Positions 1-64,000 of a DNA stretch of 64,000 nt are shown piece after piece. The notes below the pieces were generated by a model, which worked only from the letters and a program-made list of their open reading frames with translations, did not search any database and was not told the DNA's origin. The stretch covers positions 682,001 to 746,000 of the forward strand of contig JAPLCB010000004.1 of the NCBI GenBank assembly GCA_026392455.1, written 5' to 3'. How positions within the stretch are numbered: the first letter of the stretch is position 1; each line of letters starts with the position of its first letter. This stretch comes from Propionibacteriales bacterium. GTDB taxonomy: Bacteria; Actinomycetota; Actinomycetes; Propionibacteriales; Nocardioidaceae. Made by a program: the position numbers and the translations under genes.

Positions 1-301
1 TCCCGCGTTTGTCGAGGTCGGAGACGGTCGTGATCAGGTGACCCATTGAGCGGCCGAGGCGGTCCAGCCTCCAGACGACGAGGGTGTCGCCGGGGCGGAG
101 GTAGTCCAGGGCGGCTGCAAGCTCGGGTCGGTCAGTGCGTGTGCCGCTGGCCTTCTCCTCGTAGACACGGTCGCATCCGGCGTCACGGAGCGCGGTGAGT
201 TGCAGGTCGGTGTGTTGATCGTCCGTGCTCACTCGGGCATACCCGACGACGGTGCCCGTCCTGGGGTTGGCTTCGGGCTTGGTGAGGGAGTTAATGGTCA
301 T
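1..301 (-). CDS. Small serine recombinase (resolvase/invertase family), 3' end cut by window edge
   Basis: This gene is not in the ORF track because it runs off the left edge. Reading the minus strand from the ATG at 301 gives about 100 residues of a site-specific serine recombinase. The N-terminal catalytic motif GYARVSTDDQ places the nucleophilic serine near residue 25, and VVWRLDRLGRS near residues 80-90 is the arginine-rich active-site segment of the family. Proteins of this kind cut and rejoin DNA at short inverted-repeat sites to resolve transposon cointegrates or invert segments. The C-terminal helix-turn-helix must lie outside the window, so I cannot tell a Tn3-type resolvase from an invertase or a degenerate copy. 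Two near-identical 13-bp direct repeats lie about 50 bp upstream. It marks this end of the window as mobile DNA. Confidence 0.9.
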   Translation of the reverse strand, partial: MTINSLTKPEANPRTGTVVGYARVSTDDQHTDLQLTALRDAGCDRVYEEKASGTRTDRPELAAALDYLRPGDTLVVWRLDRLGRSMGHLITTVSDLDKRG

Positions 302-681
302 GCCCGGAACGTCTCACTACCCGTCCGATCCGTCCAGCAAAGCGTGCACGTTGCGAACACGGGTTGTGAACACCGGATCGGTCGTCCTGGGGTGACCGGG
401 TGGTGGTGTCCGTAACCGAACGGATTCGTACAGTCCTGTTCAGCGTTAGCGGTTGGTGCCGATGGGCGGTCCTTTGTGCATTCGGGGTGCGACGGTTGTT
501 GGCGCCGCTCGACCTGGTCGAGATGAGCTGGGTCTGGTGGTCACAGGTCGGCCCAGACCCGTTCTTACTTCGCGGGCGAGGGGGAGGGGCCCTGGGTGCC
601 GGGGCCGTGACCGCCGCGTGCATTTTTTCGGGCTCGGTTCTCGGTGGGGTGAGAGAAGTCATGGTCGACCGTGAGTGCTGA
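302..681. other. Intergenic stretch without a supported gene
   Basis: The ORFs called here in both strands (for example 291..662 minus and 400..681 plus) have no family resemblance, no good start sites and low-complexity proline/arginine-rich translations. Base composition is patchier than in the core genes. Apart from the direct repeats at 350-376 I see nothing supportable. Confidence 0.5.
350..376. repeat. Tandem 13-14 bp direct repeats upstream of the resolvase
   Basis: GTTGCGAACACGG is followed directly by GTTGTGAACACCGG. The two units differ at two positions. They lie about 50 bp upstream of the resolvase start, where a recombinase binding site or promoter operator would be expected. 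The role is inferred from position only. Confidence 0.35.
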
Positions 682-720
682 GAAGCGCCGGAACCCGTTG
701 GTGCTGGGTTCCGGCGCTTC
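682..720 (-). terminator. Strong hairpin downstream of the NHL-repeat gene
   Basis: A perfect 15-bp inverted repeat (GAAGCGCCGGAACCC and its complement) with a 9-nt loop starts 11 nt past the stop codon of the gene ending at 731. No T-run follows on the minus strand, so it is a hairpin terminator or RNA-stabilising element rather than a classical intrinsic terminator. Confidence 0.7.
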
Positions 721-730
721 GGTGGTGTGG

Positions 731-2227
731 CTACTTCAGCGACACGTTCACGCTGTAGGTCGCCCCGTTGTCGAGGGTCACCTTGATCCGGTAGGTGCCG
801 GATGCCAGGCCCTTGGTCGACCAGTTGTACTGGTACACCCCGGCGCTGATCGCGAACACGGTCCCGGTCGACGGGGTCGTGGAAGGCAGGGTCTCCAGGT
901 CGTCCCCGCTGATGCTGGAGCTGACCTTCGTGGCCGAGAAGTACGCCACTGGGCTGGTGGTCGCGACTCCGTTGGCCTTGAGGGTGAACTTCACCGGGAC
1001 GGTCGAGTTGCCTTTGACGATCGAGGACCCGTCGGCGTTCAGCGGCTGCTGCAACCCGAACGCGTAGATGGTCGCCGGGGGCGGTGCAACCAACTTCTCC
1101 ACCCGATGATTGCCGAAATCGGCGATGTAGACGTTTCCGGTCCCGTCGACCGCGACCCCGGTCGGGTAACTCAGGTTGGAGGAGGTTGCGGGCCCTGCGG
1201 TGGGGGCACCAGCGGCGCCGGTGCCGGCGATCACCGAGAGCTGCCCGCCAGGGGTGACCTTCTCCACCCGATGGTTGGACGTGTCGGCTATGTAGACGTT
1301 CCCGGACCCATCGACCGCCACCCCGAACGGGGTTCTCAGGTTGGAGGAGGTGGCGGGCCCTGCGGTGGGGGCACCAGCGGCGCCGGTGCCGGCGATCACC
1401 GAGAGCTGCCCGCCAGGGGTGACCTTCTCCACTTGATTGTTTCTGCCGTCGGCGATGTAGACGTTCCCGGTCCCGTCGACCACGACCCCCGTCGGGTTGT
1501 CCAGGTTGGAGGAGGTTGCGGGCCCTGCGGTGGGGGCACCAGCGACGCCGGTTCCCGCGATCACCGAGAGCTGTCCGCCCGGAGTGACCTGCTCCACCCG
1601 ATGGTTCCCTTGATCGGCAATGTAGACGTTCCCGGACCCATCGACCGCGACCCCGGCCGGGCTGTTCAGGTTGGAGGAGGTCGCAGGCCCTGCGGTCGGG
1701 GCGCCCTGGCTGCTGGTGCCGGCGATCACCGAGAGCTGCCCGCCCGGAGTGACCTGCTCCACCCGATTGTTGCCGTAGTCGGCGATGTAGACGTTCCCGG
1801 ACCCATCAACCGCCACCCCGATCGGTAAGTCCAGGTTGGAGGAGGTCGCAGGCCCTTCGGTCGGGGCACCAGTATCGCCGGTGCCAGCGATCACCGAGAG
1901 CTGCCCGCCCGGAGTGACCTTCTCCACCCGATTGTTGACGGTGTCGGCGATGTAGACGTTCCCGGACCCATCAACCGCCACCCCGTACGGGTTGAACAGG
2001 TTGGAGGAGGTTGCGGGCCCTGCGGTGGGGGCACCAGCAGTGCCGGTGCCCGCAACAAACAACAGGGCGTAGTCGTCGGTCGCTGCGTTGGCCGCACCGC
2101 CCAGGCCCGTGACCACCACCGTGGGAATCACGGCAGCAAGAGCAAGCAACGCAATCCTGGTACTCCGGGTCCGCCTCTCCCGGCCCACAGCACGGCGTCT
2201 ACGGGTGGAACCTCGGTGATCGGACAT
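731..2227 (-). CDS. Secreted six-bladed NHL-repeat protein with C-terminal PxKF domain
   Basis: The protein has 498 residues from the ATG at 2227. I prefer this start over the track's longer ORF because GAGGAG lies 6 nt upstream and an Arg-rich signal peptide follows (residues 1-48, ending GGAANA). Residues of about 55-385 are six NHL-type repeats of exactly 55 residues, each with GVAVDGSGNVYIAD followed by NxRVEKVTPGGQ. Six repeats should close into one beta-propeller. The last 105 residues contain VKGNSTVPVKF, the PxKF-domain signature, an Ig-like fold seen in secreted actinobacterial proteins. A cell-surface or secreted binding role is likely, but no catalytic residues are evident and the ligand is unknown. 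It stands alone, with a hairpin behind it, inside the accessory region. Confidence 0.85.
   Translation of the reverse strand: MSDHRGSTRRRRAVGRERRTRSTRIALLALAAVIPTVVVTGLGGAANAATDDYALLFVAGTGTAGAPTAGPATSSNLFNPYGVAVDGSGNVYIADTVNNRVEKVTPGGQLSVIAGTGDTGAPTEGPATSSNLDLPIGVAVDGSGNVYIADYGNNRVEQVTPGGQLSVIAGTSSQGAPTAGPATSSNLNSPAGVAVDGSGNVYIADQGNHRVEQVTPGGQLSVIAGTGVAGAPTAGPATSSNLDNPTGVVVDGTGNVYIADGRNNQVEKVTPGGQLSVIAGTGAAGAPTAGPATSSNLRTPFGVAVDGSGNVYIADTSNHRVEKVTPGGQLSVIAGTGAAGAPTAGPATSSNLSYPTGVAVDGTGNVYIADFGNHRVEKLVAPPPATIYAFGLQQPLNADGSSIVKGNSTVPVKFTLKANGVATTSPVAYFSATKVSSSISGDDLETLPSTTPSTGTVFAISAGVYQYNWSTKGLASGTYRIKVTLDNGATYSVNVSLK
1095..2084 (-). repeat. Six in-frame 165-bp tandem repeats (NHL blades)
   Basis: The motif at 1095 recurs at 1260, 1425, 1590, 1755 and 1920, an exact 165-bp period. 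Long blocks, such as the segment encoding AGPATSSNL and the one encoding TPGGQLSVIAGTG, are almost unchanged at DNA level. That indicates recent duplication or gene conversion. Differences concentrate in the short segments between the conserved blocks. Confidence 0.9.
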
Positions 2228-2555
2228 GCAAACTCCTCGGGAGGTGGTGACTCTGATCGGACGGTCAAACTGACGCAGAAGAACCCGAGCAACCCCCGTC
2301 GCCCCGCCAGTGTGCCGGAGCGAGAACCAGAAATCCCATCGGGCACAAAGTGGCCTAGACGGAGTTGCCTGACCAGTGACACTTCCGACGAACTCGAAAC
2401 TGGCCGATCGTTGAGGCTTCGTCTTCGTTGGATCATTGGTGACGATCAACGGGCTTTCAGCGTTCCCTGGTTGGCCTTCATGGACCAATTATCACCCGGC
2501 CTTAGCGGCGGGTCTGTTCCCTTGGTGACACAAGGAGAGTGAAAGGTTCAGTCGC
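2228..2555. other. Upstream region of the NHL gene, no gene seen
   Basis: Base composition is lower in GC than in the core. The N-terminal extension of the track's 585-residue ORF and the plus-strand ORF 2216..2542 show no recognisable features. The stretch probably carries the promoter and 5' leader of the NHL-repeat gene. Confidence 0.4.
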
Positions 2556-2790
2556 TCAGCGATCGATCTGGCGAGCCAGAGCTGCGCGAGCCAGCACCAC
2601 GACCCTGCCTCGACCGAACTCGACGACCTGATCGGCCGCCAGCCGTTGAAGGACCCCGTTGACCCCGGGGGCGGGCGCCGCCGACCAGGTCCGCCAGCTG
2701 GTCCTGGGTCAGCGTGATCACCGTGCGCGTTCCCTCGGCAAAGGAGAGGTCGGCCAATCGGTTCAGGCTGGCGCCGCAACAGCACCAGTC
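2556..2790 (-). pseudogene. Decayed C-terminal piece of a Crp/Fnr-type regulator
   Basis: One minus-strand frame reads LNRLADLSFAEG followed by VITLTQDQLADLVGGARP. The next frame continues VNGVLQRLAADQVVEFGRGR and VVVLARAAL up to a TGA at 2558-2556. Joined, this is the winged helix-turn-helix of Crp/Fnr-family regulators, including the recognition-helix pattern seen as LADLVGAxRxTVNRxLxxL. A one-base frameshift falls right at that helix, and the cyclic-nucleotide-binding domain is missing. It is a remnant, not a working gene. Its position beside an adenylate-cyclase-type gene is suggestive but may be chance. Confidence 0.65.
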
Positions 2791-2939
2791 ACACTCCTTT
2801 GCCGCCAACGAACAGAGGCTGGCCCGACCTCAGACCACTCACCGACTGATCTGAGGCCCGGCCCTCCGAGGCCACCCGATGACCAAGGGGTAGCCCCAGG
2901 CTGTTCAGGACGCTCCCCGATCCTTCAGCCCTGAGGGAC

Positions 2940-3010
2940 CTTGAACCCTGTAGCACTGCGGCAGCGATACCCATTGCGTTTCTAGCCAGGTACTGCTGGT
3001 GGTAACTCGC
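2940..3010 (-). pseudogene. Remnant 1 of an msrA 3' end
   Basis: The minus strand encodes YHQQYLAxN, the conserved C-terminal stretch of peptide methionine sulfoxide reductase A, then loses frame. It shares long identical runs (CCACCAGCAGTACCTGGCTA and AATGGGTATCG) with the better-preserved remnant at 4320-4430. The start of the homology sits immediately beyond the stop codon of the cyclase gene. No upstream msrA sequence remains. Confidence 0.6.
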
Positions 3011-3026
3011 AATACCTGGTGTGGAA

Positions 3027-4283
3027 CTAAGCGGTGAGGTGGGGTTCCGCCACGACTGCTGATGGTCCGACGGGCGCGTACAGCTTGATCGGGAAGTGGA
3101 CGCCCTTGACCTCAGCCTCGCCGCGTTCCTCGCACGAAACATTGTCCTTGACCAGGTGCCAGCTCGAGTGGGACAGCAGAATCGAGCCAGGCTCACATTC
3201 CGCCTGGATGCGAGCCGCGATGTTGGTCTGGAGCCCGATGCCGGTGTAGGTGGCACGTCCGTCGGAGCCGAAGGTGCCGACGGAGAGCACGCCGGTGTTG
3301 ATCCCGACCCGGGTACGGAGCTCGTGGTCCAGCCCGATCTTGAACCAGTGCTCGTTCAGGACGGGCATGCTGGCTTGAATCTCGGTCGCTGCGGCAATGG
3401 CGGCAGCGACCTGGTCCTCGGGCGCCTGGCTCAAGGGTGCACCGAAGAGAGCCATCACACCATCGCCGGCGAACTCGTTGAGGGTGCCGCCGTGGCGTTC
3501 GACGATGGTGGCCATTGTGGAGAGGTATTCCTGGACGATCTGTGCCAGGGACTCGGCATCCAGGGAGTCCGCCGTCGCGGTGAATCCGACTACATCGGAG
3601 AACAACACTGTGACCCGGCGGCGTTGCGGTGAATCGATTGTCGCCTCGTTGCCGGACTCGATCGCGTCAGCCACCGACGGCGGCGTGAAGCGGCGAATGA
3701 GGCGTCGCTGGAGAAACGTCTGGCGGGCCCCCTTCTCCAGCAGGTAGGCCGTCAGAACGGCCAGGGAGTAGAAGTTGGCCAGGTAGGCGAAGTTGAGGAC
3801 CCAGGTCTCGGCGCTGGCATCTTTGGCTGCCAGGGTCCAGACCAGGGCCGGGACCATGAGCGCGGCACCGAGGGCTGTCCGGAGGATGCCCACTCGGAGA
3901 AGAGCGGCGAGCCACACCATCGCCATCGGGGTCGCCAGGGTGATGTACAGGCTCGGGAAGTCGGCGACCACCGACATGACCGACCACGTCCAGACCGTGG
4001 CGACCATGGCGACGGTCATGACGTTGCGCTGGTACGGCAACCACCACGGTCGGAAGGTGCACCACAGCAGACCGATGGTCGCCACTTCTTGAACGGCGTG
4101 GATCAGCTCGGCCTGGAACAGTCGGTGCTCGGCCACCAGCGCATGGATCGCGGTGAAGGCCAAGGTCAGGACCAGCCCGGCTGTCGTGCCCGCACGAACC
4201 GAGGGCAGCACGGCCTGACGGTCCGCCGCTAGGAACGCATCCTCCAGCGCAGCATCATCGAAGAGGAGCTTGGGACGACGCAT
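3027..4283 (-). CDS. Membrane-anchored class III adenylate/guanylate cyclase
   Basis: The protein has 418 residues. Residues of about 30-185 contain roughly six hydrophobic helices, and residues of about 215-400 form a class III nucleotidyl cyclase domain. Visible motifs are VTVLFSDVVGFT (first metal-binding aspartate), LNEFAGDGVMALFG (second aspartate), GINTGVLSVGTFG and TNIAARI (the Asn/Arg pair that stabilises the transition state). The expected reaction is ATP to cAMP; GTP specificity cannot be excluded from sequence alone. The helices place it in the cytoplasmic membrane with the catalytic domain inside. The gene stands alone between two msrA 3'-end remnants and has a promoter box 6 nt before its ATG, so it is probably transcribed as a leaderless mRNA. 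It may be an imported signalling cassette. Confidence 0.9.
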   Translation of the reverse strand: MRRPKLLFDDAALEDAFLAADRQAVLPSVRAGTTAGLVLTLAFTAIHALVAEHRLFQAELIHAVQEVATIGLLWCTFRPWWLPYQRNVMTVAMVATVWTWSVMSVVADFPSLYITLATPMAMVWLAALLRVGILRTALGAALMVPALVWTLAAKDASAETWVLNFAYLANFYSLAVLTAYLLEKGARQTFLQRRLIRRFTPPSVADAIESGNEATIDSPQRRRVTVLFSDVVGFTATADSLDAESLAQIVQEYLSTMATIVERHGGTLNEFAGDGVMALFGAPLSQAPEDQVAAAIAAATEIQASMPVLNEHWFKIGLDHELRTRVGINTGVLSVGTFGSDGRATYTGIGLQTNIAARIQAECEPGSILLSHSSWHLVKDNVSCEERGEAEVKGVHFPIKLYAPVGPSAVVAEPHLTA

Positions 4284-4289
4284 GCCGCG

Positions 4290-4295
4290 AGCATA
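4290..4295 (-). promoter_or_regulatory. -10 box of the cyclase gene (leaderless)
   Basis: TATGCT on the minus strand ends 6 nt before the ATG at 4283, so transcription should begin at or next to the start codon. Confidence 0.55.
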
Positions 4296-4319
4296 GCGGC
4301 GGGCCGATCCGGAGGTGGT

Positions 4320-4430
4320 TCAGCGCGGAACCTTGATCCCGGTCGCCGAGTGGCACCGATACCCATTTACGATTTTAGCCAGGTACTGCTGGTGGTGGCC
4401 CTCGGCGTAACTGCCCGGGTCTTGGAGTTG
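4320..4430 (-). pseudogene. Remnant 2 of an msrA 3' end, frame intact to the stop
   Basis: About 36 codons read openly on the minus strand to the TGA at 4322-4320. They include DPGSYAEGHHQQYLAK and NGYRCHSATGIKVPR, which match the C-terminal end of MsrA proteins (xxYHQQYLAKNPxGYC). Nothing upstream matches the catalytic N-terminal part with its GCFWG motif, so only the 3' end is present. Together with remnant 1 it forms a direct repeat around the cyclase gene. Confidence 0.7.
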
Positions 4431-4544
4431 GATCAACTGGTCGCTCCTTTGGGGGCATTCCATGAAGTGACCAATCACGCCGTCGGGCAGAGTTCTTCTA
4501 GTTAAGTTGCGTCCCTACGCGCGCCCGCACGTTGAGGGAGCGAG

Positions 4545-5207
4545 TCATGCGGCGCGGGTGGTGTTTCCGGTCTCGCAGGCCGGATGAGTCGTATGGTGCG
4601 GCTCCGACCGCCAGAGGTCGCCATGCAGGGGCCTCCTGCAAGCGGTGCAGTCCGGTGCAACTGGGCCTTCTGCGCGGAGTTCACCACCGCCCTCGTCGCT
4701 GCCTCGCGGCCGCCAGGCCGCGGCCTGAAGACCGCGGGGCTGCAGGTACGTCACCACGTCGCCTTCTGTACTACTGGGGATGACAACAATGTCACCCATT
4801 TCTTCGGCCTCCTTGGGTGCAGTAGTTGTCACCCATTCCGAATTGCTGGAGTCGGTCTCAGAGCTGTTGTTGAGGTTGTCGGCGGCGAGGCACTCCACAC
4901 AGTCCGTGGGCTCCCACGGGAGGGTGTAGTGGAACTCCTGCTGGTGTCCGCGCCAGCCACCCGAGTGGCGGTGGAGGTAGCCCTCCTCGATCGCCCGGTT
5001 CATCAGCCGGTTCACGTTGCGGACGCTCTGGCGGGTTCGCTCGGCAATGAACTCGTACTTATACGAGTGGATGTTGGCTGCGTGATCGTGGAAATGATCT
5101 CCACCCTTGGTGTCGGCGTGGGCGAGCAGGGCGAGCTTTACCGACGAGGGAAGGCTCGACCTCGGGGCCCGCTCCACCTCGCGCCGCCAGCGGCTGACGG
5201 AGGTCAT
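4545..5207 (-). CDS. Hypothetical winged-helix protein of mobile-element type
   Basis: The protein has 220 residues. I recognise no named family. Residues of about 45-95 (FIAERTRQSVRNVNRLMNRA then EEGYLHRH) look like a winged helix-turn-helix of the sort found in replication-initiator or regulatory proteins on actinobacterial plasmids, prophages and islands. The middle is Asn/Ser/Thr-rich and likely disordered. The C-terminal 40 residues contain a CxxC pair and a late His/Cys group (CTACRRPLHGD ... HPAC) that could bind zinc. Codon choice is less GC-biased than in core genes, with AAC AGC TCT and GAA codons in the linker, which fits foreign origin. No good ribosome-binding site precedes the ATG. 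Confidence 0.6.
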   Translation of the reverse strand: MTSVSRWRREVERAPRSSLPSSVKLALLAHADTKGGDHFHDHAANIHSYKYEFIAERTRQSVRNVNRLMNRAIEEGYLHRHSGGWRGHQQEFHYTLPWEPTDCVECLAADNLNNSSETDSSNSEWVTTTAPKEAEEMGDIVVIPSSTEGDVVTYLQPRGLQAAAWRPRGSDEGGGELRAEGPVAPDCTACRRPLHGDLWRSEPHHTTHPACETGNTTRAA

Positions 5208-5486
5208 GCTCCCGCCGCCGTGGGGGAGTCAAGGTGCTCTCGGGTGGACATTTCCAGGTGGACGGTAGGCAGGAGCCCAGGCATGATTGCCTCGCTTTCG
5301 ATGCACAGCGATTGGCGTCCGACCTGGGGTTCAGACCCAGGACTCCTCGGACGCTTTTCGCATCTCGACCGACTCCACGGATCGGGGGCCGGTGCGAGGC
5401 AAGGTGTCTGCTGGGACCCATTAGTGTCGCGGGCTGCGCGGCTGCGACCCGGTAGCCCGCGACACTAGGTAGCGGCCCGGGCCACG
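5208..5486. other. Gap holding only the inverted repeat
   Basis: Nothing gene-like is seen between the winged-helix gene and the small ORF next to the integrase. The minus-strand ORF 5059..5505 overlaps the winged-helix gene in another frame and shows no domain. The 14-bp inverted repeat lies at 5422-5467. Confidence 0.5.
5422..5467. repeat. Perfect 14-bp inverted repeat beside the integrase
   Basis: TAGTGTCGCGGGCT at 5422-5435 and its exact complement at 5454-5467 flank an 18-nt centre. The outer 10 bases (TAGTGTCGCG) recur at 7043-7052 on the other side of the large serine recombinase gene. It may be a recombinase binding or attachment site, or a transcription terminator. Confidence 0.55.
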
Positions 5487-5495
5487 GTGCGCCCC

Positions 5496-5684
5496 ATGAC
5501 CGCAACGAGCACCCTCGCCCCCACCACCGACCAGGACTCCGCCACGACGGGCCCGGAGGATCGTGCTGCCTGGCTCGCTCGGGTCACTGCCGCGATGCGA
5601 CCGGCGACCGTCGACGACCTCAGGCCGCTGCTCGCGGCACGGGCTCGACGCGCGCGGGATCGAAGCGGTTCGACTTCCGGGTAG
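5496..5684 (+). CDS. Possible small or truncated hypothetical protein
   Basis: This is a 62-codon ORF starting ATG ACC GCA. Its first 45 residues (for example EDRAAWLARVTAAM) read like the start of a real alanine-rich helical protein. It then runs antisense into the last 65 bp of the integrase gene and becomes arginine-rich. It may be the 5' remnant of a gene cut when the integrase region arrived, or chance. No family is recognised. Confidence 0.25.
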   Translation: MTATSTLAPTTDQDSATTGPEDRAAWLARVTAAMRPATVDDLRPLLAARARRARDRSGSTSG

Positions 5685-7014
5685 CTTCGCGGACGACGAT
5701 CGCGGAGAAGAAGGTCTGGATGATCGCCCGCCGCTCATCCCGGTGCAGGGCGTCCCAGTCGTCCCGGGTCAGATCGACGTTGGACGGCCCGCAGTGGGCG
5801 TGGAGCCAGGCCTGGTGGTCCTTGTCGAGGGCGTTCAGCTCGTCCTTGAGCGCGGTCACCGTCGGGAAGGCGATCGACTTGTCCAGACCGCCACTGCGAT
5901 ACGCCTCCATCGTCTCGTTGATCAGGGCCGCGGCTTCTGCCTGACGTGCGCGGCCGTTCCACTCAGGCGCGTCGACGGGGATGCTGCCGACGTTCAGCAA
6001 GCGCCCCAGCACGACCTCCTCGACCAGCGAGTCCACCGCAGGCCCTGATGCCGACAGGTTGTGGCCGTTCGCCTCGCTGCACACGTAGTACCAGAGGCCC
6101 GACTCCGAGCCGCGGCTATTGCCGTACATCACGGCACCGCAGATGCCGCAGCGTGCAACCCCGGAGAGCAGGTATTGGAGAGCACCCTTCCGGGGGATGC
6201 GAGTCCGGCGCTCCTCCCGGACCAGGGCTTCCTGAAGACGCTCGAACATGTCGACCGAGACCAGTGGCTCCCAGGTTCCCGTGACCCGGGCGCCAGCGGC
6301 GTCGAACTGGGGCTGCCCCTTGTAGTCGCGGTAGCCAGCGAGACGCGGGTTCAAGAGGTACTGCCGGACGGTCTTACCGGTCCAGTTCTTGCCCCGCGTG
6401 GTGCGGATGCCGTCAGCGTTCCATTCCTGCGCGAGGACCCGCGGAGACAGGCCTGCCAGGACACGGTCGATGCCGGCCCGGGCGATCGCAGCCTCGTCCG
6501 CGTGAAGGGTCAACTTGTCCTTCTGCCAGCCGAAGGGGCGGGTGCCACCGACCGGGATGCCCTTCTCGGCGAGGTCGAGGTGCTTCCGCTTCACTCGGCG
6601 CGCGGTGTCGGCGCTGGCCTTGTTGGCGAACGCTGCCATGACGCGTGCCATCGTCTGGCCGTCGCCAGCAAGGTCTACGTCGCCCTGGGCGCTGGCGAAC
6701 ACCAGGCCCATGCGTGCCTCGTAAATCTCGATCGCGCGTTCGAGGTCGATCGGCTGCCGCATCAGACGGTCCAGGTCATAGACGACGATCCCCTCGATGA
6801 CACCCCGATCGAGGTCGACGAGCATCCGCTCGAACGCCGGGCGAACCACGCCGGGCTTGTAGGCCGACACGTCGTTGTCGACGTACTCCACGATGGGGGT
6901 CCACCCACGCAAAGTACAGATGGTGGTGCAGTCCTCGATCTGGCGCGTGACTCCAGCCTTGGTGCCGCTGGGGTCGTCCGAAATCCGGGCGTAAATACCT
7001 ACGTTCTTGGTCAC
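5620..7014 (-). CDS. Large serine recombinase (phage-type integrase)
   Basis: The protein has 464 residues from the GTG at 7014, preferred over the GTG at 7023 because GGAGAG lies 8 nt before it. It has the N-terminal resolvase domain with GIYARISDDPSG (catalytic serine near residue 12) and YDLDRLMRQPIDLERAI, then the recombinase domain with TTRGKNWTGKTVRQYLLNP. A zinc-ribbon segment follows (CGICGAVMYGN ... YYVC), and the C-terminal third contains a likely coiled coil. Such enzymes insert and excise phages or islands at attP/attB without host factors. The gene is the last accessory gene before secG, as expected for an integrase lying next to the attachment site. Repeats at 5422-5467 and 7042-7052 flank it. 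Confidence 0.92.
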   Translation of the reverse strand: MTKNVGIYARISDDPSGTKAGVTRQIEDCTTICTLRGWTPIVEYVDNDVSAYKPGVVRPAFERMLVDLDRGVIEGIVVYDLDRLMRQPIDLERAIEIYEARMGLVFASAQGDVDLAGDGQTMARVMAAFANKASADTARRVKRKHLDLAEKGIPVGGTRPFGWQKDKLTLHADEAAIARAGIDRVLAGLSPRVLAQEWNADGIRTTRGKNWTGKTVRQYLLNPRLAGYRDYKGQPQFDAAGARVTGTWEPLVSVDMFERLQEALVREERRTRIPRKGALQYLLSGVARCGICGAVMYGNSRGSESGLWYYVCSEANGHNLSASGPAVDSLVEEVVLGRLLNVGSIPVDAPEWNGRARQAEAAALINETMEAYRSGGLDKSIAFPTVTALKDELNALDKDHQAWLHAHCGPSNVDLTRDDWDALHRDERRAIIQTFFSAIVVREATRKSNRFDPARVEPVPRAAA

Positions 7015-7041
7015 GGACCGCACTCTCCGTTGCGGCGGGGG

Positions 7042-7052
7042 CTAGTGTCGCG
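7042..7052. repeat. Half-copy of the integrase-flanking repeat; possible att core
   Basis: CTAGTGTCGCG lies about 28 nt upstream of the integrase start and 89 bp before the secG promoter box. It matches the arms of the inverted repeat at 5422-5467. This is where a right-hand attachment site would be expected. The assignment is inference. Confidence 0.35.
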
Positions 7053-7140
7053 ACCTCAGGGGTTGGCTGAGGGCTTTCGTGCTTCTACGACATGCCGGTC
7101 CTGTGATCACCCCGTGCGGTCCGAAGTAGCCTGAGTCAGT

Positions 7141-7146
7141 TAGGAT
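7141..7146 (+). promoter_or_regulatory. -10 box of secG (leaderless)
   Basis: TAGGAT ends 6 nt before the GTG at 7153. secG therefore keeps its own promoter, downstream of the putative integration site. Confidence 0.6.
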
Positions 7147-7152
7147 TCCCGC

Positions 7153-7389
7153 GTGGTTACCGTCTTCGAGGTTCTTCTCGTTCTCTCCAGCATCCTGATG
7201 ATCGTCCTCGTGCTGCTGCACAAGGGTCGGGGTGGTGGCCTGTCCGACATGTTCGGCGGCGGTGTGTCCAGCGGTCTCGGAGGTTCGTCGGTTGCCGAGC
7301 GCAACCTGGATCGGATCACGGTCGGCATCGGCCTGGTCTGGTTCGCCTGTGTCATCGGTCTTGGGCTCCTGCTCAAGACCAGCAACTGA
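7153..7389 (+). CDS. secG: Protein-export membrane protein SecG
   Basis: The protein has 78 residues, with a hydrophobic helix at about residues 3-21, a glycine-rich loop (LHKGRGGGLSDMFGGG) and a second helix at about 56-75. This is the usual two-helix layout and size of SecG, the small subunit of the SecYEG translocon that aids protein export across the cytoplasmic membrane. The GTG start is set by the upstream -10 box and by alignment of the first helix. In many actinobacteria secG follows gap-pgk-tpiA. Here the region just upstream is mobile DNA instead, so that linkage appears to have been broken. Confidence 0.93.
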   Translation: MVTVFEVLLVLSSILMIVLVLLHKGRGGGLSDMFGGGVSSGLGGSSVAERNLDRITVGIGLVWFACVIGLGLLLKTSN

Positions 7390-7417
7390 CCTTTCGAATC
7401 CCTGAACAGGAGATCTG

Positions 7418-7777
7418 GTGGCTGGCGGAGGAAGTGCCATTCGTGGCAGTCGTGTCGGTGCGGGCCCGATGGGCGAGGCCGAGCGTGGTGATTCTGCCCC
7501 GCGGCAGAACGTGACGTACTTCTGCTCCCAGGAGCACCGGACGATGATCGCGTTCGCGGTCGAAGCCCAGGTCCCGGACTCGTGGGACTGCCCCAAGTGC
7601 GGGTTGCCCTCGAGCATCGACTCGGACAACCCGCCGCCGCCGAAGAAGGTCGAGCCCTACAAGACGCACCTCGCCTACGTGAAGGAGCGTCGTTCGGACG
7701 CCGAGGCGAAGGACATCCTGGAAGAGGCGTTGCAGACCCTGCGCACCAAGCGCAAGAACGGCGAAGTCATCTTCTGA
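7418..7777 (+). CDS. rbpA: RNA polymerase-binding protein RbpA
   Basis: The protein has 119 residues from a GTG with AGGAG 6 nt upstream. The N-terminal part has the flexible tail and core domain. YFCSQEH and WDCPKCG supply the Cys/His zinc-type positions of RbpA, and the C-terminal half (PYKTHLAYVKERRSDAEAKD) is the sigma-interaction helix. RbpA binds RNA polymerase and the primary sigma factor and stabilises the open promoter complex. It is found only in actinobacteria, which helps place the organism. It lies 28 nt behind secG on the same strand and may be co-transcribed. Confidence 0.95.
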   Translation: MAGGGSAIRGSRVGAGPMGEAERGDSAPRQNVTYFCSQEHRTMIAFAVEAQVPDSWDCPKCGLPSSIDSDNPPPPKKVEPYKTHLAYVKERRSDAEAKDILEEALQTLRTKRKNGEVIF

Positions 7778-7782
7778 GTGCC

Positions 7783-7799
7783 CGGACCGCTCAGGTCCG
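7783..7799 (+). terminator. Short hairpin after rbpA
   Basis: CGGACC and GGTCCG flank a 5-nt loop a few bases past the rbpA stop. There is no T-run, so this is a weak candidate terminator. Confidence 0.3.
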
Positions 7800-7816
7800 T
7801 ACGGCATCCTGGTCGG

Positions 7817-8092
7817 ATGGATCCCGCCGGTAGCAGGTTGCAGCGTTCCGGGGCAGCCGTCGCCGGGATGGTCAGCTCGTTCGTCGCCTTCTGGGTGCTC
7901 GTGCGGTCGTTGGCTGCCGGCAGCGATTCGTCGGTGCGCAACGTCCAGCTCGTGGCCGCGTCGGTCCTGGTGGTCCTGGTGGTGCTCGCGCTCTGGTTGC
8001 CCCGCATGCGACCGATTGCGCTCGGTGTTGTTCTCGGGACCCTGGTAGGTGCCGGAGCGGCGCTGGCGCTGGCCGCGGCCTTCGGTCGCTGA
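7817..8092 (+). CDS. Small hypothetical membrane protein
   Basis: The protein has 91 residues from the ATG at 7817, chosen over the track's start at 7778 because that start sits inside the rbpA hairpin. Three hydrophobic segments are visible at about residues 12-32, 44-62 and 68-88, joined by short charged loops (RSLAAGSDSSVRN and PRMRP). It is probably an inner-membrane protein of unknown function. It follows rbpA on the same strand and ends 20 bp from the convergent pgl gene. Confidence 0.6.
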   Translation: MDPAGSRLQRSGAAVAGMVSSFVAFWVLVRSLAAGSDSSVRNVQLVAASVLVVLVVLALWLPRMRPIALGVVLGTLVGAGAALALAAAFGR

Positions 8093-8112
8093 CCGGACGC
8101 GAGCCGGAGTGG

Positions 8113-8826
8113 TTACCGGGCCGTGTGGGCGGCCTGGTCGACGAACCAGGTGATCGACGGTCCGTCGATGCCACGTGCCGGTGTCTCGGCCACCGAGCCC
8201 TCGAAGGCCCAGGCGCGTTGAACGGCGTCGGCCTTCTCGACGCCCGTGACCAGGAACCAGACGGCGCGGGCCCGGTTCAGAGCGTCGAAGGTCAGGGTGA
8301 CCCGCTCGGGCGGCGGCTTGGGGGAGTCCCTGACGGGCGCCGCGATCCGGTCGTGGTCGTCGAGCTGCGGGTACCCCGGGAAGAGCGACGCCACGTGGCC
8401 GTCCGGACCCATGCCCAGCATCACCAGGTCGAACTCCCCGGAGCCCTCGCCCCGGAGCAGCGCGGAGTAGATCTCGGCGGACTCCTCGACAGTCCCGACG
8501 TCGTCGCTGGCCGGAACCTCGTGCACGCGGGTGGCGCCGATCCGGTCCAGCAGGTCGGCGTGCGCCTGATCCGCGTTCCGCTCGGCGTCACCGCGCGGGA
8601 CGAACCGCTCGTCGCCGAACCAGAACGTCACCCGCGACCAGTCGATCTGACGGCTTCCGCTCTCTGCCGCGACGGCTCGGTGGACCAGTCGCGCCACGGT
8701 TCCGCCGGTCAGCGCGACGTCCGGGACCTCGCCGCGCCGCTGGGCAGACTCGATCCGGTCCAGGAACCGTTCGGCCACCAGCTGGGCAACGTCGGCGGGA
8801 TCGGTGCCGATCACCACGTCACGCAT
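8113..8826 (-). CDS. pgl: 6-phosphogluconolactonase
   Basis: The protein has 237 residues from the ATG at 8826, which shares one base with the opcA stop (TGATG). The track's 383-residue ORF wrongly extends it upstream. Conserved elements are VALTGGTVARL near residue 40, VTFWFGDERFVPRGDAERN near 70 and LGMGPDGHVASLFPG near 140, all signatures of the DevB/Pgl lactonase family. It hydrolyses 6-phosphogluconolactone, the second step of the oxidative pentose phosphate pathway, directly after the zwf product. It is last in the tkt-tal-pgi-zwf-opcA-pgl operon. Confidence 0.95.
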   Translation of the reverse strand: MRDVVIGTDPADVAQLVAERFLDRIESAQRRGEVPDVALTGGTVARLVHRAVAAESGSRQIDWSRVTFWFGDERFVPRGDAERNADQAHADLLDRIGATRVHEVPASDDVGTVEESAEIYSALLRGEGSGEFDLVMLGMGPDGHVASLFPGYPQLDDHDRIAAPVRDSPKPPPERVTLTFDALNRARAVWFLVTGVEKADAVQRAWAFEGSVAETPARGIDGPSITWFVDQAAHTAR

Positions 8827-9737
8827 CACCTGGTCGCGCTGATCTTGAGGAGCCGCTTGGCGGTGGCCTGGTAGACGGTGTCCTCGTCGAGGCGGCGCAG
8901 CTCTTCGGCCAGGAGGTCCGGGAGCTCCCGGCGACGCAGCGCCACCGGGCGGTCGGGGCGCCCCGGTGAGCTGAAGGTGGCCAGTCGGCCGTCGGAACGA
9001 GTGATCCGGATCGGTCCCTCCTTGGTCTCCAGGACGACCTCGGTGATGCCGGGACCTGCGGAGGTCGCGCGGTCGACCGGGACCTTCAACCGGTCGCTGA
9101 GCCAGGCCTGCAGCAGATCGGCACTGGGGCTGGTCCGCTCGGCGGTGACCGAGGCCCGGCGCACCTTCAGCGGCTGCTGGTCGAGCGCGGCGGCGAGCAG
9201 GGCCCGCCACGGGGTGATCCGGGTCCAGGCCAGGTCGGTGTTGCCCTTGGTGTAGGCCGCGCACTGGGTCGCCATCGCCCTCGTCTTGTTCCGCGACGCG
9301 GCTGCCGCGTCGGTGATCCGTCGCTGCGCCAACGAACCCAGCGGGTCGGCTGCCGGATCGGCGGGCGGATCACTGGGCCACCAGACCGCGACCGGGGAGT
9401 CCGGCAGCAGCAGCGGCAGCACCACGGACTCAGGGTGCTCGACCACCTCCCCGCTGAGCCGGATCATCGCGGTCTCACCGGTCCAGTCGTCACCGATGCC
9501 GACCTGCGCGTTGACGACGCCCTTGCCGCGGCCGTCGCCGAGGATCACGGCCAGGACCCGGGCGGGGTGCTCGCGCGAAGCCGCTCGGGCCGCCTTCAGG
9601 CCTTCGCTGGCGACGTCCTCGTCGACGACGATGACCAGTGTCAGCACCATGCCCATGGCCGGGCTGCCGGCCCGGGTCCGCGCCCGCACGAACTCGGCAG
9701 CGATCGCCGAGGAGTTGGTGTCCAGCAATTCCTTCAC
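8826..9737 (-). CDS. opcA: Glucose-6-phosphate dehydrogenase assembly protein OpcA
   Basis: The protein has 303 residues from a GTG with GGGAG upstream. Features such as DSPVAVWWPSDPP near residue 115, the segment around RKITDAAA-like RRITDAAAASRNK and the C-terminal beta-rich region with RRRELPDLLAEELRRLDED mark the OpcA/SolB family. In cyanobacteria and actinobacteria OpcA is needed for full activity of glucose-6-phosphate dehydrogenase and may act as a redox-linked allosteric partner. It sits between zwf and pgl, 16 nt behind zwf and overlapping pgl by one base, which fits an obligate partner role. Confidence 0.93.
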   Translation of the reverse strand: MKELLDTNSSAIAAEFVRARTRAGSPAMGMVLTLVIVVDEDVASEGLKAARAASREHPARVLAVILGDGRGKGVVNAQVGIGDDWTGETAMIRLSGEVVEHPESVVLPLLLPDSPVAVWWPSDPPADPAADPLGSLAQRRITDAAAASRNKTRAMATQCAAYTKGNTDLAWTRITPWRALLAAALDQQPLKVRRASVTAERTSPSADLLQAWLSDRLKVPVDRATSAGPGITEVVLETKEGPIRITRSDGRLATFSSPGRPDRPVALRRRELPDLLAEELRRLDEDTVYQATAKRLLKISATR

Positions 9738-9753
9738 GGCAGGGCTCCCTCGG

Positions 9754-11301
9754 TCATGGCCGGCGCCAGGTTCTGCCGTCGCGGGCCAGCATCGCGTCCG
9801 CGGACGCCGGCCCCCAGCCGCCGGACGCGTACGGCTCGGGACGGCCCTTCTTGGCCCAGTAGTCCAGGATCGGGTCGAGGATCTGCCAGGAGAGCTCGAC
9901 CTCCTCGTGCCGCGGGAACAGCGGCGGGTCGCCGAGCAGGACGTCCAGGATCAGCCGCTCGTACGCCTCGGGGGAGGCCTCGGTGAAGGACCCGCCGTAG
10001 GCGAAGTCCATGTTGACGTCACGGATCTCCATCGCCGTGCCGGGCACCTTGGAGCCGAACCGGATGGTCATGCCCTCGTCGGGCTGGACCCGGATCACGA
10101 TCGCGTTCTGGCCCAGGGCTTCGGTCGCGGTCTTGTTGAACGGCTGGTGCGGCGCGCGCTTGAAGACGATGGCGACCTCGGTGACCCGACGTCCCAGGCG
10201 CTTTCCGGTCCGCAGGTAGAAGGGCACTCCGGCCCAGCGGCGGGTGTCGACCTCCAGCGTGACGGCGGCATAGGTCTCGGTGGCCGAGCGAGCGCCGATG
10301 CCGTCCTCCTCGCAGAAGCCGATCACCTTCTCGCCGCCGGCCCACCCGCCTGCGTACTGGCCACGAGCGGTGGTCAGGTCGAGCCGGTTCGGCGTCTTCA
10401 CCGACGACAGCACCTTGAGCTTCTCGACCCGCAGGCTCTCGGCGTCGAAGGCGGTCGGCTCCTCCATCGCGACCAGTGCCATCAGCTGGAGCAGGTGGTT
10501 CTGGATCACGTCGCGTGCCGCGCCGACACCGTCGTAGTAGCCGGCCCGACCACCGATGCCGACGTCCTCGGCCATCGTGATCTGGACGTGGTCGACGTAG
10601 TTGGCGTTCCAGATCGGCTCGAACAGGTTGTTCGCGAACCGCATCGCCAGGATGTTCTGGACGGTCTCCTTGCCGAGGTAGTGGTCGATCCGGAAGATCG
10701 AGCCGGAGTCGAAGACCTGGCTGAGGATGGCGTTGAGCTCGCGGGCCGACGCCAGGTCATGACCGAACGGCTTCTCCACCACGACCCTCCGCCAGGAGCC
10801 CTCCTTGGGTTCGGCCAGACCGTGCTCCTTGAGCTGGCCGGCGACGGCGCCGAAGAACGTCGGCGGGATCGCCAGGTAGAACGCGTGGTTGCCCCGGGTG
10901 CCGCGGGACTCGTCGAGCTCCTCGATGGTCCGACGGAGGTTCGCGAAGGCGGCGTCGTCGTCGAAGTCGCCGGGGACGAACCGGAAGCCCTCGGACAGCT
11001 GGTTCCAGACCTCCTCGCGGAACTCGGTGCGCGCGTGCTCGCGAACCGAGTCGTGCACGATCTGCGCGAAGTCCTGGTCGGCCCAGTCGCGCCGCGCGAA
11101 CCCGACCAGGCTGAAACCGGGCGGCAGCAGGCCACGGTTGGCCAGGTCGTAGATCGCCGGCATCACCTTCTTGCGGGACAGGTCCCCGGTGACCCCGAAG
11201 AGCACCATCCCGCAGGGGCCGGCGATCCGTGGCAGTCGTCGGTCGGCGGGGTCCCGCAGCGGGTTCGGAACCGGGTTCCCGGTCCGGTCGCTGGCCGTCA
11301 C
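9754..11301 (-). CDS. zwf: Glucose-6-phosphate 1-dehydrogenase
   Basis: The protein has 515 residues. The N-terminal dinucleotide-binding motif [14 protein letters not shown] lies near residue 32 and the active-site signature RIDHYLGKE near residue 205. The C-terminal half has the large beta-sheet domain with FYLRTGKRL near 365 and [13 protein letters not shown] near 455. It oxidises glucose 6-phosphate to 6-phosphogluconolactone, giving NADPH. Its start overlaps the pgi stop by 4 nt and opcA follows within 16 nt, so the enzymes are translationally linked. Confidence 0.96.
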
Positions 11302-12953
11302 GACCGGTGCTCCCGGTAGTACTCGATCAACGACCGGGTCGAGGCGTCCTGGGCGGCGGCAGCGTCAGCGTCGCCGGCCACGGCCGGCCCCAGCTGGAGC
11401 GCGAGCTGCTTGCCGAGCTCGACGCCCCACTGGTCGAAGCTGTCGATGCCCCAGACGACCCCCTGGGTGAAGGTGATGTGCTCGTAGAGCGCGATCAGCT
11501 GGCCCAGGACGGAGGGGGTCAGGGACGGGGCCATGATCGACGCGGTCGGTCGGTTCCCGCCGAAGACCCGGGCCGGCACGATCGCCTCGGGCGTGCCTTC
11601 GGCGCGGACCTCGTCGGCGGTCTTGCCGAACGCCAAGGCGCGGGTCTGGGCGAAGAAGTTCGCCAGGAACAGCTGGTGGACATCGGTGCTCTGCCCGTCG
11701 TGGACGTCGCTGAGCGGGTACGCCGGGTTGGCGAAACCGATGAAGTCGGCCGGGATCAGCCGGGTGCCCTGGTGGATCAGCTGGTAGAAGGCGTGCTGGC
11801 CGTTGGTCCCCGGCTCGCCCCAGAAGATCTCGCCGGTGTCGGTGCTGACCCGGGTACCGTCCCAGCGAACGCCCTTCCCGTTGGACTCCATGGTCAGCTG
11901 CTGCAGGTACGCCGGGAACCGGTGCAGGAGCTGCGCGTAGGGCAGCACAGCATGCGTTCCCGCGCCGAGGAAGTTGGTGTACCAGACGTTCAGGAGACCC
12001 ATCAGGACCGGCACGTTGCGGGCCGGCTCGGCAGTGCGGAAGTGCTCGTCGACCGCGTGCAACCCGCCCAGGAACTCCGCGAAGCGCTCCGGACCGATCG
12101 CGATCACGAGCGAGGTACCGATCGCGGAGTCGACCGAGTAGCGACCGCCCACCCAGTCCCAGAACCCGAAGGCGTTCGCCGGGTCGATCCCGAAGTCGGC
12201 CACCTTGTCGAGGGCGGTGGAGACCGCCACGAAGTGCTTCGCGACCGCGTCCGGGTCGTCGCCGACCCCGTCCAGCAACCACTGCCGGCACAGCCTGGCG
12301 TTGGTCAGCGTCTCCAGGGTCCCGAAGGTCTTGCTGGCGACGATGAACAAGGTGCTCGCCGGGTCCAGGCCGGCCAGCTTGGTGGCGCAGTCGGTGGGGT
12401 CGATGTTGCTGATGAACCGGCACTCCAAGCCGTCCTGCACGTAGGGGCGCAGCGCCTCGTAGGCCATCACCGGACCGAGGTCGGACCCCCCGATCCCGAT
12501 GTTGACGACCGTGCGGATCCGCTCACCGGTGACGCCGGTCCAAGCACCCGAGCGCACCCGGTCCGCGAAGTCGTACATCCGGCTCAGGACGTCGTGCACC
12601 CCGGCGACGACGTCGTGGCCGTCGACCTCGAGGACGGCATCAGCCGGGAGCCTCAGGGCGGTGTGCAGGACCGGGCGGTTCTCGGTGCCGTTCACGTGGT
12701 CACCCCGGAGCATGGCGTCCCGGCGAGGGAACAGACCAACCTCGTCAGCCAGCGCCAGCAGAGCAGCCAGGACCTCGTCGGTGACCAGGCCCTTGGACAG
12801 GTCGATGTGCAGGTCGGCCGCGGCCAAGGTGAACCTGCCGGCGCGGTCGGGATCGTCGGCGAACCAGGTCCGCAGGTCTGGTTCGAACGACTCGGCGATC
12901 GTGGTCAGCCGCGCCCAGGCCGACGTGCTGGTCGGATCGACCGGACCTGTCAT
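11298..12953 (-). CDS. pgi: Glucose-6-phosphate isomerase
   Basis: The protein has 551 residues, the usual size for the long bacterial Pgi family. Visible signatures include [13 protein letters not shown] near residue 150, [13 protein letters not shown] near 210, [16 protein letters not shown] near 265 and [18 protein letters not shown] near 375, which carries the catalytic glutamate and histidine region. It interconverts glucose 6-phosphate and fructose 6-phosphate, joining glycolysis to the pentose phosphate operon it sits in. The start overlaps the tal stop by 4 nt and the stop overlaps the zwf start by 4 nt. Confidence 0.96.
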
Positions 12954-14053
12954 TGCTTGGCCTGCTCCAGGCTGGCTCCGACCGTTTCCAGCAGCTCGGA
13001 CCAGGCCGTGACGAACTTCTCCACGCCTTCGCGGATCAGGAGGTCGATGACGTCGTCGTAGTCGATACCGGCGTCGGCGAGCGTCTCCATCGTCTGGTGC
13101 GCCTCGGCGTAGAACGGCCGGATCCGGTCACCAGCCACGACTCCGTGGTCGGCGACGGCCTGCATCGTCTTCTCGGGCATCGTGTTGACGGTGTCCTCGA
13201 CGACGAGGTCGACGACGTACATGGTGTCGTCGTAGTCCGGGTTCTTGACCCCCGTCGAGGCCCACAACGGCCGCTGCTTGGTGGCGCCGGACCCCTCCAG
13301 GACCGTCCAGCGCTCGGTGTCGAAGAACTTCTCGAATGCCTGGTAGGCAAGCCGGGCGTTGGCGATGCCGGCGCGGCCCTTCAGCGAGGCTGGTGCTCCC
13401 GCTGCGTCGAGCCGGGCATCGATCTCGCTGTCGACCCGGGAGACGAAGAACGACGCGACCGAGTGGATCGTGCTCAGGTCGTGACCGTTGCCCAGAGCGC
13501 CCTCGATGCCGGCGACGTAGGCCTCCATCACCTCGTGGTACTGGTCCAGGCCGAAGATCAGGGTGACGTTCACGCTGATCCCGGCGGCCAGGGTCTCGGT
13601 GATCGCGGGGCAGCCCTCCGGGGTTCCGGGGATCTTGATCAGCAGGTTGGGGCGGTCGACAGCCGCCCAGAGCTTCCGGGCCTCGGCAACCGTGGCAGTG
13701 GTGTCGTGCGCGAGCGTGGGGGAGACCTCGATCGAGACCCGGCCGTCCACGCCGGCGGTGGAGTCCCAGACCGGACGCAGCACGTCGCAGGCACGACGGA
13801 CGTCGGTGGTGGTCAGCTCGAACACCGTGCGCTCGACGTCGGCGCCGTCGGCGGCGAGGGTTCGCACCTGGGAGTCGTACCGCTCCCCGTCGGCCAGGGC
13901 AGCGGCGAAGATCGATGGGTTCGTGGTCACTCCGACCACGGACGAGTCCGCGACGAGAGCCGCGAGGTTGCCGGTCTCCAGACGTTCCCGGGAGAGGTCG
14001 TCGAGCCAGATGGACACCCCTGCCTCGGCCAGCTTCTTCAGACGATCAGACAT
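12950..14053 (-). CDS. tal: Transaldolase
   Basis: The protein has 367 residues. [12 protein letters not shown] and [12 protein letters not shown] mark the N-terminus of the long actinobacterial transaldolases, and [13 protein letters not shown] near residue 137 holds the Schiff-base lysine. [21 protein letters not shown] and the downstream [13 protein letters not shown] region complete the family pattern. It moves a dihydroxyacetone unit between sugar phosphates in the non-oxidative pentose phosphate pathway. It lies 43 nt behind tkt and overlaps pgi by 4 nt. In some relatives tal and pgi are fused; here they are separate genes. Confidence 0.95.
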
Positions 14054-14096
14054 GTGCGCCTACTCTCATCGGTGCTCGTGGTCGGTAGGGAGCCGT

Positions 14097-16229
14097 TCAG
14101 CGGTTGACGGCCTCCACAGCCCTGATGCTCTCCTCGGCAGCCAGCACGACCGCCTCGGTGGTGATCCCGAATTCCTGGTACAAGGTCTTGAAGTCCGCAG
14201 ACCCCCCGAAGTGTTCCAGGGAGACGCTGCGACCGTGGTCGCCGACGAGGTCCCGCCAACCCAGGGCGATGCCGGCCTCGACACTGACCCGGGCCCTGAC
14301 CGACGGCGGCAGCACCGAGTCCCGGTAGGCCTGGTCCTGGGAGTCGAACCACTCCCGGCACGGCAGCGACACGACGCGGGCGGAGACGCCCTTCGCGGCG
14401 AGCGCCTCGCGGGCGGCCACCGCCAGCTGGACCTCCGAGCCGGTGCCGATCAGGATCACGTCGGGCGTTCCCTCGGTGTCGAGGAGGACGTACCCGCCCT
14501 TGGCCACCCCCGCTGTGGTGGCGTAGCCCTGCTCGCCACGCGGGACGGTCGGAACGTTCTGCCGGGTCAGGGCCAGCGCGACCGGGCGGTCGGAGATCTC
14601 CAACGTCGCCTTCCAGGCCGCCACGGTCTCGTTGCCGTCCGCCGGGCGGACCACGTCGAGACCGGGGATCGCCCGGAGGGTCGCGACGTGCTCGACCGGC
14701 TGGTGGGTCGGACCGTCCTCGCCGAGACCGATGGAGTCGTGGGTCCAGACGTAGATGGTGGGCAGCTTCATCAGCGCGGCCAGCCGGACCGCCGGGCGCA
14801 TGTAGTCGGAGAACACCAGGAAGGTGCCGCCGAAGACGCGGGTCCCGCCGTGCAGGGTGACGCCGTTCATGATCGAGCCCATGGCGTGCTCGCGGATGCC
14901 GAAGTGCAGCACCCGGCCGTACGGGTTGCCGGTCCAGTAGTGCGACTCGTAGTCCACCGGGGTGACGCTCGGGGCGCCCTTGATGGTGGTGTTGTTGGAC
15001 CCGGCCAGGTCGGCTGACCCGCCCCACAGCTCGGGCAGGTGCGCGGCGACGGCGTTGATGACCTCGCCGGAAGCGACCCGGGTGGCGACGCCCTTGGCAT
15101 CGGCCGGGTACGTCGGCAGGTCGGCGTCCCAGCCGTCGGGCAGCGCACGGGTGCCGAGCCGTTGGACCAGCGCGTCCCGCTCGGGGTGGGTCGAGGCCCA
15201 GGTGGCGTACTGCTCGTTCCAGGCGGCCTCGGCGGCGTGGCCGCGCTCGACCAGGCCCCGGGTGTGCGCCAGCACCTCGTCGGGGACCTCGAAGCTCAGG
15301 TCCGGGTTGAACCCGAGGACGGTCTTGGTCGCGGCGATCTCGTCGGCGCCCAGGGCTGACCCGTGCGAGGCCTCGGTGTTCTGGGCCTTCGGTGCCGGCC
15401 AGGCGATGATCGTCTTCAGCACGATCAGGCTGGGCTTGTCGGTGACGTCCTCGGCGGCGTCGAGCGCCTCCCACAGGGCGGGGACGTCCTCGAAGTAGTT
15501 CTCGCCGTCGGCGTGGTCACCGTTCTTGGTCCAGTCGACCGTCTGGACGTGCCAGCCGTAGGCCTCGTAGCGTCCGGCGACGTCCTCGGTGAACGCGATC
15601 TCGGTGTCGCCCTCGATGCTGATCCGGTTGGCGTCGTAGACGAGGGTCAGGTTGCCGAGCTGCTGGTTCCCGGCGATCGAGGACGCCTCAGCGCTGACAC
15701 CCTCCTCCATGTCACCGTCCGAGCAGATCGCGTAGACGTGGTGGTCGAACGGACCGTCGCCCGCGGTGGGAGTACCGGACTCGGGGTCGAACATGCCCTT
15801 CTCGCGGCGCGCGGCGAGCGCCATCCCCACGGCGTTGGCGACTCCCTGCCCCAGCGGACCGGTGGTCGTCTCGACGCCGGCGGTGTGACCGTGCTCGGGG
15901 TGACCCGGGGTGCGGCTGCCCCAGACCCGCAGGGACTTGAGGTCGTCGAGCTCGAGGCCGAAGCCGCCGAGGAAGAGCTGCGTGTACAGCGTGATCGAGG
16001 AGTGTCCGCAGGACAGCACGAAGCGGTCGCGGTTGGCCCACGTCGGGTTGGCCGGGCTGTGCCGCATCCGCTTCTGGAAGAGCAGGTAGGCCACCGGGGC
16101 CAGGCTCATCGCCGTGCCGGGGTGTCCGTTTCCTACCTTCTGCACCGCGTCCATCGCCAAGCAGCGAGCGGTGTCGACAGCCCGCCTGTCGAGATCGGAC
16201 CATTCCAGCGGGGTTCGCGCGCGGCTCAT
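14097..16229 (-). CDS. tkt: Transketolase
   Basis: The protein has 710 residues from the ATG at 16229; the track's ORF adds 25 unsupported residues. Signatures are [20 protein letters not shown] near residue 22, [17 protein letters not shown] near 105, [13 protein letters not shown] near 160 (the thiamine diphosphate GDG motif) and the pyrimidine-domain stretch [18 protein letters not shown] near 480. It moves two-carbon units between ketose and aldose phosphates. It is first in the minus-strand pentose phosphate operon and divergent from ctaB, with a -10 box 7 nt before the ATG. Confidence 0.96.
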
Positions 16230-16236
16230 GGGCACG

Positions 16237-16242
16237 AGCCTA
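16237..16242 (-). promoter_or_regulatory. -10 box of the tkt operon (leaderless)
   Basis: TAGGCT on the minus strand ends 7 nt before the tkt ATG. It probably drives the tkt-tal-pgi-zwf-opcA-pgl operon. Confidence 0.55.
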
Positions 16243-16299
16243 CCCACGCGGAAACCGGCTCGCGAAACAGCCCTGGCTCGGCGGACCCGAGGACCCGGA

Positions 16300-16305
16300 T
16301 ACACT
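16300..16305 (+). promoter_or_regulatory. -10 box of ctaB
   Basis: TACACT lies 33 nt upstream of the ATG and 48 nt upstream of the GTG candidates of ctaB. Unlike its neighbours, ctaB would have a short untranslated leader. Confidence 0.45.
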
Positions 16306-16352
16306 CATCCCGGGAACCACTCGGTTCACCAGACTTGATGAAGGCAGGCCGC

Positions 16353-17294
16353 GTGACCGCGCTCGACGCAGAGGTGTCCGTCACTGGACAGGCTCCGGGT
16401 CGAGCGACCCTGCGCGACGTCGTGGCCGCGTACGTCGGCCTGACCAAGCCGCGGGTGATCGAGCTGCTGCTGCTGACCACGGTGCCGGTGATGTTCTTCG
16501 CCGAGCAGGGCGTGCCCTCGCTCGGCCTGGTCGTCGCGACCGTGCTCGGCGGGGCGCTGTCAGCGGGTAGCGCGAACGCGCTGAACTGCGTCTACGACCG
16601 CGACATCGACGAGCAGATGCGCCGGACCCGGCGACGTGCCCTCCCGCGGCACATCGTCAGCCCGCGCGCTGCCTTCGTGTTCGGCATCGTCCTTGCGGTG
16701 GTCTCGACCCTGGTCCTCGGCTTCTTCGTCAACTGGCTCTCGGCGGGCCTCGCGCTCGCCGCCTCGGCGTTCTACCTGTTCGTCTACACGATGCTCCTCA
16801 AGCGCCGGACCACGCAGAACATCGTCTGGGGCGGTCTTGCTGGCTGCTTCCCCGCGCTGATCGGGTGGACCGCGGTCACCAACGAGCTGGCCTGGGCCCC
16901 GGTCGTCCTGTTCGCGGTGGTCTTCTTCTGGACCCCGCCGCACACCTGGGCGCTGGCGATGCGCTACCGCGAGGACTACGCGTCGGTCGACGTCCCGATG
17001 CTGCCGGTCCTGCGGACCGGGGTGCAGGTGGCGCGGCAGATCGTCGCCTACTCCTGGGTGATGGTGGCGGTCTCGTTCCTGCTGTGGCCGGTCGCGGACA
17101 CCGGCATCGTGTACCCGATCGCAGCCGGAGTGCTCGGTGCCACCTTCCTGGTCGAGGCGCACCTGATGCACCACCGGGCCAAGTCCAGCAACGAGCTGGT
17201 CGACATCAGGCCGATGCGGTTGTTCCACTGGTCGAACCTGTACCTGTCACTGCTCTTCGTCGCCGTCGCCCTGGACCCGCTGCTCACCCGCTGA
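16353..17294 (+). CDS. ctaB: Protoheme IX farnesyltransferase (heme O synthase)
   Basis: The protein has 313 residues from the GTG at 16353, which has GAAGG about 8 nt upstream. The ATG at 16338 would add five residues and is the alternative; the track's 643-residue ORF is a false extension. The UbiA-family aspartate-rich motif [18 protein letters not shown] near residue 80 and the second one, [13 protein letters not shown], near 210 are visible, with about nine membrane helices. It adds a farnesyl group to heme b to make heme O for terminal oxidases. ctaA at 19338-20225 does the next step. It diverges from tkt, as in mycobacteria. Confidence 0.94.
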
Positions 17295-17295
17295 C

Positions 17296-17763
17296 ATGAC
17301 CGAGGTCGCGTTCACCCAGGCGTCGGTCGAGTCCGGTGACGGTGCTCGTCTCCTGGATGACTACGCCGCCGAGATCGCGGCGCTCTACGACGGTGCCGAC
17401 CTGGCAGCGCCCGGGATGCCGAGCGCCGGACCCGCCGAGCTCGCACCGCCGCACGGAGCGTTCCTGGTGGGTTACCAGGACGGGAACGCTGTCTGCTGCG
17501 GAGCCCTGAAGCGTCTGGACGACGGCGTTGCCGAGATCAAGCGGATGTACGTCGTCCCGACCGCGCGTCGGCAGGGCGTCGCCCGGTTGCTGCTGCACGC
17601 CTTGGAGGACGTCGCCGCCGCACGCGGCTACCGGACGCTGCGGATGGACACCGGCCCGAAGCACCAGCACGCGATCGCGTTCTACGAGGCCGAGGGCTAC
17701 CGGCCGGTCCCGGACTACAACGGCAACCCGTTGGCTACCTGGTTCGGGCAGAAGACGTTCTGA
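17296..17763 (+). CDS. GNAT-family N-acetyltransferase
   Basis: The protein has 155 residues. The acetyl-CoA-binding core AEIKRMYVVPTARRQGVARL spans about residues 76-95, followed by RTLRMDTGPKHQHAIAFYEAEGY, the usual final helix and strand. It should transfer an acetyl group to an amine of a small molecule or protein; the substrate cannot be read from sequence. The ATG lies one base after the ctaB stop, so it is probably co-transcribed. Its 3' end overlaps the convergent LtrA gene by 29 bp. Confidence 0.88.
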   Translation: MTEVAFTQASVESGDGARLLDDYAAEIAALYDGADLAAPGMPSAGPAELAPPHGAFLVGYQDGNAVCCGALKRLDDGVAEIKRMYVVPTARRQGVARLLLHALEDVAAARGYRTLRMDTGPKHQHAIAFYEAEGYRPVPDYNGNPLATWFGQKTF

Positions 17764-18946
17764 CCGTCGGGTCCCCGCGCAGCTGGTGGTCGGCGACCGC
17801 ACCAGTGAGCAGCAGTCCGATTCCCAGGACTGCTGGCCCGACCTGGTGGAACTCCTCGGTCGCCACGACGGCCACCACCACCAGCAGGATGCTCAGCACC
17901 ACCGGGTTGACCAACGGGGTCAGGTCGCCGGATCCCGACGCGTGGATCACCCCGAGCGCCACCAGGTACACGCTGACCGCCACCGCGAGTGCCAGCGCAG
18001 CGGCCCGGTAGCCGAGCCCGTGGGACTCGTGCTGGGCCAGGTCCACACTGGCCGCGAGGACCGCGCCGACGGCGGCGACCGACCCGAGCAGGAAGTAGTG
18101 GGCGTACCCGAAGAGGAAGCCGTTGCGTTCGTGGATGCAGTCGATCAGCGGCCTCTTGAAGTAGATCCACCAGAGCGCGAGCACCAGGAGCAGGCCGCCG
18201 GCGATCACCATGCCCAGGTCGGCCGACAACCCGTGCCCGTCCAGCGTGGCCGAGATCGCCTGGGTGGTGGCCAGGATGACCTCGCCGAGGACGATGATCG
18301 TGAAGAGGCTGAACCGTTCGACGATGTGCTCGACGTGCCACGGCGTCGACTCGCTCCCGCTGTGCTCGGCGACGTACGGGATCGCCATCTCGGCCGCCGC
18401 CAGTGCCAGGAAGGTCAGCACCGCCCAGGTGTCACCCGGGACCCAGAGCCTGCCCACCCAGAGGACCTGGACCAGGGTGATGCCGACGACGTAGCGCAGC
18501 GCCACCCCGCGCACGGCTGGATGGTCGTGCGCGACGCGCAGCCACATCGGCACCAGCGCCGCGCGCATGATCAGGTAGCCGACCACGACGATGGTGAAGT
18601 CCGGGTCCTCGCGGATCACGAACGGGATCCCGGCCGCGAGGACCAGGACGCCAGCCAGGACCACGAACGTCATCAGCCGGAACACCACATCGCCGGTGTC
18701 GTACGCGCTGGCGAACCAGCTGTAGTTCAGCCAGGCCCACCAGATCGCGAAGAACGTCATCGCGTACCCGCCCAGCCCCGAGAAGTGCCCGGCCGAGAGG
18801 TCGTGGTGCAGAGCCGCTGCGGCTGCCGCCACGGCCACGACGAAGCTGAGGTCGAAGAGCAGCTCCAGCGGCGTGGATGCGCGGTGCTCCTCGTCAGGGT
18901 CGCGCCCTTCCAGCGGGAGCTTCCACGGGACCGGGGTGCTGCTCAC
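17735..18946 (-). CDS. Low-temperature requirement protein A (LtrA) family membrane protein
   Basis: The protein has 403 residues from a GTG with GGAGG 6 nt upstream. STPLELLFDLSFVVAVA near residue 25 is the signature of the LtrA family. About twelve hydrophobic helices span the protein, with HVEHIVERFSLFTIIVLGEV near residue 205, the second conserved block. LtrA proteins are membrane proteins first linked to cold growth in Listeria; their biochemical role is not established. It overlaps the convergent GNAT gene by 29 bp and is followed upstream by the DCC gene. Confidence 0.88.
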   Translation of the reverse strand: MSSTPVPWKLPLEGRDPDEEHRASTPLELLFDLSFVVAVAAAAAALHHDLSAGHFSGLGGYAMTFFAIWWAWLNYSWFASAYDTGDVVFRLMTFVVLAGVLVLAAGIPFVIREDPDFTIVVVGYLIMRAALVPMWLRVAHDHPAVRGVALRYVVGITLVQVLWVGRLWVPGDTWAVLTFLALAAAEMAIPYVAEHSGSESTPWHVEHIVERFSLFTIIVLGEVILATTQAISATLDGHGLSADLGMVIAGGLLLVLALWWIYFKRPLIDCIHERNGFLFGYAHYFLLGSVAAVGAVLAASVDLAQHESHGLGYRAAALALAVAVSVYLVALGVIHASGSGDLTPLVNPVVLSILLVVVAVVATEEFHQVGPAVLGIGLLLTGAVADHQLRGDPTVRTSSARTR

Positions 18947-18961
18947 GATCGCCTCCTGGCG

Positions 18962-19348
18962 CTACGTCTCGTCGGGCGCGGCGATCCTGCAGGCGGCAGT
19001 GCCGCCGGGCATCCGGTGCCGGTTGGCTGCAATTCTCGGGTACACCACGCCGGCGAGTCCACGGATTCCGGGAACCGTCAGGAGCCAGCCGAGCAGACGG
19101 GCGGCACCCGGTCTGGTCCGCAGCGCCGCCGCGATCGCTGGTGCGCCGAGCCTGGTGATCCGTCCGTCCACCAACCAGCCCGCGTTCGCGCCGGCAACCT
19201 GCTCGGTGACGCCGACGGCAACCAGGTCCAGGGTGTGCCAGGGGACCGCCGCCGGGTCGATCCAGGCGGCCGAACGTGTGCAGAAGCCGCAGTCGGCGTC
19301 GTAGACGAGCTGCCCGGTGTGCCGGCCCGCCAACGGATCAGCCTTCAC
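18962..19348 (-). CDS. DCC-family (DUF393) thiol-redox protein
   Basis: The protein has 128 residues. LVYDADCGFCTRSAAW near residue 14 contains the DxxCxxC core that names the DCC family, a thioredoxin-like group predicted to act on thiols. The rest follows the family pattern, with two segments rich in W, L and R and an arginine-rich end. The start overlaps the ctaA stop by 11 nt, so the two are translated from one message. A link to copper or heme delivery for cytochrome oxidase is suggested by context only. Confidence 0.82.
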   Translation of the reverse strand: MKADPLAGRHTGQLVYDADCGFCTRSAAWIDPAAVPWHTLDLVAVGVTEQVAGANAGWLVDGRITRLGAPAIAAALRTRPGAARLLGWLLTVPGIRGLAGVVYPRIAANRHRMPGGTAACRIAAPDET

Positions 19349-20225
19349 GGGTGGTGAGGACCGCTCGGGTCATGGCTGCCGAGATCAGGGCAGCGCCGAG
19401 CATGTGGAATCCCACCAGGACGACCGGAAGGTCCGTGAAGTACTGGACGAACCCGACAGCACCCTGGGCGAGCTCCACCACGAGCAGGACGACGGCGGCC
19501 CGGCGGGCTACCGCACTGGCACCGGTCGCGTGCAGCACGAAGATCAGCCCGATGGTCAGCCCGACGAAGAGGAAGACCAGGTCGGCGTGGAGCTGGGAGA
19601 GCTGCAACGGGTCCAGCCCGTTGCGCGGCGCCTCCTCGTCCCCGGCGTGGGGTCCGGCCCCGGTGACCACGGTGCCGACGTACAGCACGGCCCAGCCGGC
19701 GGCGAAGGTGCTCCACACCAGGGACGTGACCGGCTTGCCCGCCGTTGCCGCTGGCAGGGGGACACCGGCGTCGACCTGGTGGACCAGGAGCACGGCGACC
19801 CCGATCATCGCCATCGAGGAGAGCAGGTGGAAGGAGACCACCCACGGGTTCAGGTCGGTGAGGACCGAGATGCCCCCGATCACTGCCTGGGCGGGGATCC
19901 CCAGCGCCAGGACCACGGCCAGTCGCTTCAGGTCCCGGCGACCGGACTGCACCGCCGCGATGAAGGTGAGGACAGCGACCGCGACCAGGACGAAGGTGAG
20001 CAGCCGGTTGCCGAACTCGATCGCCGAGTGCAGCGACAGCGAGTCGTGCGGCGTGAACGACTCGTCGGTGCAGCGCGGCCAGGTGGGGCAGCCCAGGCCT
20101 GAACCGGTGAGCCGGACCGCGCCACCGCTGACCACGATGACGATGTTGGCCACCACGCTCGCGACCGCGAAGGTACGCATCCGGCCGCCGAGGTCGACCG
20201 ACCGGACCCGGTCGATCACTCCCAT
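19338..20225 (-). CDS. ctaA: Heme A synthase (COX15/CtaA family)
   Basis: The protein has 295 residues with about eight membrane helices. The first loop carries GGAVRLTGSGLGCPTWPRC near residue 35. HSAIEFGNRLLTF near 66, SFHLLSSMAMI near 130 and a second pair of histidines in the C-terminal half are the heme-binding positions of the family. It converts heme O (made by CtaB, encoded 3 kb away) to heme A for aa3-type oxidase. A Cys-containing pair in the first loop is also seen in Bacillus CtaA. It is followed by the DCC gene and preceded by the ABC permease gene, which ends 9 bp inside its 5' end. Confidence 0.93.
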   Translation of the reverse strand: MGVIDRVRSVDLGGRMRTFAVASVVANIVIVVSGGAVRLTGSGLGCPTWPRCTDESFTPHDSLSLHSAIEFGNRLLTFVLVAVAVLTFIAAVQSGRRDLKRLAVVLALGIPAQAVIGGISVLTDLNPWVVSFHLLSSMAMIGVAVLLVHQVDAGVPLPAATAGKPVTSLVWSTFAAGWAVLYVGTVVTGAGPHAGDEEAPRNGLDPLQLSQLHADLVFLFVGLTIGLIFVLHATGASAVARRAAVVLLVVELAQGAVGFVQYFTDLPVVLVGFHMLGAALISAAMTRAVLTTREG

Positions 20226-20995
20226 CGGAACGTCCGAGCCGTGAGCACGGTCCCGATGACGGCCCAGACCAGGAGGACGAGCTGCTCTCGGCCGTAGCAG
20301 TCGCCGTGGATCAGGGCGCCCCGCATCGCTTCGCCGAGCGCGCCCGACGGCAGCCAGGTCAGCAGGTGACCGCTGCTGCCGTAGGCGGTGGTCGGCAGGA
20401 CGACCGCGCCGCCGGCCATCAGCAACAGGTAGATCAGGTTCGCAGCGGCCAGGGTGGCCTCCGCACGCAGGACCCCCGCGACGAACAGGCCCAGCGACGC
20501 GAACGCGGCGGTCCCCAGCAGCAGCGCCTCGAGCCCGAGGAGCACCGTCCGGACACCCCCGGCCGGCTCCCAGCCGAGGGCGAAGGCGACCGCACCGAGC
20601 ACGGCGAACTGGAGCACCTCCACCAGGAACAGGGCGCCGATCTTGCCGGCCAGCAGGCCGGCCCGGGGGAGCGGCGAGGCCCCCAGACGCTTGATCACGC
20701 CGTACCGGCGCTCGAACCCGGTGGCGATCGCCAACGAGGTGAACGCGGTCGACATCACGGCGAGCGCGAGAACTCCCGGCGTGAGCGCGTCGATGGGCCG
20801 CTGGTCGAGACCGAAGTCGACGTGCTTGGCGGCCTCGACGCCGCCGACCAGCACGAGGACCGGGATCACCACGGCCAGCAGCAGCTGCTCGCCGTTGCGC
20901 AGCATCAGCTTGGCCTCCATGGCCGACTGCGCCAGCACCTGGCGCAGCAACGGTGCGCTGCCGGGGCGCGGGGTGAAGGTGCCGGTGCCGGTCAC
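20216..20995 (-). CDS. ABC-2 type exporter permease
   Basis: The protein has 259 residues from a GTG that overlaps the ATPase stop by 4 nt (GTGA); the track's extra N-terminal residues read into the ATPase gene in another frame. Six hydrophobic segments start near residue 45 (LLLAVVIPVLVLVGG), with a conserved FERRYGVIKRLGASPLPR loop near 90, typical of ABC-2 permeases of the drug/lipid-exporter type. It forms the membrane part of the exporter with the product of the preceding gene. The same pair sits between ctaA and sufR in mycobacteria, so a heme- or redox-linked substrate is possible but unproven. Confidence 0.88.
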   Translation of the reverse strand: MTGTGTFTPRPGSAPLLRQVLAQSAMEAKLMLRNGEQLLLAVVIPVLVLVGGVEAAKHVDFGLDQRPIDALTPGVLALAVMSTAFTSLAIATGFERRYGVIKRLGASPLPRAGLLAGKIGALFLVEVLQFAVLGAVAFALGWEPAGGVRTVLLGLEALLLGTAAFASLGLFVAGVLRAEATLAAANLIYLLLMAGGAVVLPTTAYGSSGHLLTWLPSGALGEAMRGALIHGDCYGREQLVLLVWAVIGTVLTARTFRWE

Positions 20996-21939
20996 TGTCC
21001 CGGCTCCTGACCGGTGATCTCGAGGCCGGTCAGTGCGAGAAAGGTGTCCTCGAGGTTGCGCTGGCCGAGGTTGAGCGACTCGGGCAGGACCCCGTGCTCC
21101 TCGCACCAGCGGCTCACGGTGGCCAGGGTGGTGTGGTCGGCCGGTCCGGTCACCAGGAGGCTGACCTCGCTGATCGTGGTGACCTCGACCCGCTCGCCGA
21201 GGGCAGCCTGCAAGGACGCCGGGGCGCCGTCGGGGAACGGCTTGGTGACCACCAGCCGGATCGTCGACGTACCGCCGCGGGTCAGCTCCAGCGGCGATCC
21301 CGAGGCGATCAGCCGGCCGCGGTCGATGATGTGGATCTGGTCGGCCAGGCGCTCGGCCTCGTCCATGTAGTGCGTGGTGAGGACCACGGTCACCCCGTCG
21401 TCGCGGAGCTCGGTCAGCAGGTCCCAGGTGTCACGACGGGCCTGCGGGTCCATCCCGGCGGTCGGTTCGTCGACGAAGACGACCTCGGGACGACCGACCA
21501 CGGCCATCGCCAGGCCCAGGCGCTGCTGCTGGCCCCCCGACAGACGACGGTAGGGCGTCTTGCCGCAGTCGTGCAGACCGAGCCGGTCGGCGAGCATCCC
21601 GGTGTCCAGCGGGTGCGCGTGCAGCTTCGCGATGTGCTCGAGCATCTCCATCGCGCGGGCACCGGACCAGGCGCCGGAGCCCTGGAGCATCACCCCGATC
21701 CGCGGCAGCAGGTCGCGACGGTCGGCGACCGGATCGAGACCCAGCACCCGGACGCTGCCCTGCTGCGGTCGGCGGTAGCCCTCGCAGGTCTCCAGGGTGG
21801 TCGTCTTGCCGGCGCCGTTGGGTCCCAGGACGGCGGTGATGGTGTGGCGCGCGACCGACAGGTCGAGGCCGTCGACGGCAGTCTTCTCGCCGTACCGCAT
21901 GACGAGGCCGGCGACCTCGACAGCGGGGGAGGAAGACAC
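20992..21939 (-). CDS. ABC exporter ATP-binding subunit
   Basis: The protein has 315 residues from a GTG. Walker A is LGPNGAGKTT near residue 42, the signature RRLSGGQQQRLGLAM near 135 and Walker B VVFVDEPTAGMDP near 158. A C-terminal extension of about 90 residues follows, as in the DrrA/NatA type of exporter ATPase. It pairs with the permease translated from the overlapping gene. It is divergent from sufR, separated by 120 bp that carries both promoters. Confidence 0.93.
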   Translation of the reverse strand: MSSSPAVEVAGLVMRYGEKTAVDGLDLSVARHTITAVLGPNGAGKTTTLETCEGYRRPQQGSVRVLGLDPVADRRDLLPRIGVMLQGSGAWSGARAMEMLEHIAKLHAHPLDTGMLADRLGLHDCGKTPYRRLSGGQQQRLGLAMAVVGRPEVVFVDEPTAGMDPQARRDTWDLLTELRDDGVTVVLTTHYMDEAERLADQIHIIDRGRLIASGSPLELTRGGTSTIRLVVTKPFPDGAPASLQAALGERVEVTTISEVSLLVTGPADHTTLATVSRWCEEHGVLPESLNLGQRNLEDTFLALTGLEITGQEPGQ

Positions 21940-21945
21940 GTGCGG

Positions 21946-21951
21946 ATTCTA
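21946..21951 (-). promoter_or_regulatory. -10 box of the ABC exporter operon (leaderless)
   Basis: TAGAAT on the minus strand ends 6 nt before the GTG at 21939. The transcript probably runs through the permease, ctaA and the DCC gene. Confidence 0.55.
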
Positions 21952-22004
21952 GGGCGTCGCGACTGAGACGATGCTGAGAGGGTGGCAGGACCGGAGCCGC
22001 GGCC

Positions 22005-22026
22005 CAAGTAAGGCTGACCTTATTTG
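22005..22026. promoter_or_regulatory. IdeR/DtxR-like iron-box palindrome upstream of sufR
   Basis: Nine-base arms CAAGTAAGG and CCTTATTTG, with one mismatch, flank a 4-nt centre. The core TAAGGCTGACCTTA resembles the DtxR/IdeR consensus TTAGGTTAGSCTAACCTAA. It lies 33-55 nt before the sufR start, placing it around the -35 region. Iron control of the SUF operon is inferred from this match. Confidence 0.5.
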
Positions 22027-22047
22027 AAACGGGCAAATCATTAACGG

Positions 22048-22063
22048 CACACTGGTGTTGTGG
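22048..22063 (+). promoter_or_regulatory. sufR -10 box and probable SufR operator over the start codon
   Basis: CACACT ends 6 nt before the GTG start, giving a leaderless promoter. ACACT (22049-22053), a 5-nt spacer and TGTGG (22059-22063) form an inverted repeat very close to the ACACT-N5-TGTGA site that I recall being reported for the mycobacterial SufR homologue. Binding there would block both polymerase and the start codon, giving autoregulation of the whole operon. Confidence 0.6.
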
Positions 22064-22767
22064 AAATCGACCTGACTCCGGATCTGAGCGCCTCGGCGCT
22101 CGGTGACGCCCCCACGCGTGAGCGTGTGGTGCGGTCCATCCTGGAGAACGGTCCGTCCACCGCTGCTGCCCTCGCCGAGAGGTTGGCGCTGACGCCGGCC
22201 GCGGTCCGTCGGCACCTGGACCACCTCCTCGCCGACGGGGCGATCGAGGCCCGCGCGGTCCGCACCGCGGCAGTTCGCGGCCGCGGCCGACCGGCCAAGG
22301 CGTTCGCCCTGACCGACACCGGACGCGAGCACTTCGACCAGCAGTACGACGACCTGGCGCTGCAGGCGATGCGCTTCCTGGCCGAGACCGGGGGCGAGGC
22401 TGCGGTCAAGGCCTTCGCCGAGCGTCGGGTCGCCTTCATCGAGAAGGACTTCGCCACCGTGATGGCCGCCCACCCCGAGTACTCGCCGGCCCAGGCGCTC
22501 GCCGCGATCTTCACCGGCGAGGGCTACTCCGCCACCGTGCGCGACCTCCCGGTCGGCGAACAGCTCTGCCAGCAGCACTGCCCGGTCTCGCACGTCGCCC
22601 ACGAGTTCCCGCAGCTGTGCGAGGCCGAGACCGAGGCGATCAGCCGGGTCCTGGACACGCACGTCCAACGTCTTGCCACCATCGCCCACGGCGACGGTGT
22701 CTGCACCACCTGCATCCCGCACGCTCAACCGACACCAGCGCAGCAACCAAGAAGGGTTTCGTCATGA
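22060..22767 (+). CDS. sufR: SUF operon repressor SufR
   Basis: The protein has 235 residues from a GTG without a Shine-Dalgarno sequence. The N-terminal winged helix ([21 protein letters not shown] near residue 40) is of the DeoR/ArsR-like type found in SufR. The C-terminal half has [15 protein letters not shown] and a further cysteine in QLCEAE near residues 170-190, the cluster-binding pattern; a final CTTC lies near 215. SufR senses iron-sulfur status with a bound cluster and represses suf genes. The stop overlaps the sufB start by 4 nt, so the repressor and the assembly machine share one transcript. Confidence 0.93.
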
Positions 22768-24182
22768 CGAGCATCGAAGATCTCAACCCGGAGCTGAAGG
22801 GCATCGGTCGCTACGACTTCGGCTGGTCCGACACCGATGTCGCCGGCGCCAACGCCAAGCGCGGTCTGAGCGAAGAGGTCGTCCGCGACATCTCCGCCAA
22901 GAAGAGCGAGCCTGCCTGGATGCTCGACCTGCGGCTGAAGGGGCTCAAGCTCTTCCACCGCAAGCCGATGCCCACCTGGGGCGGCGAGCTCAACGACATC
23001 GACTTCGACAACATCAAGTACTTCGTCCGCAGCAGCGAGAAGCAGGCGACCTCGTGGGAAGAGCTTCCTGAGGACATCAAGAACACCTACGACAAGCTCG
23101 GTATCCCCGAGGCGGAGAAGCAGCGCCTGGTCTCCGGCGTCGCCGCGCAGTACGAGTCCGAGGTCGTCTACCACTCGATCCGCGAGGACCTCGAGGAGCA
23201 GGGCGTCATCTTCGTCGACACCGACACCGCGCTGAGGGAGCACGAGGAGCTCTTCAAGGAGTACTTCGGCACCATCATCCCGGTCGGGGACAACAAGTTC
23301 TCCGCGCTCAACACGGCGACCTGGTCGGGCGGCTCGTTCATCTACGTGCCCAAGGGCGTCCACGTGGACATCCCGCTACAGGCCTACTTCCGTATCAACA
23401 CCGAGAACATGGGCCAGTTCGAGCGCACCCTGATCATCGTCGACGAGGACGCCTACGTGCACTACGTCGAGGGCTGCACCGCGCCGATCTACTCCAGCGA
23501 CTCGCTGCACTCCGCCGTGGTCGAGATCATCGTCAAGAAGGGTGGTCGCTGCCGCTACACGACCATCCAGAACTGGTCGAACAACGTCTACAACCTCGTC
23601 ACCAAGCGGGCCGTCTGCGAGGCCGGCGCCACCATGGAGTGGGTCGACGGCAACATCGGGTCCAAGCTGACCATGAAGTACCCGGCGATCTACCTGATGG
23701 GCGAGCACGCCAAGGGCGAGACCCTGTCGATCGCGTTCGCCGGGGAGGGCCAGCACCAGGACGCCGGCGCCAAGATGGTGCACGCCGCGCCGAACACGTC
23801 GTCGAGCATCCTGAGCAAGTCGGTGGCCCGCGGTGGCGGTCGGACGTCGTACCGCGGTCTGATCCAGATCAACGAGGGCGCCCACGGCTCGAAGTCCAAC
23901 GTGCTCTGCGACGCGCTCCTGGTCGACCAGATCAGCCGTTCGGACACCTACCCGTACGTCGACATCCGCGAGGACGACGTCTCGATGGGTCACGAGGCCA
24001 GCGTGTCCAAGGTCTCCGACGACCAGCTGTTCTACCTGATGTCGCGCGGCATGGAGCAGGACGAGGCGATGGCGATGATCGTCCGCGGCTTCGTCGAGCC
24101 GATCGCCAAGGAGCTCCCGATGGAGTACGCGCTCGAGCTCAACCGCCTGATCGAGCTGCAGATGGAAGGCGCGGTCGGCTGA
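22764..24182 (+). CDS. sufB: Fe-S cluster assembly scaffold SufB
   Basis: The protein has 472 residues from the ATG that overlaps sufR by 4 nt; the longer track ORF is an artefact. It is a full-length SufB: the N-terminal block [19 protein letters not shown], the core beta-helix with [18 protein letters not shown] and [20 protein letters not shown] near residues 245-290, and the C-terminal block [20 protein letters not shown]. No intein is present, unlike the M. tuberculosis homologue. SufB forms the SufBC2D scaffold on which clusters are built in the cytoplasm. Confidence 0.96.
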
Positions 24183-24228
24183 CGCCGATCCGCCTGCTCA
24201 CCGCACACCCCGTACCAGAAAGAACTTG

Positions 24229-25433
<1,205 letters not shown>

Positions 25434-25434
<1 letters not shown>

Positions 25435-25760
25435 TGGCTTTCGTACGAGCCTGCTCGGTGACCGACCTCACGCCCGGGGCAGCGCTCCGGGTCGAGGTCG
25501 ACGGCCTCGACGTGGCCATCGTCCGTGACGGCGACGACTTCTACGCCATCGAGGACGAGTGCAGCCACGCGGCGGTCGCGCTCTCCGAGGGCGACGTCGA
25601 GGGCTGCGAGATCGAGTGCTGGATGCACGGCTCGCGCTTCGACCTCCGGACCGGGAAGCCGCTCGGCCCCCCGGCGACGGAACCCGTTCCTGTCTTCCCG
25701 GTGCAGATCACCGGAGACGACGTACTGATCGACCTGGATTCGACGAAGGAAGAGAACTGA
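25434..25760 (+). CDS. Rieske-type [2Fe-2S] ferredoxin embedded in the SUF operon
   Basis: The protein has 108 residues. Both Rieske ligand pairs are present: CSHAAVALSEG near residue 42 (C-x-H) and CWMHGSRFDLRTG near 62 (C-x2-H). The size and order match soluble Rieske ferredoxins such as the small subunits of aromatic dioxygenases. The ATG shares a base with the sufD stop and sufC follows within 2 nt, so it is made in step with the scaffold proteins. No oxygenase is nearby, so a role as electron donor or cluster carrier in SUF assembly is the best reading of the context. Confidence 0.9.
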
Positions 25761-25761
25761 C

Positions 25762-26520
25762 ATGGCAACGCTGGAGATCAAGGACCTGCAGGTATCCGTC
25801 GACACCGAGGACGGTCCGAAAGAGATCCTCAAGGGCGTCAACCTGACCATCAAGGACGGCGAGACGCACGCCATCATGGGACCCAACGGCTCGGGCAAGT
25901 CCACGCTGGCCTACTCCATCGCCGGTCACCCGCGCTACAACGTCACCGGCGGTTCGGTCACCCTCGACGGCGTCGACGTGCTGGCGATGACCGTCGACGA
26001 GCGCGCCCGGGCCGGCCTGTTCCTGGCGATGCAGTACCCGGTCGAGGTCCCGGGCGTCTCGGTCTCGAACTTCCTGCGCACGGCGAAGACCGCGATCGAC
26101 GGCGAAGCCCCCAAGCTGCGCACCTGGGTCAAGGACGTCAACGCAGCGATGGACCGGGTCAAGATGGACACCGCCTTCGCGAGCCGCAACGTCAACGAGG
26201 GCTTCTCCGGCGGTGAGAAGAAGCGCCACGAGATCGTCCAGCTCGAGCTGCTGAACCCGAAGGTGGCCGTCCTCGACGAGACCGACTCCGGCCTCGACGT
26301 CGACGCGCTCAAGATCGTCTCCGAGGGCGTCAACCGCTTCAAGGAGTCCGGCGACAAGGGCGTCCTGCTGATCACCCACTACACCCGGATCCTGCGGTAC
26401 ATCAAGCCGGACTTCGTGCACGTGTTCGTCAACGGGAAGGTCGCCGACCAGGGCGGTCCGGAGCTGGCCGACGAGCTTGAGGCCAACGGCTACGACAAGT
26501 ACGTGGCGCTGGCGCGATAG
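25762..26520 (+). CDS. sufC: Fe-S cluster assembly ATPase SufC
   Basis: The protein has 252 residues. Walker A is MGPNGSGKSTLAYSIAGHP near residue 36, the signature FSGGEKKRHEIVQL near 150 and Walker B VAVLDETDSGLD near 172; DETDSGLD is the typical SufC form. SufC is the soluble ABC-type ATPase that drives conformational change in SufBC2D. It is preceded by GGAAGAG within the Rieske gene. The stop codon is followed 3 nt later by a copy of the dispersed hairpin repeat, which splits the SUF operon at this point. Confidence 0.96.
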   Translation: MATLEIKDLQVSVDTEDGPKEILKGVNLTIKDGETHAIMGPNGSGKSTLAYSIAGHPRYNVTGGSVTLDGVDVLAMTVDERARAGLFLAMQYPVEVPGVSVSNFLRTAKTAIDGEAPKLRTWVKDVNAAMDRVKMDTAFASRNVNEGFSGGEKKRHEIVQLELLNPKVAVLDETDSGLDVDALKIVSEGVNRFKESGDKGVLLITHYTRILRYIKPDFVHVFVNGKVADQGGPELADELEANGYDKYVALAR

Positions 26521-26522
26521 GC

Positions 26523-26600
26523 GGCACTGGGCTGCGTTGTCGTCACGTGGCGGCCGCTTCGCTCCAAGGCCGCCGGCGCTCCTCCGCCTTGCCCAGCACC
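26523..26600 (+). repeat. Dispersed hairpin repeat, copy A (short form)
   Basis: The outer arms GGCACTGGGC and GCCCAGCACC pair except for an internal CA/CA mismatch. The inner arms GGCGGCC and GGCCGCC pair perfectly around a 12-nt loop. Sequence outside the arms matches copies B (36771-36857) and C (43202-43289), for example CGTTGTCGTC and CTCCTCCGCCTTGC. It begins 3 nt after the sufC stop and lies inside the operon. Confidence 0.75.
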
Positions 26601-26639
26601 ACTTCTCGCACCACCTCCAACCGACGGAAAGGGAACACG

Positions 26640-27872
26640 ATGAACGGCCTCCTGCCTGACCTCGATGTCATTCGGAAGGACTTCCCGATCCTGGAACGGG
26701 TGCTCGACGGCGGTCACCGGCTGGTCTACCTGGACTCGGCGAACACGTCGCAGAAGCCGCAGGTCGTGATCGACGCGATGGTCGACCACCTCGAACGGCA
26801 CAACGCGAACATCTCCCGCGCCATGCACCAGCTCGGCGCCGAGTCGACCGAGGCGTTCGAAGCAGCGCGCGACACCGTGGCACGGTTCCTGAACGCGCCG
26901 TCGCGCGACGAGGTGATCTTCACCAAGAACGCCACCGAGGCTCTCAACCTGGTCGCCCGGACGTTCCCGCTCGGCCCTGGTGACCGGGTGGTCATCACCG
27001 AGATGGAGCACCACTCCAACATCGTGCCGTGGCAGCTCGCCACCGAACGATCCGGAGCGGAGCTGCGCTGGTTCGGGCTCACCGACGACGGCGAGCTCGA
27101 CCTGAGCAACATCGACGAGCTGCTGGTGCCGGGCACCAAGGTCGTGGCGCTGACCTGGGTCTCCAACATGCTCGGCACCATCAACCCGGTCGCCGAGATC
27201 GCCCGGCGCGCCCACGAGATCGGGGCGGTCGTGGTGCTGGACGCGTCGCAGGCGGCCCCGCAGCTCCCCGTCGACGTCCAGGCCGTGGATGCGGACTTCG
27301 TGGTGTTCACCGGTCACAAGGTGACCGGTCCGACCGGGATCGGCGTGCTCTGGGGCAAGGCCGAGCTCCTGAACGCACTGCCTCCGTTCCTCGGCGGCGG
27401 CGAGATGATCGCCACCGTCACCATGGAGAAGTCCACCTGGGCGCCGATCCCGTCCAAGTTCGAGGCCGGCACCCCGCCGATCACCGAGGCGATCGGTCTC
27501 GGGGCCGCGATCGAGTACATCTCGCACGTCGGGCTGGACGCCATCCACGCCCACGAGCAGGCCATCACCGGTTACCTGCTCGAGGGCCTCGCGACCGTCG
27601 GTGGCGTCCGGGTACTCGGACCGCTGGACGCCAGCAAGCGCGGGGGAGCCGTTGCCTTCGAGCTGGCCGGGGTGCACCCGCACGACATCGCCCAGCTGCT
27701 CGACAGCCGGGGGATCGCCGTCCGAGCCGGGCACCACTGCGCGAAGCCGGCGCACAAGCGGTTCGGTGTCCAGGCCTCGACGCGGGCGTCGTCGTACCTC
27801 TACACGACGCCGGCCGAGATCGACGCCCTGATCGACGGGCTCGAGTACACCAAGAACTACTTCAAGGTCTGA
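26640..27872 (+). CDS. sufS: Cysteine desulfurase SufS
   Basis: The protein has 410 residues from the ATG at 26640, preceded by GAAAGGGA; the track's extra 31 residues come from the repeat. The pyridoxal-phosphate lysine is in VFTGHKVTGPTGIGVLWG near residue 225. HHSNIVPWQL near 122 is the cofactor-binding histidine region, and RAGHHCAKP near 360 carries the sulfur-accepting cysteine. It removes sulfur from cysteine and passes it to SufU, encoded next. The 120-bp gap after sufC, filled by a repeat, is the only sizeable gap in the operon. Confidence 0.96.
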   Translation: MNGLLPDLDVIRKDFPILERVLDGGHRLVYLDSANTSQKPQVVIDAMVDHLERHNANISRAMHQLGAESTEAFEAARDTVARFLNAPSRDEVIFTKNATEALNLVARTFPLGPGDRVVITEMEHHSNIVPWQLATERSGAELRWFGLTDDGELDLSNIDELLVPGTKVVALTWVSNMLGTINPVAEIARRAHEIGAVVVLDASQAAPQLPVDVQAVDADFVVFTGHKVTGPTGIGVLWGKAELLNALPPFLGGGEMIATVTMEKSTWAPIPSKFEAGTPPITEAIGLGAAIEYISHVGLDAIHAHEQAITGYLLEGLATVGGVRVLGPLDASKRGGAVAFELAGVHPHDIAQLLDSRGIAVRAGHHCAKPAHKRFGVQASTRASSYLYTTPAEIDALIDGLEYTKNYFKV

Positions 27873-27887
27873 TGGGGTTAGACAGTC

Positions 27888-28349
27888 ATGGACCTTGATT
27901 CGCTGTACCAGGAGATCATCCTGGACCACTACCGCAGCCCCCACCACGCAGGCCTGCGCGACCCGTTCGAGGCCGAGGTGCACCACGTGAACCCGACCTG
28001 CGGCGACGAGGTCACGCTGCGGGTCCACCTGGAGGACACCCCCGCCGGCACCGTCGTTCGGGACGTCTCGTACGACGCCGAGGGCTGCTCGATCAGCCAG
28101 GCCTCGGCCTCGGTGATGGCCGACCTGGTCATCGGCCAGGACCTCGACGTGGCCCTGTCCAAGCACGAGGCCTTCCTGACCCTGATGCAGGGCAAGGGCC
28201 AGGTCGAACCCGATGAAGACGTGCTCGAGGACGGGATCGCCTTCGCCGGCGTGGCGAAGTTCCCGGCCCGGGTGAAGTGCGCACTGTTGTCCTGGATGGC
28301 GTTCAAGGACGCTGCCCTCCAGGTCCGAGCCCAAGGAGAACCCGCATGA
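27888..28349 (+). CDS. sufU: Sulfur-transfer protein SufU
   Basis: The protein has 153 residues, with the SufU/IscU-like fold. LYQEIILDHYRSPHHAGLRD starts the protein, NPTCGDEVTLRV supplies the first conserved cysteine and aspartate near residues 38-41, EGCSISQASASVM the second cysteine near 65, and ARVKCALLSWMAFKDA the third near 128. In Gram-positive bacteria zinc-bound SufU accepts sulfur from SufS. It begins 15 nt after sufS and overlaps sufT by 4 nt. Confidence 0.95.
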   Translation: MDLDSLYQEIILDHYRSPHHAGLRDPFEAEVHHVNPTCGDEVTLRVHLEDTPAGTVVRDVSYDAEGCSISQASASVMADLVIGQDLDVALSKHEAFLTLMQGKGQVEPDEDVLEDGIAFAGVAKFPARVKCALLSWMAFKDAALQVRAQGEPA

Positions 28350-28723
28350 CCGACGCAGCCACCCCCAACCACGACGACCTGCCCGAGGTCGACCTCGGCG
28401 GCGGCGGGACCGCACTCGCTTCCGACGAGGACATCCTCGAGGCGATGCGCGACGTCGTCGACCCCGAGCTCGGGATCAACGTCGTCGACCTCGGTCTGGT
28501 CTACGGGGTGAACCTCGACCCGTCCGCCAACCTGGTGATCGACATGACGCTGACCTCGGCAGCCTGTCCGTTGACCGACGTCATCGAGGACCAGACCAAC
28601 AGCGCTCTGGAGGGCCTGGTCAACGACGTCACCATCAACTGGGTCTGGATGCCGCCGTGGGGCCCGGACAAGATCACCCCGGACGGCCGTGACCAGCTGC
28701 GCGCCCTCGGGTTCAACGTCTGA
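28346..28723 (+). CDS. sufT: Fe-S assembly protein SufT (DUF59/MIP18 family)
   Basis: The protein has 125 residues. AMRDVVDPELGINVVDLGLVY near residue 32 is the DUF59 signature and MTLTSAACPLTDVIEDQ near 72 holds the conserved cysteine. The C-terminal WMPPWGPDKITPDGRDQLRALGF is typical. Family members help maturation or cluster delivery to target proteins. The ATG overlaps the sufU stop (ATGA) and a good GGAG lies upstream. It ends the recognised SUF operon. Confidence 0.93.
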   Translation: MTDAATPNHDDLPEVDLGGGGTALASDEDILEAMRDVVDPELGINVVDLGLVYGVNLDPSANLVIDMTLTSAACPLTDVIEDQTNSALEGLVNDVTINWVWMPPWGPDKITPDGRDQLRALGFNV

Positions 28724-28736
28724 GGCGTGAGACCGG

Positions 28737-29348
28737 GTGACCACGGTCGCAGTCACTCCCGAACGGCTTCAGCGCTGGGTGGACAACTTCTCCCAGCGCC
28801 ACGGTGCGACCGTCCTGGACGTGGCCGGTGGCGGTCTTCTCGGCACGGCCGCCGACGGCTCGACGTTCCGCGCGAGGCTGCCGTTCTCCCGCGTCTACTC
28901 GGGGCCCGTCGAGGTCGACCAGTTCCTGCTCGCCGGGGCTCCGCCCGCGGACTGGGGGGTCCTGCTGGTGCGCAAGGGTGGTTTCGCGATAGCCCGGCTC
29001 GCGGACGTCGCGATCACCGATTCCAAGGTCGGTCAGCGGCACGTCCAGGGACGCACCAAGGCCGGCGGGCAGAGTCAGCAACGCTTCGCCCGCCGCCGCG
29101 GGAACCAGGCCAGGGCTGCTTACGAGGCCGCTGCTGAGCATGCGGTACGGCTGATCGCCGACGCCCCGGTAGCGGTCGTGGGTGGGGACGCGTCGGCCGT
29201 CGCTGCCGTCCTGGAGGACCCGCGTCTGACGAGCCTGCGGGCAGCGGTCGTCGGCGCCTTCCTCACGGTCCCCGATCCACGGCGGGCCGTTCTCGAGGCC
29301 GCGTGCGCCGAAGCCCGCACGTTCTCGATCGACGTCGTCAACACCTGA
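28737..29348 (+). CDS. acVLRF1-family (Vms1-like) peptidyl-tRNA hydrolase/release factor
   Basis: The protein has 203 residues from a GTG. The diagnostic segment is RTKAGGQSQQRFARRRGNQ near residues 102-120: a GGQ-like loop followed by QQRF, as in the Vms1/ANKZF1 and archaeal release-factor-like families. The actinobacterial branch is named acVLRF1. Such proteins are thought to cut peptidyl-tRNA on stalled large ribosomal subunits. An alpha/beta core (VAVVGGDASAVAAVLEDPRL) follows. It lies 13 nt behind sufT on the same strand, so it may be co-transcribed with the SUF genes. The family assignment rests on my reading of the motif. Confidence 0.75.
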   Translation: MTTVAVTPERLQRWVDNFSQRHGATVLDVAGGGLLGTAADGSTFRARLPFSRVYSGPVEVDQFLLAGAPPADWGVLLVRKGGFAIARLADVAITDSKVGQRHVQGRTKAGGQSQQRFARRRGNQARAAYEAAAEHAVRLIADAPVAVVGGDASAVAAVLEDPRLTSLRAAVVGAFLTVPDPRRAVLEAACAEARTFSIDVVNT

Positions 29349-29354
29349 AGGTGA

Positions 29355-30017
29355 TCACCGGGAGGTGCGGAGGGTCCACTCCCTGCCGTCCCAGTAGCGC
29401 AGTGCCGCCTCGCCCAGCGGGTCGTCGTACCAACCCGCGTCAGGCAGCGCCGCAACCGGCTCCAGACCGGCCTGCGCTGCCCCGACGTCATCTCCCAGGT
29501 CGTCGCTGGGGGCCCGCTGCGCCGGCACGAGCGGGGGGTGGGTCACCTGGCGGGCGATGAAGTCCGCGGTCCGCCGGGCGAGCGCCTCGGAGCCGGCGAA
29601 GGTGGGGACAGCGAACAGGAACGGGCCCTGCTGGGTCGCGAGCTCGAGCGTCCAGTACGCCTCAGCGGTCCCGGGGAGCAACCGGTGCGCGATCCCGAGC
29701 AGTGCTTCCGGACCGCGGTACAGCGAGCTGACCTCGCGCTTGGTCCGGAGCGTGCCCCTGCTGGCCGAGACGACGAGCCGGTGCGGGGTCACCATCAGGA
29801 TCGCCCCGTTCCAGGTCTTGCCGTGCCGGTGCAGGATGCCCGGGGTCACCCATTCCACCGGTTCGCCCGGCGACAGCTGAGCAGCTGCCTGCGGGCCGCC
29901 GTTCCTGACCGCTGCGGTGGCAGTGTCGAGCCACAGCTGGGCAGGGAACTCGGCGAGGTTCCGGGCGAGAGCGGCGTCGAGCTCGTCGACCGCGGCCTCG
30001 GGAACGTCGGTGCTCAT
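29355..30017 (-). CDS. DUF2510 domain protein
   Basis: The protein has 220 residues from the ATG at 30017, with GAGG 8 nt upstream. Residues of about 60-165 look like a PH-like/GRAM-type domain (ILHRHGKTWNGAILMVTPHRLVV). The last 30 residues, DAGWYDDPLGEAALRYWDGR then EWTLRTSR, are a DUF2510 motif, a short tryptophan-rich module common at the ends of actinobacterial membrane or envelope proteins. No membrane helix is evident. The function is unknown. It converges with the acVLRF1 gene (6-bp gap) and diverges from the phosphotransferase gene. Confidence 0.7.
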   Translation of the reverse strand: MSTDVPEAAVDELDAALARNLAEFPAQLWLDTATAAVRNGGPQAAAQLSPGEPVEWVTPGILHRHGKTWNGAILMVTPHRLVVSASRGTLRTKREVSSLYRGPEALLGIAHRLLPGTAEAYWTLELATQQGPFLFAVPTFAGSEALARRTADFIARQVTHPPLVPAQRAPSDDLGDDVGAAQAGLEPVAALPDAGWYDDPLGEAALRYWDGREWTLRTSR

Positions 30018-30160
30018 CACTGGTTGCCTCACTCGTGTCTGCCGGTACCGGGAGCATAGTTGAGCCCAGAGCGCTGCGGTTCGCCGCTCGTGCCCCTGGT
30101 TCTGTCACGATGTTCGCGAGTACTGGTCCTGCAGCGAACGCGAGCGCATCGGAGTTCTCC

Positions 30161-31072
30161 ATGTGGCAGCCCGACCCGGCGTGGATCCCGTTGCCCGCGG
30201 GCGGCGGACCCGCGACCGTCGGGGTCTGGCGTGCCCAGGACCGCGGGGTCGACGCGATCGTGAAGCGTCTGGGCCGACCGGGCCCGGACGAACCACCGCT
30301 GCTGGAGGACCGCAGCCACGCCGGGTACTGGCGCCGTGAGGCTGAAGTCGCACTCACGTTGGGCGGCATCGACGGCCCGGGGCTGGTGTCGCCGCGCTAC
30401 CTGCGCTGCGACGAGGACGAGGAGGGCATCACGGTCTGGTCCGAGCTGGTCGTGGCCGAGCCACCGACGTCGTTGCTGGTCGCGCGTTCCCTGGGCCGGT
30501 TCGCCGGGGCCGACTCAGCGCCGCCGACGTGGGCGGCCCGCCGGACCCTGACCGACCGGCTCGCGATCGCCGAGGCCCGCGGCGGCTGGCCGACCTTGCA
30601 ACGGACGACCCTCGCTGACGTGGCCGACCTGCTCTGGGCGCAGCGCCGGCAGTGGTTGGCCCGCCGCGACGAGGCTCCGGCGGGAAGGCTGCACGGCGAT
30701 GCGGTGCCCGCCAACTTCGTTGCCTCCCGGGGCACGGAGGTAGTTGCCGTCGACTGGCAGGGCTTCGGCTTCGGCCCGATCGGAACGGATCTGGGCTACT
30801 TCGCCCTGTCCGCCCGGGAGGACTTCGAGGTGCTCCTCGGTGCGTTCACCGAGGGGGTCGAAGAGTCGGCCGGGACGACCGACAGCAGCGCCGTGCGGCT
30901 GGCCGCCACCGTGATGGCGGTCTACACCGTGTTCAGCCGTGCGGAGTGGGCGTTGTCCCGGGTGGCGCAGGGTGAAGGAGCCCTGGCCGGCAAGTTCGGT
31001 CACCCGTCGGTCGCACCACACCTGCGGGCGCTGCAGCGGCAAGCCGCCCAGATCGAGGCGCTGGTCGGCTGA
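30161..31072 (+). CDS. APH-family phosphotransferase
   Basis: The protein has 303 residues from the ATG at 30161, which has GGAG 6 nt upstream; an ATG at 30110 is an alternative. The kinase-like Brenner motif GRLHGDAVPANFVASRG near residue 182 and the metal-binding AVDWQGFGFGPIGTDLGYFA near 203 define the aminoglycoside phosphotransferase/choline kinase superfamily. The N-terminal lobe is short and lacks an obvious P-loop. The substrate is unknown and family membership alone does not show antibiotic resistance. It converges with bioD, 7 bp away. Confidence 0.8.
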   Translation: MWQPDPAWIPLPAGGGPATVGVWRAQDRGVDAIVKRLGRPGPDEPPLLEDRSHAGYWRREAEVALTLGGIDGPGLVSPRYLRCDEDEEGITVWSELVVAEPPTSLLVARSLGRFAGADSAPPTWAARRTLTDRLAIAEARGGWPTLQRTTLADVADLLWAQRRQWLARRDEAPAGRLHGDAVPANFVASRGTEVVAVDWQGFGFGPIGTDLGYFALSAREDFEVLLGAFTEGVEESAGTTDSSAVRLAATVMAVYTVFSRAEWALSRVAQGEGALAGKFGHPSVAPHLRALQRQAAQIEALVG

Positions 31073-31079
31073 GGCCGGG

Positions 31080-31772
31080 CTACGGCAGGCTGATCCAGCT
31101 CCGTGCCCTGGCCACGAAGTCCTCGGCCGGCAGGGACCCGGAGCCGGCCGGGATGCGACCGAGCAACGGTACGCCCGTCACTCTCGGGAGGTCGTGCAGG
31201 TTCTCGGACTCGGCGAGGTCCGGCTGTTCCGGCCAGCTCCCGATGACCAGCCCGGCGACGTCCAGTCCGGCCTGACGGACTGCGCGGACGGTCAACGCTG
31301 CGTGGTTCAGGGTGCCCAGGCCCGCCCGAGCGACCACCAGGAACTGGACGTCGACCTGCTGGTCGGCCGCGGCTCGTGCCAGGTCGAGGAGGTCCCAGCC
31401 GTTGCCGAGCCTGACCAGGACTCCGCCGGCACCCTCGACGACGACCACGTGGTGCCGGGCGGCCTCCACCACCAGCCGGGCCTGGTCGAGCAGGTCCGGG
31501 AGCACGACGCCCTCGAGCCGGGCGGCGGTGTCCGGTGCTAGTGGGGCGGCGAGCCGGATGCCCTCAGCACCCGCAACCGGGCCGGCCAGGCGACGGATCT
31601 CGTCGAGGTCGCCGGCCTCGTCCCCGGTCACGCCGGTCTGGGTCGGCTTGATCACGTACGGCGCGGTACCGCTGGTCGCGTCGGCGCCGAGGGCCACGGC
31701 GAGCGCAGCGGTCGCCACCGTCTTCCCGACCCCGGTGTCGGTCCCGGTGACGAACCAGGCGCGCGGGCTCAT
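31080..31772 (-). CDS. bioD: Dethiobiotin synthase
   Basis: The protein has 230 residues. WFVTGTDTGVGKTVATAAL near residue 6 is the BioD P-loop (GTDTxVGKT), VIKPTQTGV near 40 contributes the substrate lysine, and VVVEGAGGVLVRL near 112 is the second family motif. It closes the ureido ring of dethiobiotin using CO2 and ATP. It overlaps bioF by 4 nt and is last in the bioA-bioF-bioD operon. The final enzyme, BioB, is not in the window. Confidence 0.95.
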   Translation of the reverse strand: MSPRAWFVTGTDTGVGKTVATAALAVALGADATSGTAPYVIKPTQTGVTGDEAGDLDEIRRLAGPVAGAEGIRLAAPLAPDTAARLEGVVLPDLLDQARLVVEAARHHVVVVEGAGGVLVRLGNGWDLLDLARAAADQQVDVQFLVVARAGLGTLNHAALTVRAVRQAGLDVAGLVIGSWPEQPDLAESENLHDLPRVTGVPLLGRIPAGSGSLPAEDFVARARSWISLP

Positions 31773-32887
31773 CGCAGCCCGGAGAGCACGGCGTGCGCCC
31801 GGAGAAGCTCGTCGTCGGTCAGGTGGGCGTGCGCGGTCAGCCGCAGCCGCGAGATCCCGTCCGGGGTCGACGGCGGACGGAAGCAGCCGATCCGCACTCC
31901 CTGCTCGGCGGCACGCTCGACCGCGGCCACGGCCTCGCGCGGACCGGGCATCGCGACGGCCAGCACGGCACCGTCGGCAGCGGCGACACCGCAGGCCTCG
32001 GCGAGCAGGCGAGCGACCTGGCCGACCCGGGCGACCCGGTGGGGTTCTTCGAGGACCACGTCGAGTGCTGCCAGGGCTGCTCCGGCTGCAGCGGGCGCCA
32101 ACCCGGTGTCGAAGATGAACGGGCGCGCCGTGTTGACCAGGTGTTCCCGGACGGCCTCGCTGGCCAGCACGACCCCTCCCTGGGAGCCCAAGGACTTGCT
32201 CAGCGTCGCGGTGAGGACGACGTGCGGCGATCCGGCCAGTCCGGCCTGGTGAGCCAGTCCCCGGCCTTCCGGTCCGCAGACGCCGAGGCCGTGGGCCTCG
32301 TCGACGACCAGGAGGGCGTCGTGGCGCGCGCAGAGCGTGGCGAGCTCGGCGAGCGGAGCCGCGTCCCCCAGGACCGAGTAGATCGACTCGACCAGGACCA
32401 GGGCTCGCGGTTTGGTCCGCGACCGCAACGCGTCCTCGACCGCACCGACGTCGTTGTGACCGACCACGGCCACAGAACCGCGCGACAGCCGGCAGGCATC
32501 GATCAACGACGCGTGCACGTGAGCGTCCGAGACGATCAGCGTGTCGGCATCGGCCAGGACGGAGACCGTCGAGAGGTTCGCGTGGTACCCGGTCGAGAAG
32601 ACCAGCGCGGACGCCGAACCCGTGAAGTCGGCCAGCGCGCGTTCCAGCTGGTCGTGGACCGACAAGGTGCCCGTGACCAGCCGGGACGCACCAGCACCGG
32701 CGCCGTACGCCTCGGCGGCCTTGGTGGCTCCGGCCACCACCCGGGGATCGCGGGCGAGCCCGAGGTAGTCGTTCCCGGCCAGGTCGATCATCGGACCGGC
32801 GGTGTCGCTGGCGAAGAGCCGGCGCACCAGTCCCGCCTCGGCGCGTCCGGCAGCACGCTCGGCGAGCCAGTCGTCGTAGCCGGTCAT
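31769..32887 (-). CDS. bioF: 8-amino-7-oxononanoate synthase
   Basis: The protein has 372 residues from the ATG at 32887; the track's 613-residue ORF reads on through bioA in the wrong frame. PMIDLAGNDYLGLARDPRV near residue 32, VVDEAHGLGVCGPEGRG near 190 and TATLSKSLGSQGG near 222 (pyridoxal-phosphate lysine) identify the alpha-oxoamine synthase family, and the operon fixes it as BioF. It condenses pimeloyl thioester with alanine. Start and stop overlap the neighbouring bio genes by 4 nt each. Confidence 0.95.
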   Translation of the reverse strand: MTGYDDWLAERAAGRAEAGLVRRLFASDTAGPMIDLAGNDYLGLARDPRVVAGATKAAEAYGAGAGASRLVTGTLSVHDQLERALADFTGSASALVFSTGYHANLSTVSVLADADTLIVSDAHVHASLIDACRLSRGSVAVVGHNDVGAVEDALRSRTKPRALVLVESIYSVLGDAAPLAELATLCARHDALLVVDEAHGLGVCGPEGRGLAHQAGLAGSPHVVLTATLSKSLGSQGGVVLASEAVREHLVNTARPFIFDTGLAPAAAGAALAALDVVLEEPHRVARVGQVARLLAEACGVAAADGAVLAVAMPGPREAVAAVERAAEQGVRIGCFRPPSTPDGISRLRLTAHAHLTDDELLRAHAVLSGLR

Positions 32888-34212
32888 CGCCCGTGCACCT
32901 CTTCGACAGATTCCACGATCGCGGTCGTGATCGTGGCTAGATCTTCCTCCGTCGAGACGAAGGGAGGCATCGTGTAGACCAGATTGCGGAACGGTCGGAC
33001 CCAGACACCGCGGTCGAGAGCCGCTGAGGTGACCCGAGCCACGTCGACCGGCCCGGCCAGCTCGACCACTCCGACAGCCCCGAGGGTGCGGACGTCGCGG
33101 ACCGGCGCGAGATCGCGAGCAGCGGCGAGGCCACGGTCCAGCGCCCGGTGGATGCCGTCGATCCTGGAAGCCAGGTCGTACCCGGCGAGCAGGTCCAGGC
33201 TTGCCGAGGCGATCGCACAGGCCAACGGGTTCGCCATGAACGTCGGTCCGTGCATCATCGCGCCGGCCGGACTCGCATCGACGGCTTCGGCGACCGCGGT
33301 CGTGGTCAGCACTGCTGCCAGGCTCAGGTACCCGCCGGTCAGGGCCTTGCCGACGCAGAGGATGTCCGGCACCACCCCCACCTGGTCGGTTGCCCACAGG
33401 GACCCGGTCCGCCCGAAACCGGTGGCGATCTCGTCGAAGATCACCAGCGCGCCGTGCTCGCGAGCCAGGGCAGCCAGGTGCGCAGCAGCAGCCGGCTCGT
33501 AGACGTGCATCCCGCCCGCGCCCTGGAGCACCGGCTCGATGATCACGGCCGCGATCTCGGCGGCGTGCTGCTCGAAGAGCCGGGTCGTGGCGTCGCGCCA
33601 CTCGTCCCACGGGAGTCCCGCTGCCGGAGGCTGGTCGGCGAACACGTGGGCCGGCAGGAACCCGGCGTACAACGAGTGCATCCCGCCCTCGGGATCAGTC
33701 ACGCTCATCGGCGAGAAGGTGTCACCGTGGTAGCCGCCCCTGATGGTGAAGAACTTGGTCCGCCGTAGGGACGGCCGGGACGTCGTACCCGACGCGTCCC
33801 GGGCGTGCGCCTGCCACGCCATCTTCATCGCGACCTCGACGGAGACCGAGCCGGAATCGGCGAAGAAGACCTTCTGCAGCTCGGGCCCGGGGGCCAGCGC
33901 GATCAGCTGAGCGGCCAACCGGACCGCGGGCTCGTGGGTCAGACCGCCGAACATCACGTGGCTCATCCGGCCCAGCTGGTCGACCGCAGCAGCGTCCAGC
34001 TCGGGAACGGCGTACCCGTGGATGGCGCACCACCACGAGGACATCGCGTCGACGACCTCGACCGGGGTCCCGTCGCGGCGCAGCCGGAGCCGGACTCCTG
34101 ACGCCGACTCCACCGGGTAGGCCGGTGACGGCCTGGTCATCGATGAGTACGGGTGCCAGAGGTGCTCGGCGTCGTACGCCTGGAGGTCCTCGATCCCGGG
34201 GACGCCCGTCAC
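32884..34212 (-). CDS. bioA: Adenosylmethionine-8-amino-7-oxononanoate aminotransferase
   Basis: The protein has 442 residues from a GTG at 34212 that overlaps the metallopeptidase stop (GTGA). The 1253-residue ORF in the track is an artefact of long open frames in GC-rich DNA. LWHPYSSMTRPSPAYPV near residue 18, GSVSVEVAMKMAWQAH near 120, YHGDTFSPMSVTDPEGGMHS near 155 and VGKALTGGYLSLAAVLTT near 285 (pyridoxal-phosphate lysine) are all BioA features. It makes 7,8-diaminononanoate. It is first of the three bio genes. Confidence 0.95.
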   Translation of the reverse strand: MTGVPGIEDLQAYDAEHLWHPYSSMTRPSPAYPVESASGVRLRLRRDGTPVEVVDAMSSWWCAIHGYAVPELDAAAVDQLGRMSHVMFGGLTHEPAVRLAAQLIALAPGPELQKVFFADSGSVSVEVAMKMAWQAHARDASGTTSRPSLRRTKFFTIRGGYHGDTFSPMSVTDPEGGMHSLYAGFLPAHVFADQPPAAGLPWDEWRDATTRLFEQHAAEIAAVIIEPVLQGAGGMHVYEPAAAAHLAALAREHGALVIFDEIATGFGRTGSLWATDQVGVVPDILCVGKALTGGYLSLAAVLTTTAVAEAVDASPAGAMMHGPTFMANPLACAIASASLDLLAGYDLASRIDGIHRALDRGLAAARDLAPVRDVRTLGAVGVVELAGPVDVARVTSAALDRGVWVRPFRNLVYTMPPFVSTEEDLATITTAIVESVEEVHGR

Positions 34213-35108
34213 AGGGCCCCGTCGCGGAAAGTGTCGCAAGCAGCGAGGGAGCCCTGCTGGTACCCGATCATGAACCACTTCACCCGGTCCGCGGCGGATC
34301 CGTGGGTCCAGGACTCCTTGCTGGCCCGGGGCTGGATCCGGTCGTCCCCGACCGCCGTGGCGGCGCCGATCGCGTTCTGGACGTCCTCGGCGGTGAGGTC
34401 CTCGATGATCGCGTTGCCGTCGCCGTCGACCGTCTGCTGGGCGTTCTTGGCCCAGATGCCTCCCAGGCAGTCCGCCATCAGCTCTGCCTTGACCGAGTCG
34501 CTCCGCTCGCCCTGCTGGGTCCGGATCCGGCCGAGGTACCCGAGCAGGTCCTCCACGTGGTGCCCGTACTCGTGGGCGACCACGTAGCCGAGCGCGAACG
34601 GACCGCCCTCGGCCTGCAGGTCCCCTTCCAGCATGTCGGACAGGAAGTTCTCCGCGACGTAGACCGTCTGGTCGTTCGGGCAGTAGAACGGGCCCATCTC
34701 GGCTCCTGCCTGCCCGCACCCGGTGTCCACCGCGCTGCTGAAGGTCGTGATGCCCGCTGGTTCGTACCGAGTGGTCCGCGGCGCGAAAGCGGCGCCAGGG
34801 GCCTGCTCGGCGTAGTTGCGGGCCCAGTAGTCCTGGACCGACGTGGCCAGCAGCGCGCTGGCGCACTTGTCGGATGCGTTCGCGTCCGCCCCGGTGCGGC
34901 ACTCGGTGCTGTCCGAGCCGGTGGGGGAGCCGTTCAGGAACTGGGTGACGAAGAAGACGACGACCACGATCACGACGCCACCAACGGTCAGCCGGCCGCC
35001 GCCCCCCGACGGGATCGGCAGCCGCAGCCCGGCCGACGAGCCGCCCGGTCGACCGCCAGCATCGGAGTACTGGCTCTGGTCGATCCGTGCCTTCGGATTG
35101 AACTTCAT
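34209..35108 (-). CDS. Neutral zinc metallopeptidase (YpfJ family), membrane anchored
   Basis: The protein has 299 residues from the ATG at 35108. A proline/glycine-rich cytoplasmic start is followed by one helix (LTVGGVVIVVVVFFVTQFL, residues of about 40-58). The rest should be outside the membrane, with cysteines that can pair (TECRTGAD, DKCASAL, GCGQAG, YCPNDQ). The catalytic HEYGHHVEDLLG near residue 170 is the HExxH zinc motif. The family is a predicted neutral protease with unknown substrates. Its stop overlaps the bioA start by 4 nt, which makes it the leading gene of a biotin operon, an odd pairing. Confidence 0.88.
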   Translation of the reverse strand: MKFNPKARIDQSQYSDAGGRPGGSSAGLRLPIPSGGGGRLTVGGVVIVVVVFFVTQFLNGSPTGSDSTECRTGADANASDKCASALLATSVQDYWARNYAEQAPGAAFAPRTTRYEPAGITTFSSAVDTGCGQAGAEMGPFYCPNDQTVYVAENFLSDMLEGDLQAEGGPFALGYVVAHEYGHHVEDLLGYLGRIRTQQGERSDSVKAELMADCLGGIWAKNAQQTVDGDGNAIIEDLTAEDVQNAIGAATAVGDDRIQPRASKESWTHGSAADRVKWFMIGYQQGSLAACDTFRDGAL

Positions 35109-35154
35109 GCCCGCCCTCTTCCCTGATCTGCGCGACTCGTAGACTAATACCTCC

Positions 35155-36753
35155 GTGATCACTGCAAACCGCCTCGAAGTCCGTGCCGGCGCCCGACTCC
35201 TGATGGAGGACGTGTCGTTCCGCATCGCCACTGGCGACCGCATCGGGCTGGTCGGCCGCAACGGTGCCGGCAAGACCACCTTGACCAAGATCCTCGCCGG
35301 CGAGGGCGCCCCGGCGTCCGGGACCGTGACGAACTCGGGAACGCTCGGCTACCTGCCGCAGGACCCCCGGACCGGGGACCCCGAGGTGCTGGCCCGGGAC
35401 CGGATCCTGTCCGCCCGCGGCTTGGACCAGGCCGTCGCCCGGCTGCGCGAGGCCGAGGAGCAGATGGCCTCGCCCGATCCCGAGGTCCACCGCAAGGGCA
35501 TGAAGCGCTACGAGAGCGCCGACGCTGCGTTCCACGCCGCCGGTGGCTACTCGGCCGAGGCCGAGGCGGCCCAGATCTCGTCGGGGCTCGGGATCGACGA
35601 ACGGCTGCTGGGCCAGCAGCTCAAGACCCTGTCCGGCGGGCAGCGCCGTCGGGTCGAGCTGGCCCGGATCATCTTCTCCGGAGCCGACATCCTGCTCCTC
35701 GACGAGCCGACGAACCACCTGGACGCCGACTCGATCGTGTGGCTGCGGCAGTTCCTGGCGAACTTCAGCGGTGGCCTCGTGGTGATCAGCCACGACGTCG
35801 AGCTCCTCGAAGCCGTCGTCAACAAGGTCCTGTACCTCGACGCGAACCGCGCCGAGGTCGACCTCTACAACATGACCTGGAAGAACTACCTCCAGCAGCG
35901 CGAGAACGACGAGCACCGCCGGAAGAAGGAACGCGCCGCTGCCGAGAAGACGGCCGAGACCCTGATGGACCAGGCGAACCGGATGCGGGCCAAGGCCAGC
36001 AAGGCGAAGGCCGCCCAGTCGATGATCAAGCGTGCCGAGAAGATGATGGACGGGCTGGCTGACGTCCGTGCTGCGGACAAGGTCGCCAAGATCAAGTTCC
36101 CCGAGCCCGCTGCGTGCGGCAAGACCCCGTTGATGGCGGAGGGCCTGTCGAAGTCCTACGGCTCGCTCGAGGTGTTCACCGACGTCGACCTCGCGATCGA
36201 CCGCGGGTCGCGGGTGGTGATCCTGGGCCTCAACGGCGCCGGCAAGACCACGATGCTGCGCATCCTCGCGGGCGTGGACTCCGGCGACACCGGCACGTTG
36301 CTCCCGGGCCACGGGCTGAAGATCGGCTACTACGCCCAGGAGCACGAGACCTTGGACGTCTCCCGCACGGTGCTGGAGAACATGGCCACCTCCGCACCCC
36401 AGCTGACCGACGCCGAGCGACGGACCGTCCTGGGCTCCTTCCTGTTCAGCGGGGACGACGCGACCAAGCTCGCCGGGGTCCTCTCCGGCGGCGAGAAGAC
36501 CCGGCTGGCGCTGGCCATCCTGGTGGTCTCGTCGGCGAACGTGCTGCTGCTCGACGAACCCACCAACAACCTCGACCCGGCCTCCCGCGCCGAGGTCCTG
36601 GCCGCGATCCGGTCGTACAAGGGTGCGATCGTGCTGGTCACCCACGACGAGGGCGCCGTCCAGGCCCTCGAGCCCGACCGGGTGCTGCTGCTGCCCGACG
36701 GCGACGAGGACCTGTGGAACGACGATTACCTGGACCTCATCAGCCTCGCCTGA
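35155..36753 (+). CDS. ABC-F family ATPase
   Basis: The protein has 532 residues from a GTG. It has two ABC domains in one chain and no membrane segment: Walker A GRNGAGKTTLTK near residue 34 and GLNGAGKTTMLR near 360, signatures LSGGQRRRVELA near 160 and LSGGEKTRLALA near 443. The linker of about residues 240-300 is highly charged (RRKKERAAAEKTAETL), the P-site tRNA interaction motif region of ABC-F factors. These proteins act on ribosomes as translation factors, and some protect against antibiotics; which role applies here cannot be read. TAGACT 9 nt before the GTG may be its -10 box. Confidence 0.92.
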   Translation: MITANRLEVRAGARLLMEDVSFRIATGDRIGLVGRNGAGKTTLTKILAGEGAPASGTVTNSGTLGYLPQDPRTGDPEVLARDRILSARGLDQAVARLREAEEQMASPDPEVHRKGMKRYESADAAFHAAGGYSAEAEAAQISSGLGIDERLLGQQLKTLSGGQRRRVELARIIFSGADILLLDEPTNHLDADSIVWLRQFLANFSGGLVVISHDVELLEAVVNKVLYLDANRAEVDLYNMTWKNYLQQRENDEHRRKKERAAAEKTAETLMDQANRMRAKASKAKAAQSMIKRAEKMMDGLADVRAADKVAKIKFPEPAACGKTPLMAEGLSKSYGSLEVFTDVDLAIDRGSRVVILGLNGAGKTTMLRILAGVDSGDTGTLLPGHGLKIGYYAQEHETLDVSRTVLENMATSAPQLTDAERRTVLGSFLFSGDDATKLAGVLSGGEKTRLALAILVVSSANVLLLDEPTNNLDPASRAEVLAAIRSYKGAIVLVTHDEGAVQALEPDRVLLLPDGDEDLWNDDYLDLISLA

Positions 36754-36875
36754 TCAGCCTCGCCATCCGCGGCACCTGGCGGCGTTCTCGTCGGTCGACG
36801 TCCGCTCCGCTGCGCTCCGCAGAAGGACGCCTTCCCTCCTCGGCCTTGCCAGTCACCACGACTGACGACGCTGAT
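36751..36875 (+). repeat. Dispersed hairpin repeat, copy B (full form with terminal inverted repeats)
   Basis: The unit begins at TGATCAGC, whose TGA is the stop codon of the ABC-F gene, and ends at GCTGATT. ATCAGC (36753-36758) and GCTGAT (36870-36875) are inverted. Inside lie outer arms GGCACCTGGC/GCCAGTCACC (36771 and 36848) and inner arms CGTCC/GGACG (36799 and 36825). It is strongly similar to copy C. Confidence 0.8.
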
Positions 36876-36891
36876 TGTCCGGGACGACTAC

Positions 36892-36897
36892 TAGGCT
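36892..36897 (+). promoter_or_regulatory. -10 box of the enoyl-CoA hydratase gene (leaderless)
   Basis: TAGGCT ends 6 nt before the ATG at 36904, just beyond the copy B repeat. Confidence 0.55.
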
Positions 36898-36903
36898 CAC
36901 CTC

Positions 36904-37695
36904 ATGCCTGAACTCCCTGATGCAGCCACTCTCACCCGGGCCCGGCTGGCCCTGGCCATCGACGGCCCCGTCGCCACGATCACGTTGAACGCGCCAGACA
37001 AGCGCAACTCGCAAGTACCGTCGCTGTGGCACACCCTGGACGCGATCGGGGCCGCCCTGCCCGAGGAGGTCCGGGTCGTCGTGCTCAAGGGAGCCGGGAC
37101 GTGCTTCTCGGCAGGCCTGGACCTCGGGCTGCTCAGCCCGGGAGGGGTCGAGGGGGAGGAGTTCCTGGACCTGGAGGCCTCCACCGACCAGCACATCATC
37201 GACACCATCGACGGGTACCAGCGCGGCTTCACCTGGCTGCACGACCCGCGCTTCGTGACGATCGCCCAGGTGCACGGGTACGCCATCGGCGCGGGCTTCC
37301 AGCTCGCGCTCGCGTGCGACCTGCGGGTGGTCGCCGACGACGCCTGGTTCTGCATGAAGGAGCCGGCGCTCGGTCTGGTCCCGGACCTGACGGGAACAAA
37401 GCCCCTGGTCGAGCTTGTTGGCTATGCGCGGGCGCTGGAGATCTGTGCGACGGCACGGCAGGTCTCCGCGGCTGAGGCAGCAGCGATCGGGCTGGCCACC
37501 GCCGTGGTCGGCGAGGCTGACCTCGATGCGGCCACCGGCGACCTGGTGGCTGCGCTGATCGAGGTCAACGCCGGCGCCGTACGGGAGACAAAGGCACTGC
37601 TCCAGTCCGCGCGGGTCGAGGACCTGGAGACCCAGCGGTTGCTCGAACGGACCGCCCAGGTGCGACGGTTCCGGGCGCTGGCCTCGGGTGGCTGA
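36904..37695 (+). CDS. Enoyl-CoA hydratase/isomerase family protein
   Basis: The protein has 263 residues. VATITLNAPDKRNSQVPSLW near residue 22 and VVLKGAGTCFSAGLDLGLL near 60 are the crotonase-fold signatures (first oxyanion-hole segment). IAQVHGYAIGAGFQLALACD near 122 gives the second, and FCMKEPALGLVPDLTGT near 150 the substrate-pocket region. It should act on acyl-CoA thioesters in fatty-acid breakdown or a side pathway. The exact reaction varies widely across this superfamily and cannot be assigned. It precedes an ABC exporter gene by 39 bp. Confidence 0.9.
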   Translation: MPELPDAATLTRARLALAIDGPVATITLNAPDKRNSQVPSLWHTLDAIGAALPEEVRVVVLKGAGTCFSAGLDLGLLSPGGVEGEEFLDLEASTDQHIIDTIDGYQRGFTWLHDPRFVTIAQVHGYAIGAGFQLALACDLRVVADDAWFCMKEPALGLVPDLTGTKPLVELVGYARALEICATARQVSAAEAAAIGLATAVVGEADLDAATGDLVAALIEVNAGAVRETKALLQSARVEDLETQRLLERTAQVRRFRALASGG

Positions 37696-37734
37696 GCGCC
37701 CGCCGGACACGACAACGACGAGCAGGGGACAGCC

Positions 37735-39642
37735 ATGAGTTCGATGAGCCCGATGATGGCAGCGATGCGTGCCATGAGGACCGACCCGTCGGTCGTCGAC
37801 CAGAAGCTGTCGCGGCGCACGGTACGCCGGGTCGCCGGCTTCGCCGCTCCCCACAAGCGCCTGATCAGCGGCTTCATCCTCTTCGTCGTGCTCGACGCCG
37901 CCCTGGTGGTGGTGACGCCGCTGCTGGTCAAGTACCTGCTCGACGACGGCATCCTGGCCAAGAACGGCGGGGTCGTCACGGCCGTCGCGTTCGCGATGGT
38001 CGGGGTCGCGCTCATCGATGCCGTGCTGGGCGTGGTCAGCGGCTTTCTCTCGGCCCGGATCGGCGAGAACCTGATCTTCGACCTGCGTACCCGGGTCTTC
38101 GCGCACGTCCAGCGAATGTCGCTGGCGTTCTTCACCCGGACCCAGACCGGTGCCCTGGTCTCACGACTGAACAACGACGTCATCGGCGCCCAGCGAGCCT
38201 TCACCTCGACCCTGTCCAGCACCGTCGCCAACAGCATCTCGGTGATCGTCGTCGGAGTCGCGATGATCGCGCTCTCCTGGCAGATCACCCTAGCCTGCCT
38301 GGCACTCTTCCCGGCGCTGCTGCTGGCCTCCCGGTGGGTCGGCCGCCAGCTGAGCGGGCTGACCCGTCAGCAGATGGACGGAAACGCCGACCTCGGCAGC
38401 CTGATGACGGAGCGTTTCAACGTCGGTGGCGCCCTGCTGCTCAAGCTCTTCGGGCGCCGTGAGGACGAGGACGCCAAGTACGCCGAGAAGGCCGGCGTGG
38501 TGCGCGACCTCGGGGTCCGTATCTCCCTGGTGACCCGGGTCTTCGCGGCCGTGATGATGCTGATCCCCGCACTGGCCACCGCTCTGGTCTGGGGGATCGG
38601 GGGCCACCTGGTGATCGACTCGACGCTGACGATCGGCACCCTGACCGCCCTGGCGACGCTGCTGCTGCGGCTCCTCGGTCCGCTGCAAGGGCTCTCCAAC
38701 GTCCGGATCGACGTGATGACGGCGCTGGTCAGCTTCGACCGCGTCTTCGAGGTCCTCGACCTGCCGTCGACGGTGCAGGAACGTCCCGGCGCGACCGACC
38801 TGCCCCGTGAAGCCGGCCGTCTGGAGTTCGACCAGGTCGCGTTCACCTACCCGCGTGCCGACGAGGTCTCGTTGGCCAGCCTCGAGGTCGTCGCCCGCAC
38901 CGAGAGCAAGGACCAGCCGGAGGTGCTGCACGGCGTCTCGTTCGTCGCCGAGCGTGGCCAGATGATCGCTCTGGTCGGCCCCTCCGGGGCGGGCAAGACC
39001 ACGATCACCCATCTCGTCGCCCGGCTGTACGACGTCACCTCGGGTGCGGTTCGGATCGCCGGGCACGACGTCCGCGACCTCACCCTGCAGTCCCTCGAGG
39101 ATGCCATCGGGTACGTCACCCAGGATGCCCACATGTTCCACGACACCATCGCCGAGAACCTGCGCTACGCGCGTCCCGGAGCCACCAGCGAGGAGATCTG
39201 GGCGGCGCTCGAGGCCGGTCAGATCGCCGACCTGGTCCGGTCGCTGCCCGACGGTCTGGACACCGTCGTGGGTGACCGCGGCTACCGGCTGTCCGGGGGC
39301 GAGCGGCAGCGGCTGGCCATCGCACGGCTGCTCCTCAAGGCCCCGGCGATCGTCGTCCTGGACGAAGCCACTGCCCACCTGGACTCCGAGTCCGAGCAGG
39401 CTGTCCAGGACGCCCTGGACAGCGCCCTGACCGGCCGGACCTCGTTGGTGATCGCCCACCGGCTCTCCACCGTCCTGGACGCCGACCAGATCCTGGTCGT
39501 CGACGGCGGCCGGATCACCGAGCGCGGCACCCATCACGAGCTGCTGGCCCGGAGCGGCACCTACGCGCAGCTGTTCGCGACCCAGTTCGCCCCGAACGAC
39601 CGGCGCGGCGACACCCTGGTCGACCAGGGAGCCGACCGGTGA
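37735..39642 (+). CDS. ABC exporter, fused membrane and ATPase domains
   Basis: The protein has 635 residues: six membrane helices over about residues 40-340, then one nucleotide-binding domain with Walker A LVGPSGAGKTTITHL near 415, signature LSGGERQRLAIARLLL near 520 and Walker B APAIVVLDEATAHLD. This half-transporter layout must dimerise to export lipids, drugs or peptides, and the substrate is unknown. A short Met-rich start (MSSMSPMMAAMRAM) precedes it, with AGGGGA upstream of the ATG. It overlaps the following SDR gene by 4 nt. Confidence 0.92.
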   Translation: MSSMSPMMAAMRAMRTDPSVVDQKLSRRTVRRVAGFAAPHKRLISGFILFVVLDAALVVVTPLLVKYLLDDGILAKNGGVVTAVAFAMVGVALIDAVLGVVSGFLSARIGENLIFDLRTRVFAHVQRMSLAFFTRTQTGALVSRLNNDVIGAQRAFTSTLSSTVANSISVIVVGVAMIALSWQITLACLALFPALLLASRWVGRQLSGLTRQQMDGNADLGSLMTERFNVGGALLLKLFGRREDEDAKYAEKAGVVRDLGVRISLVTRVFAAVMMLIPALATALVWGIGGHLVIDSTLTIGTLTALATLLLRLLGPLQGLSNVRIDVMTALVSFDRVFEVLDLPSTVQERPGATDLPREAGRLEFDQVAFTYPRADEVSLASLEVVARTESKDQPEVLHGVSFVAERGQMIALVGPSGAGKTTITHLVARLYDVTSGAVRIAGHDVRDLTLQSLEDAIGYVTQDAHMFHDTIAENLRYARPGATSEEIWAALEAGQIADLVRSLPDGLDTVVGDRGYRLSGGERQRLAIARLLLKAPAIVVLDEATAHLDSESEQAVQDALDSALTGRTSLVIAHRLSTVLDADQILVVDGGRITERGTHHELLARSGTYAQLFATQFAPNDRRGDTLVDQGADR

Positions 39643-40388
39643 CGGTCGTCGACCACGTCTACCTGGTCACCGGCGGCACCCGGGGACTGGGCTTCGCCAC
39701 TGCCGAGCTGCTGGTCAGCCAGGGGGCTCGGGTGGTGATCTCCGGTCGCACGCCGGACGGGGTCGCTGCTGCGCTGGACCAGCTCGGCGGGTCAGCCCGC
39801 GGAGTCGCTGCAGACAGTGCCGACCCCGACTCCGCGGCGCGGCTGGTCCAGGCCGCCCTGGACGCGTTCGGCCGCCTCGACGGCGCGCTGATCTCGGTCG
39901 GCGGTCCGCCGACCGGCACCGTGATGAACACCCCGGACGACGTCTGGACGTCAGCCTTCGAATCCGTGTTCGTCGGCGCCCTGCGGACCGCGCGGGCCGT
40001 GGCGAACGCCCTCGAGGGCCCTGGTTCGATCGCGTTCGTGCTCTCCAGCTCGGTACGTTCGCCGCTCGCCAACCTGGCGGTGTCGAACGGCCTGCGACCC
40101 GGTCTGGCGATGGTCGCCAAGACCCTGGCCGACGAGCTCGGGCCGCGCGGCATCCGGGTCAACGGCCTGCTACCGGGGCGGCTCGCCACTGAACGGGTGG
40201 CCGAGCTCGACGCGAGCACCGGCGACGCCACCGCATCGCGGGAACGGGCCATCGCGACCATCCCGCTCGGGCGCTACGGACTCCCGGCCGAGTTCGCCCA
40301 GGCGGCGCTGTTCCTGCTCAGCCCGCAGTCATCCTTCGTCACCGGGGTGATGCTCCCGGTCGACGGCGGGATGCTGCGTGCCCTCTGA
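39639..40388 (+). CDS. SDR-fold protein with altered active site
   Basis: The protein has 249 residues. The N-terminal TGGTRGLGFATAEL and the C-terminal IRVNGLLPGRLATERV and FVTGVMLPVDGG are clear short-chain dehydrogenase/reductase features. The usual YxxxK of the active site is absent: the aligned stretch reads LAVSNGLRPGLAMVAKTLAD. A subfamily with this pattern exists in actinobacteria. It may bind NAD(P) without standard catalysis or use other residues. It overlaps the exporter gene by 4 nt and the convergent SURF1 gene by 60 bp. Confidence 0.88.
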   Translation: MTVVDHVYLVTGGTRGLGFATAELLVSQGARVVISGRTPDGVAAALDQLGGSARGVAADSADPDSAARLVQAALDAFGRLDGALISVGGPPTGTVMNTPDDVWTSAFESVFVGALRTARAVANALEGPGSIAFVLSSSVRSPLANLAVSNGLRPGLAMVAKTLADELGPRGIRVNGLLPGRLATERVAELDASTGDATASRERAIATIPLGRYGLPAEFAQAALFLLSPQSSFVTGVMLPVDGGMLRAL

Positions 40389-41192
40389 CCCGGCAGCAGC
40401 CCGCTGGTTCTGCCGGCGCTCGTCGTAGGCCAGGTACCCGAACCCGAAGACGGCCAGGGCCGCGAAGAACCACCACTGCAGCCCGTAGAAGAAGTGCGGT
40501 CCCTCGCTGGTGTCGTCGGGCAGCTCGACCGCTGCCAACGCCGTGACCGGGGCGGGCTGCTCGGACTCGAGGTCGAGGAACCCGCCGTACAGGTCGTAAC
40601 CGGTACTGGCCCGGTTCAGCACCTTGCTGATCTCGGTGCTCGACACAGCGCGGGTGGCAAGATCGCTGACCTCGGCTGCGGACCCGCTGGCGTTGCGGCG
40701 GACCCAGCCCACGACCGTGACCTCACCCTGGGTGGCGGCCGGCAGCACCGGACGCTCGCCACCACTGTTCTCGGTCTTCATCCACCCGCGGTCGACCAGG
40801 ACCGCGGGCCCCGGACGTGCACAGGTGTCGTCCTGAGGGTCGTCGTTCCCCAGCTGATCGACCTCCAGGCAGGTGACCAGCGGTGTCACCACGTCGATGC
40901 CGGGGCCGCCGTCACGGGTCTGGTACTTCAGCACGATGGTGTTCGCGTCGTCGTACCGGCCGTGCACGACGACCTTGCGCCACTCGTGGGCCTTCGCCGG
41001 GTCCACCCCGACCGTGAGCAGCTCGTCGGCGGGAGCCGGTGCCTGGTCCAGGTTGGCCGCCACGAGCTGGTTCAGGGCGCGTCGGTCGTCGAGACGACCG
41101 AACTGCCACTGACCGAGCGCCGTGGCCAGCCAGGCCAGGGCGACGACGGTCAGTCCGAACAGGACCCAACGTCGGGTAAAGAGGAACCTCAC
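40329..41192 (-). CDS. SURF1-family cytochrome oxidase assembly protein
   Basis: The protein has 287 residues from a GTG. One membrane helix lies at about residues 8-27 (RWVLFGLTVVALAWLATALG) and another near 235-255 (WWFFAALAVFGFGYLAYDERR), with a periplasmic domain between containing HEWRKVVVHGRYD and VDRGWMKTE. This two-helix layout is that of SURF1, which aids insertion of heme A into aa3 oxidase. It complements ctaA and ctaB elsewhere in the window. Its 3' end overlaps the SDR gene by 60 bp, and it diverges from moaA. Confidence 0.9.
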   Translation of the reverse strand: MRFLFTRRWVLFGLTVVALAWLATALGQWQFGRLDDRRALNQLVAANLDQAPAPADELLTVGVDPAKAHEWRKVVVHGRYDDANTIVLKYQTRDGGPGIDVVTPLVTCLEVDQLGNDDPQDDTCARPGPAVLVDRGWMKTENSGGERPVLPAATQGEVTVVGWVRRNASGSAAEVSDLATRAVSSTEISKVLNRASTGYDLYGGFLDLESEQPAPVTALAAVELPDDTSEGPHFFYGLQWWFFAALAVFGFGYLAYDERRQNQRAAAGSEGTQHPAVDREHHPGDEG

Positions 41193-41199
41193 TCGGGCG

Positions 41200-41205
41200 A
41201 GCGTA
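41200..41205 (-). promoter_or_regulatory. -10 box of the SURF1 gene (leaderless)
   Basis: TACGCT on the minus strand ends 7 nt before the GTG at 41192. Confidence 0.5.
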
Positions 41206-41249
41206 GCCGTGGCCTGGTTCCCGTCGTCACCCGGTCAGGGCTCGCGCAC

Positions 41250-41255
41250 TAGGAT
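41250..41255 (+). promoter_or_regulatory. -10 box of moaA (leaderless)
   Basis: TAGGAT ends 6 nt before the moaA ATG, identical in sequence and spacing to the secG box. Confidence 0.6.
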
Positions 41256-41261
41256 CAAGAG

Positions 41262-42260
41262 ATGACGATGCTGCCGCTCGCCGACCGTCACGGTCGGACA
41301 GCCACTGATCTCAGGGTCTCCCTGACGGATCGGTGCAACCTGCGCTGCAGCTACTGCATGCCTGCCGAAGGTCTCGACTGGTTGCCGCACCACGAAGCAC
41401 TCACCGACGAGGAGGTCGTCCGGCTGATCTCGATCGGGGTCGAACGACTGGGCATCACCGAGGTCCGGTTCACCGGCGGCGAGCCGCTCCTGCGACGCGG
41501 CCTGAGCGGCATCATCGCGGCGACGAAGGCCCTGGAGCCCGTCCCGGAGGTCTCCCTGACCACCAACGCGCTCGGCCTCGAGCGGACCGCCGTCGCCCTC
41601 GCGGCTGCGGGGCTGGACCGGGTCAACGTCAGCCTCGACACGATCCGCGCCGAGGACTTCGCCACCATCACCCGCCGCGACCGGTTGGACGACGTCATCC
41701 GGGGGATCGAGGCCGCCACCGCTGCTGGTCTGGATCCCGTGAAGGTCAACGCCGTCCTGATGCCCGGGGTCAACGACGACCAGGCACCCGAGCTGCTGGG
41801 CTGGTGCCTGGAGCGCGGCCTGCACCTGCGGTTCATCGAGCAGATGCCCCTGGACGCCCAGCACGCCTGGGAGCGCTCGGCGATGATCACCGCTGACCAG
41901 ATCGTGGCGTCGCTGCAGACCCGGTTCACCCTCAACCCGTCGACCAAGTCCCGGGGCAGCGCGCCGGCCGAGGAGTTCCTGGTCGACGACGGACCGCTCA
42001 CCGTCGGCGTCATCGCCTCGGTGACCCGGCCCTTCTGCGGTGACTGCGACCGGGTCCGCCTCACCGCGGACGGCCAGATCGTCAATTGCCTCTTCGCCCG
42101 CGAGGAGTCGGACCTGCGGACGCCGATGCGCGCCGGAGCCACCGATGACGAGCTTGCCGGCCTGTGGCTCGCCGCAGTCCTCGGAAAGCTCCCTGGTCAC
42201 GGGATCGACGACCCGAGCTTCCTGCAGCCCGACCGTCCGATGTCGGCTATCGGGGGCTGA
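41262..42260 (+). CDS. moaA: GTP 3',8-cyclase MoaA
   Basis: The protein has 332 residues. The radical-SAM cluster motif CNLRCSYC uses cysteines 25, 29 and 32. TEVRFTGGEPLLRRGL follows near residue 67. The C-terminal cluster is formed by FCGDCDRVRLTADGQIVNC near 255-275, and the chain ends in the invariant GG (MSAIGG). It rearranges GTP in the first step of molybdenum cofactor synthesis. No other moa genes are nearby. The last 14 bp overlap the convergent small gene. Confidence 0.96.
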   Translation: MTMLPLADRHGRTATDLRVSLTDRCNLRCSYCMPAEGLDWLPHHEALTDEEVVRLISIGVERLGITEVRFTGGEPLLRRGLSGIIAATKALEPVPEVSLTTNALGLERTAVALAAAGLDRVNVSLDTIRAEDFATITRRDRLDDVIRGIEAATAAGLDPVKVNAVLMPGVNDDQAPELLGWCLERGLHLRFIEQMPLDAQHAWERSAMITADQIVASLQTRFTLNPSTKSRGSAPAEEFLVDDGPLTVGVIASVTRPFCGDCDRVRLTADGQIVNCLFAREESDLRTPMRAGATDDELAGLWLAAVLGKLPGHGIDDPSFLQPDRPMSAIGG

Positions 42261-42465
42261 CGTCGCGCAAGAACCCGCGCGCGGTCAGGAATTCTCCCAA
42301 CGAGTCACGGTGCTGGTCGCAAGCCAGCCAGATCTTGCGCCGGTCGGGGGTGTGCAGCTTCGGGTTGTTCCAGCCCAGGTCCCACCGGGCGTCGGCGGTG
42401 CAACCCTTCGCCGAGCAGATCGGCGTCTCCTCAACCGGCTCAGCAGCCGACTCCACGCTGGTCAC
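42247..42465 (-). CDS. Small conserved Cys/His-rich protein
   Basis: The protein has 72 residues from a GTG with AGGAG 5 nt upstream. ICSAKGCTADARWDLGWNNP gives one pair of cysteines (C-x4-C) and IWLACDQHRDSLGEFLTARG a C-x2-H pair, a likely zinc site. Proteins with this WNNPKLH and CDQH pattern are widespread, short and unnamed in actinobacteria. The function is unknown. It overlaps the moaA end by 14 bp on the opposite strand. Confidence 0.75.
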   Translation of the reverse strand: MTSVESAAEPVEETPICSAKGCTADARWDLGWNNPKLHTPDRRKIWLACDQHRDSLGEFLTARGFLRDVSPR

Positions 42466-42487
42466 GACATCTCCTGGTCATTGAGGT

Positions 42488-42523
42488 GGTGCCGGACGAT
42501 CTGGGGGTGTCTCGTCCGGCACC
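42488..42523 (-). terminator. Perfect 12-bp hairpin between the DUF3099 gene and the small Cys/His gene
   Basis: GGTGCCGGACGA and TCGTCCGGCACC flank a 12-nt loop. It lies 77 nt past the DUF3099 stop and 23 nt before the next start on the same strand, so it could terminate the first transcript or shape the leader of the second. No T-run is present. Confidence 0.6.
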
Positions 42524-42599
42524 GTGAGCCGCAGCCCGGGGGTGGGGCTTCCTCGGCTCGGACCGATCGTCGCACTCCACGGCAGTCGCTGGCCACGGT

Positions 42600-42929
42600 T
42601 TAGGAGGTTCGGTCCGTCCCCGGGCCGAGCTCGTGGAAACCGTGGGCCCCGGAAACCCCAGGACCCTGCAGGTTCTGGGCCACCCGGGGGGCGGCTGCGT
42701 TCGCGATCACGACGGCGACGAACGGGAGGAAGAACGACGCAGCGATCAGGGCTGCGCAGAGCCACGGGACGCTCACCGCGAAGACCGCCGCGATGAAGCA
42801 GAGCGTCCGGATGGTCATGGAGAGCAGGTACCGGGCCTGCCTGCGGTCGATGTCCTCGCGCGGGTTGTGGGGCGCGCCGGTGATCCGGATGACGTCGTCC
42901 GGTTCAGCCTTCTTGCTCCATCGCCCCAT
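42600..42929 (-). CDS. DUF3099 membrane protein
   Basis: The protein has 109 residues from the ATG at 42929; the longer track ORF is not supported. DVIRITGAPHNPREDIDRRQ then ARYLLSMTIRTLCFIAAVFAV near residues 12-55 is the DUF3099 pattern. Two hydrophobic helices are visible at about residues 38-55 and 58-78, and the tail is Gly/Pro-rich. It is probably a small inner-membrane protein of unknown role. It diverges from the dodecin gene with both promoters inside 42 bp. Confidence 0.82.
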   Translation of the reverse strand: MGRWSKKAEPDDVIRITGAPHNPREDIDRRQARYLLSMTIRTLCFIAAVFAVSVPWLCAALIAASFFLPFVAVVIANAAAPRVAQNLQGPGVSGAHGFHELGPGTDRTS

Positions 42930-42935
42930 GCTTCG

Positions 42936-42941
42936 ATCGTA
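42936..42941 (-). promoter_or_regulatory. -10 box of the DUF3099 gene (leaderless)
   Basis: TACGAT on the minus strand ends 6 nt before the ATG at 42929. Confidence 0.55.
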
Positions 42942-42959
42942 CGGGGGGAGTGGGCATGG

Positions 42960-42965
42960 CATCCT
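42960..42965 (+). promoter_or_regulatory. -10 box of the dodecin gene (leaderless)
   Basis: CATCCT ends 6 nt before the dodecin ATG. It is a weaker match but has the same spacing as the others. Confidence 0.4.
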
Positions 42966-42971
42966 TGCCGC

Positions 42972-43184
42972 ATGTCGAATCGAACCTACCGAGTCACCGA
43001 GATCGTCGGAACGTCCCCCGAGGGGATCGACCAAGCGATCCGCAACGGCATCGAGCGGGCCGCCAAGACGCTGCGCCACGTCGACTGGTTCGAGGTCGGC
43101 CAGATCCGCGGACAGGTCAAGGACGGCACCGTCGAGCACTTCCAGGTGGGAATCAAAATTGGCTTCCGCCTAGAAGACGACTGA
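42972..43184 (+). CDS. Dodecin
   Basis: The protein has 70 residues. The whole chain fits dodecin: TYRVTEIVGTSPEGIDQAIR at the start, TLRHVDWFEVGQIRGQV near residues 33-49 with the flavin-stacking tryptophan, and EHFQVGIKIGFRLED with the glutamine that contacts the flavin. Dodecins form hollow dodecamers that store or buffer flavins (or CoA in some actinobacteria). The TGA stop lies inside the TGATCAGC that begins repeat copy C. Confidence 0.93.
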   Translation: MSNRTYRVTEIVGTSPEGIDQAIRNGIERAAKTLRHVDWFEVGQIRGQVKDGTVEHFQVGIKIGFRLEDD

Positions 43185-43307
43185 TCAGCGCACTGATACG
43201 CAGCACCCTGCGGCGTTGTCGTCGGTCGACGTCCGCTCCGCTGGCGCTCCGCTGAAGGACGCCTTCCCTCCTCCGCCTTGCATGGCACTACATCTCAGCA
43301 CGCTGAT
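43182..43307 (+). repeat. Dispersed hairpin repeat, copy C (full form with terminal inverted repeats)
   Basis: It starts at TGATCAGC, which contains the dodecin stop codon, and ends at GCTGATT. The inverted ends are ATCAGC (43184-43189) and GCTGAT (43302-43307). Outer arms AGCACCCTGC/GCATGGCACT and inner arms CGTCC/GGACG occupy the same relative places as in copy B. A shared GGGAC follows the right end in both copies. Confidence 0.8.
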
Positions 43308-43381
43308 TTGTGGGGACCTGACAAACCTTCGGGGCAAGCATTGTGCTGACACGCCCGACGGGCATCTGGATTTGGAAGTAG

Positions 43382-44112
<731 letters not shown>

Positions 44113-44113
<1 letters not shown>

Positions 44114-44925
44114 TGGTTTCGACAAGCTCGACCGACACCGGGGCGATCAACCCGAACGGCATCCTCGCCGGCAAGCGGATCCTGGTGGCGGGAGTCACCC
44201 TGGACACCTCGATCGGGTTCGGGGTGGCCAAGGTCGCCCAGGAGCAGGGCGCCACCGTCCTGATCTCGAACTTCGGCCGGGCGCTGAACCTGACCAAGCG
44301 GATCGCCAACCGGCTCCCGGCGCAGGCCCCGGTGCTCGAGCTCGACGTCACCGACGAGGAGCACCTGGCGCGCTTGCCCGACCTGGTGCGCGAGCACGTC
44401 GACGGGCTCGACGGGGTGGTGCACTCGATCGCCTACGGGAACCCGGAGACGTTGCTCGGAGGGCAGTTCCTCGAGGGACCCTGGCCCGACGTGGCCCAGG
44501 CGGTGCAGGTCTCGGCGTACTCGCTGGCCTCGCTCAGCAAGGCCTGCCTCCCCCTGATGGGGCCAGGCGGGTCCATCGTCGGGCTCACCTTCGACGCAAC
44601 GGTCGCCTGGCCGGCGTACGACTGGATGGGGATCGCCAAGGCCGGGCTCGAGTCCTGCTCGCGCTACCTGGCGCGCGACCTGGGTCCGCAGGGCATCCGG
44701 GTCAACCTGGTCAGCGCCGGCCCGCTGCGGACGATCGCGGCCAAGGCCATCCCCGGGTTCGAGGACATCGAGGCCGGGTGGACCGCCCGGGCACCCCTCG
44801 GCTGGGACAACGTCGACCTCGAACCGACCGCACGTTCGGTGGTGGGCCTGCTGTCGGACTTCTTCCCCGCGACGACAGGTGAGATCGTTCACGTCGACGG
44901 CGGGTACCACGCGATCGGCGCCTGA
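44113..44925 (+). CDS. fabI: Enoyl-[acyl-carrier-protein] reductase (FabI/InhA type)
   Basis: The protein has 270 residues from the ATG that shares its A with the fabG stop; the longer track ORF is a shadow through fabG. GKRILVAGVTLDTSIGFGVA near residue 18 is the FabI/InhA cofactor loop. WPAYDWMGIAKAGLES near 165-180 carries the tyrosine and lysine of the active site, matching InhA more than E. coli FabI. It reduces trans-2-enoyl-ACP in the last step of each elongation cycle. InhA homologues are the target of isoniazid in mycobacteria. Confidence 0.95.
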
Positions 44926-44974
44926 ACCGGCGTCCGGAGTGGGTACCGTGGACCGGTGAGAACGGAGCCGGGTC

Positions 44975-46435
44975 ATCACTGAGGCACTCGAGCTGGCGTC
45001 GCGCCGCGGCCGGCTGACCCTGCTGACGGTCGTCCTGGGATCCGGGATCGCGCTGCTCGACGGCACGGTGGTCAACGTCGCGGCCAGGACGATCGGCGAG
45101 GACCTCGGCGCGGGACTCGTGTCCTTGCAGTGGATCCTCAACGGCTACCTGCTCAGTCTGGCAGCCCTGATCCTGGTCGGCAGCTCACTGGGGGACCGGT
45201 TGGGCCGCCGACGGATGTACCTGATCGGGGTTGCCGCCTTCGGCCTGGCCAGCACCCTGTGCGCCTTCGCCCAGACCCCTGGGCAGCTGATCGCCTTCCG
45301 GGTCCTCCAGGGCGTGGCCGGAGCACTGCTGACCCCCGGAGCCCTCGCCCTGATCCAGGGCAGCTTCCGCCCCGAGGACCGCCCGGCCGCGATCGGTACG
45401 TGGGCGGGGTACGCCGGCGTGGCCGCCGCCGCGGGCCCGTTCCTGGGAGGTTTCCTGGTCGAGAACGCCAGCTGGCGGTGGATCTTCGCCCTCAACGTCC
45501 CGCTCTGCCTGCTCGTGCTGTGGCTCGGCCGGTTCGTCCCCGAGTCCCGCGACGAGGAGGAGACCGCACCGTTCGACGTCGCTGGCGCCGTCGTCGGCAG
45601 CCTGGCGCTCGGCTTGCTGACCTACCTGCTGACGTCCTGGCGGGACCTGGGTGCCCCGCTCCTGGTTGCCCTCGGCGCCGTGGTCCTGGTGGCGGTCGTC
45701 GCGTTCGTGCTGCTCGAACGCCGACCTGGTGCGATGGCACCGGCGGAGCTCTTCTCGTCGAGGGTCTTCACCGCAGCCAACCTGATGACCTTCCTGACCT
45801 ACGGCGCCCTCGGCGTCGTGCTGTTCCTGCTGGTGCTGCAGCTCCAGGTCTCGGCCGGGTACACCCCGATCGAAGCAGGCGTCTCGACCTTGCCGCTGAC
45901 CGTGTGCATGCTGCTGTTCTCCGCCCGCGCCGCGACCGTGGCTGCCCGGATCGGTCCCCGGGTCCCGATGACAGTCGGCCCGCTGGTCTGCGCCGCGGGG
46001 GTGATGCTGATGTCGTTCATCGGCGACGACGCCACGTACCTGGTGCACGTCTTCCCCGGGATCACGATCTTCGCGGTCGGCCTGACGATGCTGGTGTCCC
46101 CGTTGACCTCTGCCGTGCTGGCCGCGGCACCCGACCACCACGCCGGCGTCGCCAGCGGCGTGAACAACGCCGTGGCGCGGACCGGTTCGCTGCTGGCGGT
46201 GGCCGCGTTCCCGGCCCTCGTCGGTCTCAGCGGTACCGACTACCAGGATCCGGCGGTCCTCACGGCCGGCTTCCGGCACGGGCTCTGGTTGTGTGCCGGC
46301 CTGCTGGTGACCGGCGGGGCCATTTCCTGGTTCGGCCTCGACCAGGCAGAACCAGGCCACGAGGCTCTCGTCTACGACGACTTGGAGGGTTTCGACCTCG
46401 ACGAGGGCACCGACCCTGAGAGCATGGCACCGTGA
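44975..46435 (+). CDS. DHA2-type MFS efflux transporter with non-standard start
   Basis: The protein has 486 residues if translation begins at ATC 44975. The track starts at GTG 45068, but that cuts the first helix after LDGT of the conserved LDGTVVNVAARTIGEDL. Between the in-frame stop at 44957 and 45068 no ATG, GTG or TTG exists. GGAG sits 7 nt before ATC ACT GAG GCA, which would give the natural N-terminus MTEALELASRRGRLTLL. The protein has about 14 membrane helices and the GDRLGRRRMYLIG loop of MFS drug transporters. The substrate is unknown. The stop overlaps the next start by 4 nt. Confidence 0.88.
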   Translation: MTEALELASRRGRLTLLTVVLGSGIALLDGTVVNVAARTIGEDLGAGLVSLQWILNGYLLSLAALILVGSSLGDRLGRRRMYLIGVAAFGLASTLCAFAQTPGQLIAFRVLQGVAGALLTPGALALIQGSFRPEDRPAAIGTWAGYAGVAAAAGPFLGGFLVENASWRWIFALNVPLCLLVLWLGRFVPESRDEEETAPFDVAGAVVGSLALGLLTYLLTSWRDLGAPLLVALGAVVLVAVVAFVLLERRPGAMAPAELFSSRVFTAANLMTFLTYGALGVVLFLLVLQLQVSAGYTPIEAGVSTLPLTVCMLLFSARAATVAARIGPRVPMTVGPLVCAAGVMLMSFIGDDATYLVHVFPGITIFAVGLTMLVSPLTSAVLAAAPDHHAGVASGVNNAVARTGSLLAVAAFPALVGLSGTDYQDPAVLTAGFRHGLWLCAGLLVTGGAISWFGLDQAEPGHEALVYDDLEGFDLDEGTDPESMAP

Positions 46436-46950
46436 CGACCCGCCGACTGATCGTGATGCGCCATGCGAAGGCGGAACCCGTTGCGGCCTCCGACCACGAC
46501 CGGGTCCTGTCGGGGCGCGGCATCGCCGATGCGCGGGCGAGCGGTTTCTGGACCGCGGGCGCAGGCGTACTTCCGGACCACGTCGTGGTCTCCTCGGCGG
46601 CCCGGACCCAGGGAACCTGGCAAGCCTTCAGCCACGGCGCCGGGACGACCACCGAGCCGGTCATCGACCGGGCCCTCTACTCGGCCGGGACCGATGGCGC
46701 TCTGGAGATCGTCCGGACCGTTCCCGACGACGTCACCACGCTGATGCTGATCGGGCACAACCCGACGATGGAGCTGCTGGTGCACCTGCTGGACGACGGT
46801 GGCGCCGACGCCGACCTGTTCGCAGCGGTGAGCGCCGGCTACCCGACGTCCGCGCTGACCGTCCTGGTGATGTCGCAGCCGTGGTCCAGCACGGACGTCG
46901 GGTCCGGTCGGATCGAGAACTTCCACGTCGGACGAGGCCAGGAGACCTGA
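46432..46950 (+). CDS. SixA-type histidine phosphatase
   Basis: The protein has 172 residues from a GTG. LIVMRHAKAEP near residue 6 is the RHG-type catalytic motif with the phospho-accepting histidine. VSSAARTQGTWQAF near 53 gives the conserved arginine, and LMLIGHNPTMELLVHL near 102 the second histidine. Its size and the short N-terminus match SixA-like phosphohistidine phosphatases rather than phosphoglycerate mutases. The target is unknown. It lies in an apparent operon with the MFS gene (4-nt overlap) and the next gene (1-nt overlap). Confidence 0.9.
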   Translation: MTTRRLIVMRHAKAEPVAASDHDRVLSGRGIADARASGFWTAGAGVLPDHVVVSSAARTQGTWQAFSHGAGTTTEPVIDRALYSAGTDGALEIVRTVPDDVTTLMLIGHNPTMELLVHLLDDGGADADLFAAVSAGYPTSALTVLVMSQPWSSTDVGSGRIENFHVGRGQET

Positions 46951-47699
46951 TGAGCGAACCCACACCGCCGGGACCGTCGTATCCCGAGGGTCAGCCGTAC
47001 CCCCAGCAGCCGTACCCCCAGGCGACCGGCCCTGGTTACGGCGGCTACCCGCCGCCGCCGTTCCCGGGGGGACCCGTCGCGCCGCGCGAGCCCAGCAAGA
47101 CGATGGCGATCATCGCCCTCGTCCTGGCCATCCTGCCCTGCGGGGTCACCTGGCTGGTCGCGATGGTCCTGGCGGTCATCGTCCTGGTCCAGTCCCGCAA
47201 GGGCACCGCACGCGGCGCCGGGATGGCGGTGGCAGCCCTGGTGATCAGCGTGATCTGGCTGGTCGCGTCAGTCATCGGGATCGCCCTGATCGTCAACGAG
47301 GTCAGCAAGTACGCCGAGGCGCGCGATGCCGGCGTGGGCGTGATCAGCGCCAACGACATCCGCGTCGGCGACTGCCTGGTCAAGGGCGTCAGCGACACGG
47401 TGATCTCCACGATCGAGATCACCCGCTGCACCGAGCCGCACCGCGGCGAGGTCTTCGCCGTTTTCTCGGTCAACGAGGGCGAGGACCCCACTCAGGACTC
47501 GATCGACACCTTGGCGGCCGACGGCTGCGAGGCACGGTTCGCTGACTACGTCGGAGTGCCGTTCGACAAGTCCGCCCTGGTGGGGACCTACATCAGCCCG
47601 GACAAGGACGCGGTCGCCCTGAACGACGAGGTCGCCTGCGTCGTGTCGGTGGCCGGCGACGCCCCGTCGACCGGTTCGGTGAAGGGGTCGGGCCGCTAG
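46950..47699 (+). CDS. DUF4190/septum-formation-type membrane protein
   Basis: The protein has 249 residues from the ATG at 46950. The first 50 residues are rich in Pro, Gly, Tyr and Gln (repeated PYPQ units). Two helices follow at about 52-85 and 92-120 with the DUF4190 look (SKTMAIIALVLAILPCGV). The outside domain has DIRVGDCLVKG, CTEPHRGEVFAVF and DGCEARFADYVG, the pattern of actinobacterial Septum_form domains, with cysteines that may pair. It is probably an envelope protein; the function is not known. It overlaps convergent serB by 4 nt. Confidence 0.8.
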   Translation: MSEPTPPGPSYPEGQPYPQQPYPQATGPGYGGYPPPPFPGGPVAPREPSKTMAIIALVLAILPCGVTWLVAMVLAVIVLVQSRKGTARGAGMAVAALVISVIWLVASVIGIALIVNEVSKYAEARDAGVGVISANDIRVGDCLVKGVSDTVISTIEITRCTEPHRGEVFAVFSVNEGEDPTQDSIDTLAADGCEARFADYVGVPFDKSALVGTYISPDKDAVALNDEVACVVSVAGDAPSTGSVKGSGR

Positions 47700-48928
47700 A
47701 CCAGCGGGGGAGAAGGGGTCACGATCCCGGCTGCCGCGTCAGCCGCCTCGATCTCCTCGCGACTGATCCCCAGCAGGTACATCACGGTGTCCAGGTACGG
47801 CACGTTCACCGAGGTGTCCGCCTGCTGCTGGACCAGCGGCTTGGCGTTGAAGGCGATCCCCAGCCCGGCGGCGCTGAGCATGTCCAGGTCGTTCGCGCCG
47901 TCGCCGATCGCGATGGTGGCGGCCTCGGTGATGCCGACCTCGGCCGCGAACCGACGCAGCGCGGTGGCCTTGCCGGCCCGGTCGACGATCTCGCCGACCA
48001 CCTTGCCGGTGAGCTTGCCGTCGACGATCTCGAGGTTGTTCGCAGCGGCGTAGTCGATGCCGAGGTCGGCAGCGAGCCGGTCGGTGATCTGGGAGAAGCC
48101 GCCCGAGACGATGGCGAACCGGTAGCCGAGCCGCTTCAGCGTCCTGATCGTCGTCCGCGCTCCGGGGGCGAGGACCAGGTCCTGGTAGACCCGATCGAGG
48201 GCGGAAGCGTCGAGACCCGCGAGCAGCGCCACCCGGGCGGTCAGGCTCTCGCCGAAGTCGAGGTCCCCGCGCATCGCGGCCTCGGTCACCCGGGCGACCT
48301 CGGGCTCGCACCCGGCGTGAGCTGCCAGCATCTCGATGACCTCGCCCTGGATCAGGGTCGAGTCGACGTCCATCACGATCAGCCGCATCCCACGGCGGAG
48401 CAGGTCGGCCGACTGGACGGCGACGTCCACCCCCTGCCGGGAGGCCTCCTCAGCCAGAACGGCCCGGAGCTTCTCGGGAGCGGCTCCGGAGACGTGCAGG
48501 TTGATCGCGGTGACCGGGTAACGGGCCATCCGCTCGATCCGGTCGATGTTGGCGCCGATGTCGGCGATCCGACCTGCGATGGCCGCCACAGCAGCGGACT
48601 TCAGCGGCGTCCCCAGCACGGTGACGTGGCTGCGTCCGTCCGGCCGGGGCTTGTTGTCGCCGGCACCGCGCTCGACCTCGACGTTCATGTCGAGGTCGGC
48701 TGCCACCTTCTCCACCGCATCGCGCAACGGCTTCCAGTCGTGCGGGGTGCTGACCAGCAGGCCCAGCACCAGGCGCCGGCGCAGCACGATCTGCTCGATG
48801 TCGAGGACCTCGACGCCGAAGCGCGCCAAGGTGCTGAAGACGCGGGACGTCACGCCCGGTCGGTCCTTGCCGGTCAGGGTGATCAACAGGGTCTTCGGCC
48901 GGTCGTCGGCTCCTGGGTGGTCGTTCAT
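47696..48928 (-). CDS. serB: Phosphoserine phosphatase SerB with ACT domains
   Basis: The protein has 410 residues. Two ACT-like regions occupy about residues 12-90 (LLITLTGKDRPGVTSRVF) and 98-165 (VTVLGTPLKSAAVAAIAGRI). The HAD phosphatase domain follows with MDVDSTLIQGEVIE near 187, VSGGFSQITDRLA near 290 and IGDGANDLDMLSAAG near 360. It removes phosphate from phosphoserine, the last step of serine synthesis. ACT domains bind amino acids and suggest feedback control by serine. The start overlaps the preceding gene by 4 nt. Confidence 0.95.
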   Translation of the reverse strand: MNDHPGADDRPKTLLITLTGKDRPGVTSRVFSTLARFGVEVLDIEQIVLRRRLVLGLLVSTPHDWKPLRDAVEKVAADLDMNVEVERGAGDNKPRPDGRSHVTVLGTPLKSAAVAAIAGRIADIGANIDRIERMARYPVTAINLHVSGAAPEKLRAVLAEEASRQGVDVAVQSADLLRRGMRLIVMDVDSTLIQGEVIEMLAAHAGCEPEVARVTEAAMRGDLDFGESLTARVALLAGLDASALDRVYQDLVLAPGARTTIRTLKRLGYRFAIVSGGFSQITDRLAADLGIDYAAANNLEIVDGKLTGKVVGEIVDRAGKATALRRFAAEVGITEAATIAIGDGANDLDMLSAAGLGIAFNAKPLVQQQADTSVNVPYLDTVMYLLGISREEIEAADAAAGIVTPSPPLV

Positions 48929-49653
48929 GGCGCTATGAGGCTAGCGGAGCAGAACGCGACCACGGCGCGCCGGGCTGCCACGTCGAGGTCGTCCAGGCAG
49001 CGGCTCCGGGCAGCGATCTCGAAGCTGGTCACGGCGCCACCGTCCTCGGCACGGGCGAGGTCGACGATCTCGAGGCAGAGATCGGCCCGCTCGAGGGCCT
49101 CGACGGCCCGGGGCGGGGTCTGGGCCGGGAGCGGCAGGGCCGGCCGGTGCTCCAGGTTCAGCAGCAGGTCCGGGATCTCCGGCTGCCAGCTCGCCACGTC
49201 CAGGCGGACCAGTTCGGCGGTCGCGTGCAGCAGTACCTGGCGCAGCTGCCTGCTGGCCTCGTACGGATCGGGCTCGACCGGGGCCTGTGCGGCCCTCGTC
49301 TCCCAGATCACCGTCCGGGCGTCCAGCCCTGGCAGCAGACCGAGCGGCCGGGGACCCACCAGGACGACCGCCTCCCCGAGCTCGACCGCGGCGGCGTTGA
49401 AGTCGGCCGGCCCGGCCAGCCCCAGCGGGTCACCCGGAACCGGGAGAGCCAGAGCGGCCCGGACACCGTCGATGCGGCGGACCTGGGCCGGGAGCTGCTC
49501 GAGCTGCAGCGGCCCGGAGGACTCCGGCCAGTCCAGGACCAGGTGCTGGGGGTCCTGGTCGCGCACGGCCGCGGCGAAGTCGTCCGGTCCGACTCTGCCG
49601 TCCAGGACTGCGTTCAGCCAGAGCGTCAGCAGCGCGCTGCGTGGGAGGGGCAC
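48925..49653 (-). CDS. Hypothetical protein upstream of serB
   Basis: The protein has 242 residues from a GTG at 49653; the 614-residue ORF in the track reads through the ABC ATPase gene in antisense. No family is recognised. It begins PLPRSALLTLWLNAVLDGRV and contains a conserved-looking WPESSGPLQLEQLPAQVRRI and a Leu/Ala-rich alpha/beta middle, with no membrane helix or catalytic motif. Translational overlap with serB (ATGA) and its own -10 box make it a real gene. Its function is unknown, though it may serve amino-acid metabolism by context. Confidence 0.75.
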   Translation of the reverse strand: MPLPRSALLTLWLNAVLDGRVGPDDFAAAVRDQDPQHLVLDWPESSGPLQLEQLPAQVRRIDGVRAALALPVPGDPLGLAGPADFNAAAVELGEAVVLVGPRPLGLLPGLDARTVIWETRAAQAPVEPDPYEASRQLRQVLLHATAELVRLDVASWQPEIPDLLLNLEHRPALPLPAQTPPRAVEALERADLCLEIVDLARAEDGGAVTSFEIAARSRCLDDLDVAARRAVVAFCSASLIAP

Positions 49654-49659
49654 CCGACG

Positions 49660-49665
49660 AGGGTA
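49660..49665 (-). promoter_or_regulatory. -10 box of the hypothetical-serB operon (leaderless)
   Basis: TACCCT on the minus strand ends 6 nt before the GTG at 49653. Confidence 0.55.
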
Positions 49666-49673
49666 GTGACCTG

Positions 49674-49679
49674 TAGGTT
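49674..49679 (+). promoter_or_regulatory. -10 box of the ABC ATPase gene
   Basis: TAGGTT lies 43 nt before the ATG at 49723, leaving a short leader with a GAGGGA ribosome site. It is divergent from the serB promoter. Confidence 0.4.
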
Positions 49680-49722
49680 TGGCCTCGATGGGGGACCACC
49701 GCTGCGCGTACCCGAGGGATTG

Positions 49723-50526
49723 ATGAACACCGTTCTCGAACTGGCCGACGTCACCGTGCGCCGGGGCCAGGCAACGTTGCTGGACTCCGTCACCTGGACC
49801 GTCAGCGAAGGCGACCGCTGGGTGGTCCTGGGGGCCAACGGAGCCGGCAAGACGACCCTGGTCCAGCTCTGCTCCGCCCACCTGCACCCGACCTCGGGGA
49901 CGGCCTCGATCCTGGGCGAGCAGCTCGGCGCGGTCGACGTCTTCGAGCTGCGGCCCCGGATCGGCTACACCAGCGCCGCGGTGGCCGAGCGGATCCCGCG
50001 CGAGGAGCTGGTCCGCGACGTGGTCGTCTCCGCGTCGTACGGGATCGTCGGTCGCTGGCGCGAGCAGTACGACACCCTGGACCACGACCGGGCTCGCGAC
50101 CTGCTGGTGGAGGTCGGCGCCGGTCGCCTGCTGGACCGGACCTTCGGGACCCTCAGCGAGGGTGAGCGCAAGCGTGTCCAGATCGCTCGGGCCCTGATGG
50201 CCGACCCCGAGCTGCTGATCCTGGACGAACCCGCCGCCGGGCTGGACCTCGGCGGTCGCGAGGACCTGGTGTCCACGATGAGCCTGCTGGCGACCGACTC
50301 CACCGCCCCGGCGATCATCCTGGTCTCGCACCACGTCGAGGAGGTGCCCCCCGGGTTCACCCACGCGCTGATGCTCCGCGCAGGTCGGGTGGTCGCGTCG
50401 GGACCACTGGGCGAGGTGATGACGGCCGAGAACCTGACGGCCACCTTCGGGATGGCCCTGCAGCTCAGCGTCGACGACGGCCGGTTCGCCGCACGACGCC
50501 GCGCCGGCCGCCGGTTCGCGGGCTAG
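49723..50526 (+). CDS. ABC transporter ATP-binding protein (unknown substrate)
   Basis: The protein has 267 residues from the ATG at 49723. Walker A is LGANGAGKTTLVQL near residue 37, signature TLSEGERKRVQIARALM near 143 and Walker B ELLILDEPAAGLDLGG near 163. The ERKRVQIA signature and the lack of a partner permease nearby resemble stand-alone ATPases of the ModF-like or iron-uptake type. It may energise a permease encoded elsewhere or act without one. The next gene (NfeD) starts 9 nt later on the same strand. Confidence 0.88.
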   Translation: MNTVLELADVTVRRGQATLLDSVTWTVSEGDRWVVLGANGAGKTTLVQLCSAHLHPTSGTASILGEQLGAVDVFELRPRIGYTSAAVAERIPREELVRDVVVSASYGIVGRWREQYDTLDHDRARDLLVEVGAGRLLDRTFGTLSEGERKRVQIARALMADPELLILDEPAAGLDLGGREDLVSTMSLLATDSTAPAIILVSHHVEEVPPGFTHALMLRAGRVVASGPLGEVMTAENLTATFGMALQLSVDDGRFAARRRAGRRFAG

Positions 50527-50535
50527 GGTTCGGGC

Positions 50536-51033
50536 ATGGACTGGTTCCGGGACAACATGTGGGCGACCTGGCTGGTGATCGCCACCGTCTTCGGGGTGCT
50601 CGAGCTGGTGAGCATGGACCTGATCCTGATCATGCTCGCCGGCGGAGCCCTGGTGGGAATGCTGGTGGCCTTCACCACCGACGTCTTCGCCGTTCAGATG
50701 CTCGTCTCGATCGGCGCTGCGGTCGCACTGCTCGCGTTGCTGCGGCCCGGCATGGTGAAACGGCTGCACGCCGGCCCGACGCTCGCCATCGGCGCCGAGG
50801 CCCTGATCGGCAAGCGCGCAGACGTCCTGGTGGAGCTCAGCCGGATCGCGCCGGGCCGGATCAAGATCGAGGGCGAGGTCTGGACCGCTCAGCCCTTCGA
50901 CGAGGACGACCGGATCGAGCTGGGCGCCTCGGTCGAGGTCGTCAGCATCAAGGGTGCGACAGCCTTCGTCGTGCGCAGCCAGACACCCGCGGCGCCCCCC
51001 AGCGCCGGGGACTCGGAGAAGGAGAGTTCGTGA
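50536..51033 (+). CDS. NfeD-family membrane protein (short form)
   Basis: The protein has 165 residues. Three or four hydrophobic helices at about residues 10-75 (ATWLVIATVFGVLELVSMDL) are followed by a C-terminal beta-rich domain (AEALIGKRADVLVELSRIAPG, then IKIEGEVWTA), the OB-fold typical of NfeD. The catalytic serine-protease domain of long NfeD proteins is absent. Short NfeD proteins are usually encoded next to an SPFH/stomatin partner, as here (1-nt overlap), and are thought to help membrane microdomain organisation. Confidence 0.92.
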   Translation: MDWFRDNMWATWLVIATVFGVLELVSMDLILIMLAGGALVGMLVAFTTDVFAVQMLVSIGAAVALLALLRPGMVKRLHAGPTLAIGAEALIGKRADVLVELSRIAPGRIKIEGEVWTAQPFDEDDRIELGASVEVVSIKGATAFVVRSQTPAAPPSAGDSEKESS

Positions 51034-52157
51034 TGGGTACGTTCCTGCTCGTATTTTTCACCGTCCTGGTGCTGTTCGTGGTCCTGGTACTGGCCAAGAC
51101 GATCCGGATCATCCCCCAAGCCCGGGCGGGCATCGTCGAGCGCTTCGGCAAGTACCGCGCGACACTGTCGCCGGGACTGAACATGGTCACGCCGTTCATC
51201 GACCGGGTCCGCTACGTGATCGACATGCGCGAGCAGGTCGTGAGCTTTCCGCCGGCCCCGGTCATCACCGAGGACAACCTGGTCGTCTCGATCGACACGG
51301 TGATCTACTTCCAGGTCACCAACCCCGTCGCAGCGACGTACGAGATCGCGAACTACATCGCAGCCATCGAGCAGCTGACGATGACCACTCTGCGCAACGT
51401 CGTCGGCGGCATGACCCTGGAGCAGACCCTGACGTCGCGCGAGGAGATCAACCGCGGTCTCTCCGGAGTGCTCGACGAAGCGACCGGGCGCTGGGGCGTT
51501 CGGGTCGGACGGGTCGAGATCAAGAGCATCGACCCGCCGCCGTCCATCAAGGACGCGATGGAGAAGCAGATGCGCGCCGACCGGGAGAAGCGGGCCGTCA
51601 TCCTCACCGCGGAGGGACAGCGCCAGTCAGCGATCCTCTCCGCGGAGGGCAACAAGCAGTCCGCGATCCTGAACGCCGAGGGTTACCGCGAGTCCCTGAT
51701 CCTGAACGCCCAGGGTGAGCGCGAAGCCGCCATCCTCAAGGCCCAGGGTGAGGGCCAGGCGATCCTGACGGTCTTCCAGGCGATCCACGACGGCCAGCCG
51801 GACCAGTCCCTGCTGGCCTACCAGTACCTGCAGATGATGCCGAAGATCGCCGAGGGCCAGGCGAGCAAGCTCTGGATCGTCCCGTCGGAGTTCACCAAGG
51901 CACTCGAGGGCCTGGGCTCGACCGTCAACGACATCGCCGGGATCCCCAAGGAGACCGACGGGCCACGGGTCCGGGTGGACATGGGTTCGGACGAGCGCAT
52001 CGCGGTCGGCGGCAGCGCAGCGCTGTCGAGCGCCCACGAGAGCGTCGCCGAGGCGCTGCGCGAGGCCCAGGCATCCGCCTCCGACGCCAGCGCGGCGCCC
52101 GCGACCGACGTACCACCGGTTGATCCGGACGCAGGTCCGCAGCCTCCCGGACAGTGA
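51033..52157 (+). CDS. SPFH/stomatin-like membrane protein
   Basis: The protein has 374 residues. One N-terminal helix (LLVFFTVLVLFVVLVLA) is followed by the SPFH/band-7 domain, with QARAGIVERFGKYRATLSPG near residue 30 and REQVVSFPPAPVITEDNL near 65. MRADREKRAVILTAEGQRQS near 180 opens a coiled coil made of five tandem 11-residue units of the form AEGxxQSAILN. The tail is Ala/Pro-rich. Such proteins form ring-like assemblies in membrane microdomains with NfeD partners, encoded here just upstream. Confidence 0.93.
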   Translation: MGTFLLVFFTVLVLFVVLVLAKTIRIIPQARAGIVERFGKYRATLSPGLNMVTPFIDRVRYVIDMREQVVSFPPAPVITEDNLVVSIDTVIYFQVTNPVAATYEIANYIAAIEQLTMTTLRNVVGGMTLEQTLTSREEINRGLSGVLDEATGRWGVRVGRVEIKSIDPPPSIKDAMEKQMRADREKRAVILTAEGQRQSAILSAEGNKQSAILNAEGYRESLILNAQGEREAAILKAQGEGQAILTVFQAIHDGQPDQSLLAYQYLQMMPKIAEGQASKLWIVPSEFTKALEGLGSTVNDIAGIPKETDGPRVRVDMGSDERIAVGGSAALSSAHESVAEALREAQASASDASAAPATDVPPVDPDAGPQPPGQ

Positions 52158-52909
52158 GTCCCTGGGAGTTCCTCGCGATCCTGCTGGCCGGGACCTGGGC
52201 CGGCACCATCAACACCGTCGTGGGGTCGGGGACGCTGATCACGTTCCCGGTCCTGCTGGCGTTCGGCGTGCCCCCCGTGACGGCCAACGTGTCGAACACG
52301 ATCGGTCTCGTTCCCGGATCACTCTCCGGCGCCTGGGGCTACCGGGACCAGCTGGTCGGGCAGCGCGGCCTGGTGCTGCGGCTGGGCAGCGCAGCCCTGC
52401 TCGGCGGCACCATCGGAGCGGTGCTGCTCCTGGTGCTGCCGTCCTCGGCCTTCGACGCCATCGTGCCGGCGCTGATCGCGCTCGGCCTGGTCCTGGTCGT
52501 TCTCGGACCGCGGATCTCCCGGCGGGTGGCGGCCCGGTCCGACGGCGGCCTCCCGGCCCACGGTGCTCCGTGGGTCTGGCCCGCAGTCGGCGGTGCCGGC
52601 ATCTACGGCGGGTACTTCGGAGCTGCCCAGGGTGTCCTGCTGCTCGCGATCCTCGGGATCGGCGTGGACGACACCCTGCAGCGCCACAACGCGGTGAAGA
52701 ACATCCTGGCCGCCCTGATCAACGGTGTCGCCGCGGTGATCTTCATCGTGGTGGCTGACGTCGACTGGTCGATCGCGCTGACGATCGGCGCCGGCGCGAT
52801 CGTCGGCGGGCAGCTGGGCGCGAGGATCGGCAAGCGCCTTCCCCCCAACGTGCTCCGCGCCGTCATCGTGGTGGTCGGCGTGGTCGCGCTCGTGTCGTTC
52901 TTCGTCTAG
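52154..52909 (+). CDS. TSUP-family (TauE/SafE) membrane transporter
   Basis: The protein has 251 residues from a GTG that overlaps the SPFH stop by 4 nt. About eight membrane helices are visible. GTWAGTINTVVGSGTLITFPVLL near residue 13 and FGAAQGVLLLAILGIGVDD near 155 are the two TSUP repeats. Family members move sulfite, sulfoacetate or other organosulfur anions; the substrate here is unknown. Overlap with the NfeD-SPFH pair suggests a co-made membrane unit. Confidence 0.9.
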   Translation: MSPWEFLAILLAGTWAGTINTVVGSGTLITFPVLLAFGVPPVTANVSNTIGLVPGSLSGAWGYRDQLVGQRGLVLRLGSAALLGGTIGAVLLLVLPSSAFDAIVPALIALGLVLVVLGPRISRRVAARSDGGLPAHGAPWVWPAVGGAGIYGGYFGAAQGVLLLAILGIGVDDTLQRHNAVKNILAALINGVAAVIFIVVADVDWSIALTIGAGAIVGGQLGARIGKRLPPNVLRAVIVVVGVVALVSFFV

Positions 52910-52918
52910 CAGGCTGAC

Positions 52919-53665
52919 CTAGTCGGTCGAGCGCAGCCGCTGGAACCGTTCCAGAGCGGCGCGGGGCTCGGCCTCGACCCGATCGTCGGGGATCCGCCGG
53001 AAGAGCCAGAGCAGGAGGTCGGCGGCGCGGTTCCCGGCACCGTCGTTCGGTGTCACGGTGTGCGAGACCGTCCCGGGGACGTCGCCGTCGGAGATCGTCA
53101 CCCGTGCTCCGTTGACGGGGATCGTGACGGTCGCCCCGAGCCCTGCTGCGTCCGGCATCGGCCACCGGACGTTCGCCACGCTGTGGGTCAGGAACTCGTC
53201 GACGGCGTCCAGCGCGACCACCGGATCCATCGACCAGGTACCGGCCCCGGTCGCGTTGACAGCGTCCCAGTGGTGGACGGCGGCCTCCTGGACCTGGTGG
53301 CGGGTGATGAAGCCGACGTTCTCCTCCAGGCCCCAGGTCCAGCACGGTGCCTGCTGGTCGGCGTCGCGCAACGTCGCGACGAGGACCTCGACGCCGGCGA
53401 CCAGGGCGCCGACCAGGTCGGTATCAGCTGGTCGCTGGGGCCTGACCAGGTCGTCCGGTTCGTCGAGGAGCCGGTCCCGGGCGATCTCGTTCCAGAACCA
53501 GTGCACACAGGTCAGGTGCCAGACCAGGTCCGCGACCGACCAGTCCGGGCAGTGTTCGATCCGCTCGGACAGGTTCCCTTCGGCGGCCGCAGCCAGGCCC
53601 TGGGTGTGGCTGCGGATCGCGGCCAGGTAGTCCTCGACCGGGAGTCGTCCGCGCAGGTCCGTCAT
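52919..53665 (-). CDS. Maleylpyruvate isomerase-family (mycothiol-dependent type) protein
   Basis: The protein has 248 residues. The N-terminal DinB-like four-helix region has YLAAIRSHTQGLAAAA, CPDWSVADLVWHLTCVHWFW near residue 42 and RHQVQEAAVHHWDAVNATGAG near 137. These three segments supply the histidines that bind metal in the MDMPI family. The C-terminal domain is alpha/beta. Named members use mycothiol to isomerise maleylpyruvate, but most homologues have no known substrate. It is 9 bp behind the convergent TSUP gene. Confidence 0.85.
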   Translation of the reverse strand: MTDLRGRLPVEDYLAAIRSHTQGLAAAAEGNLSERIEHCPDWSVADLVWHLTCVHWFWNEIARDRLLDEPDDLVRPQRPADTDLVGALVAGVEVLVATLRDADQQAPCWTWGLEENVGFITRHQVQEAAVHHWDAVNATGAGTWSMDPVVALDAVDEFLTHSVANVRWPMPDAAGLGATVTIPVNGARVTISDGDVPGTVSHTVTPNDGAGNRAADLLLWLFRRIPDDRVEAEPRAALERFQRLRSTD

Positions 53666-53674
53666 GACCGCTGA

Positions 53675-54034
53675 CTACCCGCGGGACGCCAGGCCGATCG
53701 CGCCCGCGATGACGGCACCGACAGCGGGAACAGTCAGGCCGATGCCGACCGACTGGTCCACCGCCCCGGACTTCATCGCTTGCACGCCGGCGAAGGCGTC
53801 GGCTCCGTCAACGGCGATCCCCAGCGCGACCAGCTTGCGGCGGGCGGCTCCCGTGGAGAGCAGCGTGATCGCCCCCAGGGCGATCTCGCGGGAGCCGAAC
53901 ATCCGGGTCATGTAGGGAAGCTGCGGGTTGCCCGGCCCGTCCAGGCGGAACAGCTTGCTGGCGAGGTCGGGGGAGGCGAGGGCACCGATTCCGATGGCGA
54001 TACGGCCGAGGGCGAGTCCGGTCACAGGGTTCAT
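53675..54034 (-). CDS. Small DUF4267-like membrane protein
   Basis: The protein has 119 residues. Four hydrophobic segments are visible, starting with GLALGRIAIGIGALASPDLA. The loop PYMTRMFGSREIALGAITLL near residue 40 and the small-residue-rich C-terminus match short actinobacterial proteins of the DUF4267 kind. No catalytic residues are evident. A -10 box lies 6 nt before the ATG, and the MDMPI gene follows 9 nt downstream, so they are likely co-transcribed. Confidence 0.65.
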   Translation of the reverse strand: MNPVTGLALGRIAIGIGALASPDLASKLFRLDGPGNPQLPYMTRMFGSREIALGAITLLSTGAARRKLVALGIAVDGADAFAGVQAMKSGAVDQSVGIGLTVPAVGAVIAGAIGLASRG

Positions 54035-54040
54035 GCTCCG

Positions 54041-54046
54041 ACGCTA
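54041..54046 (-). promoter_or_regulatory. -10 box of the DUF4267-like gene (leaderless)
   Basis: TAGCGT on the minus strand ends 6 nt before the ATG at 54034. Confidence 0.5.
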
Positions 54047-54054
54047 GTGCATCG

Positions 54055-54070
54055 GTCCGCGCCTGCGGAC
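54055..54070 (-). terminator. Hairpin after the alpha/beta hydrolase gene
   Basis: GTCCGC and GCGGAC flank a 4-nt loop, 10 nt past the hydrolase stop and before the next promoter on the same strand. Confidence 0.4.
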
Positions 54071-54080
54071 GGAGTTGCGG

Positions 54081-55037
54081 CTAACCCCGCCCGTCGACGT
54101 AGGCGGTGAGGAAGGTGCCCACCTCGTCGAACACCTTCGTGCGGGCCGCGGCACGCGACAGCATCACGTCGTGCATCGCCCCGTCGACCTGGACCAGCGT
54201 GACGTGCCGACCGAGCAGGGGAGCCCGCCGACGGATCTGCTCGACGTCCAGCACGATGTCGGTGCTGTGGATGTCCGGGTGGTGGATCGAGTTCGGCTGG
54301 CTCGAGCGGCTCGACGAGAGCACCAGCACCGGAGCCCGGACGTCGATACCGCGGGAGATCCGGATCTGGCCCTCCCGGATGGCGCGGATCCAGCCGGCGT
54401 ACACCGGCCAGGACTGGATCGGCTTCCAGTCGAGGTTGAAGTCCCACTCGCCCTCGTGGTCACGGTGGATGCTGCGGCCGTAGAAGCCACTGACCTTCCG
54501 CTTGATCTCCAGGTCCGGGCGTCGCGATCCCACCCGGCGGATCACCGGGATCGCCAGGTTGCGGGTGACCGCGTCGCCCTGCATGTCCAGCCACGGCGCG
54601 TTGAGCACCATGCCGGCAATGTCGAGCCTGCGGGCCGCGGCCCACAGCGGTACCACCAGACCCCCGGTCGAGTGCGCGCTGAGAACGATGTGGCCGTAGT
54701 TCGCGCTGATCGCGTCGTACGCCTGGTCGAGCTCCTCGTGGTAGGTCCTGAGGTCCTCGATGTAGTTCGGCGTCTGGTGCGGCCGCAACGACCGACCGTA
54801 CTTGCGCAGGTCCAGCGCGTAGAAGTCGTAGCCCCGGTTGCACCAGAAATCGGCGTGGTGAGTTTGGAAGAAGTAGTCCGCGAAGCCGTGCACGTGCAGG
54901 ACGGCCTTCCCGGTCGACGGCCCGTCGGCGGGCCGGTGCACCAGGGTCGCGACGACAGCGCCTTCGTGGTCGGGCTCCAGCTCCAGCGTGCGGGCGAGGT
55001 AGGGCGCCCCCAGGAGATCAGTGCTGGTAGGTGCCAT
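54081..55037 (-). CDS. Alpha/beta hydrolase (serine hydrolase/lysophospholipase-like)
   Basis: The protein has 318 residues from the ATG at 55037. VLHVHGFADYFFQTHHADFW near residue 47 is the oxyanion-side HG motif, VLSAHSTGGLVVPLWAA near 115 the nucleophile elbow (AHSTGG), and VDGAMHDVMLSR near 290 carries the catalytic histidine. VRAPVLVLSSSRSSQPN near 240 is the strand before the acid region. The order matches monoacylglycerol lipase/lysophospholipase relatives. The start lies 20 bp inside the PEBP gene, so they are coupled. Confidence 0.88.
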   Translation of the reverse strand: MAPTSTDLLGAPYLARTLELEPDHEGAVVATLVHRPADGPSTGKAVLHVHGFADYFFQTHHADFWCNRGYDFYALDLRKYGRSLRPHQTPNYIEDLRTYHEELDQAYDAISANYGHIVLSAHSTGGLVVPLWAAARRLDIAGMVLNAPWLDMQGDAVTRNLAIPVIRRVGSRRPDLEIKRKVSGFYGRSIHRDHEGEWDFNLDWKPIQSWPVYAGWIRAIREGQIRISRGIDVRAPVLVLSSSRSSQPNSIHHPDIHSTDIVLDVEQIRRRAPLLGRHVTLVQVDGAMHDVMLSRAAARTKVFDEVGTFLTAYVDGRG

Positions 55038-55545
55038 GGAGGATTGCCCGCCCGAGGGTCTTGAACGCCAGGTTGAAGCTGACCACGGCCGCCGAGGCGT
55101 CGGAGTCGACACCGAGCGTCGGGGTCTTCACCGCGTGCACGACGAAGTAGTACCGGTGGACCTGGTCGCCTGCGGGCGGCGCGGCGCCCATGAAGGCCTT
55201 CGGGCCACCGTCGTTGCGACACATGAAGGCGCTGCCCGGCAGCGGTGCGCCCTCGGCTCCGGCACCGACCGCGAGGCTGGTCACGTCAGCCGGCACGTCG
55301 ACCAGGACCCAGTGCCAGAATCCCGAGGGGGTCGGGGCATCGGGGTCGAAGCAGGTGATCGTGTAGCTCTCGGTGCCTTCCGGAGCGCCGCTCCAGGTCA
55401 GCTGGGGCGAGGTGTTCCCGTGGGCAGCGACCTGGTCGTCCTTGAGCGGCTGGCCGTCGGCCACGTCGTCGCTGGTCACCGCGAAGGAGGCGACCTGCGG
55501 CAGCAGGGTGTACGGATCGGGGTGGACCGGGCGTTCGATGCTCAT
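55018..55545 (-). CDS. PEBP-family protein (YbhB/YbcL, Raf kinase inhibitor-like)
   Basis: The protein has 175 residues. NTSPQLTWSGAPEGTESYTI near residue 43, FDPDAPTPSGFWHWVLVDVP near 66 and YYFVVHAVKTPTLGVDSDAS near 132 are the three PEBP blocks that form the ligand pocket. Bacterial members bind small anionic ligands, and their role is uncertain. It leads a two-gene unit with the hydrolase. Confidence 0.92.
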   Translation of the reverse strand: MSIERPVHPDPYTLLPQVASFAVTSDDVADGQPLKDDQVAAHGNTSPQLTWSGAPEGTESYTITCFDPDAPTPSGFWHWVLVDVPADVTSLAVGAGAEGAPLPGSAFMCRNDGGPKAFMGAAPPAGDQVHRYYFVVHAVKTPTLGVDSDASAAVVSFNLAFKTLGRAILHGTYQH

Positions 55546-55551
55546 GGGACA

Positions 55552-55557
55552 AACCTA
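55552..55557 (-). promoter_or_regulatory. -10 box of the PEBP-hydrolase operon (leaderless)
   Basis: TAGGTT on the minus strand ends 6 nt before the ATG at 55545. CTGACG 18 nt further upstream is a possible -35. Confidence 0.55.
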
Positions 55558-55602
55558 GTCCGAGTGGTGAACCTGCGTCAGCAGCCCGCGCAGCGTTGAG
55601 GG

Positions 55603-55608
55603 GAGAAT
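55603..55608 (+). promoter_or_regulatory. -10 box of the CobA/SirC fusion gene (leaderless)
   Basis: GAGAAT (NANNNT form) ends 6 nt before the GTG at 55615. Confidence 0.4.
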
Positions 55609-55614
55609 GCTCCC

Positions 55615-56841
55615 GTGACCGAGTTCCCGACGTACCCCTCCGGACTGAGGCTCGCCGGGCGCAAGGTGGTCGTGGTCGGAGGTGGTCAGGTTGCCCAGCG
55701 GCGGATCCCCGGGCTGATCGCCTCGGGCGCCGTGGTGACGGTGGTCTCCCCGGTCGTCACCCCCGCGATCGAGGGCCTCGTGGGCGGTGGGGAAGTCACC
55801 TGGATCGCCCGCGACTTCGAGGACGACGATCTCCAGAAGGCCTGGTACGTGATCGCGGCGACCGACCGGGCGGACGTCAACAGCCGGGTCAGCGAGGTCG
55901 CCGAGGGCCTGCACACGTTCTGCGTCCGGTCCGACGACGCGACCCACGCCAGCGCGTGGACGCCCGCTGTCGGCCGGCAGGGCGAGGTCACCGTCGCGGT
56001 CCTCGGCGACCGGCGCCAGCACCGAGATTCCCGCCGCACCGCTGCGCTGCGGGACCGGATCATGGAGAGCCTGCGTGCTGGTGCGTTCGACATCGAGCCG
56101 TTGCGGCGGCCACCGGGCGTGGTGCTGATCGGGGGAGGTCCAGGTGACCCGGACCTGATCACCGTGGCCGGACGTCAGGCGCTGATGGAGGCCGACCTGG
56201 TGGTGGCCGACCGGCTCGCCCCGCGCGAGCTCCTCGGTGACCTCAGCCCGGACGTCGAGATCGTCGACGTGGCGAAGCTGCCACGAGGGCGCTCGGCGCA
56301 GCAGGAGGAGATCAACCGGATCATCGTCGAGGGGGCGCTCGCCGGGAAGCGGGTGGCCCGGTTCAAGGGTGGCGACAACTTCGTCTTCGGACGCGGCTAC
56401 GAGGAGATCCTGGCCTGCCGTGAGGCAGGGGTCCCGGTCACGGTGATCCCGGGCATCAGCAGCCCGATCGCGGTCCCCGGTATCGCCGGCATCCCGGTCA
56501 CCCACCGCGGCATCACCCACGAGTTCACGATCATCTCCGGCCACCTGCCGCCGGGCCACCCGGAGTCCTTGGTGGCGTGGGACGGTGTCGCTCGGATGCG
56601 GGGAACGGTGGTGCTGATGATGGGCGTGGAGAACGCCCCGGCGATCGCCGCGACCCTGGTCGAGCTCGGTCGCGACCCGGAGACCCCGGTCGCCATCGTC
56701 TGCGACGGAACGATGCCGACCGAGCGGACGGTGCTGTCCCGGCTGGGGCGCCTGGCCGAGGACCTGGTGGTCCACCAGGTCAAGCCGCCGGCGATCATCG
56801 TCATCGGTGAGGTCGTCCGGGTCGCCCATCCGGAGGTGTGA
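55615..56841 (+). CDS. cobA: Siroheme synthase-type fusion: precorrin-2 dehydrogenase + uroporphyrinogen-III C-methyltransferase
   Basis: The protein has 408 residues. The N-terminal 160 residues form an NAD-binding SirC/CysG-N domain (KVVVVGGGQVAQRRIPGLIA near residue 17). The C-terminal 245 form the methyltransferase, with VVLIGGGPGDPDLITVAGRQ near 168, ADLVVADRLAPRELL near 192, GDNFVFGRGYEEIL near 250 and VIPGISSPIAVPGIAGIPVT near 275. The fusion covers the steps from uroporphyrinogen III to sirohydrochlorin; CysG also inserts iron. Siroheme serves sulfite and nitrite reductases. The symbol covers only the C-terminal enzyme. Confidence 0.92.
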   Translation: MTEFPTYPSGLRLAGRKVVVVGGGQVAQRRIPGLIASGAVVTVVSPVVTPAIEGLVGGGEVTWIARDFEDDDLQKAWYVIAATDRADVNSRVSEVAEGLHTFCVRSDDATHASAWTPAVGRQGEVTVAVLGDRRQHRDSRRTAALRDRIMESLRAGAFDIEPLRRPPGVVLIGGGPGDPDLITVAGRQALMEADLVVADRLAPRELLGDLSPDVEIVDVAKLPRGRSAQQEEINRIIVEGALAGKRVARFKGGDNFVFGRGYEEILACREAGVPVTVIPGISSPIAVPGIAGIPVTHRGITHEFTIISGHLPPGHPESLVAWDGVARMRGTVVLMMGVENAPAIAATLVELGRDPETPVAIVCDGTMPTERTVLSRLGRLAEDLVVHQVKPPAIIVIGEVVRVAHPEV

Positions 56842-56844
56842 TCG

Positions 56845-57648
56845 GTGGCAGTCCGGATCGACATCGACTCGTCGGACGACCCGCGCCTGGCCGACTACCG
56901 GGACCTGCGCGACGTCCAGCTCCGCGAGAGTCTCGAGGCCGAGCACGGTCTCTTCCTGGCCGAAGGTGAGAAGGTCGTGCGGCGGGCAGTCGAGGGCGGG
57001 TACGTGCCGCGCTCCTTCCTGATGGCGCCCCGGTGGCTGGAGGGACTCGGCTCGGTGCTGGACCGCTCCGACGCACCGGTGTACGTCGTCTCCGAGGCGC
57101 TCGCCGAGGAAGTCACCGGCTTCCACGTGCACCGCGGCGCGCTCGCGTCGCTGCACCGGCCTGCGTTGCCGAGCGTGGACGAGGTGCTGGACGGGGCCCG
57201 CTCGGTCCTGGTTCTCGAGGACGTCATCGACCACACCAACGTAGGGGCGATCTTCCGCTCCGGCGCGGCCCTCGGCTTCGATGCGGTGCTGCTGTCGCCC
57301 CGGTGCGCGGACCCGTTCTACCGACGGTCGATCAAGGTCGGGATGGGGGCGGTCTTCACGATGCCGTGGACCCGCCTGCCGGAGTGGTACGGCGCGCTGG
57401 AGAACCTCAGCAGCCGCGGATTCACCACGGTGGCACTGACCCTGGCCGAGGACGCCCAACCGGTCGACACGGCCGTCGCCGGCGTGGACCGGCTGGCCCT
57501 GGTGCTGGGGTCGGAAGGACCCGGGATCTCCGACCGGTGGCAGAGCACGGCCGATCGCCGGGCGATCATCCCGATGTCGCCGGGGATCGACTCGCTCAAC
57601 GTCGCCGCCGCGACGGCAGTCGCCTGCTACGTCGCCCGCAATCGTTGA
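56845..57648 (+). CDS. TrmH/SpoU-family RNA 2'-O-methyltransferase
   Basis: The protein has 267 residues from a GTG. The N-terminal RNA-binding part has RESLEAEHGLFLAEGEKVV near residue 24. The SPOUT catalytic domain follows, with LEDVIDHTNVGAIFRSGAAL near 130 (motif 1), RLALVLGSEGPGIS near 215 (motif 2) and AIIPMSPGIDSLNVAAATAV near 238 (motif 3, trefoil knot). It should methylate a ribose in 23S rRNA or tRNA with S-adenosylmethionine; the site is not known. It is 3 nt behind the siroheme-type gene. Confidence 0.92.
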   Translation: MAVRIDIDSSDDPRLADYRDLRDVQLRESLEAEHGLFLAEGEKVVRRAVEGGYVPRSFLMAPRWLEGLGSVLDRSDAPVYVVSEALAEEVTGFHVHRGALASLHRPALPSVDEVLDGARSVLVLEDVIDHTNVGAIFRSGAALGFDAVLLSPRCADPFYRRSIKVGMGAVFTMPWTRLPEWYGALENLSSRGFTTVALTLAEDAQPVDTAVAGVDRLALVLGSEGPGISDRWQSTADRRAIIPMSPGIDSLNVAAATAVACYVARNR

Positions 57649-57651
57649 ACC

Positions 57652-57773
57652 GGGCCCGCCGCGCACACGAGAAGGGCCTTTCGCTGCGTATCCGAGCGCC
57701 CCGCAGTCTCCGGGCTCGGCCTAAGCCCCTTTTGAAGCGCGCGGCAGGCGCGACTCGACGGAGTGCCGGGCCC
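57652..57773. terminator. Nested inverted-repeat structure between two convergent genes
   Basis: Four sets of complementary arms lie inside one another: GGGCCC (57652/57768), GCCGCGC with GCGCGGC (57658/57739), AGAAGGG with CCCTTTT (57670/57727, one G-T pair) and CCGAGC with GCTCGG (57692/57714). The CCCCTTTT run on the plus strand and the convergent genes on both sides fit a bidirectional terminator. A structured RNA is also possible. Confidence 0.55.
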
Positions 57774-58351
57774 TACTCGACAGACGGCCAGCCGGGCGGG
57801 TAGTCCGACGCCTCGGCTTCCATCTGCTTGGTCAGCTTCTTGCGCAGCCGGGTCGACAGCCGGTCGCCGAAGACCATCCCGGTGGTGTGATCGGTCTCGT
57901 GCTGCAGGCAGCGCGCCAGGAGTCCGTCCCCGGCGTACTCGACCGGGTCCCCGTGCAGGTCGAGCCCGATGACCCGGGCGAAGTCGGGGCGGGCACAGGG
58001 GACGAAGGCCCCCGGATAGGACAAGCAGCCCTCCTCACCGTCGTCCAGCGAACGGTCCCGTCCCTCGGGGAGCTGCAGGACCGGGTTGCACACGACGCCC
58101 TGGTGCTCCGTCCCGTCCTCGTCCGGGCAGTCGAAGACGAAGACCGCCAGATCGGTACCGATCTGGCAGGCAGCCAGACCGACGCCCTCCGCGGCGTACA
58201 TCGTGGCAACCATGTCGGCGACCAGGGACTCGAGGTTCGCGTCGAAGGTGGTCACCGGCCGGGCCGGCCGGTGCATCACGGTCTCGCCCCAGCGGGTGAT
58301 CGGGCGGACGGTTCCACCGGTCGGCAGGACGGACGAGGAAGAGCTGGACAT
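57773..58351 (-). CDS. def: Peptide deformylase
   Basis: The protein has 192 residues from the ATG at 58351; the 654-residue track ORF is spurious. All three family motifs are present: EGVGLAACQIG near residue 54 (GxGLAAxQ), GEEGCLSYPGAF near 108 (EGCLS, metal cysteine) and QHETDHTTGMVFGDRL near 150 (QHExDH, two metal histidines). It removes the formyl group from new proteins. A -10 box lies 7 nt before the ATG, and the divergent acyl-CoA dehydrogenase operon shares the 87-bp intergenic region. Confidence 0.95.
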   Translation of the reverse strand: MSSSSSSVLPTGGTVRPITRWGETVMHRPARPVTTFDANLESLVADMVATMYAAEGVGLAACQIGTDLAVFVFDCPDEDGTEHQGVVCNPVLQLPEGRDRSLDDGEEGCLSYPGAFVPCARPDFARVIGLDLHGDPVEYAGDGLLARCLQHETDHTTGMVFGDRLSTRLRKKLTKQMEAEASDYPPGWPSVE

Positions 58352-58358
58352 GCGCTCA

Positions 58359-58364
58359 ACCCTA
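58359..58364 (-). promoter_or_regulatory. -10 box of def (leaderless)
   Basis: TAGGGT on the minus strand ends 7 nt before the def ATG. Confidence 0.5.
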
Positions 58365-58412
58365 GAACCGGAAACTCGTGACTCGCGCCACGCCCCCAGG
58401 TGTAGCGTTACG

Positions 58413-58431
58413 TGTAACTCGCAGTTACAGT
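58413..58431 (+). promoter_or_regulatory. Operator-like palindrome over the -10 box of the acyl-CoA dehydrogenase pair
   Basis: TGTAACT, CGC and AGTTACA form a perfect 17-bp inverted repeat at 58413-58429. TACAGT (58426-58431), 7 nt before the ATG, is the -10 box and overlaps its right arm. A related half-site (GTAGCGTTAC) lies just upstream. The size suits a TetR-type repressor of fatty-acid genes, but no such gene is in the window. Confidence 0.6.
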
Positions 58432-58438
58432 TTCTCCC

Positions 58439-59803
58439 ATGGCATTCGACCCCGTGAAGAGCGTGCTCGCCGCAGGTGGCAAGCACGGACTCAGTGACAG
58501 CGAGAAACGTGACCCGATCGGCCTTGCAGTCGTCGCGCTGAACAAGTTTGCGCAGAGCGACCTCATCGACCGGCTCGGGCTCCGCAAGACCAGCGAACAG
58601 ACCGTGTTCCGGGTAACCAGCGCGGGGTTCAAGACCGCTAGCGCTGCCGGCCGTGCGTTCGCCCGAACAGGTGGCAAGGGAGGTGGCAAGCGCGTCCCGG
58701 CGGCCGCGAACACCGGCCTGTTCGACCTCACCCCGAGCGAGGACGAGCAGATGCTCGTCGACGTCGTCACCGACTTCGCCGACGAGGTCGTCCGCCCGGC
58801 GGCGTCCGAGGCCGACGAGGCCTGCGCCGCACCTGACGAGCTGCTCAAGGCCTCGCTGGAGATCGGCCTGCCGATCCTCGGTGTGTCCGAGGAGCTCGGC
58901 GGCATCGCCACCGAGCGGTCCGCCGTCGCCGGCGTGCTGGTCCACGAAGCGCTCTCCCGCGGCGACATGGGGATCGCGGTCGCGTCCCTGGCCGCCGGTG
59001 CCGTCGCCACCGCCCTCTCGCTCTACGGCACCGACGAGCAGCAGTCGACCTACCTGCCGGCCTTCGCCGGCGACGAGGTCCCGGCCGCCGCGCTGGTCCT
59101 CGCCGAGCCCACTGCGCTCTTCGACCCGCTCACGCCGGCCACGAAGGCGGTCCGTCAGGGCAGCGGTTACGTCCTGAACGGCACCAAGGCCGCCGTCGTC
59201 CGCGGTGCCGACGCCGAGCTCTTCATCATCGGTGCCGAGCTCGACGGCAAGCCCCAGCTGTTCCTGGTCGAGTCGACCACCGACGGCATCACGGTCGTCT
59301 CCGACCCGTCGATGGGGGTCCGGGCCGCCGGACTGACCCGGATCGAGCTGACCGACGTCGCGGTCGAGGACGTCGCCCTGCTGGGAGACTCCGCGACCTA
59401 CCGCGAGGTCGTCCAGAACTCCAGGCTCGCCTGGTGCGGTCTGGCGCTCGGGACCGCGCAGGCCGTCCTCGACTACGTCACCCCGTACGTGAAGTCGCGG
59501 GAGGCGTTCGGCGAACCGATCGCCCACCGCCAGTCGGTGGCGTTCATGGTCGCGAACATCGCGATCGAGCTCCAGGGCATGCGGTTGGTGACCTACAAGG
59601 CAGCGAGCCGGGTCGCCCAGGGCAAGGACGCCTCGCGGGAGATCGCGCTGGCCCGTCGGCTCTGCGCCGAGCGCGGGATGCAGATCGGCCTCGACGGCGT
59701 CCAGCTGCTCGGCGGCCACGGGTACGTCAAGGAGCACCCGGTCGAGCGGTGGTACCGCGACCTGAGAGCAATCGGACTGATGGAAGGCGCGGTGCTCGTA
59801 TGA
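58439..59803 (+). CDS. Acyl-CoA dehydrogenase-family subunit with N-terminal extension
   Basis: The protein has 454 residues. The first 95 are an unusual Lys/Gly-rich stretch (ARTGGKGGGKRVP) not seen in ordinary enzymes. From about residue 96 (LTPSEDEQMLVDVVTDFADE) the chain follows the acyl-CoA dehydrogenase fold, with LQLLGGHGYVKEHPVERWYRD-like QLLGGHGYVKEHPVERW near 424. The usual flavin segment (ITEPxxGSD) is replaced by LAEPTALFDPLTPATK, and the chain stops at LMEGAVLV, without the EGTxQIQ ending. It may need the next gene's product as partner. The stop overlaps that gene by 4 nt. Confidence 0.88.
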   Translation: MAFDPVKSVLAAGGKHGLSDSEKRDPIGLAVVALNKFAQSDLIDRLGLRKTSEQTVFRVTSAGFKTASAAGRAFARTGGKGGGKRVPAAANTGLFDLTPSEDEQMLVDVVTDFADEVVRPAASEADEACAAPDELLKASLEIGLPILGVSEELGGIATERSAVAGVLVHEALSRGDMGIAVASLAAGAVATALSLYGTDEQQSTYLPAFAGDEVPAAALVLAEPTALFDPLTPATKAVRQGSGYVLNGTKAAVVRGADAELFIIGAELDGKPQLFLVESTTDGITVVSDPSMGVRAAGLTRIELTDVAVEDVALLGDSATYREVVQNSRLAWCGLALGTAQAVLDYVTPYVKSREAFGEPIAHRQSVAFMVANIAIELQGMRLVTYKAASRVAQGKDASREIALARRLCAERGMQIGLDGVQLLGGHGYVKEHPVERWYRDLRAIGLMEGAVLV

Positions 59804-61011
59804 TCAACCTCGAAACCCCCAAGAAGATCCGGCCCCTCGTCGACCAGGCTCACCAGGTCGCGATGAACATGCTGCGGCCGATCTCGCGCAAGTACGACCA
59901 GGCCGAGCACGAGTACCCCAAGGAACTCGACATGCTGGCCGCGATGATCGACGGTCTGGCCGACTCGGGCGCTTCCGAGGGCGCCGGTGCGGCAGGAGTC
60001 AGGCGCGACGAGAAGGCGGTCGAGAAGGGCAACAAGAACGGGGCGAACCTCGCGTCGGTGCTGTCCGTGCTGGAGATGTGCTGGGGCGACGTGGGCCTGA
60101 CCCTGTCGATGCCCCGTCAGGGTCTCGGCAACTCCGCGATCGCGTCGGTGGCCAACGACGAGCAGTCCGAGCGTTTCAAGGGCACCTGGGCCGCCATGGC
60201 GATCACCGAGCCGTCGTTCGGGTCCGACTCCGCTGCGGTGTCGACCACCGCGGTCAAGGACGGCGACGAGTACGTCATCAACGGCGAGAAGATCTACGTC
60301 ACCGCCGGCGAGCGCGCCGACAGCGTCGTGGTCTGGGCCACCCTGGACAAGAGCCTGGGCCGGGCCGCCATCAAGTCCTTCGTGGTCACCAAGGGCACCC
60401 CGGGTATGCGGGTCGAACGGCTCGAGCACAAGCTCGGCATCCGGGCGTCGGACACGGCTGTGATCATCTTCGAGGACTGCCGGGTCCCGGCGGCGAACCT
60501 TCTGGGATCCCCGGAGATCGACACCAAGGTCGGCTTCGCCGGCGCGATGGCGACCTTCGACAACACCAGGCCGCTGGTCGCCGCGATGGCGGTCGGCTGC
60601 GCGCGGGCGTCGTTGGACCTGACCCGGGACGTCCTGGCCCAGGCCGGTATCGAGATCGACTACGACAAGCCGGCCCTCACCCAGTCGGCCGCCGCGGCGA
60701 CGTTCCTGCAGCTCGAGGCGGACTGGGAGGCGGCGTACCTGCTGACCCTGCAGTCGGCGTGGATGGCCGACAACCGGGAGCCGAACTCGATGGAGGCCTC
60801 GATGGCCAAGGCCAAGGCCGGCCGGATGGGCAGCGACGTCACCCTGCGCTGCGTCGAGCTCGCCGGCACCCTGGGCTACTCCGAGACCGATCTGCTCGAG
60901 AAGTGGGGCCGGGACTCGAAGATCCTGGACATCTTCGAGGGCACCCAGCAGATCCAGCAGCTGATCGTGGCCCGCCGGATCCTGGGGCTCACCTCGGCCG
61001 AGCTCAAGTGA
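59800..61011 (+). CDS. Acyl-CoA dehydrogenase, catalytic partner
   Basis: The protein has 403 residues from the ATG that overlaps the previous stop. MAITEPSFGSDSAAVSTTAV near residue 128 is the flavin-binding signature, and KILDIFEGTQQIQQLIVARRIL near 375 holds the catalytic glutamate region (EGTxQIQ). It should dehydrogenate an acyl-CoA with electrons passed to electron-transfer flavoprotein. Paired overlapping genes with one degenerate partner resemble the heterotetrameric FadE enzymes of mycobacteria that act on steroid side chains. That parallel is inference. Confidence 0.92.
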   Translation: MINLETPKKIRPLVDQAHQVAMNMLRPISRKYDQAEHEYPKELDMLAAMIDGLADSGASEGAGAAGVRRDEKAVEKGNKNGANLASVLSVLEMCWGDVGLTLSMPRQGLGNSAIASVANDEQSERFKGTWAAMAITEPSFGSDSAAVSTTAVKDGDEYVINGEKIYVTAGERADSVVVWATLDKSLGRAAIKSFVVTKGTPGMRVERLEHKLGIRASDTAVIIFEDCRVPAANLLGSPEIDTKVGFAGAMATFDNTRPLVAAMAVGCARASLDLTRDVLAQAGIEIDYDKPALTQSAAAATFLQLEADWEAAYLLTLQSAWMADNREPNSMEASMAKAKAGRMGSDVTLRCVELAGTLGYSETDLLEKWGRDSKILDIFEGTQQIQQLIVARRILGLTSAELK

Positions 61012-61015
61012 CCGT

Positions 61016-62041
61016 CTAGGACACCTGCGCAGCAGCACTGGACGCCTCGACCCGGTACAGGGTCGGGGCGTTCCGTGCGTGCCGGGCGAACTCGGCGATG
61101 ATCCGGCCGCTGACACCGGCCCGCTGGTCGGCGTGGCAGAGCACCACGGCGGACCCGCCGAAGCCGCCACCGGTCAGCCGGGCGCCCAGGGCGCCCGCAG
61201 CCAGCGCGGACGTCACGACCAGGTCCAGCTCCGGGCAGGAGACCTCGAAGTCGTCACGCAGGGACAGGTGCGACGCGGTCATCAGGTCACCGACCTCGGA
61301 CCAGTCCGACTGCTGAAGAGCGGCCACGAAGCTGCGCACCCGGTACTGCTCGGTGACCACGTGCCGGGCCCGGCGTCGCAGGCGTTCCTCGGGGAGATCG
61401 GCGAGCTGCTCGTACGTCGCGGCAGCCAGGTGCTCCAGCCCGAGGACCGCGGCAGCCCGCTCGCAGTCGGCCCGTCGGTCCGAGTACCCGCTGCTGGCCA
61501 GCCGATGGGCGACCCCGGTGTCGACCACGAGGAGGTCCAGCCCGGCGCCGGCAGGATCGAAGGGCACCAGCGTCCGCGACCCGGCCGAGAAGTCGAGGAG
61601 CAGCGCGTGCCCGACCGCGCCGTACAGGGCAGCGGCCTGGTCCATCCCCCCGGTGGGGACACCGACGTGCTCGTTCTCGGCGCGGATGCACGCCGCTGCC
61701 AGTGCGTCGCGGTCGAGGCCCAGACCCAGGAGCGCATCGACGGCGACCGCGACGCTGCAGGTCAGAGCCGCCGAGCTGGACAGCCCCGCCCCCACCGGCA
61801 CCGTCGAGGACACGGCGACGTCCAGCGGCTCGTCCACCGCGAGGGCCGCCAGGACGCCCTCGACGTAACCGGTCCAGCCGGCCGGCTCGACGTCACTGGA
61901 ACGTCGGGAGACGGCGGCCCGCCTCACGGTGGCGCTGGTGCGTCGGTCGATGGCGATCGGGAGGCACAGGCCGCCGTTGTAGTCGAGGTGCTCACCGATC
62001 AGGTTCACCCGGCCGGGAGCACTCGCCGTTGCGCTGTTCAC
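61016..62041 (-). CDS. galK: Galactokinase (GHMP kinase family)
   Basis: The protein has 341 residues from the GTG at 62041, which has AGGA 7 nt upstream; the GTG at 62062 is an alternative. ASAPGRVNLIGEHLDYNGGL near residue 6 is the galactokinase signature with leucine in place of the common threonine (GEHTDY). VPVGAGLSSSAALTCSVAV near 85 is the GHMP ATP loop, GVPTGGMDQAAALYG near 128 gives the catalytic aspartate, and ARLTGGGFGGSAVVL near 290 is motif 3. It phosphorylates galactose. Galactose partners (galT, galE) are not in the window. Confidence 0.9.
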   Translation of the reverse strand: MNSATASAPGRVNLIGEHLDYNGGLCLPIAIDRRTSATVRRAAVSRRSSDVEPAGWTGYVEGVLAALAVDEPLDVAVSSTVPVGAGLSSSAALTCSVAVAVDALLGLGLDRDALAAACIRAENEHVGVPTGGMDQAAALYGAVGHALLLDFSAGSRTLVPFDPAGAGLDLLVVDTGVAHRLASSGYSDRRADCERAAAVLGLEHLAAATYEQLADLPEERLRRRARHVVTEQYRVRSFVAALQQSDWSEVGDLMTASHLSLRDDFEVSCPELDLVVTSALAAGALGARLTGGGFGGSAVVLCHADQRAGVSGRIIAEFARHARNAPTLYRVEASSAAAQVS

Positions 62042-62070
62042 GTGTTCATCCTGCCGGAACACGCTGCCGG

Positions 62071-63534
<1,464 letters not shown>

Positions 63535-63543
63535 TCGGCCAGG

Positions 63544-64000
63544 ATGAGGAACGTACTGGTGGTGGCCGCGCTGCGGGCCGAGGCGGCGTACATCCCGGAC
63601 GGCGTGCCGCTCGTCGTCACCGGCGTCGGCAAGACCAATGCCGGCATCGAGGTCACCCGGGCACTGCTGGCCTACGGGGACACCGCTGACCTCACGGTGC
63701 TGAACATCGGGACAGCCGGCGCGCTCCACCCCGGACTCACCGGACTGTGCCACCCGAGCACCGTGATCAACCACGACCTGAACGCCGACGCGATCCGCGC
63801 GATCGGACTGGATCCGCAGGAGCGTCTGGAGCTCGGTACCGGCGACGGGTCGGTGCTCGCGTCGGGCGACGTGTTCGTCCACGAGCCGGCCCGGCGCGAC
63901 GCGCTCGCCGAGCGGGCCGACCTCGTCGACATGGAGGCCTACGGCGTCGCCCTGGCGTGCCAGCGGTTCGGCGTCGACCTCGAGCTCGCCAAGCACGTCT
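63544..64000 (+). CDS. Nucleosidase (MTA/SAH nucleosidase-like), 3' end cut by window edge
   Basis: About 152 codons are visible from the ATG at 63544. VLVVAALRAEAAYIPDGVPL starts the chain, VVTGVGKTNAGIEVTRALL near residue 22 and TVLNIGTAGALHPGLTGLC near 54 are nucleoside phosphorylase-superfamily motifs, and LVDMEAYGVALACQRFG near 130 contains the ribose-binding MExxG-like segment. It probably splits a purine nucleoside such as methylthioadenosine or adenosylhomocysteine. It lies 9 nt behind the GuaB1 gene, consistent with purine salvage. The end lies beyond the window. Confidence 0.85.
   Translation, partial: MRNVLVVAALRAEAAYIPDGVPLVVTGVGKTNAGIEVTRALLAYGDTADLTVLNIGTAGALHPGLTGLCHPSTVINHDLNADAIRAIGLDPQERLELGTGDGSVLASGDVFVHEPARRDALAERADLVDMEAYGVALACQRFGVDLELAKHV

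Follow-up and report, generated by a model that had tools for sequence, protein, structure and literature searches.

A class III cyclase gene between two msrA 3′ ends, interpreted as a relict unit of msrA-targeting serine-integrase elements inside an element at tpiA

The window, a 64-kb stretch of a 3.55 Mb genome (G000:C3:682001-746000), contains a class III adenylate/guanylate cyclase gene positioned exactly between two copies, A and B, of the 3′ end of msrA (Table 1). Both copies lie on the minus strand and their cores are 1,393 bp apart. The original prediction, that MsrA C-terminal ends flank the cyclase in one orientation with the catalytic part missing, was borne out at the positions it gave, the size of the unit being adjusted from about 1.3 kb to 1.39 kb. 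No catalytic msrA sequence was found in the 64-kb window, and copy B was not joined to any msrA 5′ part. The sole intact msrA found in this genome is on another contig (G000:C6:90383-90841); the cyclase unit is located between tpiA and secG. The cyclase is the only gene between A and B, integration and transfer genes being absent there.

Copy B (4398-4322, with its reading taken over about 4409-4323) translates as YAEGHHQQYLAKIVNGYRCHSATGIKVPR followed by a stop codon, an MsrA C-terminus open to its end. It was 82% identical to the intact MsrA of this genome over 28 residues (E = 3e-10, protein search) and 82% identical in DNA to the 3′ end of the intact gene over 83 bp (E = 2.9e-15). Copy A contains a frameshift, its reading ends NGYRCRSATGFKVPQG before the stop codon, and its DNA was 81% identical to that of copy B (E = 9.7e-12). 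The copies were scored with an msrA 3′-end profile of 14 rows, which included B and excluded A; the highest scores in the controls were 8.6 bits in the reversed window and 7.8 bits in 20 codon-shuffled windows. The HHQQYLxK motif is short and copy A is frameshifted, so chance or codon-bias likeness mistaken for homology was considered, and was given a negligible probability because copies A and B scored 48.5 and 69 bits against these controls and their similarity spans the entire C-terminus up to the stop codon. An extra CACCAGCAGTACCTG on contig C5 was rejected, with no msrA end there by profile or protein search.

Table 1. Positions of the cyclase unit and of the enclosing element within the window.
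Feature	Position	Strand	Remarks
Enclosing 8.6-kb tpiA element, part in window	1-7097		starts about 1.5 kb ahead of position 1
Copy A, frameshifted msrA 3′ end	3004-2925	-	profile 48.5 bits
Core of copy A	2998-2988	-	left arm not msrA-like; right arm AGAAACGCAATGG, read as decayed element type
Class III adenylate/guanylate cyclase, 418 aa, cargo of the unit	3027-4283	-	Guanylate_cyc, E = 3e-20
Copy B, msrA 3′ end	about 4409-4322	-	profile 69.0 bits
Core of copy B, CAGCAGTACCT	4391-4381	-	msrA-like left arm; element-type right arm GGCTAAAATCGTAAATGG; read as attL type
ORF, 220 aa, between copy B and the integrase	4545-5207	-	no Pfam match
Large serine integrase of the tpiA element, 467 aa	5620-7023	-	Resolvase, Recombinase and zinc-ribbon domains
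attR of the tpiA element, displaced ancestral tpiA 3′ end	7083-7097	+	15-bp repeat TTCTACGACATGCCG and ancestral tpiA-secG spacer beside secG

In relatives of this bacterium additional msrA 3′ ends, all oriented like the gene, were found behind an intact msrA. Three ends were found at each of the loci of G004, G015 and G019 and two at each of those of G021, G276 and G273; family-wide counts are lower bounds, two candidates per genome having been scored. At the msrA of the present genome, a second, decayed end lies 2.7 kb downstream. Catalytic sequence was absent from all the extra copies. The DNA between copies varied from genome to genome, so that the search for other msrA-bounded cassettes proposed in the original prediction returned units with varied cargo: an HxlR regulator with an FAD-dependent monooxygenase-like protein; an FMO-like enzyme with an NADH:flavin oxidoreductase and a TetR regulator; an MpaB-type oxygenase; an HTH and AbiEii pair; and DUF2019 proteins. 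In G008 and G046, where the msrA end is single-copy, the gene directly behind msrA is a YCII gene; in G000, G021 and G276 a YCII gene comes after the last copy, which would be expected if the units had been inserted between msrA and YCII. Many genomes lack YCII downstream, so it was rejected as a marker of the original end in all genomes and retained as supporting evidence only.

Some units showed features of their own. The same HxlR and FAD monooxygenase-like unit occurs downstream of msrA in the present genome (L002:4906-7164) and behind another unit in G004 (L032:9398-11687), and in both the preceding msrA end reads PSV-stop, as if travelling with the unit. The msrA-bounded unit of G019 (L033:7258-8650) holds small genes, including tandem DUF2019 proteins that are possibly immunity genes.

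Integrases were found beside several extra ends. An orphan msrA end in G012 adjoins the start of a large serine recombinase, relatives of which are encoded in 14 genomes of the family, and the integrase start lies within tens of base pairs of an msrA 3′ end in G012, G279, G248 and G176. Including two more distant actinobacteria besides Nocardioidaceae, six elements carry the integrase gene beside a displaced msrA end. Complete msrA elements measured 2.4 kb (Actinopolymorpha pittospori), 4.6 kb (MAG PROP2) and 22 kb (G248). In the single-contig genome G248 the intact msrA is at 3310292, the integrase gene at 3331186-3332736 and a second msrA end just past it, and the 22 kb contain predicted metal-transport and cytochrome-biogenesis-like genes. 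The Actinopolymorpha pittospori and MAG PROP2 elements share this layout, and their recombinases have Resolvase, Recombinase and zinc-ribbon domains. The Actinopolymorpha integrase has 491 aa and that of G248 516 aa. The msrA integrases were not recovered as a single clade, two changes being needed, though they may have a single origin. A phage origin was rejected: compared by blastn with 50,697 phage records, the msrA end yielded only short, partial matches, mostly in structural genes, and among viral contigs no element-arm pattern matched and no close relative of the G248 integrase was encoded. Plasmids gave no match.

The sites of these elements share the core CAGCAGTACCT. On the integrase side, all six sites place TACG[TC] exactly 17 nt before the core, and their right arm is of host type (AAGAACCC-like). 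On the msrA side, the left arm is that of msrA and the right arm contains ACGTA 8 nt after the core; CGTA is present in the right arm of 6/6 msrA sides, 8-9 nt after the core. In msrA genes lacking the element arm, the right arm is of host type and contains neither CGTA nor ACGTA. The TACG[TC] and ACGTA-type motifs are inverted repeats of each other, with the first CA of the core at their centre, which is therefore the putative crossover point. Searched in 84,980 genomes, the element-arm pattern matched nine msrA 3′ ends in actinobacteria, of which the family comparison had already given four, and five unrelated places outside msrA. Each element is predicted to bring its own version of the last ~30 codons of MsrA, a substitute 3′ end that would leave the target gene whole. 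Together these comparisons identify the msrA 3′ end as the predicted attachment site of large serine integrase elements in Nocardioidaceae and two distant actinobacteria, and bear out the earlier suggestion that an element integrating at a gene end carries a copy of its target with it.

In the window, the left arm of copy B was 75% identical to the msrA consensus over 24 nt and that of copy A 29%. Copy B carries CGTA in its right arm and fits the full element-arm pattern, which copy B itself helped to define. The right arm of copy A shows only a decayed form, AGAAACGCAATGG, like the element arm minus one base, an assignment that is a matter of judgement. Copy B is thus of attL type, and copy A resembles an element/element junction rather than an attR. 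No attR-type (element/host) third site closing the cyclase unit was found in the window, and no integrase of the msrA group was found in this genome at E ≤ 1e-25.

Pieces of an msrA locus might also have been copied beside the cyclase by ordinary homologous or illegitimate recombination, with no site-specific recombinase; unequal duplication had been offered earlier as such an alternative. The second copies in G276 and G004 are msrA-like left of the core as well, as duplication would predict, and the position of the window unit away from msrA indicates that some rearrangement or capture happened. In most extra copies, however, including copy A and 6/6 integrase-side copies, similarity to msrA starts at the core, the DNA to the left being unrelated and the right part matching. 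Duplication of a host msrA end would not yield the element arm seen in copy B, and integrases adjoin extra msrA ends. This explanation is therefore regarded as improbable, and unequal duplication was not supported. In the arrays of G004, G015, G019 and G276 the first arm is of host type, and different integrases or processes of another kind may have been involved there.

The cyclase unit lies within a larger structure that the original prediction did not include. Most members of the genus have tpiA next to secG, separated by only a few tens of base pairs; here the two genes are 8.6 kb apart. A few other members of the genus carry different genes in this interval. In the present genome the end of tpiA has changed to YDMPQLGTH, while TTCTACGACATGCCGGTCCTGTGA, the ancestral end, stands with the ancestral spacer beside secG at 7083. 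The other copy of TTCTACGACATGCCG is inside tpiA, outside the window (G000:C3:680469-680483), and the integrase start is 60 bp from the second repeat copy. A direct repeat of the target end, an integrase beside attR and an empty site in relatives were thus all found, identifying the stretch as a second predicted serine-integrase element, at the tpiA 3′ end, with the cyclase unit nested inside it. The integrase of this element was rejected as an msrA integrase, since its start faces the tpiA repeat and it belongs to another clade than the msrA integrases. Its nearest relatives in the family, in G306 and G170, are distant (45-46% identity), and the flanks of their integrase genes contained no tpiA end. 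Against the CcrB model it scored 64.6 bits, for a cut-off of 900; with this score, and with msrA or tpiA instead of rlmH as the site, the elements fall outside SCC/ECC. A hairpin at 5417-5468 lies behind the integrase gene, with arms TAGTGTCGCGGGCT and AGCCCGCGACACTA, and a further CTAGTGTCGCG is present at 7042-7055, between the integrase start and attR.

The mechanism proposed for these structures begins with a large serine integrase that would recombine at the last ~30 codons of msrA, the attachment site of the element carrying a substitute msrA 3′ end. On integration msrA would gain the end of the element (attL), and the original end of the host would be displaced to the far side, beside the integrase gene (attR). 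Repeated integration would build a tandem series in which an msrA 3′ end closes every unit; many of these would be without an integrase and keep their cargo alone, here a class III cyclase. A unit of this kind, cis-mobilizable-like and consisting of copy B, cyclase and copy A, would then have become nested in the second element in the tpiA 3′ end. In Nocardioides immobilis, host/element, element/element and element/host sites surround two units without integrases, in the order seen for B and A and intact. With this order, the element arm of B and the decayed arm of A, the cyclase unit is best read as a relict cassette without an integrase, one unit of a tandem array, and copy A is read as a unit-to-unit junction. 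The repeats, the site anatomy, the complete msrA elements of relatives and the anatomy of the tpiA element are present in the DNA; from them we infer that recombination took place, that B and A were formerly active sites and that the unit was formerly mobile. The explanation as a whole, a relict unit between msrA-element attachment sites now inside the tpiA element, is considered likely. The suggestion that the cassette uses msrA as its insertion site thus held for the targeting of msrA ends and not for the present position of the unit, which is in an element at tpiA.

The unit could have entered the tpiA element either by being picked up as a passenger or by integrating into an msrA-type site already aboard. 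The latter, in which the cyclase unit inserted directly into an attB-like msrA end that the tpiA element carried as a landing site, is possible but the less likely account. In its favour, B and A flank exactly one gene, the unit is nested in the tpiA element and the left arm of copy B is of msrA type. Against it, no attR-type (element/host) site remains in the window, no relative with an empty landing site was found, and within the family the tpiA-element integrase has distant relatives only.

A broader and more speculative proposal, considered doubtful at present, is that the msrA 3′ end of Nocardioidaceae serves as a standing cassette-loading site. Small units without integrases, each closed by an msrA 3′ end and carrying for example a cyclase, a kinase, an AbiEii-type pair, monooxygenases or immunity-like genes, would be moved and stacked in trans by the serine integrases of msrA elements, as a serine-integrase counterpart of integron cassette arrays, and would move between elements, as into the tpiA element.

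The msrA elements resemble SCCmec and ECC, in which large serine recombinases act at the 3′ region of rlmH (PMC6222049), in the use of a large serine recombinase, a conserved gene whose 3′ region holds the site and which contains attL, direct-repeat att sites, variable cargo, and att-bearing remnants without an intact element. They differ in their target, msrA (tpiA for the enclosing element) rather than rlmH, in a single integrase of a different type rather than a ccrAB pair, in their actinobacterial hosts and in the replacement of ~30 target codons. As in CIMEs, elements without integration genes that keep their attachment sites and are known from site-specific accretion of ICEs and IMEs (PMC5704250), integration genes are missing, putative attachment sites persist and units stack in tandem at one gene end. 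CIMEs have been described mostly with tyrosine integrases at gene ends (PMC5704250), whereas the integrases here are serine integrases, and the window unit is without a clear attR and lies inside another element. Site-specific IMEs with serine integrases are described as disrupting their target gene (PMC5704250); the msrA elements, in contrast, would preserve it. Thousands of large serine recombinase targets have been catalogued (PMC10083194), with the same enzyme class, diverse integrases and site-specific integration into conserved genes, and the main text of that catalogue does not name msrA as a target. The attB of the Lactobacillus crispatus prophage PhiM247 includes part of msrA (PMC10763512); this is the 5′ end (96 nt) in a firmicute, a different site from the 3′ end used here. 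Apart from PhiM247 nothing relevant was found, and no report of the msrA 3′ end as an integration target, in the open-access literature (main texts). The msrA 3′ end is therefore apparently an undescribed integration hot spot, a provisional statement because the search covered open-access main texts.

The comparisons supply predicted attB, attL, attR and attP sites for actinobacterial large serine integrases that would exchange the last ~30 codons of their target and thereby leave it whole, and integrase/site pairs that can be tested, one of them in an element of merely 2.4 kb. The element arm offers a simple sequence mark of occupied msrA sites, and some annotated msrA genes of the family would have a 3′ end supplied by a mobile element. 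The window itself presents a case of a relict unit of one element nested within another.

The cyclase was not a recurrent partner of msrA. A paralogue on C7 is 73% identical to the window cyclase and has no msrA ends, the homology of the two ending inside the genes, and msrA ends were likewise missing from the flanks of a second C3 paralogue and of intact cyclases in other genomes. A recurrent msrA-linked role for the cyclase was rejected on these flanks. Cyclase homologues elsewhere thus lacked the msrA sequence that the original prediction expected of them, as far as the intact relatives go, and the two remnants in the window stood well above random sequence; the cyclase held as cargo of the window unit, one cargo among many and not a defining one. 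The prediction also pointed to cyclases neighbouring intact msrA genes, and a single case was found, the only second cyclase-msrA junction: at the msrA of this genome, a C-terminal cyclase fragment (77%, 22 aa, E = 1.3e-7) is followed by the decayed msrA end. The stretch between this fragment and the msrA end aligns with the stretch from the window cyclase to copy A (score 44, against 22.8 +/- 3.9 for shuffles). A unit similar to the cyclase unit therefore probably once sat at the msrA of this genome itself.

Just downstream of copy A, shifting frames at 2548-2808 (minus strand) resemble by eye a Crp-type C-terminal helix-turn-helix; family searches of the ORFs in 2548-2808 gave no match, and the stretch is possibly a decayed cAMP receptor gene. 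Further downstream of the cyclase, 731-2488 (minus strand) encodes an NHL-repeat protein with a C-terminal PxKF domain and six 165-bp repeats. Downstream of the C7 paralogue, L038:2207-4102 (minus strand) encodes a different protein whose C-terminus is similar to that of the NHL-repeat/PxKF protein.

Follow-up and report, generated by a model that had tools for sequence, protein, structure and literature searches.

MITEs usually keep only their ends, since the transposase needs only those, and a YTAR target duplication is the signature of the IS5 group. Other described repeats, such as ERIC, Correia/NEMIS, RUP and bcr1, are hairpin units of about 100-160 bp scattered between genes, and integron attC sites are imperfect palindromes in which the bottom strand gives the better fold and the outer and apical parts vary. 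Here we describe a hairpin repeat with three copies in the window (the whole stretch of 64,000 nucleotides that was analysed). Like IS5-family MITEs it is short, non-coding, dispersed in multiple copies and either present or absent at orthologous sites, and its full-length relatives carry terminal inverted repeats and a CTAG or TTAA duplication. Unlike those MITEs, it has a strand-specific structured core that is conserved across phyla while the terminal repeats differ between lineages, and its copies in the genus of the window lack clear ends. We consider it probable (about 0.7) that this hairpin repeat belongs to the non-autonomous, MITE-like elements and has a strand-specific folded core, with relatives moved by IS5-type transposases and with probably old or relic copies in this genus.

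ERIC, Correia/NEMIS, RUP and bcr1 resemble the element in their hairpin form and intergenic scatter; their host ranges are narrower, however, and their target duplications differ. With the REP elements of RAYT transposases the repeat shares an imperfect hairpin with conserved mismatches, but no Y1 transposase was found in two tested carrier genomes of the genus and the relatives have terminal repeats and a target duplication. The likeness to attC sites lies in the imperfect palindrome with one better-folding strand and variable outer parts, whereas no integron box motifs stood out when the sequence was read, and a cassette arrangement was likewise not observed. Searches of the literature by sequence and keyword found nothing describing this hairpin family. 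It is a previously unlisted family of hitch-hiking insertion elements in Actinobacteria and Clostridia, absent from Rfam, with a conserved fold on the strand opposite to the one first examined.

Copies in the window and their insertion sites

A covariance model (R1) picked exactly three copies in the window, A, B and C, at 56.0, 50.0 and 62.3 bits, with 14.9 bits for the next-best match. The model was made mainly from sequences of other genomes, copy C being among its 40 input sequences, and its E-values are rough owing to a shortened calibration. The three-copy repeat reported in the initial annotation is thus not a product of chance, and all letters given for it were present. By itself, the loop motif GCTYCGCT occurs at chance level (nine matches in the window against 7.6 expected).

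The folding strand of all three copies is the minus strand, and the neighbouring genes given here with coordinates are on the plus strand. Copy A (26517..26606, or more) is longer than the unit of 26523-26600 proposed at first. It lies between a sufC-like ABC ATPase gene (25762..26520; Pfam PF00005) and a sufS-like cysteine desulfurase gene (26640..27872; PF00266, 472.7 bits). Copy B (36765..36863) comes after an ABC-F type ATPase gene (35155..36753; PF00005 twice and PF12848), directly behind its stop codon, and is followed by an enoyl-CoA hydratase gene (36904..37695; PF00378). Copy C (43196..43295) is located 3' of a short gene, named dodecin-like by eye, and upstream of a short-chain dehydrogenase gene (43409..44113; PF13561). 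In copy A, the outer arm CTGGGC (26527-26532) pairs with GCCCAG (26591-26596) and the inner arm GGCGGCC (26549-26555) with GGCCGCC (26568-26574), the loop starting with GCTTCGCT at 26556. Copies B and C have shorter outer arms and the inner arms CGTCC/GGACG; that the arms differ between copies and still pair was confirmed in the sequence. Elsewhere in the window (1094-2053), a tandem repeat comprises five overlapping-register copies at 165-bp spacing with 83-86% identity to the reference copy.

At the sufC-sufS site, comparison of 22 genomes of the genus revealed the element in the own genome (G000) and in G007, a truncated remnant in G001 and no element in the other 19. At the empty sites the two genes often abut or overlap, and a few have other spacer sequence. 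Because most relatives are without it between sufC and sufS, we conclude that the element was inserted there. The ABC-F site carries the element in G000, G021 and G007, a degraded copy in G004 and a possible remnant in G015, and is empty in the other genomes examined. Insertion into pre-existing terminator hairpins was considered and rejected, as inspection by eye revealed no such palindrome at the empty sites. Two further details concern the adjoining coding ends. The final sufC codons of G000 (26506-26520) are unlike those of most relatives, and it looks as though the insertion had taken the place of the gene end with its stop codon. At the ABC-F site of loci L329 and L334, the coding end of the upstream gene has a genome-specific sequence, to which the arm 3' of the element is complementary.

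Distribution, ends and mobility of the family

The own genome contains about 10 copies of approximately 90-100 bp as delimited by the model, and its relatives in the genus 0-14. Copies were found in 13 other genomes of the genus and in none of the other genera of the same sample; within the genus they lie mostly just after stop codons, with gene contexts assigned by a simple ORF rule. Across the phylum the core is patchy, being present at 1-15 copies in 19 of 297 sampled Actinobacteria genomes, and each of five Clostridia-type genomes likewise has 1-15 copies. The same core occurs in Streptomyces, Nocardia, Gordonia, Leucobacter, Rathayibacter and Clostridia. Plasmid records of Streptomyces, 40 in all, carry the element as well, and the listed matches there overlie no annotated feature; in phages it had no match. 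When 119 loci were searched for a gene travelling with the element, neither a convincing recurrent ORF cluster nor a recurrent transposase-like ORF beside the copies was detected. In one locus (L143), the 3' half of the element is partly duplicated in tandem.

Outside the genus of the window, full units measure about 150-180 bp; many of them end in inverted repeats and are flanked by a YTAR target duplication (CTAG/TTAA). Streptomyces units possess near-perfect terminal repeats such as GGGCCTGTCGTTTGGATCA, at CTAG, and those of Leucobacter, Lachnospiraceae, Peptococcaceae and others have different end sequences, again flanked by CTAG or TTAA; some of these terminal repeats were read by eye. 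When a search admitted direct repeats of any 4 nt next to a terminal inverted repeat, 57 of 93 elements outside the genus had YTAR, and most non-YTAR repeats were GGCC, itself a palindrome within the ends. Inside the genus, none of 34 copies had a terminal repeat together with YTAR, and by eye CTAG was seen at both ends of three (L045, L055, L087). Their ends appear eroded or absent and, since none of the 34 passed this test, their mode of insertion is extrapolated from the relatives.

An IS5-type transposase locus in G331 (L285) has CTAG on both sides and the ends GGCATGTCTGATAATTCC, resembling a Kitasatospora element (L059). No autonomous element with the ends of the same-genome units was found in G331, G040 and G041. 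An autonomous element with Streptomyces or G331 ends was not found either, the unpaired end matches in G331 being further short or damaged units. Four units of about 60-95 bp (L193, L194, L201, L281) have terminal repeats without the core and look like internal hairpin deletions; L193, L194 and L281 keep intact ends, so mobility may not require the core. Nested in Streptomyces units (L188-L192, L196, L197) is another small hairpin repeat, CTCCCCCAAGCTCT...AGCAGGGGGGACCCCCA with variants.

Strand, fold and covariation

Under RNA parameters, the minus strands of copies A, B and C fold at -47.6, -50.1 and -46.5 kcal/mol (z -3.40, -3.39, -3.66), and none of 200 shuffles folded as well. The corresponding plus strands reached -38.8, -35.4 and -32.9 kcal/mol (z -1.42, -0.58, -0.75) and were no better than shuffles, so that the plus-strand fold described initially has to be moved to the opposite strand. 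With DNA energy parameters no significant fold was obtained on either strand of the three copies. The folding strand forms a long stem that contains G.U/G.T wobbles, is interrupted by one AA and one CAA bulge, and includes tandem G.A/A.G steps (two or three). The CA/CA feature near its base, originally taken for an internal mismatch, does recur between copies, but on the minus strand it is a G.U (G.T) wobble.

What appears on the plus strand as a pyrimidine/pyrimidine internal loop corresponds on the minus strand to GCG-[GA]-G-[GA]-G against C-[GA]-C-[GA]-CAA-CGC. In copy A, the 5' half of this core, which recurs in Actinobacteria and Clostridia, is GCAAGGCGGAGGAG (26579..26592, minus strand), and the 3' half, recognised from sequence and alignments, is GACGACAACGC (26534..26544, minus strand). 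The halves pair via G-C pairs and tandem G.A/A.G steps next to the CAA bulge, with a third step in many copies; this pairing was read from the sequences, and its invariant columns are incapable of covarying. A kink-turn was rejected by reasoning, because its standard polarity would put the bulge on the other side of the G.A steps. Where dnaA could be located (four genomes), the folding strand runs opposite to replication in 45 of 62 copies (p = 5e-4). The bias is seen in three of the four (against:along 13:2 in G331, 15:3 in G347, 10:3 in G019 and 7:9 in G346); the test was devised after the first genome and copies within a genome are related, which makes it a lead only.

The covariation proposed from three copies became overwhelming when more copies were aligned. 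For 40 diverse copies and a stated structure of 30 pairs, the score was 0.550, against 0.174 ± 0.013 for shuffled data and 0.08-0.15 when the partners were slid by 1-3 columns; 85.3% of the cells were paired and both sides had changed in 22 pairs. In a set of 74 non-redundant copies, 1232 cells were Watson-Crick pairs compared with 802 ± 18 for permuted arms. Most of the 40 aligned sequences were fetched by the exact core pattern, and therefore the invariance of the core is partly a sampling effect, which leaves the covarying arms and the inner stem unaffected. The core was also recovered by the covariance model, with some substitutions, and a relaxed count of core conservation was discarded as it let in false matches. 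At 26 outer arm positions of the 74 copies, read on the folding strand, we counted 263 G.T and 51 A.C combinations, and 71 G.T and two A.C at the first 14 arm positions within the genus of the window. That G.T is retained, A.C avoided and the tandem G.A core recurrent points to selection acting on the folded minus strand.

The original contrast between selection on shape and a simple duplicated sequence nevertheless proved too sharp. The wobble asymmetry and the kept G.A core speak for the first part, but the repeat is an inserted MITE-like element and template-switch correction can mimic covariation. Because some arms are complementary to host coding ends, arm covariation may stem in part from such correction of imperfect palindromes, and both processes may be acting. 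That it arises mainly by mutation, with template switching copying one arm onto the other and renewing the pairing irrespective of shape, seems to us a serious alternative with somewhat less than an even chance. At the ABC-F site the downstream arm fits the genome-specific synonymous spelling of the coding end (CATCTCG with CGAGATG in G004, GATCTCG with CGAGATC in G007), and many genus copies end in 4-7 locus-specific, inverted-complementary nucleotides; such locus-variable yet complementary ends are more easily explained by template-switch copying within an imperfect palindrome. Template switching would, however, give perfect palindromes, and yet the G.A core and the G.T wobbles persist, as does an A.G mismatch that recurs at arm position 5, while the avoidance of A.C, both overall and in the genus arms, also argues against it.

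Alternatives that ascribe a different role to the hairpin differ widely in how well they fit. Expression of the minus strand as a structured RNA under selection, for binding of a conserved protein or regulation of the neighbouring genes, would agree with the significant folding of all three minus strands under RNA but not DNA parameters, with the tolerance of G.U and avoidance of A.C and with the recurrence of the core across two phyla. We regard it as rather unlikely, given that a scan for one promoter type revealed no promoter-like site near copy A, that the minus strand of many genus copies runs antisense to the gene next to it and that the element has no Rfam match (above the gathering score, in the window and 18 loci only tRNAs were found, and a relaxed threshold yielded chance matches only). 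It is considerably less probable still that the hairpin serves the upstream genes as an intrinsic terminator or stabilises their 3' ends. The copies do often lie close behind stop codons, but the stem of copy A is not followed by a T-run, the sense strand folds no better than shuffles, and copies A and B stand between co-directional genes where most relatives lack the element. Least credible is mobilisation as a REP element by a RAYT (Y1 HUH) transposase via a single-stranded hairpin: the expected imperfect hairpin, conserved strand-specific mismatches and dispersal between genes are all seen here, but Y1_Tnp (PF01797) was unmatched in the own genome and in G019, which has 13 copies, and the 4-bp target duplication and terminal inverted repeats of the full relatives do not fit.

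Proposed mechanism and significance

According to the MITE-like interpretation, the full-length relatives most likely owed their movement to IS5-type DDE transposases acting in trans. Their terminal repeats would turn over between lineages while the apical core stays, and the shorter copies in the genus of the window, mostly located after stop codons, would probably be old or relic members. The core would be kept since the folded strand, more likely as RNA than as single-stranded DNA, is recognised by something. More tentatively, and with the odds somewhat against it, the core could be a structured nucleic-acid module of a kind that has not been described before, made of RNA or of one DNA strand and containing stacked tandem G.A steps. 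A conserved factor of the cell would read it, and a succession of MITEs whose ends changed would have carried it through Actinobacteria and Clostridia.

In this family the ends change among lineages while the apical, strand-specific fold persists in two phyla, which raises the question of what reads the fold. It also offers a natural data set with which selection on a fold could be told apart from the correction of palindromes by template switching.
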